Positions 1 through 36,478 of a stretch of DNA of 36,478 bases are shown one piece after another (the stretch's first letter is position 1; each line of letters opens with the position of its first letter). The notes beneath the pieces were generated by a model. It was not told where the DNA came from. It saw only the letters and a program-made list of their open reading frames with translations, and ran no database searches. Source of the DNA: a virus; the IMG/VR virus record IMGVR_UViG_3300020418_000015, positions 1 to 36,478 of that record; one strand, given 5' to 3'. The position numbers and the translations under genes are program-made.

Positions 1-2096
1 TTCTTCATATTCTTAGCTTCTGCCAAGGTTTGTTGCATAGCTTGACCTGCTGCTTGCATAAAGTTAGGACTGTCAGATGCAGCCAAGTTAGCACCAAATT
101 CTGCTACTAACTGCCAGAAACGATCACCACCATTTGGCTTCATAGCTTCTATTAATTTGTTTTGAGCGTTAGTCAAAGCACTATATTGAGTTAAAGCAGA
201 ATTACCTATACCACCTGTATTATTTGCCATCTTTTCAGCAATAGCAACTTCGGCCTTAGATACTGCTTGTTTGTTGTTCATTCCTTTCTTCTCTTCTCTA
301 GGATCTCCTTTAAAAGTATTTGTTTCAGCCCTATTGCCTTCGCCTGTATCTTCGCCTGTGTTTTCTCCATCTTTATTTTCATCTGTTGAAACAGTTACAG
401 CCGTAGAGGAAAAAGGTTTTGTTATATCTACGTTTTTAACGTCATACTTTGGATTTACTCCTTTTACAGGCTCGGTTGCTCCCTCTCCAAAAGGAATATA
501 ATCTTTTTGCCCTCTTCTTTTACTTAGAACTTGACCATCGTCTGTAACGAAAACTCTGCTTGCGTCTAACTTTTCTCCAGCCTTAAATAATAAATCATCT
601 ACTGTTTCTTTCTTAGGAAAAGCAGTTAAAGAACCAGGTGCTTTATCCACCTTTAAAATAGGCTCTCCACTTGAATTAACAACAAAAGTATCCCCAAACT
701 CTGTGTTTACAAGTTTCTCATTACCTGATAAATTGCCTTCTTCAATCGTCCCCATTCTGTTTTTCTTAATAAAGTCGAATGGGGAAAATAATGTTTCTTC
801 GGTGTAAGGTGCTCCTTCTGGAACTTTTACAGTCTTATTAAATTGATCGCTTGATGGGATAGGCTTACCTAATAGGTTGAAACCTTTATCTTCATCTTCT
901 TTTAATTTTTTCAATACTCCCATTAAAGTTGGTGCATCCTTACCTGAATCGACATAATTACTAGGAAAACCATATTCACCTATATTTGTTTTAGGATCAA
1001 ATCCAATAGTATTTGTTCTCATTCTTGGATCTATTCCAGAGATTCCTCCATACGGATCTACAGGTGTGTTTTTACTCATAGCTCTATTTCTAGCAAGCCT
1101 TTTTTCAAGTTCTGATTGAGAATCATCACTTTGAGAAAATTGTTTAAATTTTTGTAGCTCATCAAAATTGTTCATATTTCTAATCCCACCCTTTGAAATA
1201 AAAGGTGACGCACTTTGAGCTGCGCTCATACCTAAATCTTCAGCAAGCGTTGTAGCAAAATTCATTTCTGGCTTTTTAATAACCATATTTGGATTAACAC
1301 CAAAGAAATCTTCTTCAGGTGTAGAAAAAGCTTCAACGACATTGGATAGGCTTTCGTTTGGTCTTCCGTAAGCAAACTTGCCTTCTGGATCAAATTGACC
1401 TTCTATAAATTCATTCTCAAGATCCATAGGAGTAGTTTCGCTTTTAATAGCTTTTATACCTGACTTCTCAAGTTGATTTAAAAATTCAGATTTATTATTT
1501 TCTAACTCTTTTTCTCTGGCTTTTGCATCTGCAAATTCTGTATTTCTATTTTGTATCATAGGTGCAATAGAATAATTAAGTCTAGAGCCAGGGAAGTTGT
1601 TTTTAGGATCAGTCATGTCGAAATCGGTAAACTGTGGCTTTCTACTTATATCTAGACCTTTGTTATCAGTAGGACGCATTTGATTAGCCGAAATTAGTGA
1701 CCTAGCAAATTCACCTAACTCACCCCTATCGTTCTGTGCTACACCTTGAACAATGTTCAAACGACCTGCGTTGTACATTTGCATAAGTAACTGTTTCTGT
1801 TTTGCTAGTTCTCCACTACCTCCTGTGTTCATAGGGATAGCACTAGCCATTGGGTCTTGTGGTCTTGGTGTTGGTGGTTGATCCATACGAGACATTTCAG
1901 GCGTAAGTTGAGGTCTTTGTGCCATAGCCATTTTAGACATATCAGCCTTGGCGGCCTGTCTTGCCATGTTCCTTCGTCTTATCTCTTGTTGCACAAACAT
2001 ACTTGGAATGCTGTCTGGTCTTTTCAACAAAGTCATAAGTTGTTGGTCAGACGCTTTCCGTAAGACTGTCTGTATTTTAATTGGATCTACTGCCAT
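1..2096 (-). CDS. Late structural protein, partial (C-terminus beyond left edge)
   Basis: An open frame of about 698 codons runs from an ATG at 2096 to the window edge without a stop, so the C-terminus is missing. The N-terminus is basic and Met/Gln-rich (MAVDPIKIQTVLRKASDQQL). The middle is rich in Asn, Asp, Lys and Pro and has no transmembrane segment or catalytic motif I recognise. The last visible part (about residues 615-698) looks helical and includes FWQLVAEFGANLAASDSPNF, a segment type I associate with late proteins of marine phages that carry ANLAAS/SPNF-like tails. It starts 9 bases after the preceding gene's stop and is the last gene of the late operon seen here. I infer a virion or internal (ejection) protein. 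A tape measure is possible but lacks the expected long hydrophobic helices. Confidence 0.75.
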   Translation of the reverse strand, partial: MAVDPIKIQTVLRKASDQQLMTLLKRPDSIPSMFVQQEIRRRNMARQAAKADMSKMAMAQRPQLTPEMSRMDQPPTPRPQDPMASAIPMNTGGSGELAKQKQLLMQMYNAGRLNIVQGVAQNDRGELGEFARSLISANQMRPTDNKGLDISRKPQFTDFDMTDPKNNFPGSRLNYSIAPMIQNRNTEFADAKAREKELENNKSEFLNQLEKSGIKAIKSETTPMDLENEFIEGQFDPEGKFAYGRPNESLSNVVEAFSTPEEDFFGVNPNMVIKKPEMNFATTLAEDLGMSAAQSASPFISKGGIRNMNNFDELQKFKQFSQSDDSQSELEKRLARNRAMSKNTPVDPYGGISGIDPRMRTNTIGFDPKTNIGEYGFPSNYVDSGKDAPTLMGVLKKLKEDEDKGFNLLGKPIPSSDQFNKTVKVPEGAPYTEETLFSPFDFIKKNRMGTIEEGNLSGNEKLVNTEFGDTFVVNSSGEPILKVDKAPGSLTAFPKKETVDDLLFKAGEKLDASRVFVTDDGQVLSKRRGQKDYIPFGEGATEPVKGVNPKYDVKNVDITKPFSSTAVTVSTDENKDGENTGEDTGEGNRAETNTFKGDPREEKKGMNNKQAVSKAEVAIAEKMANNTGGIGNSALTQYSALTNAQNKLIEAMKPNGGDRFWQLVAEFGANLAASDSPNFMQAAGQAMQQTLAEAKNMK

Positions 2097-2104
2097 TTTC
2101 TAAC

Positions 2105-3118
2105 CTAACTAAAAAAGTTTCCAAAATCAAACCCACCGGGTTTAAATCCACCACCCATTCCGTATAAACCTAAAGCGTTTATTCCTAGTCCTAACGCCTG
2201 TTGTAAGAAGCTAGGATCTTTTGTTTGTTGCGTAACAGACCCTGCTCCAATATTAGGCGTAAGACCTTTAACAATACTGTTATAAAAATCTAACTGTTGG
2301 TAGGGGAACTGTTCTTGCTTTAGAAAGTCGTCATAAGCTAAATCTAAACTAGCTTGGTTCATCTTTTGTTCTGCATCACCGACACTACCCTTTAGAGCCA
2401 TCTCGTCAGCAAATAATTGTTGATCTGTCTTTGCTAGTGATTCAAGTGCAGATGCTCTATTAAAGTCCCCAAGCATTCCTAACTTGTCAGCTTCTAGTCC
2501 AAGCTTAGACATTAAGGAGTCTGCCTTTAGAGATCTATCTGCATCTTTGGAGAAGATATCAGCTGCTTGTCCATAACCTTTATAGAATAGATCAGCCTCT
2601 GCATTAGCTAATCTGTCTAATAAAGCTTGTTGACCCATTTCTGTCGTTCCTGCTTCTCTTGTCGATCCGAAAGCACCTCTACCTACGGCTCTAGCCATAT
2701 CTTTTTGTCTTTGCAGAGCCATATTTCTATCTGTCTGTCTGCGTAACTTGTCTACAACCAGATCTTCATATGGGTTCATATACTGATCAATAATCCTGTT
2801 ACCTTCAGCATCTTTGTCTAAGAACGTTTTTGCAGTAGTCTCCCTTGGAGTAAAGTCATAATCCTTTAAGACTTTATTACCATCTGCGTCTGTGGTGTAG
2901 AATGAATCTTTTAAAGCTTTTATACCTTCGTCCTGACCCTCATAGTTCATTATTGTATCCATGATTGTCTTTTGATTATCAGTAAAAGGAGCTATCCTAG
3001 GTTGACCATATGGAGTATATTCATCCGTATCGTATAAATCTTTGCTCTTCTCAAGGACATCCTCAAGATAGGTTTTCATCCAATCAGGATAATCTGTAAT
3101 CGTTGTTTGCGTTGCCAT
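2105..3118 (-). CDS. Hypothetical late virion protein
   Basis: A 337-residue protein beginning MATQTTITDYPDWMKTYLED. It is mostly predicted helix, with Gln/Asp/Lys-rich stretches (about residues 90-260) including RAVGRGAFGSTREAGTTEMG. The C-terminus is glycine-rich and more hydrophobic (LGLGINALGLYGMGGGFKPG), which could be a membrane-contact or assembly segment. I do not recognise a named family. It lies between two other uncharacterised late genes with short spacers, so it belongs to the same late transcript. The helical body and glycine-rich end would fit an internal or ejected protein of a short-tailed phage, but that is inference only. Confidence 0.75.
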   Translation of the reverse strand: MATQTTITDYPDWMKTYLEDVLEKSKDLYDTDEYTPYGQPRIAPFTDNQKTIMDTIMNYEGQDEGIKALKDSFYTTDADGNKVLKDYDFTPRETTAKTFLDKDAEGNRIIDQYMNPYEDLVVDKLRRQTDRNMALQRQKDMARAVGRGAFGSTREAGTTEMGQQALLDRLANAEADLFYKGYGQAADIFSKDADRSLKADSLMSKLGLEADKLGMLGDFNRASALESLAKTDQQLFADEMALKGSVGDAEQKMNQASLDLAYDDFLKQEQFPYQQLDFYNSIVKGLTPNIGAGSVTQQTKDPSFLQQALGLGINALGLYGMGGGFKPGGFDFGNFFS

Positions 3119-3127
3119 TATGTACTC

Positions 3128-4147
3128 CTATGCCACATCATACTGTTTTAAAGATTTCTTGCGTTCAGCCTCAAGCTGTCTTATTCCCTTATTGTAGTCC
3201 CCATTGCCCTTCATCATAATTTGTTCTTTAGGCATAACAAACTCTTGGGCCGATAAAGCTATTGGGCCGACTAGATCATCTTTTGGGCCACCAGGCCCAG
3301 TTACTATTCCAGAAGGTTGTCTTCTTAAGTTTTGCACAGCCATACCATCTCTGGCCTGAAATGCACCAACAGCAGGGGATAGTATCGCTTCTCCTGTTGT
3401 TTGTCCGTATGTCATTGGATTGTCTAAGGTTTGTATTCCCACAGGCTCTGCCTTTACAGTTGGAGTTTCTTCCTCCATCTTAACACACATTTTAGTTTTA
3501 ATGTCATAAAAAAACCCTTCTTTACACTTAAGAGTTCCGTCTGGTAAAACGCCTACAGCATTAGGATCTAAGACGCTAGTAGGACTAGAATCTCCTCCTG
3601 TGCTTTCTAAAGCCTTTTTCTGAAACTCTGCCTTTTGCTCATCTGTCATGGGAGAGAAAAAGCTACCACCTGTTGTGAGAAAACTTCCATCCCCATCTAC
3701 GTCAAGAGAATCGAAAAACCCACCTATTTTTCTGTTCTTGTCCATATTTAGTTCTTGACCAAATATGTTCGTTACTTTCCCATCTTTAGAGGTAGATGTA
3801 TAAGGCGAACCATCTCCATCTTTATCTAAATTAAAAATACCACTTCTTTTGTTACCTTCTCTATCCTGTCCACCAAATAGGTACTTACCTAAAGTAAAAG
3901 GGATAGATACAGGGAACATCAGGGATGTTGCAATATCTCTAACTATACCAGATGCATTGTCATCGAAGAACGTACTAGCAGTATCTTTCTTTTGACTAGG
4001 CTTTGAAGAATCTGCATACTCCATCTTTGTAAGGGTATTCCCTACATATACATTTTCCCCTTCACGCCCATCTCTCATAGCTTCAGCAAAGCTGCCATAT
4101 GGATTTTCTTTTGTTCCGTCAGACTCAAACATTTCTTTTCTAGGCAT
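3128..4147 (-). CDS. Late protein with two DxDxDG calcium-loop-like motifs
   Basis: A 339-residue hydrophilic protein. Two DxDxDG loops (D108-D110-D112-G and D149-D151-D153-G) look like calcium-binding EF-hand or thrombospondin-type-3 loops. A short Cys-containing hairpin follows near residues 208-222 (CKEGFFYDIKTKMC). The C-terminal part contains GPGGPKDDLVGPIALSAQEF and a following GNGDYNKG. It resembles a motif I know from many phage virion proteins (GPG...DD.VPA.LSDGEFV...GNG). A hydrophobic stretch lies at about residues 72-90. The gene overlaps the 3' end of the 90-residue gene upstream by 1 base. I infer a virion component; its exact role is unknown. Confidence 0.75.
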   Translation of the reverse strand: MPRKEMFESDGTKENPYGSFAEAMRDGREGENVYVGNTLTKMEYADSSKPSQKKDTASTFFDDNASGIVRDIATSLMFPVSIPFTLGKYLFGGQDREGNKRSGIFNLDKDGDGSPYTSTSKDGKVTNIFGQELNMDKNRKIGGFFDSLDVDGDGSFLTTGGSFFSPMTDEQKAEFQKKALESTGGDSSPTSVLDPNAVGVLPDGTLKCKEGFFYDIKTKMCVKMEEETPTVKAEPVGIQTLDNPMTYGQTTGEAILSPAVGAFQARDGMAVQNLRRQPSGIVTGPGGPKDDLVGPIALSAQEFVMPKEQIMMKGNGDYNKGIRQLEAERKKSLKQYDVA

Positions 4148-4419
4148 TATGCTAATACTCCCTTTTCTCTCAAGGCATTAATTACTGACCCAAGAACGTT
4201 GGCATTGTTGGCCGTAGAAGTTGAGCTTGCATCTAATGATTTTGTTGTTGTTATATTTGCTGTGGAGAACTTTGTATTAATATCTCCAACATTAGCGGCT
4301 TGACTTAAGTTGTCAAAGTTTTGCTCTAGTGCATCTACTAACTCACTTGCCCATACAGTAGGATCATCTCCCTCTGATAGTCTTGGTAGTGGTGCTACTG
4401 TAAATCTACTTGTTGCCAT
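4147..4419 (-). CDS. Small hypothetical late protein
   Basis: A 90-residue acidic protein (start MATSRFTVAPLPRLSEGDDP) with an Asn/Ser/Thr-rich second half and a short helical C-terminus (VLGSVINALREKGVLA). The gene is locked between its neighbours by one-base overlaps at both ends (TAATG-type junctions), which argues for a real, translationally coupled gene. It follows the large 973-residue protein, so a small partner or assembly factor for that protein is plausible. I recognise no domain and assign no function. Confidence 0.65.
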   Translation of the reverse strand: MATSRFTVAPLPRLSEGDDPTVWASELVDALEQNFDNLSQAANVGDINTKFSTANITTTKSLDASSTSTANNANVLGSVINALREKGVLA

Positions 4420-7340
4420 TATCTCTCTCCATCTGGCCTCATGTTTAACCTAAGATCACCTAATCTCCAATGATCATGTAATCCATCAGAATGAACTTTT
4501 ACTTTCATTTGTCTTCCTCTCACTCTAGGATTAATTCTTCCTGTCTTGGAGTAGTTTACTCCAGAGATAGTTACATCTCTATTTCTTACAGTAAATGGGC
4601 CTTTGGTTGTATAATCACCTAAACTGTCTTTCCTAGAGCTAAAGGTAATATTATAAGTCTCATCATATGTCCCATCCTCTTTGTCGGTTGACGTAGCATC
4701 TGGTAGTGCCTTATCTACAAACATAATATTCTGACCATCGTCTATATCAAAGTCTGCACTTTCAACAAAAGCATTGATAGGTGATCCGTCATCGGTTGTT
4801 CCTACTTCTTGATTGTATAGAACTCTATTTGCATCAGCCGAAATATCGTTTTCAAAGATTGATCCACCTTCCCAAGCTGTTCTGCTAAATGTTCCTACAT
4901 CCCATACGTTTTCTAAATAATTATACTTAACGTATCGGTTGTTCTCTCGGTTTTGACCTGCTGCGTTTGTTGATGTAGTCTCATCGTTTGTAGATATACT
5001 AGGATAAAACCACCAGATCTCGTTGTACCCCCTAGATGTCCCTGTAACAACCTTAAATTGTTCGGCATAATTGAAATCCTCAAAGACATATTTTGCTACA
5101 GGAGAAGGAAGAACTTTAACCCCACCATCGAAGACGAAAAAGTTTTTAAATCCCATCCAATAACACCTTCCCTGAATAGCCATTGCTCCATGTGGAGAAA
5201 TAAGACCACAGTTATTACCAAGCTCTTTAAAACCGAAAGTATATGGTGGGCCTTGGAAAACCATACCATGAACGTTCTTATCGCTAAACAAAAGCGTTTG
5301 CCCTCTTACCTTGGCATATCCCACTAAGAATGTACCACCTGTAAGGATCTGACCCCCTGATGTATTTGTATCAACGTTCTCTGTCCAAATGTTTGTAGTT
5401 TCTTGACTTGCCCAACGTACCTTCATTGGATCACCTGCTCCCAAACAAACAATGTGCCTATCTGGAGAAGTGACGAAAATACTCTTTACGCTTGTTGGGA
5501 CAATACCATGTGTAGAGTTATTTCTGCCTGATTGAGGTGTACTTGGGTTTGTTGCGTTTGTGATTTGGACAGCAGCCGTACCTACACCACCAGAAGTATC
5601 CCAATAATGAGGAGCACCATTGTTGTGAGCAAGAACGAGGTCTTCACCAAAATTATCAAAGCTCCAAACTCTTGGATCAACTACAACATTAGATGTAGAA
5701 GCAGGTTGACCCCAACCCCTTGTATAACTAGATCCTGCTTGCCAAACACCTGTTCCCCATCCGTAAGCGAAGTTAGAGTGTTCTTCTCCAGATTCTACAG
5801 GCTTTGTTATTGTAACATCTGTTGTCCCACCTGAAGAAATAGCAGGAAAGGCTGTAAGGCTTGCATCGTAGGCCGTGGACTGTGTTTCTCTTGATAACCC
5901 TACTGTAACAGAACCTAATAAATCCCATCCATTATCGAGATCGGTATTATGTGGATTTGAAGTATTTGCTCCACCTGTAGAGCCTAGTTTTACATAGTAT
6001 ATGTCATCGATCTCTGCGTACCAATGTTTTGAATATGTTATTTTAGATTCAGCATTAGAAAATCCCTGAACCCCAAGAATGTAGATACTTTCGGTAACAG
6101 TCGTACCTTCGTAAGTCTTTCCTGTAACCCCTATGTAAGCTGAAGGATATGAGTCTGTATAGCTTTCATAACATCCATATTGATATGGTGTGGTGTAATT
6201 AGGATAGCCTGAACTTGGTAAGTTAATTCCGTGATTGCCTACTACAACTCTTCTAGCACATGGTCTGTTATTTTTATCGGTAACAACATTTCCTAACATA
6301 TGATTGGCCAGAGATGCATCAGAAATCTGGGAGCTTATTTTATGAGTTCCTTGGTGAGCCAGAATATTACCTACCCCTGTCCTTGTCCCTGCCGTAAAAA
6401 AAGTATTTGATGTGTTTTGCGTTGCATAAGGGATCATCACCCTACCTGTAGTATCAAATGGGGCAGACCATCTTATTTGCGTTTGTAAATGACCTATTCT
6501 ACTTACATTTGGGCCTTGTGCTCCACCTATATAATAACTAGAACCGGGTGAATATGTTTCTGATCCAAGAAAGTATGCTGTGACCCCTCTGGCAGTATAA
6601 CCTGCTATAGATGTATAATTAAGTATTGTTCCAGAGTCGTAAGTTGATGGTAAAAGAATGTCAAAATAGTTTGTTGTGTTATTAACGATTGTAGCAGATA
6701 GTTTTGGTATTCTAATCTCACCTATGTTAAGATTATTAAAATAGTAAGCTATAGGTGTTCCATTTGATCCGTTGGTAGGAACTCCGTGTGATGATTTGTA
6801 AAACCTTAGTATTGGGCCTTCTGACCTTGCATTTGTGCCACTTGAACCAGATATATCTGGAGATGTACTATAGGCCCAACCATAATCCCTTTCTTGATCT
6901 CCATACTGTGTATCAGTCCCCAACGCAACACTTGTTGTTGAATCCTTTGCTTGTGGATAATAACAAACCATATGTCCATAATCTGTAGACGCAATAGCAG
7001 GATGGAATTGGTTAGATCCTGTGTCTTGCAAGTCTAATGTTACAGTAGAGAACGAAGGATCAGCAGGAGTAATGTCGTAAAGAATGCCATCTTTTAGTAT
7101 GTAAATATTAGTATGTGTTCCTATCGCTAAAAGCCTGTTGTCGTTAAAGTCTCTCCAAGAATGCAAAGCTCTAGCTGCCCCACCAAAACTGTCGTTGATA
7201 GTTTTTTCCCAACCACCAATCTTCTGTGCTCGACCATTGTAAAAGCGTACCTTATCGGAGTCTACCCATCTTCCTTCAGAAGAATAGACTGTATCATCTT
7301 TTACTACGCCACCTTGTATGGCTATCTTCTTTAATGCCAT
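4419..7340 (-). CDS. Large tail/connector-associated structural protein (beta-propeller-like N-terminus)
   Basis: A 973-residue protein, the largest in the window. The N-terminal part (about residues 1-95) has the pattern 'new frame, sequence IGGWEK, then RALHSWRDFNDNRLLAIGTH and IYILKDGILYDITP', typical of phage stabilisation proteins that open with beta-propeller blades. A later conserved block (about residues 690-760) reads GLISPHGAMAIQGRCYWMGF then FFVFDGGVKVLPSPV, another propeller-like repeat common in marine phage late proteins. The central part is Ser/Thr/Gly/Tyr-rich and beta-like. P22 gp10-like head-closure or tail-hub proteins have comparable architecture. I infer a tail hub or packaged-DNA stabilisation protein with moderate certainty; homology to gp10 itself is not shown. 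Confidence 0.8.
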   Translation of the reverse strand: MALKKIAIQGGVVKDDTVYSSEGRWVDSDKVRFYNGRAQKIGGWEKTINDSFGGAARALHSWRDFNDNRLLAIGTHTNIYILKDGILYDITPADPSFSTVTLDLQDTGSNQFHPAIASTDYGHMVCYYPQAKDSTTSVALGTDTQYGDQERDYGWAYSTSPDISGSSGTNARSEGPILRFYKSSHGVPTNGSNGTPIAYYFNNLNIGEIRIPKLSATIVNNTTNYFDILLPSTYDSGTILNYTSIAGYTARGVTAYFLGSETYSPGSSYYIGGAQGPNVSRIGHLQTQIRWSAPFDTTGRVMIPYATQNTSNTFFTAGTRTGVGNILAHQGTHKISSQISDASLANHMLGNVVTDKNNRPCARRVVVGNHGINLPSSGYPNYTTPYQYGCYESYTDSYPSAYIGVTGKTYEGTTVTESIYILGVQGFSNAESKITYSKHWYAEIDDIYYVKLGSTGGANTSNPHNTDLDNGWDLLGSVTVGLSRETQSTAYDASLTAFPAISSGGTTDVTITKPVESGEEHSNFAYGWGTGVWQAGSSYTRGWGQPASTSNVVVDPRVWSFDNFGEDLVLAHNNGAPHYWDTSGGVGTAAVQITNATNPSTPQSGRNNSTHGIVPTSVKSIFVTSPDRHIVCLGAGDPMKVRWASQETTNIWTENVDTNTSGGQILTGGTFLVGYAKVRGQTLLFSDKNVHGMVFQGPPYTFGFKELGNNCGLISPHGAMAIQGRCYWMGFKNFFVFDGGVKVLPSPVAKYVFEDFNYAEQFKVVTGTSRGYNEIWWFYPSISTNDETTSTNAAGQNRENNRYVKYNYLENVWDVGTFSRTAWEGGSIFENDISADANRVLYNQEVGTTDDGSPINAFVESADFDIDDGQNIMFVDKALPDATSTDKEDGTYDETYNITFSSRKDSLGDYTTKGPFTVRNRDVTISGVNYSKTGRINPRVRGRQMKVKVHSDGLHDHWRLGDLRLNMRPDGER

Positions 7341-7342
7341 TA

Positions 7343-7783
7343 TTATTTATACCCATATAATGCTTGCATACCCTGATCAAGAATGTTGTTAAGTGGAGTA
7401 GCTTGATAGCTTGGGTTTTTGCCTTTTTGGTTCATTTGATTTCCAAAATCAACGAAAGTAGATAAGTCGTTTTTGTGAAAGGGACTGTCGGCTGGCACTC
7501 CAAATGCTCTATATGGCTGTATTCCTGTAGGGTTGGAAGGTTGAAACAAAGGAGCGTTGATTGACGGACTTGGAAAGTTTCCTATTCCACCACCTGTAGA
7601 ACTCATATCTAGTTCTGGAAATGTTTCTGTGGTCAAGTCTTCTACTTCATTAACATACGGAACAAGCTTATCCAAAAATGACGCTTGTGACTGTTTTGTA
7701 AGTTGTTGCGTAATCATGTTTGTTAAAGGCGATAGTAAAGAAGCTATACCTCCACCCATGCCATAATTTGGTTTCATGTACAT
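7343..7783 (-). CDS. Hypothetical late protein
   Basis: A 146-residue protein starting MYMKPNYGMGGGIASLLSPL. The ATG at 7783 is supported by AAGGA eight bases upstream. A Gly/Met-rich N-terminus is followed by a short amphipathic helix (about 20-45) and a Pro/Asn-rich C-terminal half. The N-terminal KPNYGMGGGIA pattern recalls glycine-rich tails of small marine phage virion proteins. It is placed between a fibre-assembly chaperone-like gene and the 973-residue structural gene with 1-2 base gaps. No function can be assigned. Confidence 0.65.
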   Translation of the reverse strand: MYMKPNYGMGGGIASLLSPLTNMITQQLTKQSQASFLDKLVPYVNEVEDLTTETFPELDMSSTGGGIGNFPSPSINAPLFQPSNPTGIQPYRAFGVPADSPFHKNDLSTFVDFGNQMNQKGKNPSYQATPLNNILDQGMQALYGYK

Positions 7784-7784
7784 T

Positions 7785-8195
7785 TCAAAAATCCTTCTCT
7801 GGCCATGTTACGTTATGAGGAAATCCCTCTTGCTGTGGGACATCCAAAAGCTTTTGTCTGTAGTCTCTAATCTTATTTTGTTTTTCCTCTGGTTGCTCAT
7901 CCCAACGCATAAAATTCATCACATAAGAATCCACTTGTTCTTGTAACAAAATATCCCTCCACCTTCGCACTTCCATTGCCTTTAGATCATCCAACTCTTC
8001 TTGTGTTGGTGGAACATACGGATCTGGATTCGATTTAACTAAATCCTCATATAGTTTTTGTACATTAACATCCGAACCATAATCGTCAGGAACAACTGTA
8101 AAAGGTATCCACCCATGTTGGGGATGGTTAATCTCACAATCAATACAAGTTTCGTTGATGTACTTTGCGTTTTTAAATTCTTTAATTTCAATCAT
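7785..8195 (-). CDS. Phage tail-fibre assembly chaperone-like protein
   Basis: A 136-residue protein whose C-terminal half fits the phage tail assembly chaperone family (Phage_tail_APC type): an R-x-W-R-D-x-LL helix near residues 70-85, then YRQKLLDVPQQEGFPHNVTW. The N-terminal half (residues 1-60) is beta-rich with two Cys (C17, C20). Its start codon overlaps the stop of the preceding fibre gene at 8195, the usual arrangement for a chaperone that folds or joins the fibre encoded just before it. I infer it assists the 345-residue fibre. A second gene of the same type lies at 11145-11501. Confidence 0.7.
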   Translation of the reverse strand: MIEIKEFKNAKYINETCIDCEINHPQHGWIPFTVVPDDYGSDVNVQKLYEDLVKSNPDPYVPPTQEELDDLKAMEVRRWRDILLQEQVDSYVMNFMRWDEQPEEKQNKIRDYRQKLLDVPQQEGFPHNVTWPEKDF

Positions 8196-9232
8196 TAGGA
8201 AGTTCTAATCCAAAGTGTTGCTATATTTATTGTCCATGAGTAAGTATTACTAGGATGTGGTTGCCTTTGCCCCATACATTTCCAAGTTCCTGGCAGAGTA
8301 GATGAGGAGTTCATAGCTTGGTTGGTAACGGAAGTTCCCCAAGTAGTAATTGCCCCTGTAGGTAAAAGATTACCCCCACTAATAGTGTCTCCATAAGAAT
8401 AAGTTGTCGTTGATGCAGGACTAACTGCCGCAAATACATAAGTACCATTTTTAATAGTACTTTGAGTAAAACTTAAATTATCAACATAATTTTGAGGTGT
8501 GGCACTTGCTGTTGCATACCCTGACAATGAACCTGATGTTAAGTACTGACTAAGATTTGGTGTATTAGAAAAGTTATTATAATTTAGGTAATAACTTGGT
8601 TGCTGACCATCAAGAGTAGCTGCGTCTCCACCACTTCCTGATCCTGAGTCATCTGCTGCGAACTCCAAGGCTGTTGCTCCAGAGTTTACTTTCAATACCT
8701 GTCCTGCTGTTCCAATAGAACTAGGAGTATCTGTAAGACCAAAAATAGATTGTGCAGAGTTTGTCCAAGAAGATGGTATTTTTGATATTGCTGTAGATAC
8801 AGATGTATCTGTTGGAACATCTGTCATGTTAACACAATGACCACCTGTTACAGATGTATGTATGATTGCAGACTTTCCATTTGTTATCGTAACGTTGTCA
8901 CCTGCACCACAAGTAAACACCAAAGAAAACCCACCACCTGTAGAGTTCTTTACTCCATATACTTTATCTTTAGTAGGGAGTGTTATTGTTCGGTCTTGTG
9001 ATAATGTTCCAGAGAACTCTAGTAAGAATTTTCTAGTTTCATTCCCTGATCCAACAGCAGCGTTGTTGTAAGTAGCTATGGTTGTGTTTTGATCTGACAA
9101 AGCTATAGAATGTTTTCCTGATAAAGCGTCTTCAGTTATATCCCAATTTGTATTTGTTCTTTGTCCCCAAGTATTGGCATTTTCTCCGTCTGCCATTTTT
9201 TCTATACCAAGGTTTGTATGTGTGCTAGGCAT
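8195..9232 (-). CDS. Tail fibre protein
   Basis: A 345-residue fibre. The N-terminus (MPSTHTNLGIEKMADGENAN then TWGQRTNTNWDITEDAL) is the signature of marine phage fibres that begin 'TNLGIEKP..GEQ.GTWG..TN.N'. It presumably forms the virion-attachment module. The centre contains GQVLKVNSGATALEF, a fibre repeat, and LDGQQPSYYLNYNNFSNTP, a motif seen in many trimeric fibres. The C-terminus (about 260-345) is a small Ser/Thr-rich tip with no chaperone domain. The tip may bind the receptor. A chaperone-like gene follows directly (8195 overlap). Confidence 0.85.
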   Translation of the reverse strand: MPSTHTNLGIEKMADGENANTWGQRTNTNWDITEDALSGKHSIALSDQNTTIATYNNAAVGSGNETRKFLLEFSGTLSQDRTITLPTKDKVYGVKNSTGGGFSLVFTCGAGDNVTITNGKSAIIHTSVTGGHCVNMTDVPTDTSVSTAISKIPSSWTNSAQSIFGLTDTPSSIGTAGQVLKVNSGATALEFAADDSGSGSGGDAATLDGQQPSYYLNYNNFSNTPNLSQYLTSGSLSGYATASATPQNYVDNLSFTQSTIKNGTYVFAAVSPASTTTYSYGDTISGGNLLPTGAITTWGTSVTNQAMNSSSTLPGTWKCMGQRQPHPSNTYSWTINIATLWIRTS

Positions 9233-9256
9233 TTATTTCTCCAATATTAATTATCT

Positions 9257-10588
9257 TTATGGGTAGCCACCACCACCCCCAGATCCTCCAGATCCACCAG
9301 ATCCACCAGAACCACCAGAACCACCACCCTGTTGGTTGTTGCTCTGTCCAGATGTGTATTGATCTTGGCTTGAAGGATAATTCGTTCTTCTTTCTAATAC
9401 TGTCCAATCACCACTAGGTGCAGATACGTTACTCCAAACCCCTCCCTTTGGTGGAATTACTGTAAAGCTCTCTGGTATGACTTGTGTGTCAATGTCTTCG
9501 TATAATTTTTCCCCAAGAGTAGAAATTGTTATGCTGTGGTCTAGAGAACCTGTTCCACTCTTCACAACAGAAGGAAGTCCACTCGTGGTAAAATTTAAAT
9601 CTACTTCTGAAACACCTACCCCAATGTAAGTAGGGGTTGATGATAAGTCACCTGTAAAGCTTTGCTCTGATAAACCACCTCTAATAGCAACTATCGGTGG
9701 AGAAGACTTTGTAAAGCTAGAACTCATTTCAGAAACAAGACCTAGTATTGCTACTCCTACAGATGTTTTTATAGCAACCGATATTAAAGATGAGCTAGAG
9801 AAAACAGTCATTGCGCCTACAGAGGTTTGACCTAAGTTTGCGTCTAGTTCACCCTGTAGTAACATTACAATTCTTCCAACCATAGACTGATCTATAGTTG
9901 TAGTCATTGATCCAGAGTCTACCTTTATAACAGTCGGTGCTAAAGACTGATCAAAAAGAAAGTTCTGTGTACTGTCTCCAGAGTAGGTAGCACAAGCTAA
10001 TGTGCTTTGGGTATACTCGGATGTTATCTCCGACTCTAAACTCATAGTTAAATTTGGGGTCGTAGTTTTTTCAAATACAGTAGAAGTTTCTGCTACTGCA
10101 CTTCTTATAATTCTTGCTATATCAGACTTCGTGAAACTACTGCTTAGTGTCTCGGATGCGTCTAACAATAAAGAACCACCAGAGCTTTGAGTTAAGTTAA
10201 AACTTTTCTCTAATGGAGTAATAGCTATTTTTGTCAAAGCAGATGTCTTTGTAAAAGCTCCTGACATCTCCTGAACGGCAGAGAAAGTTCCTGATGGTAA
10301 AAGAGATTGTGTGAAGTCTCCTGACATCTCCTGAACACCATTAACTATCTTAAATGGGTTAGAAGTTTGTGTAAAATTAAATGACTGTTCTGATGCTAGT
10401 CCTATCACTCCAACGCCAACGCTTACTTGTGGCATTTGAGAAATCTGACTTGAACCACTAATTCTTAATGTTGCTAAAGCCGAACTTACAGTTGCTAACG
10501 CATTCATATCAGACGTAGCTAATCTAACCTCACCCCCTGCTTGCTCACTAAAAGCTGCAGTTGAAAATGGATGATTGCCTAGCATCAT
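9257..10588 (-). CDS. Repeat-rich structural protein with Gly-Ser C-terminal tail
   Basis: A 443-residue protein. The N-terminus MMLGNHPFSTAAFSEQAGG resembles short 'LG..PFS..PF' leaders of marine phage virion proteins. Residues about 60-385 are built from roughly a dozen degenerate 22-30 residue repeats of the form S-E-x-S-x-x-F-T-x-S followed by a small hydrophobic strand and Gly/Ser, consistent with a beta stalk. After a distinct segment (IPPKGGVWSNVSAPSGDWTVL) the protein ends in a (GGS)n stretch, about residues 419-443. Glycine-rich ends occur in phage adhesins such as T4-type gp38. It lies in the fibre cluster. I infer a fibre or adhesin component; the receptor is unknown. Confidence 0.75.
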   Translation of the reverse strand: MMLGNHPFSTAAFSEQAGGEVRLATSDMNALATVSSALATLRISGSSQISQMPQVSVGVGVIGLASEQSFNFTQTSNPFKIVNGVQEMSGDFTQSLLPSGTFSAVQEMSGAFTKTSALTKIAITPLEKSFNLTQSSGGSLLLDASETLSSSFTKSDIARIIRSAVAETSTVFEKTTTPNLTMSLESEITSEYTQSTLACATYSGDSTQNFLFDQSLAPTVIKVDSGSMTTTIDQSMVGRIVMLLQGELDANLGQTSVGAMTVFSSSSLISVAIKTSVGVAILGLVSEMSSSFTKSSPPIVAIRGGLSEQSFTGDLSSTPTYIGVGVSEVDLNFTTSGLPSVVKSGTGSLDHSITISTLGEKLYEDIDTQVIPESFTVIPPKGGVWSNVSAPSGDWTVLERRTNYPSSQDQYTSGQSNNQQGGGSGGSGGSGGSGGSGGGGGYP

Positions 10589-10594
10589 TTTTTA

Positions 10595-10936
10595 TTAGTC
10601 CTTCCAAGGCAAATCAGTTTCTTTGATAGCCATATCATCAATTTGTTTTTGGATTTGTGCATTTACATGAGTTTCATAATCACCAGTAACTTTTGCTTGA
10701 ATCCACCCAAGAACATCTTCTTCTTTTAAATCAGCTAAAGCTTTAAAATCTGATGCTGAAGTATTCACAGAAGTAAGAGGAGTAGCACCATTAAAAACAC
10801 CTTCATTTCCATCACTATCTTTGCCTATCACCTTCCAACGAGTTTGAATAACTGCATCTTTATTTGTAGCATTATCAGTATTAGTTTCATCTTTAGTTTG
10901 TATGGATGTGACTTCCCAAGTATAAGTCATACTCAT
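10595..10936 (-). CDS. DUF7936-like fibre-cluster protein
   Basis: A 113-residue protein (SMTYTWEVTSIQTKDETNT, ending in LPWKD). It matches a small family I recall from marine cyanophages, now labelled DUF7936: TYTW..., VIQTRWKVIGKDSDGNEG, then EEDVLGWIQAKVTGDYETHV and a Gln/Lys-rich helix. The family is found beside fibre genes and has no proven function. Its start overlaps the stop of the DUF6447-like gene (ATGA-type, 10933-10936), so the two are co-translated. A more diverged relative appears to lie at 14237-14572, again beside a fibre. The family name is from memory and should be verified by a profile search. Confidence 0.7.
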   Translation of the reverse strand: MSMTYTWEVTSIQTKDETNTDNATNKDAVIQTRWKVIGKDSDGNEGVFNGATPLTSVNTSASDFKALADLKEEDVLGWIQAKVTGDYETHVNAQIQKQIDDMAIKETDLPWKD

Positions 10937-11136
10937 TGTGACATCTCCTTCTCTAGTCTTTCTTCAAAAACTTGTTTGCTTGCTTGTATTTGATCTAAAA
11001 CAAACTTTGCATTGTTTTCTTTTTTCTCAATATCGATGAGTTGTGCAAACAAATACTTTTGTTGGTCAGTAAGAGATGATTGCTCATACTCTTTACCTTT
11101 CCATCTTATCTTTGGGGGTTGTGTATTCTCTGTCAT
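10933..11136 (-). CDS. DUF6447-like small protein
   Basis: A 67-residue protein. It opens with an IRWKGKEYEQSSLTDQQKYL block, followed by an amphipathic helix (QLIDIEKKENNAKFVLDQIQ). This is the pattern of the DUF6447 family (short beta strand '...KEYE..SLS...K' followed by a helical hairpin), which recurs in phage fibre clusters. It is placed between a fibre-assembly chaperone and the DUF7936-like gene, with a 4-base overlap at its 3' end. Function is unknown; an accessory role in fibre folding is plausible from location only. Confidence 0.65.
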   Translation of the reverse strand: MTENTQPPKIRWKGKEYEQSSLTDQQKYLFAQLIDIEKKENNAKFVLDQIQASKQVFEERLEKEMSQ

Positions 11137-11144
11137 ATTTTCCT

Positions 11145-11501
11145 CTATTCTGGTTTAGTTGGCCAGTCTGACTCTTTTAAATTAGGCCAGTTCTCATGCG
11201 TGGGTAAATCTCGCAAAGCTTGTCTATAAGACTGCCACTTAGTTCGAGTTTCTTCTGGAACATCTGGTTGTTGTGTCCAATCAGTAGAAGCTAAGTAACT
11301 ATTTCGCATCCTTCTAAACATACTTGCCATTTGCTCATCTTGAGTGCCACTAAAAATGGGTTCATTTATTAATTCTTCATTATTGTGATGTTCAACAATC
11401 CAATCTTTTTCTTCTTCAGTAAGCACTTTTGGTTCACTAGACCCTGCAATGTAAGCAGGGAAATTATCCCAATCAATATCGTCTTTTGTAATTTTGCTCA
11501 T
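11145..11501 (-). CDS. Phage tail-fibre assembly chaperone-like protein
   Basis: A 118-residue protein. The C-terminal half is a clear match to the tail assembly chaperone pattern: FRRMRNSYLASTDWTQQPDV, then W-x-x-YRQALRDLP and a closing WP-x-KPE. The gene overlaps the 3' end of the 910-residue fibre by 4 bases (11498-11501), so translation is probably coupled. I infer that it helps fold or attach that fibre. It is the second chaperone-like gene here; the other (7785-8195) follows the smaller fibre. Confidence 0.8.
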   Translation of the reverse strand: MSKITKDDIDWDNFPAYIAGSSEPKVLTEEEKDWIVEHHNNEELINEPIFSGTQDEQMASMFRRMRNSYLASTDWTQQPDVPEETRTKWQSYRQALRDLPTHENWPNLKESDWPTKPE

Positions 11502-14230
11502 GGTTTAAGCCCTAAAAATGTAAAGTCATAGTTAAAATTTGAACTAGAATTTGATCCTGCGACCCTTATGCCTTGATTTGTCCAACCATGTGATAAAGTT
11601 TCTCCTGATATTCGTCTTGGATAAAAATAGAAAGAAGGATAATCATGGGAAACCCATACTCTCCAACTAAAAGTTTTATTAGTTCCAAGACCAAGAGAGT
11701 CAAATTCAGCGGTAACAGTAGTATCTAGTTTTCTTTTATTTGAATTAAAAGAAGTGCCACCTATAGAATTGGTAAACATTGCTATACCACTACCAGTACC
11801 AGTTGGAAGTGATCCACATTGCGCTTGAAACATAACACCAGAATTATTATTATTAGCATTACTTTGGTAAATATATTGAAAAGATGAAGTGAGAGAAACA
11901 TTATATTCTGGATATGCTTCAGCAAACTCTGTTACATAAAAAACAAGGTTAGTAGGAACTACATTGCCAGAAGAACCATTGCTTACTAATGGAAAAAAAT
12001 GGGTCATTACAGTACGACCAGAATAACCTACAAGGTTTCCATATAATTTTATTCTTTTATAAGTTGAATTGTTCCAAACAAAACCATTTACGCCATTAAG
12101 AAAATCCACACTATTAACATTAGTGCCTGTGTAGTTTCCTATAACTTCCCAAGCACCACCCCCTGCATCGACCCAAGTTGGACTTTGGTTTGCACCATTG
12201 GTTTGAAGCACTTGTCCTGCAGTTCCATTGCTTCCATTGAGAGAAAGGTTGCGAATGATGTTTACATCGTAGAGTGTACTCCAACTTGCAGGATCACAAT
12301 AGTAACTAGTATTACCTGAATCATAAAATATAGGCGCACGAGCTGACCCTGACATTGAAGTAAAAGTTGCTTCATTTAAATAAAAAGCACCACCACTTTC
12401 TTGAATGTAAGCAGTTCTATCTAATGTTCCATTATGGAATGAAATGTAAGGACTAGCACTAGAATAAAGTCCAATTTGCCCTGCGCTATTTAAAGCACTT
12501 GTCGTTCCTACAGAAAAAGTGCTCCCAACTCTTTGATAATTTAATATAGAGGTACTTGCAGGATTTAAATAATAAGTAGTATTAGCATTAAGGTATAAAT
12601 TACCTGCCTTTTGTTTTTGCAAATCCCAACCACCCCAAGCACCATTTAAAAAACCATACTGATTGGCTGTTCCATAAAGCTGAAGAGAAGCAGTGCTTCC
12701 TGCGTCTTTTAAATGTAGTCCAACATCAGCACCAGAACCACCTGAAGCTAATTCAAAATTCCTAGCATTGTTGTATCCATATCTATGTGTGTGGATTACT
12801 GCATCATAGCTACCATTATTAATTACACCATTTGAATGTATTTCTTTCCACTTTGCAGATGAAGTACCTAAATCAAGCGCACCATTATCAGCATTAAAAG
12901 GTTTGAAGAAAGTATTACCAAGAATAACTGATCTTAAAGTACTACTTACATTTGATTGAAGTGATAAGTAACTAGTACTTTCTAAAGCAAAATAATCATT
13001 AGAATCATAATGAAGATTTCCATTTACATTAGCATTATCAATTCTAAAATTTATATGATCATTTGTTCCATCAATATGTATATGATAGCCATTATCCACT
13101 CCAAGATATAAATTAGATGCAGTTGCAGTAATGTATTCATCAGATGTTGAGTTAAATGCTAGTACCCCTGTTTGTGGTAAAATTATATTCCCATCATCAA
13201 GTATAAGATCTCCACTATTATCAAGGGTCATCCTTAAATTATTGTTGGTATAAAAATTTATATCTGCATCTTTTGATTGATAAATAAGAGCATTTCCTGT
13301 TGTATTTCCTTCAAGACCAACATAAAACTTACTTGTGTTGTGGTCATTAGCAAAAGCAAGTTGAGAGCCTACACCACTACCAGAAGCATGAAAGTCTGCT
13401 AAAACACCACCACCAGAGAATGAACTTTGACCAACGGCAATAGCACTTACATTAGATATTTGATTTGAGTTAGCATTTAAGTTTCCACCTAAAACAGGAG
13501 AAGTGTCGTCTTGTACTTGCTGTATTCCTGAACCTGATAAAGCAGATACAGATGAGAACGCAAGATTTCCTGAACCATCTGTTTTTAATACAGTATCAGC
13601 CGAACCATCAGCCGTAGGAAAACTAAGTCCATCTAAGATAATCTTTCCAGATCCATTGGGAGTTATCGATATGTTTCCATTGGATGCAGAAACTATAGAG
13701 TTTCCGTTTACATCTAAATTACCCCCTAGCTGTGGGGTTGAGTCACTAGATAAATCTGTATTTACTGTATCGAAAGATAAACTACCACTTCCATCTGTTT
13801 TTAAAAATTGTCCTGACGAGCCATCAGAAGTTGGATGCGATAACCCATCAATAATAACTTTACCAGAGCCATTAGGTGTAATAGCTATGTTTCCATTTGA
13901 TGCAGAAACGATGGCATTCCCATTAACGTCCAGACTGCCCCCTAGTTGAGGTGTCGTATCGCTTACCACATCTGAATTTACTGTAGCAAAAGATAAACTA
14001 CCTGATCCGTCTGTTTTTAAAAGTTGATTAGAACTTCCGTCAGAGGTCGGCCAACTTAGACCATCTAATACAACCTGTCCAGAGCCATGAGGGGTTATGG
14101 CTATATTACCATTTGAGGTAGAAACGATGTGATTTCCGTTTACGTCTAAATTTCCTCCCAATTCAGGAGTAGTATCCCCAGATAGAGAAGGATCTCTGGC
14201 CCTGTCTGCTAAACTCCTTGTTCTAGTCAT
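11498..14230 (-). CDS. Large tail fibre with N-terminal LDVNGN repeats
   Basis: A 910-residue fibre. The N-terminal quarter carries three near-identical units of about 70 residues (about residues 13-220). Each contains LGGNLDVNGN, then SNGNIAITPxGSG, then TSDGSSxQxLKTDGSGSLSF. Similar units occur in the neighbouring S74-domain fibre, so these two fibres share a module. The long middle part is Asn/Ser/Gly-rich and beta-like with several further weak repeats. The C-terminal part (about residues 680-910, beginning GGAWEVIGNYTGTNVNSVDF) is a distinct, less repetitive beta-rich domain and the probable receptor-binding tip. There is no S74 chaperone domain, which fits the separate chaperone-like gene overlapping its 3' end. 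Confidence 0.85.
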   Translation of the reverse strand: MTRTRSLADRARDPSLSGDTTPELGGNLDVNGNHIVSTSNGNIAITPHGSGQVVLDGLSWPTSDGSSNQLLKTDGSGSLSFATVNSDVVSDTTPQLGGSLDVNGNAIVSASNGNIAITPNGSGKVIIDGLSHPTSDGSSGQFLKTDGSGSLSFDTVNTDLSSDSTPQLGGNLDVNGNSIVSASNGNISITPNGSGKIILDGLSFPTADGSADTVLKTDGSGNLAFSSVSALSGSGIQQVQDDTSPVLGGNLNANSNQISNVSAIAVGQSSFSGGGVLADFHASGSGVGSQLAFANDHNTSKFYVGLEGNTTGNALIYQSKDADINFYTNNNLRMTLDNSGDLILDDGNIILPQTGVLAFNSTSDEYITATASNLYLGVDNGYHIHIDGTNDHINFRIDNANVNGNLHYDSNDYFALESTSYLSLQSNVSSTLRSVILGNTFFKPFNADNGALDLGTSSAKWKEIHSNGVINNGSYDAVIHTHRYGYNNARNFELASGGSGADVGLHLKDAGSTASLQLYGTANQYGFLNGAWGGWDLQKQKAGNLYLNANTTYYLNPASTSILNYQRVGSTFSVGTTSALNSAGQIGLYSSASPYISFHNGTLDRTAYIQESGGAFYLNEATFTSMSGSARAPIFYDSGNTSYYCDPASWSTLYDVNIIRNLSLNGSNGTAGQVLQTNGANQSPTWVDAGGGAWEVIGNYTGTNVNSVDFLNGVNGFVWNNSTYKRIKLYGNLVGYSGRTVMTHFFPLVSNGSSGNVVPTNLVFYVTEFAEAYPEYNVSLTSSFQYIYQSNANNNNSGVMFQAQCGSLPTGTGSGIAMFTNSIGGTSFNSNKRKLDTTVTAEFDSLGLGTNKTFSWRVWVSHDYPSFYFYPRRISGETLSHGWTNQGIRVAGSNSSSNFNYDFTFLGLKP
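13560..14195 (-). repeat. Three ~70-codon tandem units in fibre gene
   Basis: Three consecutive units of about 210-230 bases encode the LDVNGN...SNGNIAITP...GSG...TDGSGSLSF module. Two further copies lie in the neighbouring fibre gene at about 16050-16500. The units are similar at the base level too, giving scope for homologous recombination between the fibre genes. Confidence 0.7.
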
Positions 14231-14236
14231 TCAAAA

Positions 14237-14572
14237 TTACTCCCACGATTTCGTATTCTGACTTGAAGTTAAATTTTCTTTGTCTACCTCTGTTTTAATC
14301 CTGTTATATTCTTCTTTTGCTCTAGTCTCGCATTCTGTAACAGAGAGGTTGCTTGGTAAGGCTGCTTTCACCCATTTAATTACTTGGCTTTCAGTAACAT
14401 CATCTATAGCAGTAAAAGAACCTTCTGTGTCAGGAAGATTAACTTCAAATGCAGCCCAACCTGTTAACCCACCGATTGTATGACCGACTTTGAACTCTAC
14501 ATTTACAATTTGATTGTCACCAGAACTACCTTTATTATCTTGCGTTGTGTTAATTATTTTCCATGTTGCCAT
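14237..14572 (-). CDS. Small fibre-cluster protein, possibly a diverged DUF7936 relative
   Basis: A 111-residue protein (start MATWKIINTTQDNKGSSGDN). The layout is an N-terminal beta segment (IVNVEFKVGHTIGGLTGWAA), a central helix (DDVTESQVIKWVKAALP), then a charged helix. This resembles the 10595-10936 protein (W, strand, then 'DxxxSxVxxW' helix), though identity is low by eye. It sits between the S74 fibre (3 bases away) and the LDVNGN fibre (6 bases). By position it probably helps assemble one of these fibres. The family link is tentative. Confidence 0.6.
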   Translation of the reverse strand: MATWKIINTTQDNKGSSGDNQIVNVEFKVGHTIGGLTGWAAFEVNLPDTEGSFTAIDDVTESQVIKWVKAALPSNLSVTECETRAKEEYNRIKTEVDKENLTSSQNTKSWE

Positions 14573-14575
14573 CTT

Positions 14576-14998
14576 TTAACCCTTCTCTAGCTCTTCTACT
14601 CTTTTAGACAATTCTTGAACTGCTTTAATTAAGGGGACAACAAATTCTTCAAGATGTATTTCCTGAACGCCATACTTGTCTTCGCCCCAACCTTTAAAGT
14701 TTTTAATACCTAATTTATCTAATGAAGTTTTAACTTCTTGAGCAAGAAGACCTCTTTGCTCACCTTTTCTTGTAGATAAATTATAAGGAATATCATCTTC
14801 GGTTTCATTTTTTACAGATTCAGGGGTACTGTCATCCCCATCTTTAGTATATTCCTGTGGCTTTAAATGAGATAACTGTGAGTCGCTTGCGTCTAACTCT
14901 TTATAGCTTTTAAATGTATATACCTTAGTATTTAACTCATTAATAAAACTTAACCCCATGTCATTTGCAGATATGTCTTTCTTGAGTCTCTCGTCAGA
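14576..14998 (-). other. Peptidase S74 (ICA) domain of the fibre
   Basis: This marks the self-cleaving chaperone segment. Cleavage is expected just before the Ser of SDERLK, releasing about 140 residues. The Ser/Lys pair (spacing +5) equals the catalytic pair of endosialidase-type S74 domains. The C-terminal heptads (L-x-x-R-V-x-x-L) suit trimer formation. Confidence 0.8.
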
Positions 14999-16528
14999 AC
15001 TCGCCGCCGCGAATGTTACAGTTCCACTACCATTTGTCGTTAACTGTTGACCTGAAGATCCGTCAGAACCAGGTAAGGTATAAACCCCAGATAGTGTTAT
15101 AGAATTAGCACCACCATAGGCTGTTGTTAACTTATTAGATCCATTATGAGTTAATTTAACATGACCTTGTGCTATACAATCTACCATAGCTTGACCATAA
15201 GAATCTTGTATCATAAAGTCACCACCACCTCCAAATGATCCATTTGTGGCTATTCTTATGTAATTTTTACCATTATAATGGAAAATCCTCATATCGTTAC
15301 CTGTTCCTACTCGGATACAATTTGACGTTGGTTGATCGCTTGATGAGTCAGGAATATCAACAGGGTTAGGCGTACCCGCACTTACAGATGCCCATTCAGT
15401 AACACCTGATCCTGTAGTTTTTAAATATTGACCTGATGACCCAACTGCAGCTGGAAGAATAAAATCAAAGTTTGTACCTGCTGCTTGAGAGGTAGAAGGA
15501 CGAAGGTTGACATAGGCATTAGACTTTCCATACATTTTAATAGGTTTTGCATATTGAGAGTAAGCTGAACTTCCTGTCATAATAATAGCACCTGGAAGTT
15601 CTAGTCCTGAACCCTCACCATATCCTGCCATTGGTTGGAAGTTTCCACCTGACGATCCTGATCTGGGGTTATAGTAAGTAGCACCAACATAACCATAAAA
15701 TTCAGCATTACCTGAATTGTTAATATACAACCTAGGAGTAGTGTTAGTATGATAGTAGACTTTAAAAACTTCTGAAGTATCACCTGAATGAACTGCAATA
15801 CCTGTGTGTCCAGAAGTTTGTGTTGAGTATATAAGAGCTTGTCCAGAGCTTGGATTACTAGGTGCAGAAGCTACAGTTACAGTAAATACGGCACTAGAAG
15901 AACCTCCACCACCACCACCACTTGGAGTATCCCAAGAAAGAACTCCATTTCCATCGGTCTTTAAGTATTCACCACTAGACCCATCGGTGGCAGGAAGGGT
16001 AAGAACAACATTGCCAGAATAAGAACTATGGGCAGGAGATTTAAGAGATACATAATGAGCATTGGAACTCTCACAATAAAATCTAACCTCTCCTACAGAA
16101 CCTGTTCCTGTCTTAATTTCTATTAAACCATCTGATACCAGAACACCACCTGATGATCCGTTTCCATCTAAGTGTACCTTTCCACTACCATTTGGTAAAA
16201 TCTCAATATTACCATTAGATGTTGAAACAATATCATTTCCATTTACATCTAGATTGCCACCAAGTTGAGGTGTACTATCAGCGGCTACACTTGTAATCCC
16301 CCCTGATGGTGTACTAAAAGAAAGAACCCCACTTCCGTTTGTTTGTAGAAACTGTCCATTTGAACCATCAGAGACAGGGAAAGTAAGCACATCTATTTTT
16401 ACTGTACCTGAACCATCTGGTACAATTTCTATGTTTCCGTTGTTAGAGGATTTTATTTGATGTCCATTAACATCAATATCCCCTCCTAGGTTTGTTACAC
16501 TTGGATTTGAATTACCTATATATCCCAT
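14576..16528 (-). CDS. Tail fibre/spike with C-terminal peptidase S74 intramolecular chaperone
   Basis: A 650-residue fibre. I choose the ATG at 16528 because GGAG lies 10 bases before it; an ATG at 16549 would overlap the upstream gene by 20 bases. The N-terminus has two LDVNGN/SNGNIEI-x-P-GSG/TDGxGxLSx units shared with the neighbouring fibre. Residues 511-650 form a peptidase S74 domain: SDERLKKDIS at its start, AQEV later, and a coiled-coil end (PLIKAVQELSKRVEELEKG). In this family the domain trimerises the fibre and then cuts itself off at the Ser. The expected Ser-Lys dyad, five residues apart, is present as S511 and K516, so self-cleavage is expected. Confidence 0.9.
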   Translation of the reverse strand: MGYIGNSNPSVTNLGGDIDVNGHQIKSSNNGNIEIVPDGSGTVKIDVLTFPVSDGSNGQFLQTNGSGVLSFSTPSGGITSVAADSTPQLGGNLDVNGNDIVSTSNGNIEILPNGSGKVHLDGNGSSGGVLVSDGLIEIKTGTGSVGEVRFYCESSNAHYVSLKSPAHSSYSGNVVLTLPATDGSSGEYLKTDGNGVLSWDTPSGGGGGGSSSAVFTVTVASAPSNPSSGQALIYSTQTSGHTGIAVHSGDTSEVFKVYYHTNTTPRLYINNSGNAEFYGYVGATYYNPRSGSSGGNFQPMAGYGEGSGLELPGAIIMTGSSAYSQYAKPIKMYGKSNAYVNLRPSTSQAAGTNFDFILPAAVGSSGQYLKTTGSGVTEWASVSAGTPNPVDIPDSSSDQPTSNCIRVGTGNDMRIFHYNGKNYIRIATNGSFGGGGDFMIQDSYGQAMVDCIAQGHVKLTHNGSNKLTTAYGGANSITLSGVYTLPGSDGSSGQQLTTNGSGTVTFAAASSDERLKKDISANDMGLSFINELNTKVYTFKSYKELDASDSQLSHLKPQEYTKDGDDSTPESVKNETEDDIPYNLSTRKGEQRGLLAQEVKTSLDKLGIKNFKGWGEDKYGVQEIHLEEFVVPLIKAVQELSKRVEELEKG

Positions 16529-16529
16529 T

Positions 16530-16862
16530 TTATGTTTGCTCCAATACACTTAACATTATATCGATTGAACTTGATGCAGAAGATTGAGCTTTTAGTATAT
16601 CACCTGTCTCAAGAACTATTTTATGATTGCCACCTGCAACCACCAAACTCCCACCTGTAGGTACAGGGGCATTCTTTACTACATTAGCTGTGGCTGATGC
16701 ACTTGTATCCGTGACTGTTATTGTAACTGTAACATCGGAAGATGTTGTATTAGCACAGGTCATCCCTATGACTGTGGCAGTTACCCCAGACCCTGCTGTG
16801 TAAATAGATGTAAGACTTGTCCCCAATCCAGAGGTTATGTCGTTTTTAAAATTATTTGGCAT
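16530..16862 (-). CDS. Small beta-rich virion-associated protein
   Basis: A 110-residue Thr/Ser/Val-rich protein (MPNNFKNDITSGLGTSLTSI). It has a type of fold common in marine phage late operons: alternating strands, ATVIGMTCANTTSSDVTVTI, a Gly-rich turn, then IVLETGDILKAQSSASSSID. Members usually lie among small structural genes and are presumed virion decoration or fibre-associated proteins. Its stop is only one base upstream of the chosen start of the S74 fibre. The 5' end is 4 bases from its upstream neighbour. Function is inferred from context. Confidence 0.7.
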   Translation of the reverse strand: MPNNFKNDITSGLGTSLTSIYTAGSGVTATVIGMTCANTTSSDVTVTITVTDTSASATANVVKNAPVPTGGSLVVAGGNHKIVLETGDILKAQSSASSSIDIMLSVLEQT

Positions 16863-16866
16863 ATCC

Positions 16867-17517
16867 CTATCCTAAAGCTACACTCAACGCTAGTGCATCA
16901 TCTACTAGCTCTGAGTCCGTGAAAACATTGAAGGCAACCATCTCAACAATATCATTCTGATTAGCAGCAGGACTAATGGTTACTGTATGTCCACCTGTTA
17001 CAGTAAAGTCGCCTTGTTGTTTAGATAAACGCACACCATTAAGGTATACGTCTATTAAGCTACCTGTAAAATTAAGTGTACTACCTGCTGCGTCTGCACC
17101 TGTAAAAGCTGCTTGTGTGCTTGATGAAACTAAATAACTAAACCTTTGAGAAGTAGCATTTAAAAAGGTCTGTGAACCTACTACCAAATCACCAGACGTA
17201 TTTAGGAAAACAGCTTTATCGGCAGGTAATGTTATAAACACATCTGCAGCACTACCACTTAAAGATATTCTGTTATCGCTGTTTGTTGATTGAAGAACGT
17301 TTGCATCTGTTCTTGTGAGGGTATTGCCAGAACTATTGTACGTCCCTAAACCAACTTCCCAATTATTTCCATCTGATATTGTGTAGTAGGTCGTGTCACC
17401 ATTGCTTAGTACAGAAGAGAAGGTAACAAAACCATTTTGAGCACCTCCCAGAGTAATATTACCTGTACCAGAGGTGGTGGTACTTTCCTTTACACGATCT
17501 GCAACTTTAAAAGCCAT
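16867..17517 (-). CDS. Virion-associated protein, fibre-like
   Basis: A 216-residue beta-rich protein. The first half has the pattern VADRVKESTTTSGTGNITLG, then GDTTYYTISDGNNWEVGLGT and LTRTDANVLQS. I know this from many phage structural proteins ('...DRVKET..T.GTG...L.GA...F..F......T.Y.I.....WEVG.GTY...'). The second half contains VYLNGVRLSKQQGDFTVTGG and NDIVEMVAFNVF, another recurrent phage module. No catalytic residues are visible. It is likely a fibre or baseplate-like accessory, placed between two other beta-rich virion genes. Confidence 0.75.
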   Translation of the reverse strand: MAFKVADRVKESTTTSGTGNITLGGAQNGFVTFSSVLSNGDTTYYTISDGNNWEVGLGTYNSSGNTLTRTDANVLQSTNSDNRISLSGSAADVFITLPADKAVFLNTSGDLVVGSQTFLNATSQRFSYLVSSSTQAAFTGADAAGSTLNFTGSLIDVYLNGVRLSKQQGDFTVTGGHTVTISPAANQNDIVEMVAFNVFTDSELVDDALALSVALG

Positions 17518-17521
17518 AGGC

Positions 17522-17959
17522 CTACTTCAATTCGATAGACAGATTGCCTGTGTTGATTCTGAAGATGTCCAAGTTGCCTATAGTTTTTGAAGCATCTAAC
17601 GCTCCTACAAACAAAATATTTCCAGATGTAGATGCATCGGCCACGAAAGCGTGTGTGATTGTTTGGTTGGTAACTGAACTCCCAGACGCAGGAAACTCTA
17701 CATTGGCCGCGTTGGCGGCTGTTACAGTTCCAGCTGATGTAGATATTGTCCATCCACCTGATGTTCCGTTAACTTGCTGTCTAGCGTAGTTTGTAAATGT
17801 TGCTTCTGTTAACGAACCTGCTTCTGCATCAGATACGGCAGTCGCAAGACCCACATAAAGATTCGCTGCAGGTGTTGCAAAAGAACCTGAATTATTGTCG
17901 AAGATAAATTTTATTAATTTCTCCTCTAGATAGTTTGTTGCTGCATTAGCTGTAGCCAT
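17522..17959 (-). CDS. Phage tail fibre-associated protein (Gp80-like)
   Basis: A 145-residue protein with the usual pattern of this phage family: a short N-terminal helix (NYLEEKLIKFIFD), then ANLYVGLATA, a YARQ segment, ITHAFVADASTSGNILFVGA and a C-terminal FRINTGNLSIEL. Comparable proteins are annotated as Gp80-domain or small tail-fibre proteins. It lies between the adaptor protein and another small virion protein with 3-4 base gaps. I infer a virion role; the exact position is unknown. Confidence 0.7.
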   Translation of the reverse strand: MATANAATNYLEEKLIKFIFDNNSGSFATPAANLYVGLATAVSDAEAGSLTEATFTNYARQQVNGTSGGWTISTSAGTVTAANAANVEFPASGSSVTNQTITHAFVADASTSGNILFVGALDASKTIGNLDIFRINTGNLSIELK

Positions 17960-17962
17960 TTT

Positions 17963-18922
17963 TTAACCCTCACTTTTTTGGTAAAAATTGTCGATTGATA
18001 ACCTCATGTTTCCTTCTTTATTTATAGCCTGTACTGAGGTTTGATACAGAGCTAAATACTTTTGAACCATAGCATCGTTTCTATTGAAACTGCCAGCCTC
18101 AACTAAACAACCATACAGAAGAACGTCATAAGCGTTGTCTGTGAGCCAATTAGTAAGATTAGCTGTACTATCGGTTACAGTAATATTTGCACCCATGCCA
18201 TTTCCGTGTGTCGTGCAGTAATATTTTAAACTGCTTGGAGCATCAGACGGAACAACAAAGGTAGTCTTTGCCCCTGCCTGTCCCAGAACCCCTTCATTGG
18301 TAACACCTGTATTGTAACTCGAATCATCAGCCGTTCTAAATGCTATTTGATGCGTTGCGTTAGTACTATCGCTTTGATCGAAGATGTAAGTGTTTCCTCT
18401 GGCAAGAGACAAAGTAGGAGCGACTGAATTATTTAAGAGGAATTTATTTCCTCCGTATGAAACAACTGCAACAGTATAGGTTGTAGATGCTGTACCACCT
18501 GCCCCCAAAGCAGGTAATCTTCTTCTATAGGATATTTCTATATTAGTATTTGACGCAGGAGTAGGGGCGACATACAAAGCAGAATTGTCATAGTAAGAAT
18601 AGTATTTAGGCGTTCCTGTAACTGTTCTATTTGGCCAAAACTCCATCATAAATTCATCTGACCTAAGAAGAAGTATTTTTCTTACATTTGCGTCAACAAG
18701 ATGTAAGTTTTCTAAAACAACTAAATCAGCAGGTAATGTTATAAAAGCATCATTCTGCGAAAGAGAGCTAGTAGCTCTTTGCCTAAAGGCAGGTAGAACA
18801 AGATCTCTTGAAAGCTTAAGTTCGGTAATATCAATAAAGGTATCTATAGCAGCTGAGAACTCCGTTCCATCGTCTTCCATATAGTTCTTTATGTCCGTTA
18901 CTAACGTATTGTAATTAGGCAT
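17963..18922 (-). CDS. Head-tail adaptor-like protein with inserted cupredoxin-like domain
   Basis: A 319-residue protein made of two interleaved parts. Residues 1-140 and 253-319 match the phage adaptor pattern: VTDIKNYMEDDGTEF, IDTFIDITELKLSRDL, FITLPAD, TGTPKYY, IEISYRRRLPAL, then LTNWLTDNAYDVLLYGCLVE. In ordinary members I know, PALS...TNWL is continuous. Here residues 142-252 interrupt it with a beta-rich domain resembling a cupredoxin. It has THQIAF (H191), a Gly-rich loop, and KYYCTTHGNGMG with C236, H239 and M243, the four ligand types of a type-1 copper site. The host part is inferred to sit between portal and tail. Copper binding is inferred from sequence only. Starts one base inside the upstream stop. 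Confidence 0.85.
   Translation of the reverse strand: MPNYNTLVTDIKNYMEDDGTEFSAAIDTFIDITELKLSRDLVLPAFRQRATSSLSQNDAFITLPADLVVLENLHLVDANVRKILLLRSDEFMMEFWPNRTVTGTPKYYSYYDNSALYVAPTPASNTNIEISYRRRLPALGAGGTASTTYTVAVVSYGGNKFLLNNSVAPTLSLARGNTYIFDQSDSTNATHQIAFRTADDSSYNTGVTNEGVLGQAGAKTTFVVPSDAPSSLKYYCTTHGNGMGANITVTDSTANLTNWLTDNAYDVLLYGCLVEAGSFNRNDAMVQKYLALYQTSVQAINKEGNMRLSIDNFYQKSEG
18167..18499 (-). other. Cupredoxin-like insertion (H191, C236, H239, M243)
   Basis: This marks the inserted segment in the adaptor gene. It contains the strand-loop TLSLARGNTYIFDQSDSTNA, then H191, the Gly/Ala-rich stretch, and C-x2-H-x3-M. Plastocyanin and pseudoazurin use H...C-x2-H-x4-M, and amicyanin uses C-x2-H-x2-M, so the spacing lies within the known range. 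Confidence 0.65.
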
Positions 18923-19203
18923 TAGGATGTAACTCCTGCTGTATGTGGAAATCTATTATTAAACGCTGTATTGTTCGTTGCCACCTGATCTGCATCTGGT
19001 CTTGGATCTCGTAAGGCTTGTGGATCTACGACTTTTTCTTTCCCTAGGCGTAACTGTGGGTGATCTTCATCGTAACAAGGTGGACAAACACGAAGACCAT
19101 TTCTTCTTCCGTTTTCTACCTCTTCTCTTAATTGACTATACTTATATTGTTGTCCACATCTATCGCATACAGCTAAAGCGTATTTCCCACTTGCGTAACT
19201 CAT
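18922..19203 (-). CDS. Small zinc-ribbon late protein
   Basis: A 93-residue protein with two CxxC pairs, C13-C16 and C40-C43, which would bind one zinc. The family pattern is SYASGKYALAVCDRCGQQYK, then LRVCPPCYDEDHPQL and a Pro/Asp-rich tail with DPQALRDPRPD. I recall this as a common small protein beside adaptor genes in marine podovirus-like phages. Both ends share one base with neighbouring genes, so it is translated together with the two adaptor-like proteins. Its role in the virion is unknown. Confidence 0.75.
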   Translation of the reverse strand: MSYASGKYALAVCDRCGQQYKYSQLREEVENGRRNGLRVCPPCYDEDHPQLRLGKEKVVDPQALRDPRPDADQVATNNTAFNNRFPHTAGVTS

Positions 19204-19883
19204 TATGTCACCTTGGGAGTAATTTTAAAATCAGATCTGTCTCTGTCTTCCTGCGCGGCTAGACTAAAATCTTCATCATATATTTGCTTTAACATTGGAA
19301 CTCTGTCCATCGTGTTAGGATTTTTTAACGCAATATGATATGAAAGTCCTGATACGATTGCAGGGAGAAATCTAGTTGGTGCATCATATTGAGTAATAGA
19401 TCCTGATGTTGAGTCTTCTATCATGCTTACATAGTAGTAGACCAAAGTATAAGTATCATTGTCTGGGACTGGCCAAGGATAAAGTCTTGGGCCATCTCTA
19501 AGTCTTTCTATGTAAAGTTTATTAGGTCTTCCTGTGCTGTTTTTATTTGTAAGGGATGCCCACTCACCTAATGACATTCTGGTTATAGCAAGATCTGATT
19601 GACCTGTTCCAGAGCCTGTCCTAACGGAATGATCTAATATAGCCAAGACATAGCTTGGTAGAGTATAAGATCCACCACCTTGATTGAGAGAAAGCGTACC
19701 TTCTCTTATTGTCCAAAGATTAATACCTTTATTGGCAAACTCTTGACCAAGAAGATTAAGACTCCTTCTGGCAGTTCTGTAGTCTGCACCAGAATAGGCT
19801 CTTCCTAGTCCTGCTCGCTCATGTGCTTCTTCGACAATCTCATCGATGTCGAGATTGAAGCTGTAACTTCCACTTGTTGCCAT
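19203..19883 (-). CDS. Head-tail adaptor/connector-like protein
   Basis: A 226-residue protein beginning SFNLDIDEIVEEAHERAGL, then DYRTARRSLNLLGQEFANKG and INLWTIREGTL. This is the N-terminal helical pattern of P22 gp4/T7 gp11-type adaptor proteins. The middle holds TLPSYVLAILDHSVR, ITRMSLGEWASL, TGRPNKLYIERL and a YPWPVPDNDTYTLVYYYV strand set. These proteins bind under the portal and stabilise packaged DNA. A strong SD (AGGGA, six bases from the ATG) supports the start. It is the first of two adaptor-like genes, the second being the cupredoxin-containing one. Confidence 0.75.
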   Translation of the reverse strand: MATSGSYSFNLDIDEIVEEAHERAGLGRAYSGADYRTARRSLNLLGQEFANKGINLWTIREGTLSLNQGGGSYTLPSYVLAILDHSVRTGSGTGQSDLAITRMSLGEWASLTNKNSTGRPNKLYIERLRDGPRLYPWPVPDNDTYTLVYYYVSMIEDSTSGSITQYDAPTRFLPAIVSGLSYHIALKNPNTMDRVPMLKQIYDEDFSLAAQEDRDRSDFKITPKVT

Positions 19884-20011
19884 ATTTGTTCCCTAAATAA
19901 AAAATCTTCTTTTTTTTCTTTATGCCTAAGAACGATGTTATCTCGTTTTCCTTCAGGCATCTTGTGTTTTCTGTGACCTAGTGTAGGTCTTCTAACCCTA
20001 CGCCAACACAA
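19805..20011 (-). CDS. Candidate small basic protein (TTG start)
   Basis: A 68-residue frame starting at TTG 20011, with GGGAG nine bases upstream. The N-terminal half is very basic (CWRRVRRPTLGHRKHKMPEG). The last 79 bases overlap the next adaptor gene in another frame, which weakens the case. The good SD and the start lying directly after the stop of a preceding mini-ORF support it. If real, it would be a small nucleic-acid-binding or virion protein. No family recognised. Confidence 0.35.
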   Translation of the reverse strand: MCWRRVRRPTLGHRKHKMPEGKRDNIVLRHKEKKEDFLFREQIWQQVEVTASISTSMRLSKKHMSEQD

Positions 20012-20101
20012 CTAGTACTTCTCCCAAAGTGGTGGAAAATAAAAAGTCCACAAATAAGCCGAAAGCACTATGACTATAAATATTAAATCCTTCTCACTAA
20101 T
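20012..20101 (-). CDS. Candidate 29-residue membrane peptide with ATT start
   Basis: Reading from an ATT at 20101 (not ATG/GTG/TTG) gives ISEKDLIFIVIVLSAYLWTF then YFPPLWEKY: an acidic N-terminus, one transmembrane helix and an aromatic end. GGAGG lies six bases before the ATT, and the ATT overlaps the stop of the upstream gene (ATTAG), like the ATGA junctions elsewhere. The peptide could alternatively start at an in-frame GTG at 20068, giving only 18 residues. The start codon is uncertain; a mutated or rare start is the simplest explanation. Confidence 0.3.
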   Translation of the reverse strand: MSEKDLIFIVIVLSAYLWTFYFPPLWEKY

Positions 20102-20531
20102 TTGTTGCCTCCTTTAGGTACATGGTGAAGTAAACAAGTCCACCCACCAATAACGCTATTACGACAACACCTACAAAAAGAGACAAATAATATTCTCTTT
20201 GGTTTTTCCTTCTTAAGGCTTCTGCCCTACCTTCACGATCCTCTTTCATCACCTGTTCTCGGATCTTCTGAAGTTCATTCCATCCCTTCATTCCTCTTGT
20301 TTCGAGGATAACTCTTTTTAATTGCTCTTCCATATCACGAGCTTGTACTGTAGCCATGTAGGTTTCTAAAGCTCTTGAGGATGCACCTCCCTTGCCCTTT
20401 GAAGCCTGTGTATGTTTCGTATTTACTTGATCAACAGCATCCCATATTCTACCTAAGTCTTTCCCAAGACTTTGTAGATCCTTACCCATAGCGATACCTG
20501 CCTTGACTGCACCTAGTGCTGCCATACCCAT
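20097..20531 (-). CDS. Membrane-anchored helical protein
   Basis: A 144-residue protein. The N-terminus (MGMAALGAVKAGIAMGKDLQ then SLGKDLGRIWDAVDQ) is helical and Ala/Gly-rich. The centre (about 60-110) is a charged helix (RDMEEQLKRVILETRGMKGW), and one transmembrane segment lies at about residues 114-136 (LSLFVGVVVIALLVGGLVYF). I recall similar proteins upstream of adaptor genes in marine phages, with no known function. Its neighbour 20569-20829 also ends in a transmembrane helix, so the pair could act together at the membrane, in lysis or DNA entry. That is inference. Confidence 0.7.
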   Translation of the reverse strand: MGMAALGAVKAGIAMGKDLQSLGKDLGRIWDAVDQVNTKHTQASKGKGGASSRALETYMATVQARDMEEQLKRVILETRGMKGWNELQKIREQVMKEDREGRAEALRRKNQREYYLSLFVGVVVIALLVGGLVYFTMYLKEATN

Positions 20532-20568
20532 CGTAATTGGATCTATAGCGATTCCCCCTAAATAAAAA

Positions 20569-20829
20569 TTACTTAAACCATCCTATCAATAAATTAAGCA
20601 AAACTCCAAAAGCACCACCAATCCCTAGAAGGACAATAAAAGCTCCCCTCCAACGATTGGCAGTTGCTCTAAGCTGTGATATATCAGCCTTCATTTCATT
20701 CATATCAGAATGCATATGTGCCACTCGTTCTTCTAAACGAGCTAGAGCCACAGCGATACTTTCCTGTCTGTTTAAACCACCACGCTCTGCCACAATAACT
20801 ACCTTTCCTGAATCGACTATATTAGCCAT
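20569..20829 (-). CDS. Holin-like (XhlA-type) membrane protein
   Basis: An 86-residue protein. A coiled coil (LARLEERVAHMHSDMNEMKA then DISQLRATANRW) is followed by one transmembrane helix, FIVLLGIGGAFGVLLNLLIG, and a short WFK tail. This is the topology of XhlA/haemolysin-type phage holin partners. It overlaps the preceding gene by 8 bases (20822-20829). I infer a lysis-related membrane protein. No endolysin is visible in the window, so lysis function is unproven. Confidence 0.65.
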   Translation of the reverse strand: MANIVDSGKVVIVAERGGLNRQESIAVALARLEERVAHMHSDMNEMKADISQLRATANRWRGAFIVLLGIGGAFGVLLNLLIGWFK

Positions 20830-21103
20830 GAAATAAAGTTACAGATGATACTGATGTTACATCTACATACACATTGGTAGCAAACTTAAGACCACCTTCT
20901 GGTACTGTAATTGATCCACTAGCTTCACCTGCTGCTGTTTGTGGAACAGTAAGAGAAAGCAAGATTGTTCCACTCGCTCCACCATCTCTAAGGACGATTG
21001 CTCCTGCTCCTGTTCCATAGATATAGTAGATTTTCTTAACCCTAGTCGGTTGATCTACAGCGACTCCATCGGCCGTGACTGTTGTTGCCGTTATAAGTCC
21101 CAT
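20822..21103 (-). CDS. Small beta-rich virion protein
   Basis: A 93-residue protein (MGLITATTVTADGVAVDQPT) with strands separated by Gly-rich turns: KKIYYIYGTGAGAIVLRDGG, ILLSLTVPQ, ITVPEGGLKFATNVYVDV. It resembles small phage proteins found just after the capsid genes, which may decorate the head or fibres. It is the third small gene after the capsid gene and its 3' end overlaps the holin-like gene. There is no catalytic motif. Confidence 0.65.
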   Translation of the reverse strand: MGLITATTVTADGVAVDQPTRVKKIYYIYGTGAGAIVLRDGGASGTILLSLTVPQTAAGEASGSITVPEGGLKFATNVYVDVTSVSSVTLFHG

Positions 21104-21110
21104 GTTACAC

Positions 21111-21530
21111 CTATGATAAGTTGTTGTTTTGGATATACATTACAGTTACAGTAGCTGCCCCTGTTGTACCATCGCCACCTGCCATTGCAGTATCGGCCAA
21201 TATTTGAAGATCACTTGTTCCAACATCGGTGGCTTCTGTGTCCAGAGTTCCGTGTGTAGTACCAAGTGCTTTTACGTTTAGTGCATCAACAAATGCGTTT
21301 GGATCAGCTGATGTTCCTACGCTTACAGTAGCTGCACCACTATCGTTTGATACAGTTGATACGTTAACAATTACGTCAATGATTTGTGAGTTTGCAGGGA
21401 TGGTTGCACATACCTGATCTGTCACAGCTGCACCGATTATATCGATGACTTTTGATTGTGCCATCACGACTGATCCGATATTTGAACCAGATCCTGCCTT
21501 GATTGGGCCTGAAAATGTAGTAGTTCCCAT
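21111..21530 (-). CDS. Small virion (head fibre or decoration) protein
   Basis: A 139-residue protein. The N-terminus GTTTFSGPIKAGSGSNIGSV is typical of small proteins encoded after the major capsid gene in marine phages ('..TTYSGPV...'). The rest is a beta-rich, Ala/Val/Thr-rich domain (VCATIPANSQIIDVIVNVST, then AATVSVGTS and TGAATVTVMYIQN). It is the first gene after the terminator-like hairpin that follows the capsid gene, so it may have its own promoter or be expressed by readthrough. I infer a head-decoration role. Confidence 0.7.
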   Translation of the reverse strand: MGTTTFSGPIKAGSGSNIGSVVMAQSKVIDIIGAAVTDQVCATIPANSQIIDVIVNVSTVSNDSGAATVSVGTSADPNAFVDALNVKALGTTHGTLDTEATDVGTSDLQILADTAMAGGDGTTGAATVTVMYIQNNNLS

Positions 21531-21572
21531 AATTAAAATTCCTTCTTGTCTAATGGGTTAGTCAGTTAAAAA

Positions 21573-21579
21573 CTGTCAA
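21573..21579 (-). promoter_or_regulatory. Candidate promoter -35 (TTGACA) after capsid gene
   Basis: On the minus strand a perfect TTGACA lies just after the hairpin at the capsid gene end. With an 18-base spacer the -10 would be CATTAG, only a 3/6 match. It could restart transcription of the small virion genes after the terminator. Weak on its own. Confidence 0.3.
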
Positions 21580-21618
21580 GAAAACCAAGGGAGGTGGCAA
21601 TCAAGCCACGCTCCCTAT
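21578..21618 (-). terminator. Intrinsic terminator-like hairpin after major capsid gene
   Basis: The minus-strand RNA has a stem AGGGAGCGUGGC pairing with GCCACCUCCCU (11 bp, one bulged base) around a 6-base loop (UUGAUU). A T-rich tail TTGGTTTTCTT follows. It starts about 8 bases after the capsid stop codon. The broken T-run suggests partial termination, which would make capsid mRNA more abundant than downstream messages. Confidence 0.6.
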
Positions 21619-21626
21619 CACGAGTT

Positions 21627-22532
21627 TTAAGCTCCGGGAGATCCGAAAATCCCTAGAGGATCAGAGTACCCAAATGAATACCTCTCTCTACCCTTGTACT
21701 TAACATTACCTGTCTCAAAGTCGCCTTCCATAGAAGTCTTCATTGCGACACGAACAAAGTGCTTTAAGCCATTTGCTACGTCTGTAGTTAAGAACCAAGC
21801 GTCTGGATCGGTTAAGAAATGGTGTACCATATATCCACCTGGAATTGCAGATGTAGACGCAAGAGCGTTAACATCATTGTCGGCAGTTCCTGCCCTCATT
21901 GTAGACTTGAGGATTCTCTCTGCTTCAAATTGCAAGTCAGATGGGATGATTAACTTTTGAGGTCTGGCCGCAATTTTCAGCCCTCTCTCATCAGTCCATT
22001 TCCCTATTTGGATAACAGCAGCCTCTAGAGAAGTCTCATTCAAATCAGCAGGTGTGCTTGGTTCGTTAGAGTTCGTTCCACCATTCACCAATGGATGTGC
22101 TGTGGAAAGAAGGTTAACGCCATCACCACCAACTTGACCTGTAAAGCCTTCGTTAAGTACTGCAGCTCCTTTAATCTCTTTAGTGTGCTGAAAAGCACGA
22201 GCTAAAGCTTTAGTATATCTAGCAGACAAACTTGCATAAAGGTTATCTTCGATTGCTTCTTCAGTTAACGAGAAACCCATAGCGATAGTATTGTGTACGT
22301 ATCTGCTTGTATAGGCTTCTTGTGCATCGTCATAAGTAATCGCAGCGCCTTCATCCTTAGTACCTGCTAAACCGAAGCCAGATAATTTGACTTCTTCTTC
22401 AAACGATCTATCAGAGTTTTCAGTCTCAAAGACTTGTCTCCACTCTTCTGGATGCTGTTTGTATTCTAAACCGAACAAACTATTCAAACCTGGGAGTAGT
22501 TCCTTCAGTAATTGGGATCTTGATATAGCCAT
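21627..22532 (-). CDS. Major capsid protein (Mu gpT-like, HK97 fold)
   Basis: A 301-residue protein. Its pattern matches gpT-type major head proteins: MAISRSQLLKELLPGLNSLF, FEEEVKLSGFGLAGTKDEGA, YDDAQEAYTSRYVHNTIAMG, LTEEAIEDNLYASLSARYTK, then ADLNETSLEAAVIQI, GLKIAARPQKLIIPSDL, LTDPDAWFLTT and RERYSFGYSDPLGIFG. About 300 residues is normal for the family, so it looks complete. There is no N-terminal protease-processed delta domain; a separate scaffold is encoded upstream (23650-24594). It is followed by a terminator-like hairpin. Confidence 0.92.
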   Translation of the reverse strand: MAISRSQLLKELLPGLNSLFGLEYKQHPEEWRQVFETENSDRSFEEEVKLSGFGLAGTKDEGAAITYDDAQEAYTSRYVHNTIAMGFSLTEEAIEDNLYASLSARYTKALARAFQHTKEIKGAAVLNEGFTGQVGGDGVNLLSTAHPLVNGGTNSNEPSTPADLNETSLEAAVIQIGKWTDERGLKIAARPQKLIIPSDLQFEAERILKSTMRAGTADNDVNALASTSAIPGGYMVHHFLTDPDAWFLTTDVANGLKHFVRVAMKTSMEGDFETGNVKYKGRERYSFGYSDPLGIFGSPGA

Positions 22533-22544
22533 TTACTGTACCCC

Positions 22545-23141
22545 CTAAGTTATCGCAGCAGCCATTAAGGCGTGCTCGGATTGGTTCATCATCACAATGA
22601 TGTCAGTATAGGCATCTCCAACTGAAGAGCCTGGTCTGTCAACAAAGTCTACAATACGCCAACATTTGCCTGTAATGGCAGCTGTTGATGCACCTGCTTG
22701 TATTCCACTATTCCCTGTAGTGGTGTTTCCAGAAGCCGTCTGAGCCATGTCAATGGTTTGCCCTAGTAATGTTTGGGCGATTGCACCATCGGCCTGTACT
22801 TCGTACAGCGTCATTGGGTTTATAGACACAACAGCCTTAATATCATCAGCGACAATGCCACCTGGATAATATTGTCTGTGTGTTGGTTGGCCTGTATTTG
22901 GGTCTGTATAACTACAGCCTAAAAACACACCAATCGGATTAACCTCGCCAGCTGCTGATTCACGAACTAAATGACCATCATCGGTTGAGTTCGTTACGTC
23001 AGCGTATCCTACAACGTCACCATTGAAGATTGCAGTCGCATAGCCTGACTTAATAGAAATTTCCATAGTCGAGCCAGCAAACGGCATTCCCCCAAGTAAC
23101 CCAATAGGCTTTAAGCCACGAGGAGCACTAGTCGTAGACAT
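22545..23141 (-). CDS. Putative capsid decoration/stabilising protein
   Basis: A 198-residue protein. The N-terminus has the 'PRGLKPIGLLGGMPFAGSTM' pattern that I associate with capsid-associated proteins encoded directly before the major capsid protein in marine phages. These have SYATA.F.GD and later a YPGG..AD segment, LYEVQADGAIA, and a variable Gln/Thr-rich loop. Size and position (between the scaffold-side gene and the capsid gene) agree. I infer a decoration protein, but there is no direct evidence of trimer formation or capsid binding. Confidence 0.7.
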   Translation of the reverse strand: MSTTSAPRGLKPIGLLGGMPFAGSTMEISIKSGYATAIFNGDVVGYADVTNSTDDGHLVRESAAGEVNPIGVFLGCSYTDPNTGQPTHRQYYPGGIVADDIKAVVSINPMTLYEVQADGAIAQTLLGQTIDMAQTASGNTTTGNSGIQAGASTAAITGKCWRIVDFVDRPGSSVGDAYTDIIVMMNQSEHALMAAAIT

Positions 23142-23174
23142 AGATCTACCTCCTATTTAGGTTTAAGGTTTAAA

Positions 23175-23642
23175 TTACCCTCTACCGAAAGTTACCCTAC
23201 TAGAATTAGCAGGTTTATCCATCGGCATACGAGGATTACTTTCCTTCATAAGATTGTTATCAACAGATGCTTGATGATCTTGCGATTGTTTCAAGTAATG
23301 ATTGTTGCGTTGATTAACCATCCTTTCAGGCATTTTACAGAGAAGTAATCCACCCACCTCTAGTTTGCCCTCGAACCTTGGATTAGGATCGATAACAAGG
23401 TGTGCGAGTTCTGGTACTTCTTCTATGTCAACAGGTTGCCAACCTTCACGAATTTTTTTAGAATAATTCGTTGGGTCTGCTTCCCCCATAGATGATACCC
23501 TAACCCACTTAAATTTGATCCCATCTTTTGGATGTGGATCTGGCAAGAGATTAGCTGGTGTCCAATCTTGGTTGCGTTCCTCCTGTTCTCTCTTCTCTAC
23601 AGATCTAGGAGTACGATTTTTGTTTTGCTGTGCTTGAGTCAT
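23175..23642 (-). CDS. Head-morphogenesis-associated hypothetical protein
   Basis: A 155-residue protein. Its conserved core reads GIKFKWVRVSSMGEADPTNY, SKKIREGWQPVDIEEVPEL, then FEGKLEVGGLLLCKMPERMV and a VDNNLMKESNPRMP C-terminal motif ending in VTFGRG. I recall this family as constant in marine phage head clusters between the scaffold and capsid genes, with no defined role. It is highly charged and lacks membrane segments. It may be a scaffold accessory or an internal head protein. The stop of the scaffold gene is 8 bases upstream. Confidence 0.7.
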   Translation of the reverse strand: MTQAQQNKNRTPRSVEKREQEERNQDWTPANLLPDPHPKDGIKFKWVRVSSMGEADPTNYSKKIREGWQPVDIEEVPELAHLVIDPNPRFEGKLEVGGLLLCKMPERMVNQRNNHYLKQSQDHQASVDNNLMKESNPRMPMDKPANSSRVTFGRG

Positions 23643-23649
23643 GTAAACC

Positions 23650-24594
23650 TCAATTATTTAAAGCGACAAACTCTTTGGCGTAATCTTCTAGAGATACACC
23701 CAAGCGATTGGCGACTGCCACTTGTGATGGCGTTAGACGGACTTTGCGTGACTTGTTAGCTACCTGATTACCCGCTGGGGTAACCATTGGCTGTTGGGTC
23801 ACAGGTTTCTGTGTTTCCTTCGGCTTATCCGTTTCTTCCTCGGAAAACTTGTGTGGGAGTTCTCTTCGCAAACGAGAATCCAATGTGTCATAATACTCAT
23901 CGGAATCTACTTGCACTCCCCCTCGGACTATATCGTCATGGATGGTATAAGCGACATTAGTCATTACCATATCACGATTAAACCAAGGATTTCGTGATGC
24001 CCACTCAACAGCTTTTGTGTTAGGTGGTGCTTTCAACTCTGGTTGTTGTTGTTTACCGATGTTTTCAGCTACCCTTTTCATCTGTCCCACTTGAGACTTC
24101 TGTGCCGTAGCTTCCATCATCTGTTGTTGTGCTAGAGCTATCTTCTCTGCGTCCCCTTCTTCGTAGGCTCTTTTGAAGGCCTCCTTGGCAGATTCGACTT
24201 GGCTCTTAATTCTATTTTCAAACTCGGTGCTGCCGAACTCTCCAAACTTGCTTGCTTGCTCTCTAAGTTCTTTATTTTCGTTGAGAACCTTTTGAGCGAC
24301 TGAATAATATTCATCTCTCTGTCTTTCAGCCTCTCGTTGTCTTTTCGTAAGGTCATCAATTCGCTTTTGGAATTTGGTCTTACCCTGCTTGCTAGGACTC
24401 GGTTCAGCTTCTTTTTCTTCAGTCTCTGCTTTAGTTTCGACAGATTCGTCAGTCTTGGTATCTTCCTGTGTCTCGACAGGGGTGCTTTCAGCAGCATTAT
24501 CTGCTTCTTCAAGCTTAACATCTACCTCAACTTCTTCCTCTTTTAGTTGATCTTCGCTAATTACAGCTTCTTCTGTTTGTTTTTCTACACTCAT
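23650..24594 (-). CDS. Capsid scaffolding protein
   Basis: A 314-residue protein. The first 70 residues are strongly acidic (Glu/Asp-rich, repeated VETKxE and EEKEAE patterns). Residues about 72-185 are a long charged coiled coil (FQKRIDDLTKRQREAERQRD, and AYEEGDAEKIALAQQQMME). The C-terminal part contains a short RKVRLTPSQVAVANRLGVS helix, which likely binds the coat protein. Acidic N-terminus, coiled coil and C-terminal basic helix are the usual scaffold layout. It is next to the head genes and 4 bases overlap the GroES-like gene (ATGA). No protease is visible, so removal of the scaffold would be by exit, as in P22. Confidence 0.85.
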   Translation of the reverse strand: MSVEKQTEEAVISEDQLKEEEVEVDVKLEEADNAAESTPVETQEDTKTDESVETKAETEEKEAEPSPSKQGKTKFQKRIDDLTKRQREAERQRDEYYSVAQKVLNENKELREQASKFGEFGSTEFENRIKSQVESAKEAFKRAYEEGDAEKIALAQQQMMEATAQKSQVGQMKRVAENIGKQQQPELKAPPNTKAVEWASRNPWFNRDMVMTNVAYTIHDDIVRGGVQVDSDEYYDTLDSRLRRELPHKFSEEETDKPKETQKPVTQQPMVTPAGNQVANKSRKVRLTPSQVAVANRLGVSLEDYAKEFVALNN

Positions 24595-24968
24595 GCGTTG
24601 GCCCTCGAAATTTTAGTTGGATCTTTAATAACAGCGAGGACTGAATCATCGTTGATAATTCTCATTTCCACGCCATCGTACTCAAAGCGATGACCGACAT
24701 ATTTAGATAAGACTACCCAATCTCCGACTTTACACCATGCTTTACCACGAAAGCGATGATCTTCGTTTGGATAACAGTTATTTCCAAGCGTAACAACTTT
24801 TGCCACGATTGAAGCGATATCTTCCTTATCTTTGATATCGGATGGAAGTATAATACCTCCTTTGGTTTGTTCCTCTACTTTAGGAACGACAACAAGAATG
24901 TGATATCCTGTTGGTGTTGGTGCGTCATCTGGAATGACGACATTTGCAGTAGAATATACTGATGACAT
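24591..24968 (-). CDS. GroES-like co-chaperonin (phage cpn10)
   Basis: A 125-residue protein matching cpn10 along most of its length. Residues 18-31 (TPTGYHILVVVPKV) form the first strand. The mobile loop at about 33-47 (EQTKGGIILPSDI) carries the IIL hydrophobic tripeptide that contacts GroEL. The C-terminal barrel includes KVGDWVVLSKYVGHRFEYDG and DDSVLAVI. A 15-residue N-terminal extension and a short insertion make it longer than host GroES (about 97). Like T4 gp31, it probably replaces host GroES to fold the capsid protein, which fits its place beside scaffold and capsid genes. The SD is inside a hairpin (see 24969-24994). Confidence 0.85.
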   Translation of the reverse strand: MSSVYSTANVVIPDDAPTPTGYHILVVVPKVEEQTKGGIILPSDIKDKEDIASIVAKVVTLGNNCYPNEDHRFRGKAWCKVGDWVVLSKYVGHRFEYDGVEMRIINDDSVLAVIKDPTKISRANA

Positions 24969-24994
24969 TTAAGTCTCCTATTTTTTTTGGAGAC
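24969..24994 (-). promoter_or_regulatory. RNA hairpin hiding the GroES ribosome binding site
   Basis: On the transcript GUCUCC (24994-24989) pairs perfectly with GGAGAC (24978-24973) around a 10-base A-rich loop AAAAAAAAUA. GGAG of the second arm is the SD of the groES-like gene, five bases before its ATG at 24968. The fold would block ribosome binding. It is a 6-bp stem with two G:C pairs at the loop end, so moderately stable and possibly temperature sensitive. Confidence 0.5.
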
Positions 24995-25008
24995 GCTCCC
25001 TTTTGCGA

Positions 25009-25191
25009 CTAAAGTTCTGATTCTTCAGTCGATCTCATAAGCGTTAATAGTTCACGCTCGGCAATCGCTAGTCCCTCTATCTGACCAACTAGTCGATTGT
25101 ATTCTTCAAAACTCTTTGCTCCACCTAGTGCAACAGTATCGGTTAAATCGTTCATTAACCTTCTAAGAGTTTTTTGTAACTCTTCTTCCAT
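25009..25191 (-). CDS. Small helical protein
   Basis: A 60-residue protein, nearly all helix (EELQKTLRRLMNDLTDTVAL, then SFEEYNRLVGQIEGLAIAER). It resembles a small conserved protein of marine phages next to the portal gene, with the 'FxxYxRxVGxIxGLxxAxxxL' pattern. It overlaps the stop of the upstream gene by one base. Function unknown; a small head-assembly or internal protein is possible. Confidence 0.65.
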   Translation of the reverse strand: MEEELQKTLRRLMNDLTDTVALGGAKSFEEYNRLVGQIEGLAIAERELLTLMRSTEESEL

Positions 25192-25403
25192 TAAGTATCT
25201 ATCTCACCTTCTGTTTGTGTGCCTGGTATTACCTGACAAAAAGGTTTTGCTTGGAATACTTGAGGATATGTAACAGCTTTGTTTGCTTTTGCAATAGAAT
25301 CCTCAAAACATTTTTCCTTACTTGTATGTAATTCATTACCTGTAATCACCATACAAGACGATGCATTCATACTAGAACACAGAATCATTATTGACATCCA
25401 CAT
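25191..25403 (-). CDS. Small cysteine-containing, probably exported protein
   Basis: A 70-residue protein. The N-terminal part, MWMSIMILCSSMNASSC, is hydrophobic and ends in a small-residue stretch, consistent with a weak signal peptide (no clear lipobox). The mature part has C33 and C57 (KEKCFEDSIAKANKAVTYPQ, then AKPFCQVIPGT), which could form one disulfide. It starts 2 bases after the portal stop. A small periplasmic phage protein is plausible. Not recognised by family. Confidence 0.55.
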   Translation of the reverse strand: MWMSIMILCSSMNASSCMVITGNELHTSKEKCFEDSIAKANKAVTYPQVFQAKPFCQVIPGTQTEGEIDT

Positions 25404-25405
25404 TT

Positions 25406-27814
25406 TTAGCTCCGATTCAGTTTATCCGTCTTAATAAGGTCAACTTGCATTTTGGCTTCTGCTAAGTCCTTTTGCTGTTGTAACCTTTCACGCTCTAAAT
25501 CGTTCCTCATCTTAGTCTTTTCTATATCTGTTTTAGCATCAAGTAAAGCTTCTTGTTGATCTTGTTTAATTTTTTCTCTTTCAATCTGAAGCTCTGCTTG
25601 CTGTTGCTGTATAACAGGATCTTGAGCAGCTTGCATTTGTCTCTCAAGAACGGCTTGTTGTTGTGCCTTTCCTGTGATTTGAGCTGCTGCTTGAGCTGCC
25701 TGTCTAGATATTTGTGCTTCCATTTGCTCTGGAAGACCTTTCTTTTCTTTATCTTCTAGAGGTGGAAGTTGAACTCCCATCATCTTCTCGGCTTCATTTC
25801 TATATTTATGAGCCATATGCTCACTAATATGAGCACTAATAGATTGACCTACTTGCTGTGCCATAGGATGTTTTTGCATATCTGGTGACTGCATTAAGCT
25901 CATATGGGCAGCTAAATGTGCATCGTGATCTTGGTAAGCAAAAGACTTTACTGGGCCACCACCAATCATTCTAGCATTCTCTGTTACAGGATCATACGGA
26001 GGTATCTCACTTTGATCTGGTAAGATTTTATCAATATTATCCAAACCTGCTGTTTCTAAGAATCTTCTATGCAGTTCCTTTAAGTCATAAAGCTGTGGAG
26101 CTTGTGCTGCCACTTGTAGGGCAGCTTGCTGTTGCATCATCCTTTGAGCAAAACTAGTCGCATTGGGATCACTTACAGGTATAATATCTACTCTATCGTC
26201 AAAGTCTTGTTGTATATTTCCATTCTCCTCGTAAGGATATTGAGAAATAGAGCTACTAATAATCTTAGAAAGTAACCCAAGCTCCCTCTTCATACTTGCG
26301 TGTAATCTAGCATGGATGGCCGACATTACCTTCATAGACCTTTCAATTAGTGCTAGTGTTGTTCCAACAGGAGCTTCTTGGTTGCCATCACCTACCTGTA
26401 GGTCTGCTATCGAGGCGAATCTTCTTCCCTCTTCTACCAAAACACCTAGTAATTGTGCTAACGTTCCTGATGGCTCTTTGAATGGCAAGGGCATAAGATT
26501 ATCCCTTATTGCACCACTTGGAAGATCAATGTCTCTAAATTCACCTGGTGATATTGGTGTATCGTCACCTTTGATCCTAAGTCCACGAGCTTTAAAACCT
26601 GCTGGTAAGTTGGATAAAGTCCCTGCGTCTATAAGTTGACGCAAGATCGATGTTGATGACTTGGCTATGTTTCCTATAAGGTGGATTAATCCAAATCCGT
26701 AAAATCCCAAGCCTGGCTGAAACTTGTAGTGTACAAAGTGTTGTATTGGTTGCTTTAGTGGATCACTCTCGGAATAATTCTGGCGTATCGAAAGGATGGT
26801 ATCACTTGCTTCGTCAATGGTGACGATGTATGGGACGGCAATTCCTGTTCCTTCTCCGTCTTCGTTTTGGTCTTCATATCCTTCGATGTCGAGTTCGCAA
26901 TGGACTTCGAGGATGGTTCGGAGGTCGTTTTCACTAACTTCGGTAACACCTGTAAGTTCGTTGTATTTGGTTTTGACATCTGATGTCCCTTCTATAGCCT
27001 CGGTTAAATCTACATCACGATAAAAACCTGATACTTGCAACTTCTTTACAAAGTTATCAGACTTCTGCATAACATGGGTATGCCTTGATGATGTTGTTAG
27101 ATCCGTTGTATTATATGCAACAACGAGATCCTCGGCAGGTACGAATACTGAAGTTGGTCTTTGATGATGGGGATCAAAGTAAACCTTTCTAAATGCTGAC
27201 CCTGCTAGTGCCAGATTAAATAGTAGTTGCTCTGTTTCAGAACGATATTCGGTCATTTCATGCGTTAAGAGGTAGTTCATGTAGTTCTGAACTCTCTTAG
27301 CTTGCTCTGTCATCTCATCAGTCTGTCTTCCTACTGATTTAGTTTTGACTGGGCCTGACGCAGGAAATATTTCCATCATAGATTGTGAAACAAATCTTAT
27401 TGTAGCTTCACTAAGTATCGGATGGGTAACACCACAAGCTCCCTCAAAAGGTGTCGTTCTGTCTTCAGATTTAATTCCTAGAAGATCTAAACCATCGGTA
27501 TATGTGGTGACCCAATCCTCTCTAGATGCTTTGTCTTCCTCGTACTGTGCTATCAAATCTGATGCAATACCTTGAAGCACCTCCTCATCTAGAATCTCTG
27601 CTATGTTCTCGCCAAACTTTGCCCCAGACATTCCTTCAGTAGATTCTGGATCAAAGTCAACTTCCACACCTCCATCGTCCATCTCAATAACAATAGCCTC
27701 TTCAGATACATTCAACATATCCTCTTCCGTAGGCTCTACGTCTGCACCATTAAGAAGTGGTTTAGAAGAAGTCTCTTCCTGTATTTGTTGATCGATAGAC
27801 TTTTCAACTGCCAT
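25406..27814 (-). CDS. Portal protein (P22-type)
   Basis: An 802-residue protein with the hallmarks of a large portal. It has an acidic N-terminal extension (residues 1-80), the core SREDWVTTYTDGLDLLGIKS, then EGACGVTHPILSEATIRFVS and LLFNLALAGSAFRKVYFDPH. Later come LPSGAIRDNLMPLPF, EAPVGTTLALIERSMKVMSA and a long C-terminal Gln/Ala/Glu-rich coiled coil (about 690-795) resembling the P22 barrel helix. It forms the dodecameric ring through which DNA enters the head. Order (TerL, basic protein, portal, scaffold, capsid) is classical. The Gln-rich end looks complete. Confidence 0.92.
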   Translation of the reverse strand: MAVEKSIDQQIQEETSSKPLLNGADVEPTEEDMLNVSEEAIVIEMDDGGVEVDFDPESTEGMSGAKFGENIAEILDEEVLQGIASDLIAQYEEDKASREDWVTTYTDGLDLLGIKSEDRTTPFEGACGVTHPILSEATIRFVSQSMMEIFPASGPVKTKSVGRQTDEMTEQAKRVQNYMNYLLTHEMTEYRSETEQLLFNLALAGSAFRKVYFDPHHQRPTSVFVPAEDLVVAYNTTDLTTSSRHTHVMQKSDNFVKKLQVSGFYRDVDLTEAIEGTSDVKTKYNELTGVTEVSENDLRTILEVHCELDIEGYEDQNEDGEGTGIAVPYIVTIDEASDTILSIRQNYSESDPLKQPIQHFVHYKFQPGLGFYGFGLIHLIGNIAKSSTSILRQLIDAGTLSNLPAGFKARGLRIKGDDTPISPGEFRDIDLPSGAIRDNLMPLPFKEPSGTLAQLLGVLVEEGRRFASIADLQVGDGNQEAPVGTTLALIERSMKVMSAIHARLHASMKRELGLLSKIISSSISQYPYEENGNIQQDFDDRVDIIPVSDPNATSFAQRMMQQQAALQVAAQAPQLYDLKELHRRFLETAGLDNIDKILPDQSEIPPYDPVTENARMIGGGPVKSFAYQDHDAHLAAHMSLMQSPDMQKHPMAQQVGQSISAHISEHMAHKYRNEAEKMMGVQLPPLEDKEKKGLPEQMEAQISRQAAQAAAQITGKAQQQAVLERQMQAAQDPVIQQQQAELQIEREKIKQDQQEALLDAKTDIEKTKMRNDLERERLQQQKDLAEAKMQVDLIKTDKLNRS

Positions 27815-27821
27815 TACGAGC

Positions 27822-28634
27822 TTACCTTATGCTAAATTTAGTACCTCTAGTGGCTTTTCCACCACCTCGGCAAGCTTGGCCACCATGTTTCATTCCGTAG
27901 GCTTTAGGTTTTCCACCTGATTTCATACCTCTGACTTTTCTTTCTTTGCTTTCAGAGTCAAATCCAGAAAACTTTTTTCTTGGATTGCTATCCACTCCAC
28001 CTGTAATCTTAGCAACTGAAGTAGGTGACTTTACATTTAATCTCCTTGTAAGCTTTACATCCTTATCTTTTATCTTCTCTTGCGAAGCTTTAAAAGTAGG
28101 AGGATTCATCTTTGCTTTGTTTTTAGCCGTAGTTTGAGGATCGGTCTTTTTCTTTTTAGGTGTTGTAGACAACCCTCTTTCCTTGTCTGCACCAGACATA
28201 GGTTTTGACGTTTTCTTGTCACTCAAGGTCATTCTTGCACCACCACCAAGATCTCTCTTAGTGTTTATCATTTCATCGGCTTTTCTTGTAGACTTAAAGT
28301 AAGGGGAATCTGGTGCTGCGCTTGAGGCTTTTACTAAATCACCAGAAATTTTAGCTTCCCCTGTTCTATCAGCCTTTTTCATACCCTTTTTGACAGAACC
28401 AGACTCAATAAGGTTCATAGTTCTTTTGTATTCTTCAGAGCCAGGCCCACCATCCTTCATCTTCTTGACTTTTCCACCATACATATAACCTTTAGGCTTG
28501 CCACCCTTTTTCATAAACCCCATTTTGTTTCTTACTTCAGTAGGTAAGGACGCTAGTCCCTTGTTGGTTGGCTCTCTAAGACCACCACCATCTTTATAAC
28601 CCATCATCTTTCTAAAATTATGTTTGCCAGGCAT
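27822..28634 (-). CDS. Basic Lys/Gly-rich protein between terminase and portal
   Basis: A 270-residue protein, very rich in Lys, Gly and Ser. The N-terminal part repeats MGxxxxGG and KKGGKPKGYMYGGKVKKMKD-like segments. The middle (about 90-230) is Lys/Ser/Thr-rich with no clear fold. The C-terminus MKHGGQACRGGGKATRGTKF ends in the 'GG.CRG.G.ATRG.KFS' motif that I recall from short basic proteins at this position in marine phages. Here it is about three times longer than those. The strong positive charge suggests DNA or RNA binding, perhaps inside the head or in packaging. It is 7 bases from the portal gene and 9 from terL. Confidence 0.7.
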   Translation of the reverse strand: MPGKHNFRKMMGYKDGGGLREPTNKGLASLPTEVRNKMGFMKKGGKPKGYMYGGKVKKMKDGGPGSEEYKRTMNLIESGSVKKGMKKADRTGEAKISGDLVKASSAAPDSPYFKSTRKADEMINTKRDLGGGARMTLSDKKTSKPMSGADKERGLSTTPKKKKTDPQTTAKNKAKMNPPTFKASQEKIKDKDVKLTRRLNVKSPTSVAKITGGVDSNPRKKFSGFDSESKERKVRGMKSGGKPKAYGMKHGGQACRGGGKATRGTKFSIR

Positions 28635-28643
28635 TTGTTTCTC

Positions 28644-30149
28644 CTAATAATAAGATTTATTTTGTTTCCACCAAGGGGTTGGTTCGTCTTCGTAATCCGA
28701 TGGTAATGATATAAACCCACCTTGTCTAAAACGCATCAAGGCAAGTGTAGTACAGTCCACTAAGTCATCGTGACTGCCATTGGGAAAACTAGCACATTGT
28801 TCTATTACTTGTTCAGCCCAACGAGTCGGAGGATGCCATACCAGACCACTCGCAAAAATGTCAGAAACGGCATTAACACGAGAGAGTTTATCCTGACCAC
28901 GAGACGGAGTATAGTCTGTGACAGGTATTCCAGAAGCTCGTAGCTCCTGTATAAGGGGAAGTCCCGCTGCTTTTGCTTCCACCAAGAAAGCATCAGGTTC
29001 ATACTGATGATATAATTCATGGGTACGTTGTTTAAGCTCTGGGAACTCAAGTTTTTCATTAACCGAATCAAGAAGGATAATATTTGGTACATTGTCTCCT
29101 ACCTCATTTGGATGTTCAAATACTCCCCAAGTCGTAATAGCCGAATAGTCAGATCTGGCTGACTTAGTGTGTGCCGTGTCGATTGACTGTATAATGAAGG
29201 TGCATTGTGGTGGACTTACGTTATTCCACTCTTGCCAATACTCCCTCTTAATTAGAGCACCTTCCTCGGCTGTAGGTGTTTGTTGATACTGACTAAGCCA
29301 CTTACCCAATGGAAGTTCGGCCTTTAGAGCATCTAGTTCTTTCTTTGGCCAAAACTCTGGCCAGAGAGGTTCACCATTTTCGTAAACGGCAGGTAGTTCT
29401 ATAACTTCCCACTTGTCCGAACCCTCTCTTTGACTTGTGGTTTCTAGTATTTTAGCTGTTAGATCAAGCTGTGACCACCTCGTCATTACAATAACGATAG
29501 CTCCACCTGGTTGTAATCTCTGTCGAGGGCCAGATGAATACCACTCGTAAACACTATCAAAGTATTCCATCGTGGGATTAATACCTGCTGATTCAGTATG
29601 TGGATCGTCAATCACAAGCAAGTCTGCACCACGACCTGTCATTGCACCACCTACACCAATAGCAAAATATTCACCACCACCTGATACATCCCATCGTCCT
29701 GCTGCCTTGCTGTCGGCTCTTAGCGAGACTTCTGGAAATATATCTCTGTAAGTGTCTGTATCTATTAGGTTTCTTACTTTACGTCCAAATCTTTGAGAAA
29801 ACTCTGTCGTGTGTGTTGCAGATATAATCTTTCGACTTGGGTCTTGTCCTAGTAACCAAGCAGGTAATAACCAACTTGTAAGTTCTGATTTGCCGTGTCT
29901 AGGAGCAATGTTGATGATAAGTCTTTTTAACTTACCCCTAGATACAGCTTCAAACTTTTCTGCCATTATCCTGTGATGTGGGCCTTCCATGAAGATCGGC
30001 CAACAATGTCGGACAAAAGGTAAAAACTCTTTCTTGGCTTTTTCTTTATTATTGAGCGTATTGTACTTAATAAGAGCAGCACCAATAGCCTGTCTGTGCT
30101 CTTCTGGTAACTGATCTAGGTTCTTTAGTAGTTGCTCAACTTGTGTCAA
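28644..30149 (-). CDS. terL: Terminase large subunit (packaging ATPase/nuclease)
   Basis: A 501-residue protein. The ATPase half has Walker A APRHGKSE (residues 82-89), Walker B LLVIDDP (177-183) and the coupling motif MTRW (222-225). The nuclease half carries acidic residues in the RNase H-like order: D324 (SIDTAHTKS), E391 (LVEAK) and D461/D462 (GSHDDLVD). It cuts concatemers and pumps DNA into the head with the portal. Its start overlaps the preceding gene by 4 bases (ATGA). TerS is not adjacent; a TerS-like gene lies about 5.7 kb upstream at the right edge. Confidence 0.95.
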   Translation of the reverse strand: MTQVEQLLKNLDQLPEEHRQAIGAALIKYNTLNNKEKAKKEFLPFVRHCWPIFMEGPHHRIMAEKFEAVSRGKLKRLIINIAPRHGKSELTSWLLPAWLLGQDPSRKIISATHTTEFSQRFGRKVRNLIDTDTYRDIFPEVSLRADSKAAGRWDVSGGGEYFAIGVGGAMTGRGADLLVIDDPHTESAGINPTMEYFDSVYEWYSSGPRQRLQPGGAIVIVMTRWSQLDLTAKILETTSQREGSDKWEVIELPAVYENGEPLWPEFWPKKELDALKAELPLGKWLSQYQQTPTAEEGALIKREYWQEWNNVSPPQCTFIIQSIDTAHTKSARSDYSAITTWGVFEHPNEVGDNVPNIILLDSVNEKLEFPELKQRTHELYHQYEPDAFLVEAKAAGLPLIQELRASGIPVTDYTPSRGQDKLSRVNAVSDIFASGLVWHPPTRWAEQVIEQCASFPNGSHDDLVDCTTLALMRFRQGGFISLPSDYEDEPTPWWKQNKSYY

Positions 30150-30391
30150 ATCCAGATGGTTTTCTTAAATGTCTCTGCCCAAGGACTGTAATAGGCCATT
30201 TGTGCTCTGTCAAAGGGTGAAAACTCAAGCAACTTGTCTCTAGCTGTCTTGTATTCTTCCCTAACTTCGTCAAATTTTGCCTGTTTTCTAGCAGATTGCT
30301 CTTTTAAAGCATCTTTAAGCTGAGAAATATATGTACCTATTGTTTCGTCTAGGTCTTTATCACTCATGGCTTGGTAATTGTTTTTAGTCAT
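30146..30391 (-). CDS. Small helical protein just before TerL
   Basis: An 81-residue protein. I choose the ATG at 30391 because GGAGGA lies only four bases before it; a longer frame from 30454 lacks support. The protein is mostly charged helix (KDLDETIGTYISQLKDALKE, then FDEVREEYKTARDKL) with an aromatic end (FDRAQMAYYSPWAETF). It overlaps terL by 4 bases. Position would suit a small terminase, but I see no HTH, and a better TerS candidate exists at 36047. A packaging accessory is possible. Confidence 0.65.
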   Translation of the reverse strand: MTKNNYQAMSDKDLDETIGTYISQLKDALKEQSARKQAKFDEVREEYKTARDKLLEFSPFDRAQMAYYSPWAETFKKTIWI

Positions 30392-30441
30392 TTCTTCCTC
30401 CAAAACGTTAAAAAAGCCACAAAACTGATTGATTCTCTTTG

Positions 30442-30452
30442 GTGTAATACAC
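30442..30452. promoter_or_regulatory. Small dyad (GTGTAATACAC), possible operator
   Basis: A perfect 5-bp inverted repeat with one central base lies 16 bases downstream of a candidate -10. In this place a bound protein could block transcription of the terL operon. The RHH regulator encoded at 31750 is a conceivable binder. Evidence is only the symmetry and location. Confidence 0.25.
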
Positions 30453-30467
30453 ACTCCTCTATTATCA

Positions 30468-30476
30468 CTTATACCA
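30468..30476 (-). promoter_or_regulatory. Candidate extended -10 promoter upstream of terL operon
   Basis: On the minus strand TGGTATAAG matches an extended -10 (TGnTATAAT with one mismatch). It lies in the only gap (30392-30505) between the ThyX/DUF3310 genes and the packaging genes, about 75 bases before the next start codon. The matching -35 is poor. Late phage promoters may differ, so this is tentative. Confidence 0.35.
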
Positions 30477-30505
30477 AAGTTTTGTGGTTACGTCCTTATA
30501 TAATT

Positions 30506-30772
30506 TCACTTTTTTTCATTTTCAAGGCGATTTATTAGGTTTTTAAGGTAAAATTCTGCCTTTTTAAGGTCATTTAGGGGGTCTTCCTTGTGTGGCCACC
30601 TCCAAATGTACTTAAAAATGATGCCCCAATGGTAATTTGAAAACGAATCAACATTTGGTGCATCCTCCATCATAGACTCCATAGCTTCAAGACACTCTAT
30701 ACTACCACTAGTGTAGTGTTTCGGATGATTTACTATGTCTTCTGGCAGTTCAAACGCATCCTCTTGTTTCAT
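30506..30772 (-). CDS. DUF3310 protein
   Basis: An 88-residue protein with the DUF3310 signature: VNHPKHYTSGSIECLEAMES at the start, YHWGIIFKYIWRWPHKEDPL in the middle and LNDLKKAEFYLKNLI at the end. The family is common in phages and sometimes labelled nucleotide kinase-like, but no reaction is established. I choose the start at 30772: its ATG forms an ATGA overlap with the thyX stop, and GGAGGG lies upstream within thyX. The alternative ATG at 30790 would overlap thyX more and lacks an SD. Pairing with thyX fits a nucleotide-metabolism unit. Confidence 0.85.
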   Translation of the reverse strand: MKQEDAFELPEDIVNHPKHYTSGSIECLEAMESMMEDAPNVDSFSNYHWGIIFKYIWRWPHKEDPLNDLKKAEFYLKNLINRLENEKK

Positions 30773-31449
30773 TTTACTAATGCCCTCCATGAAATAGGAA
30801 ATTTTTTAGCCATAATTTCATCAATAAGCTTTGCGACCTTCCTAGTGTAGTGTTGTGTATGACTATCAAGGCGTAAATTACACATTTTTGCAAATGCACC
30901 AAGTGATCCAGACCAATACCATGAAGTCATAGCAGATTGTGGTAGCACCATTCGTGCATCTTCCCTTGATACACCTGTTCTTAGTAGTGCTGTGTAACAA
31001 TTAAAGGCAGTATACATAGCATTTTCATATATTTCAGTACACATATACTGTAAATTTGCTTTTAGTCGTTTTGCAGATCCTTGCTTATTTGCCGTTGCTT
31101 GTTCATACCAAGTTCCTGTACGAAAAACTGATAGGTCTTTTTCGGTGTACCTTCTGCTAACTTCGTTCCAAACCAAGTATTCATGTTTAACAAGTTGTCT
31201 AGCTACAAATATAGGGGCATCGACCTTGAAAGATGCAAAACAATGGTTAAATGGGGATGTATGTTTATGTTCTGCCAAATAATTAATGAGCTTTCTGTCT
31301 TTATCAGTAACCTCTTCAGTAACCCTACTGTCGTTTGCGTAAGAAACCCTAGCAGAATTGACTACAGTTTTGTCCGTACCCATAGTGTTGACTAGCTCTA
31401 CTTGAGATACCTGACAGTTTTTTGCTAACCATTCTCTAGATTCAGTCAT
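30769..31449 (-). CDS. thyX: Flavin-dependent thymidylate synthase
   Basis: A 226-residue ThyX, about the family's normal length. It makes dTMP from dUMP using methylene-THF and FAD/NADPH. Signatures are TSPFNHCFASFKVDAPIFVA, RQLVKHEYLVWNEVSRRYTE (residues 84-103), LPQSAMTSWYWSG and LRLDSHTQHYTRKV near the C-terminus. The canonical RHRx7S motif appears as K88-H89-E90-x7-S98: the Ser and NExS part are kept but both Arg of RHR are changed. Related 'KH[QE]' forms occur, I believe, in other phage ThyX. It supplies thymidine during phage replication. The start overlaps the preceding small gene by 8 bases. Confidence 0.88.
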   Translation of the reverse strand: MTESREWLAKNCQVSQVELVNTMGTDKTVVNSARVSYANDSRVTEEVTDKDRKLINYLAEHKHTSPFNHCFASFKVDAPIFVARQLVKHEYLVWNEVSRRYTEKDLSVFRTGTWYEQATANKQGSAKRLKANLQYMCTEIYENAMYTAFNCYTALLRTGVSREDARMVLPQSAMTSWYWSGSLGAFAKMCNLRLDSHTQHYTRKVAKLIDEIMAKKFPISWRALVK

Positions 31450-31543
31450 CTGTAAGCCTTTTTTCGTACCATTCTATTTCTTCTTTCGTGTAATCGGAGT
31501 ATCCTTCGTCATCACCAGAATACGCCATCCTCCTTCTTTTCAT
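31442..31543 (-). CDS. Candidate 33-residue small protein
   Basis: From an ATG at 31543, preceded by GGGAG about nine bases upstream, the frame encodes MKRRRMAYSGDDEGYSDYTK then a charged helix (EEIEWYEKRLTDD). The stop overlaps the thyX start by 8 bases, giving coupling. The 5' end overlaps the preceding zinc-ribbon gene by 32 bases. A longer frame upstream (to 31747) is unlikely since it would overlap that gene fully. No family known. Confidence 0.45.
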   Translation of the reverse strand: MKRRRMAYSGDDEGYSDYTKEEIEWYEKRLTDD

Positions 31544-31847
31544 CTCTTTTTCTCCCAAGTCTTCTCGCAATGTGCTCTTCCATGATTTTTGTTTTTCTTG
31601 TTTGTTCTCGCTTTTCCTCTTCAGTAGTGCCAGGCCTGTGGTCATAGCAATACCAATCCTTACCTGCGTTTGGTGAAAAACAAGCACCAGCTTTCGAGCC
31701 ACAGTACGCACAAAATTTATCAAAAAGTGGATTACTGTAAATCGCATCCTTACCCCATCCTTTGGGATGAGTATCTGTAGGCTCTTCCTTCACCTTCTTC
31801 GAGGAATTTGTTGATTGCCTCTCTAACAATTTGCGCCGCAGAGACAT
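31512..31847 (-). CDS. Small zinc-ribbon-like protein
   Basis: A 111-residue protein from the ATG at 31847, preceded by GGGAGGA four bases upstream. It has a basic N-terminus and a Cys/His cluster, C46-x2-C49...C56...C67-x2-H70 (FCAYCG, ACF, WYCYDHR), typical of a small zinc-binding fold. The C-terminus is a long charged helix (KREQTRKTKIMEEHIARRLG). The first 98 bases overlap the RHH gene in another frame. The unrelated constraint of that gene may have shaped the SD, so a later GTG start is possible. Possibly nucleic-acid binding. Confidence 0.6.
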   Translation of the reverse strand: MSLRRKLLERQSTNSSKKVKEEPTDTHPKGWGKDAIYSNPLFDKFCAYCGSKAGACFSPNAGKDWYCYDHRPGTTEEEKREQTRKTKIMEEHIARRLGRKRDEKKEDGVFW

Positions 31848-31965
31848 GAGATCCTCCCTTTCTTGTTCTATCAACTGCCATTTTATACAACACCTCAAAA
31901 TCATCTTCGTAGATTAAAATGTTGTAAGATCTTTTCTTTCTTAAATCTGTACTAGTTCTGGGCAT
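31750..31965 (-). CDS. Ribbon-helix-helix (CopG/Arc-like) DNA-binding protein
   Basis: A 71-residue protein. MPRTSTDLRKKRSYNILIYE gives the basic lead and beta strand. EDDFEVLYKMAVDRTRKGG is helix A and the turn; HVSAAQIVREAINKFLEE is helix B with the conserved S-x-x-x-[IV] pattern. This is the RHH layout, so a DNA-binding regulator is likely. Start at 31965 is supported by AAAGG nine bases upstream; an ATG at 31983 is the alternative. It overlaps the preceding membrane gene by 14 bases and the following zinc-ribbon gene by 98. Confidence 0.7.
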   Translation of the reverse strand: MPRTSTDLRKKRSYNILIYEDDFEVLYKMAVDRTRKGGSHVSAAQIVREAINKFLEEGEGRAYRYSSQRMG

Positions 31966-32152
31966 CTTTGCATACCTTTTCATGTTTATTATTTTCCCAA
32001 CAATCACCATGTGGCAAGTGCATCTTCCAAAACATATCCCATGTACCCATTGATGCAAAAAGAACCATCGCAGGGAACACGAGCATAAAGAATATTATGG
32101 TTAAGAACGCAAGACCAAAGCCTTTATTGTGATATGGTTCATCACTCATCAT
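31952..32152 (-). CDS. Small single-pass membrane protein
   Basis: A 66-residue protein from ATG 32152, preceded by GGGAG nine bases upstream. Residues about 10-32 form one transmembrane helix (FGLAFLTIIFFMLVFPAMVL). The C-terminal part is polar with two Cys (HGDCWENNKHEKVCKD). A second in-frame ATG follows immediately (MM). It overlaps the TTG-started zinc-finger gene by 11 bases. Could be a small inner-membrane phage protein of the lysis or exclusion type; unknown. Confidence 0.6.
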   Translation of the reverse strand: MMSDEPYHNKGFGLAFLTIIFFMLVFPAMVLFASMGTWDMFWKMHLPHGDCWENNKHEKVCKDAQN

Positions 32153-32381
32153 TTGATTTAACTCCCATAGAAATTGTTGCCCATGATCTTCTTTTGTATT
32201 TTGGTTTGACAAACAGGTTGTCTGGAATGAAAGGAAGAGTAATTCCATTTTTTTGTTTGCCGTTGTTTTTGTAATTCATTGCACAAAGTGGGGAGCAAAA
32301 TTCTTTTCTTTCGTGAACATAATTCATTTCTCCACCACATCTTTTACATTTTCTCGTGCCTTTGAAACAATTAACTCTCAA
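32142..32381 (-). CDS. Small zinc-finger protein (TTG start)
   Basis: A 79-residue protein with C12-x2-C15 (KCKRCGGEM) and C29-x3-C33 (FCSPLCAMNYKN), a treble-clef or McrA-like zinc knuckle. The 3' half is basic (KPKYKRRSWA). The start codon is TTG at 32381, with GGGAG seven bases upstream and a TTGA overlap with the lipoprotein stop. The zinc knuckle suggests nucleic-acid binding. No His-Asn-His triad is present, so it is probably not a nuclease. Confidence 0.6.
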   Translation of the reverse strand: MRVNCFKGTRKCKRCGGEMNYVHERKEFCSPLCAMNYKNNGKQKNGITLPFIPDNLFVKPKYKRRSWATISMGVKSNDE

Positions 32382-32578
32382 TCTGCTACTCCCATCCTTT
32401 CTTTGTATTCATCGTACAGGGCAGAATTTCCTGTCCCACCTGTACCATCAACTCCCCAATTACAGGATGCTAGTAAGATAAGAAGAAACAAGCAGTAATA
32501 CGAGAAGTATTTGCAGAAACCCAAGAACATAGAATAGGTTTCCTCTGCTTGTTTTTGGCATTGTCTTTTTATAGTCAT
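32378..32578 (-). CDS. Small lipoprotein, possible outer-membrane spanin or exclusion factor
   Basis: A 66-residue frame whose N-terminal region ends in a perfect lipobox, LLILLASC, with the Cys at 39, followed by a short Gly/Asp-rich periplasmic part (NWGVDGTGGTGNSALYDEYK). SPase II cleavage would leave about 28 residues anchored by lipid. An internal ATG at 32530 (GAGG 11 bases upstream) gives a 50-residue form with a standard short signal. The region is also read in another frame as a membrane protein (32460-32588). This nested arrangement is like Rz/Rz1 spanins, though the periplasmic part is very short. Superinfection-exclusion lipoproteins are the alternative. Confidence 0.6.
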   Translation of the reverse strand: MTIKRQCQKQAEETYSMFLGFCKYFSYYCLFLLILLASCNWGVDGTGGTGNSALYDEYKERMGVAD

Positions 32579-32588
32579 TCTTAGCCAT
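32460..32588 (-). CDS. Candidate 42-residue membrane protein overlapping the lipoprotein gene
   Basis: Starting at ATG 32588 the frame reads MAKNDYKKTMPKTSRGNLFY, then one transmembrane helix (LGFLQILLVLLLVSSYLTSI). The basic N-terminus and helix suit an inner-membrane protein with N-in topology. It begins 10 bases after the stop of the upstream gene and overlaps the lipoprotein in another frame for most of its length. T-rich DNA can give hydrophobic peptides in several frames, so one of the two may be spurious. Confidence 0.4.
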   Translation of the reverse strand: MAKNDYKKTMPKTSRGNLFYVLGFLQILLVLLLVSSYLTSIL

Positions 32589-32596
32589 CCTTGTAC

Positions 32597-32863
32597 CTAG
32601 TGTTTAGTTTCTTTTTTTTCTTTTTGCTCACGAGGGAGTTCTTCTGCTTTGGCCACACTTGGTAGGTTGCTATTGTACATATCTTGCAAATCATCAACAA
32701 TCTTTCTCATGTCGTGTAAGATATCACCTAGACAATCTGCCTTGCTTAACCAATCCATTTTATGAAGCTTTTGTGTTAGCTTAACTTTAGCTTCACCATT
32801 AAATGAATCCCATATAAGTGTTCCAACTTCGTGAGTATAGTGATCTTTAATACTTTTAGCCAT
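32597..32863 (-). CDS. Hypothetical early-operon protein
   Basis: An 88-residue charged protein (SIKDHYTHEVGTLIWDSFNG, then LSKADCLGDILHDMRKIVDD and a Lys/Glu-rich end). Mostly helix and without signal or membrane segment. A strong SD (AAAGGAG) lies within the end of the upstream zinc ribbon, whose stop overlaps the ATG region by 8 bases. No family recognised. Confidence 0.65.
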   Translation of the reverse strand: MAKSIKDHYTHEVGTLIWDSFNGEAKVKLTQKLHKMDWLSKADCLGDILHDMRKIVDDLQDMYNSNLPSVAKAEELPREQKEKKETKH

Positions 32864-33011
32864 CTTTGTTCTCCTTTGGATGATAGACTTCTACGTAACT
32901 TTTACAATTTGGGCAGGTAAGATTAGAAACAATTATATAGTCATTGTCATCATCATCTATATCGTGATCTCCTCCCCAAATCAATTCTTCTGCACAGTTA
33001 TAACACTTCAT
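32856..33011 (-). CDS. 51-residue zinc-ribbon protein
   Basis: A short gene encoding MKCYNCAEELIWGGDHDIDD, then an acidic stretch and LTCPNCKSYVEVY. C3-C6 and C33-C36 make a zinc ribbon. I recall almost the same small protein (MKCY.C...LIWGGDH...) in other marine phages. The ATG overlaps the stop of the CmoA-like gene (ATGA) and its own stop overlaps the next start. Likely a nucleic-acid or protein-binding adaptor. Confidence 0.7.
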   Translation of the reverse strand: MKCYNCAEELIWGGDHDIDDDDNDYIIVSNLTCPNCKSYVEVYHPKENKDG

Positions 33012-33655
33012 AACCTACCCTGTACTGTGTAAGCCATAAAGTTATAGCTTTGCCAAACTTTTGTTTTAAAACCTAGTCCATTTAGTTCTTGTTCTAATAG
33101 ACTTTCGTTTTTACAAAACATACTGTTTGATAATTCTATATCTTTATCTAATATTTCTTTATCTGTGAAGTGTTTTCTTTTTTCCTGTATATGCTGACGA
33201 TGTACAAGCATCTGCAATATAGGATCATTAAGGTACACCTTTTCTGCTATAAGAAGTATTGCACCTTTGTCTATTACCTCTTGTATTAGTGGTAATATTC
33301 TTTGTCTCTTTGTTCTACCTAAAAATTGCAGAGTGAACATTGAGATAAGAACGGAAGTATGACCTATCTTAGAACTAATACTCATAAGATGATCATAAAC
33401 ATCTCCTTTGTGGAATTGAAAACCTTTTTTTCTATTTTTAAAATCCACAACGTCTATTCCGTGATAATGGGTATCTTTGTTCTTGTTAAGTTGATGCAAG
33501 AACGATCCTGTAGAGCAACCTAAGTCCACTACATGAGAGTAAGGTTGTGCGTAGTGTTCTGCAATCGACTTAAATATCGCAAACAAAGAGGAATAGTTTG
33601 GTATTGATTGGTTTATGTGGCTGTCAAAGTCTTCTATCTTACTAAAATCAAACAT
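33008..33655 (-). CDS. CmoA-like SAM-dependent enzyme
   Basis: A 215-residue Rossmann-fold protein resembling CmoA, the carboxy-SAM synthase (SAM plus prephenate). Matches, in order: FDSHINQSIPNYSSLF (E. coli FPDMIQRSVPGYSNII), QPYSHVVDLGCSTGSF (motif I), FTLQFL (residues 107-112, identical), KGAILLIAEK, then KEILDKDIELSNSM (E. coli LEISQKRSMLENVM) and the YNF near the C-terminus. It is about 30 residues shorter than CmoA. In this alignment Arg199 of E. coli CmoA, which I recall as contacting the carboxylate, is D172 here, so specificity may differ. The gene overlaps the DNA methyltransferase by 8 bases and has a GGAGGT SD. It probably supplies a SAM derivative to that partner. An ordinary methyltransferase is the alternative. 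Confidence 0.75.
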   Translation of the reverse strand: MFDFSKIEDFDSHINQSIPNYSSLFAIFKSIAEHYAQPYSHVVDLGCSTGSFLHQLNKNKDTHYHGIDVVDFKNRKKGFQFHKGDVYDHLMSISSKIGHTSVLISMFTLQFLGRTKRQRILPLIQEVIDKGAILLIAEKVYLNDPILQMLVHRQHIQEKRKHFTDKEILDKDIELSNSMFCKNESLLEQELNGLGFKTKVWQSYNFMAYTVQGRL

Positions 33656-35021
33656 GGTCTTTATCTACCTCCATGATCCTTGTACCTAAAAATTCCATAA
33701 CGTTTATGGACATACCTCTACCAACTGCTTCGTATCTTTTGGAAACAGGACATTCTTCCTTCGGTTTTCCTCTATAAGGTACTTGTGTATAGTTATCTGG
33801 TAAACCCTGAAGCCTTTCACACTCCAAAGGCGTTAATCGTCTTACGATTGATTGTCTTGGTGCTTTTACACCTTCGTCTACTATACAAGGGGTAATATTA
33901 CCTCCTGTCATAGAATTAAGTGTTGGTGATGTGAAGTCGTTTCTAACTCTTGGCACACCATCTGGTGACTTAGGTTCAAAGACAATACTCACGCATGGTT
34001 GTCTATTACCTCCTGTCATGGCATTTAACGTTGGGGATACCTCTTCTTTCTTTACTCTAGGTGCTCCATCATCTGGTGATCTTGGTTCAAACACTACACA
34101 AGTCTCCTGTGATTTGTAGTCCCTAGCCGTAAGAGTAGATGCTACATCCTCTTTTCTAACCCTTGGTGCTCCGTCATCGGCTGATCTGGCCTCAAATGTA
34201 CCTTGGTATATACTTGGTACTTCTGTTGCCGTAAGTGTGTAGGTTGCACCATCCTTCTTGAAACCATCTCCGTTTACACGAGAAAAGTTACCATGAATAA
34301 TGGTCAAGTCATCAGAAACAAGATCCGTAGCAGACTTGTAGTCCCTCGCTGCTATTGTTCCTGCCTTGTCGTCTTGAATGTGTTGATCGCTTCTTGTAAG
34401 GCGAAACGTAGTTTTTCTGGTAAGACCTTGTTTTTTCGGTCTGCTCGGTGGAGGATTCCAACGCAAGACCTCTCTGTCAAATAATACCTTGGATGGACAT
34501 CTCCAATCTCTAGAATGTCCGACAACGAAGACACGCCTTCGCATTTGGGGGATTGCCCTTGGAAATCGTTGTGTTCGTATATATTGAGTGTCAAGAACCC
34601 TGTAGGCGAACCCATACCCGCATTCTGCCAACCCTGTGAGGAAGGAAGCAAAATCTCTTCCGTTGTTCGATGACAGGACACCGGGGACATTTTCCCAAAC
34701 AACCCATCTGGGATTAAGCCTTTTAACCATCCGTATAAACTCAAGTGCGAGGTTTCCTCTTTCTGAGGAAATTCCTTCCCTAAGTCCTGCGATTGAGAAG
34801 GTTGCACATGGTGTTCCTCCAACAAGGACATCTGGACTTCCTCCGATGTCGTCTTTTTCGATTTTCGTAAAATCGCCATAATTCTTCACCTCTGGATAAT
34901 GATACTCTAAAACTGCCGATCTAAATGGGTCTATTTCAGTAAACCCCATCGGTTCAAAACCAAGTGGATGCCAGGCCACACTAGCACACTCAATTCCACT
35001 ACATACTGAAAAGTATTTCAA
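33648..35021 (-). CDS. DNA cytosine-C5 methyltransferase with Arg in motif X
   Basis: A 457-residue C5-MTase. Motif I is VCSGIECASVAWHPLGFEPM, motif IV GGTPCATFSIAG (catalytic C72; usual PCQ is PCA), motif VI WENVPG (E110) and motif VIII QMRRRVFVVG. A target-recognition region with three repeats (residues 276-381) follows. Motif IX is near LTPLECERLQGLPDNY, and motif X is RYEAVGRGMSINVMEF. The near-invariant Asn of motif X (GNS/GNA) is R435. A Lys at this site in engineered M.MpeI permits carboxy-SAM use. The start is TTG at 35021, with GGAGG seven bases upstream and a TTGA overlap with the nuclease-like gene. It probably modifies phage DNA. The methyl donor may be SAM or a carboxylated analogue. 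Confidence 0.9.
   Translation of the reverse strand: MKYFSVCSGIECASVAWHPLGFEPMGFTEIDPFRSAVLEYHYPEVKNYGDFTKIEKDDIGGSPDVLVGGTPCATFSIAGLREGISSERGNLALEFIRMVKRLNPRWVVWENVPGVLSSNNGRDFASFLTGLAECGYGFAYRVLDTQYIRTQRFPRAIPQMRRRVFVVGHSRDWRCPSKVLFDREVLRWNPPPSRPKKQGLTRKTTFRLTRSDQHIQDDKAGTIAARDYKSATDLVSDDLTIIHGNFSRVNGDGFKKDGATYTLTATEVPSIYQGTFEARSADDGAPRVRKEDVASTLTARDYKSQETCVVFEPRSPDDGAPRVKKEEVSPTLNAMTGGNRQPCVSIVFEPKSPDGVPRVRNDFTSPTLNSMTGGNITPCIVDEGVKAPRQSIVRRLTPLECERLQGLPDNYTQVPYRGKPKEECPVSKRYEAVGRGMSINVMEFLGTRIMEVDKDHV
33879..34196 (-). repeat. Three tandem ~36-codon repeats in the methyltransferase recognition region
   Basis: Units begin FEARSADDGAPRV, FEPRSPDDGAPRV and FEPKSPDGVPRV. The second and third continue with SPTLN[AS]MTGGN and end at PC[VI]. 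Lengths are about 35-37 residues (105-111 bases). Such repeats are known in large phage C5-MTases and may set target preference. Confidence 0.75.
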
Positions 35022-35560
35022 GTTCGTTCCTCCTCAAATTTACCCCAAGGGGTAAGCTCCTGTTGTTCTACAAAGATACAGGGAAACCTAAATTGTTTCC
35101 TGTGTCTAGGTTCTATGGAGTGAAGAACGCTTGCTTTTATAACGCCTTTAAGCTTACAGACAGCTTTGTCTGGATGATTCGTCACAACAAAGAATACGTA
35201 ATAATCGATGTTCTCGTTGATTTTGTCAATCCATAAAACTCCGTTCTCGTGTATAGTAGCTTTTACGTCAAATCTTAATCCTTTGTAAATCGTGTCACCC
35301 ATGTCTCGTCCTGAGTCCTTGGTATTGATTTTGGGGGATAAAACTTGTGAAGGGTAAACGTCCGTAAATTTCGCAAATGACAGTTCAGCAAGTAAGCCAA
35401 CACGATCATGGGTATACTTGTCTGGTTCTTTCCCCATTTTTCGCCATTCTGCTTTTCTTTCTCTTGCACGATCAAAACGTCCTTTGCATAAAAACTCTAC
35501 AAGATCCTGTTCACCATCATCTAATATTATCTCTAGTGTATTTTTTTCATCTGTTGACAT
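35018..35560 (-). CDS. PD-(D/E)XK nuclease-like protein
   Basis: A 180-residue protein. The core follows the PD-(D/E)XK order: a helix with E59 (GLLAELSFAKF), an acidic DSGRDMGD stretch with D89, then FDVKAT with D98-x-K100 on a beta strand, and further strands (IDYYVFFVV). Similar small nuclease-like proteins are common in marine phages. It overlaps the methyltransferase start by 4 bases and the upstream gene by 28. The start at 35560 (ATG) is chosen over a TTG at 35587; its SD is weak. It may cut unmodified host DNA while phage DNA is protected by the neighbour, or act in DNA processing. Activity is unproven. Confidence 0.65.
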   Translation of the reverse strand: MSTDEKNTLEIILDDGEQDLVEFLCKGRFDRARERKAEWRKMGKEPDKYTHDRVGLLAELSFAKFTDVYPSQVLSPKINTKDSGRDMGDTIYKGLRFDVKATIHENGVLWIDKINENIDYYVFFVVTNHPDKAVCKLKGVIKASVLHSIEPRHRKQFRFPCIFVEQQELTPWGKFEEERT

Positions 35561-35745
35561 CGTAACGCAGCTTCTGCCCCACAACAAAATACATGATAGG
35601 GGATTTCGTGCTCTTCCAAGTCATCTGTTCCCATATCTGTGACCATACTAGAAAACCACTTAATAAAGTTATCGTGGTTTATATGTAATGTATCATTGCC
35701 GTCTATGTAGATTGTTGGTTTGTTTGCTCTAGGTTTTTTTATCAT
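35533..35745 (-). CDS. Hypothetical small protein
   Basis: A 70-residue protein (MIKKPRANKPTIYIDGNDTL, then FIKWFSSMVTDMGTDDLEEH and VFCCGAEAALRCQQMK). Three Cys lie near the C-terminus. It is the first gene after the strong terminator and opens the operon with the nuclease and methyltransferase. A possible SD (AGG, eight bases) precedes the ATG. No family recognised. Confidence 0.55.
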   Translation of the reverse strand: MIKKPRANKPTIYIDGNDTLHINHDNFIKWFSSMVTDMGTDDLEEHEIPYHVFCCGAEAALRCQQMKKIH

Positions 35746-35756
35746 TGTTCTTGCCT

Positions 35757-35804
35757 GTTAAAAAAAGAGGGGGGTTTGAAGTCAGGAGGAACGCCCCCCT
35801 CTTT
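35757..35804 (-). terminator. Strong intrinsic terminator upstream of the modification operon
   Basis: On the minus strand the RNA AAAGAGGGGGG pairs perfectly with CCCCCCUCUUU (11 bp, six G:C) around a 19-base loop, followed by seven U. The stem lies between the TerS-like gene and the hypothetical gene at 35745. It would stop transcripts from TerS and separate it from the downstream operon, which therefore needs its own promoter in the terminator or by readthrough. Confidence 0.75.
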
Positions 35805-36046
35805 ATAGCGTCCCCATTTATGGGTAGGTTAAGAATACTCAAAACGAATCAGAAGTAAAGTAGTTATGAAAAATTGGCCTATAAATTTTTTTCACTAGGG
35901 ACGTTATGAAAAGTTTGGAATTGTTAGTCTGGATTACTATGTATAACAAAACACGAGCAAAACTTCTCATAGGGGGGTATGCCCCTCCGAGCCTATAGCC
36001 GATTGGTAAAATAAGTCCCCCCAAGTTTTAAGATAAATAAGAATGC
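35805..36046. other. Intergenic region with G/C-run hairpins
   Basis: About 240 bases without a supported gene; a 61-codon frame here (35839-36024) has no SD, no recognisable domain and overlaps these structures. The region holds a hairpin at 35970-35997 (outer ATAGG/CCTAT, inner GGGG-CATA-CCCC), a further G6 run at about 36016-36022 and two GTTATGAAAA repeats. It also has two near-identical 12-mers, AAGAATACTCAA and AAGAATGCTCAA, at 35831 and 36040. A promoter or a packaging (pac/cos) site would be expected beside terS. No specific site can be named. Confidence 0.4.
35863..35912. repeat. Two direct 10-bp repeats (GTTATGAAAA), 40 bp apart
   Basis: Exact copies occur at 35863-35872 and 35903-35912 in the region without a gene. 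The spacing (about four helical turns) would place two bound proteins on the same DNA face. Function unknown; low complexity makes chance possible. Confidence 0.4.
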
Positions 36047-36478
36047 TCAAGCTTTTTTCTTGTCCCTCAAGTTAGGGGACAGTTTATTCTTACTATTCAG
36101 CAAGCTAACAACAGTACCATCGTTTAATGCCGTAGCAATAGCATCCTCTAATTCCTTTTCACTATTAGATAACTCGACTTTGCTTGTTAATTCCTGTTTT
36201 TCTGGGGCGAAGAAATTAGGAATAGTACGACCCAAAAGGTTTAATGCTTGAACTCTAGCTGAATCAGAGTTCGCAGTTTGGGATTCAAGTAAAAGTGAAT
36301 CCATTACCTTTTGTCTAAGGCTAACGTCTTTCAACCTATTTTTCTCTTCATTCTCTTTGTTTTTATCTTCTAACCTTTGGGAGATCTTAGGGAGATTGAT
36401 TAGCTTGCTAGCCTCGACATGAATTGAACTAGCTGACATATTGGAACAGTCATAAGCTAGTCTATAGCTTGCCGATGC
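36047..36478 (-). CDS. Terminase small subunit-like protein, partial (N-terminus beyond right edge)
   Basis: The frame is open to the window edge: the 13 codons before the ATG at 36439 are in frame and coding-like (SYRLAYDCSNMSASSIHVEA), so that ATG is internal. It continues SKLINLPKISQRLEDKNKEN. The AYRxAY...M...xIxxEAxxLxxxPKIxxRxE pattern is that of terminase small subunit HTH domains that bind packaging sites. The C-terminal part has SDSARVQALNLLGRTIPNFF, also typical of TerS. No SD lies before the ATG at 36439, supporting an upstream start. TerL lies about 5.7 kb further along, beyond the early operon. Confidence 0.7.
   Translation of the reverse strand, partial: ASASYRLAYDCSNMSASSIHVEASKLINLPKISQRLEDKNKENEEKNRLKDVSLRQKVMDSLLLESQTANSDSARVQALNLLGRTIPNFFAPEKQELTSKVELSNSEKELEDAIATALNDGTVVSLLNSKNKLSPNLRDKKKA

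Follow-up and report, generated by a model that had tools for sequence, protein, structure and literature searches.

Does the head-tail adaptor of a marine virus really carry a cupredoxin, and what would such a domain be doing there? The question is raised by a single minus-strand ORF in a virus record of 36,478 bases (the whole stretch analysed here, referred to below as the window), 13 kb of which is essentially identical to part of a 61-kb IMG/VR contig. A sequence-only reading had noticed that the adaptor pattern of this ORF is interrupted by about 110 residues carrying THQIAF and C236-x2-H239-x3-M243. These motifs are present as described, and residues 142-252 correspond exactly to positions 18167-18499. 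Our own reading, which we consider probable without being certain of it, is that a genuine cupredoxin, its type-1 site intact, makes up the insert, and that it is a mobile display module with a putative role in metal-loaded surface contact.

The ORF belongs to the SU10_adaptor family (PF24175), as judged from its Pfam score (81.8 bits against a cut-off of 27, E 1.1e-22) and from the adaptor fold seen in structural matches to the PDB. The PF24175 match is split into two stretches, the better one covering residues 3-151, and in PHROGs the ORF falls into phrog_2941, a head virion structural protein (E 2e-21). The full-length model was built on a reduced alignment; when rows holding the domain alone were pooled with numerous insert-free adaptors, the Cys-His-Met half was aligned wrongly. 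Its best PDB matches were the SU10 tail chains 7z47_A/B, the VP1 portal-tail and the Pa223 tail, followed by cupredoxins; its adaptor half is predicted with no more than moderate confidence. The protein therefore resembles the SU10 adaptor gp11 (PF24175; PDB 7z47) in sequence family and in top structural match, but the matching SU10 tail chains are 222-228 aa long and have no 112-aa insert. The ORF is divided as follows.

17963..18922, minus strand: 319-aa ring adaptor of the SU10 head-tail type, interrupted by the cupredoxin domain (PF24175, phrog_2941)
18506..18922, minus strand: residues 1-139, part 1 of the adaptor, with two helices plus a beta domain (from alignment with insert-free adaptors)
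18170..18505, minus strand: inserted stretch, residues 140-251, 112 aa (from empty-site alignment with related adaptors)
17966..18169, minus strand: residues 252-319, part 2 of the adaptor, forming the C-terminal helical hairpin (from alignment with insert-free adaptors)

Part 1 is predicted to contain helices at residues 4-15 and 20-40 and strands within 47-134, and part 2 helices at 262-279 and 283-318. The adaptors of five relatives (L075, L076, L077, L085 and L094), which are 62-76% identical to the window adaptor, have an empty site: they read RRRLPAL-SxxN-TNWLT (or near variants) where the window reads RRRLPAL-(112 residues)-STAN-LTNWLT. Together with the split PF24175 match, this confirms the interruption. 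In the full-length model the linkers around the insert (residues 137-144 and 253-260) have pLDDT values below 50, indicating flexibility, and the insert between them keeps its fold (pLDDT mostly >90), placed after the beta domain and ahead of the C-terminal helical hairpin. Its G+C content is 0.42, as against 0.36 for the flanks.

In SU10, the adaptors assemble on the portal into a dodecamer to which six long fibres dock, and the ring sits between portal and nozzle (PMC9509320). Portal and nozzle-family genes are both present in the window, fibre genes are found there as well, and the gene set around the adaptor is consistent with a short-tailed phage.

28644-30149: terminase
25406-27814: portal
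21627-22532: major head protein
19203-19883: second SU10-type adaptor paralogue
18922..19203, minus strand: small CxxC...CxxC (zinc-ribbon-like) gene adjoining the adaptor (phrog_28581, E 2e-8)
17522-17959: gp80-like protein
4419..7340, minus strand: nozzle-family protein without the cupredoxin domain (phrog_3287, E 5e-68)

A gene for a GroES-like co-chaperonin (24591-24968, minus strand; phrog_3188, E 8e-21) lies beside the head genes, and two different tail fibre assembly genes (7785-8195 and 11145-11501, minus strand) each adjoin fibre-like genes.

The fold of the insert was addressed by structure prediction and fold search, which defined this core.

18173..18487, minus strand: cupredoxin domain core, residues 146-250 (AF2 and Foldseek)

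The domain model, made by AF2 from 96 homologous domains, has nine strands, a mean pLDDT of 93.9 and a pTM of 0.87. Foldseek against the PDB returned cupredoxins at probability 1.00, with nitrite reductase 2dv6 at the top (E 4e-5) and further matches to rusticyanin, AcoP, pseudoazurin, laccases and plastocyanin (TM by target 0.62). These results agree with the Greek-key beta-sandwich of 7-8 strands that characterizes the cupredoxin superfamily. When the single sequence was compared with the PDB by phmmer, plastocyanin was matched weakly (E 0.005), and a profile search of PDB sequences yielded antibody and SUMO noise but no usable cupredoxin match; the evidence for the fold therefore comes from structure comparison and from hhalign. 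By hhalign, the domain family aligned over 101 columns with a Prochlorococcus protein (L181) that itself passes the Copper-bind cut-off (probability 96.7%, E 3e-10), and the pairing was His-His, Cys-Cys, His-His and Met-Met. The hhalign match to Prochlorococcus plastocyanin was weak (probability 6%). The cupredoxin-like fold proposed from the sequence is thus supported.

The phage domain failed to reach the cut-off of Copper-bind PF00127 (13.4 against 21.2 bits, E 0.11), a model matched by only 9 of the 96 domain members even at E<1, and that of the plastocyanin equivalog TIGR02656 (15.5 against 87.85 bits). It belongs with the cupredoxins by fold and ligands and therefore forms a separate family of the superfamily. 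Within PF00127 (plastocyanin/azurin), the likeness is most evident with L181, a 134-aa cupredoxin with a signal peptide: fold, ligand set and ligand order are the same, as are the first-ligand motif HP(F/L), common in the phage family, and the middle motif TTG...GTPG. However, the phage domain scores below the PF00127 cut-off, lacks a signal peptide and forms part of virion proteins. Among solved proteins, rusticyanin, AcoP and the three-domain nitrite reductase of Hyphomicrobium are the nearest structural neighbours, but they are redox proteins of cells, with 15-20% identity and TM-scores of only 0.5-0.6.

Four residues of the core make up the putative copper site.

18350..18352, minus strand: H191, first putative copper ligand (H-x-I-A-F), aligned with the Copper-bind ligand His
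18215..18217, minus strand: C236, putative thiolate ligand (Y-Y-C), Cys aligned with Cys
18206..18208, minus strand: H239, putative second His ligand, His aligned with His
18194..18196, minus strand: M243, putative axial Met ligand, Met aligned with Met

All four were complete in 43 of 43 domain clusters separated at <80% identity, and each was present in all 40 clusters separated at <60% identity (from IMG/VR, isolates and cellular genomes), the latter count being of matches that span the ligand region, with the rest checked individually. The best-conserved columns of the 40 clusters are these four, together with Y179. The set was also complete when recruitment did not depend on the motif, namely in 11/11 IMG/VR clusters found via GNTYIFDQ, a peptide free of ligand residues, and in 16/16 isolate-phage clusters found by plain tblastn; ligand conservation is therefore not a search artefact. 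The same was true of all 21 isolate domains that could be fully read by eye. The exceptions seen were one fragment cut off by the edge of L187 and two degenerate copies in L175. The latter occur in a 2195-aa protein of a SAR116 bin (L175:2280-8864), in which the first His is kept and Cys, His and Met are lost, so the scaffold can exist without the site.

The spacing across the family is C-x2-H-x2-M or C-x2-H-x3-M, and Tyr-Tyr directly precedes the thiolate Cys, as in plastocyanin. In the AF2 model (domain numbering), H51 immediately precedes a strand, C96 stands at the end of one, H99 belongs to a loop and M103 to the strand that follows, and this modelled topology is that of a type-1 site. 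Topology and profile alignment together place the four residues where true cupredoxins have theirs, which suggests that they would converge on one point in space. The cluster counts and the hhalign pairing thus agree with the canonical His ... Cys-x(n)-His-x(n)-Met pattern of the superfamily, and the type-1 order of His, Cys, His and Met claimed earlier stands. Both fold and site are strongly supported, and we infer that the domain binds copper (or a substitute soft metal).

The domain is found in 130 isolate phage records, mostly of cyanophages but also of Pelagibacter and Methylophilales phages, and in several hundred IMG/VR contigs. Prochlorococcus phage Syn1 and Pelagibacter phage EXVC032P are examples of isolates that have it in a structural protein. 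Its carriers are outer virion parts (nozzle, gp9-like connector, fibres, minor tail and zinc-ribbon neck), with up to two tandem copies, and homology shows that they are exposed on the virion. Nozzle proteins (phrog_3287) of L009 and L133 carry the domain in their C-terminal part, and the L133 protein matches the PDB nozzle gp16 of phage VP1. Gp9-like baseplate-fibre connectors (phrog_677; so annotated in S-ShM2, ACG-2014d, ACG-2014g and S-SSM7), tail fibres (phrog_30742, phrog_21412 and phrog_1640) and minor tail proteins (phrog_18) carry it as well, and in S-TIM66 it occurs in a structural protein whose gene is the second one downstream of the portal. The domains in phrog_677 (gp9-like baseplate wedge/tail fibre connector) and phrog_30742 are homologous to the one studied here (E 3e-14 and 9e-14, respectively), but they sit at the connector C-terminus or within fibres rather than in the neck ring, and PHROGs gives the domain no cupredoxin name.

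Some relatives of the phage have one copy (L086-L093) or two (L038-L044) of the domain fused C-terminally to the zinc-ribbon-like protein next to the adaptor. In others it lies in the gene that follows the adaptor downstream (L031, L033 and L124) or at a greater distance (L094 and L096). Among the loci of these relatives, placement inside the adaptor is confined to the window lineage. The search for the same domain elsewhere thus succeeded, and the earlier claim is partly supported: insertion in a head-tail adaptor is upheld by PF24175 and the empty site, but the domain is not confined to this protein, as many marine phage virion proteins carry it. Since the domain is widespread and mobile in marine phage virions, the connector site is one case of a general pattern. 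In the tree, the window insert lies nearest to nozzle-borne copies (support 0.83) rather than to the zinc-ribbon fusions; a move into the adaptor from the adjacent zinc-ribbon gene is therefore unsupported.

Two further features of the window may be recorded here. The small CxxC...CxxC protein (18922-19203, minus strand) lies between the two adaptor paralogues, and in most related phages it is found beside the adaptor. The nozzle-family protein (4419-7340, minus strand) does not carry the domain in the C-terminal part where L009 and L133 have it, as seen by BLASTP; it has 973 aa against the 524 positions of the phrog_3287 model, the extra ~450 residues falling mostly in its N-terminal half.

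Cellular carriers are marine, and by prediction they resemble surface lipoproteins with collagen-like or lamin-tail spacers. Poseidoniales proteins combine the domain with a lipobox-like CSG and collagen repeats, and SAR86 proteins combine it with a lipobox-like start and lamin-tail domains. Lipoprotein-like proteins of Marine Group II archaea and SAR86 (L164:4287-5309 and L177:3063-5324) have the domain at their C-terminus. It is also found in a giant Prochlorococcus protein, together with Big_5/CopC-like repeats. Some of the "cellular" contigs may themselves be phage. The domain thus resembles, in phages and cells alike, a module displayed by exposed proteins.

The following reading is compatible with these results. 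Flanked by flexible linkers, the predicted cupredoxin interrupts the adaptor in the loop that joins the beta domain to the C-terminal helical hairpin, and the adaptor is one placement of a mobile module that marine phages attach to various exposed virion proteins. SU10 adaptors being dodecameric (PMC9509320), twelve copies of the domain would be expected around the neck of each virion if the same holds here. The domain would probably be made metal-free in the host cytoplasm and be loaded later, after lysis or at the host surface, with a single copper ion (or a comparable soft metal). With its metal bound, the barrel could then serve as a rigid and stable surface unit making contact with ligands of the host or the environment, a role that would be one of contact and not enzymatic, like that proposed for Ig-like domains on other phages. 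Ig-like domains in phage structural proteins are mobile beta-sandwich modules found at many exposed virion sites. They differ from the present domain in belonging to another fold family and in having no metal site.

Three other roles were weighed against display. The first is electron transfer, in which the virion cupredoxin would swap electrons with periplasmic or membrane partners of the host at entry, for example altering the redox state of the injection site. The intact type-1 site with its plastocyanin-like Tyr-Tyr-Cys fits this idea, and electron carriers are the nearest functional homologues. However, neither a gene for a redox partner nor another redox centre was recognised next to the domain in the window or the loci, and the neck ring is distant from the host membrane. 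Moreover, many virion positions and tandem copies suit display better than a specific redox partnership. The varied positions and the lack of recognised partner genes therefore argue against a dedicated electron chain; we regard this role as rather unlikely, and nothing seen here indicated an electron partner for the redox domain suggested earlier.

Secondly, the virion might carry metal as a "Trojan horse", its copper aiding attachment to a host metal-uptake receptor or serving to supply or withhold a scarce metal. Type-1 sites bury one copper each, no link to a copper receptor was found, and the placements include the neck and not only fibre tips. In favour of it, the domain conserves its metal site and sits on exposed parts of marine phages, and there is a published precedent in the HxH-bound iron of T4-type fibres, extended as a hypothesis to marine phages (PMC11705849). 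Those motifs likewise place a metal site on exposed virion parts, but they hold octahedral, His-coordinated iron in trimeric fibres, in contrast to the monomeric cupredoxin site. We give this possibility little credence.

Thirdly, and to our minds no less improbably, the domain could be a metal-free adhesion or decoration fold that merely inherited the motif. Weakly adhesive beta-sandwich modules are a common feature of virions, and the degenerate SAR116 copy has lost the Cys, second His and Met ligands. Yet the four ligands are top-conserved over 40 clusters that are <60% identical to one another, and an unpaired Cys with no task would not be expected to stay invariant. This strict conservation argues against a metal-free role. 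Finally, although the source is metagenomic, a chimeric assembly or a frame error fusing two genes can be dismissed, because identical insertion junctions occur in four other IMG/VR contigs (one with the insert 93% and the flanking DNA 95% identical), the frame is open and both adaptor halves are intact.

Metal-loaded display thus remains our preferred reading. No description of a phage-virion cupredoxin was found in the literature (open-licence PMC papers): what is known is the fold, and what is new is its general setting in phage virions. Cupredoxins are textbook electron carriers of cells. Here, strictly conserved ligands in a domain shuffled among neck, nozzle, baseplate and fibre proteins point to a metal-dependent virion function, and from the distribution it seems that metal, probably copper, is borne on the exterior of many ocean viruses. 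A broader proposal, possible but doubtful, is that a large share of marine tailed phages bear type-1 copper proteins externally, with several to twelve or more copies each, obtain the copper from seawater or the dying host, and need it for infection or stability. If true, virion metalloproteins would gain a new class and viruses a new link to ocean copper, and the notion of marine virions that bear metal would reach beyond iron to copper.

A name can now be given to a domain that is unlabelled in several phage protein families. One phage protein with two tandem domains (L038:3380-4567) also passes the cut-off of PF25489, the plant At5g54830-like domain (29.3 against 27 bits). This match hints at a wider relation of the phage domain and suggests that the plant domain may be cupredoxin-like as well.
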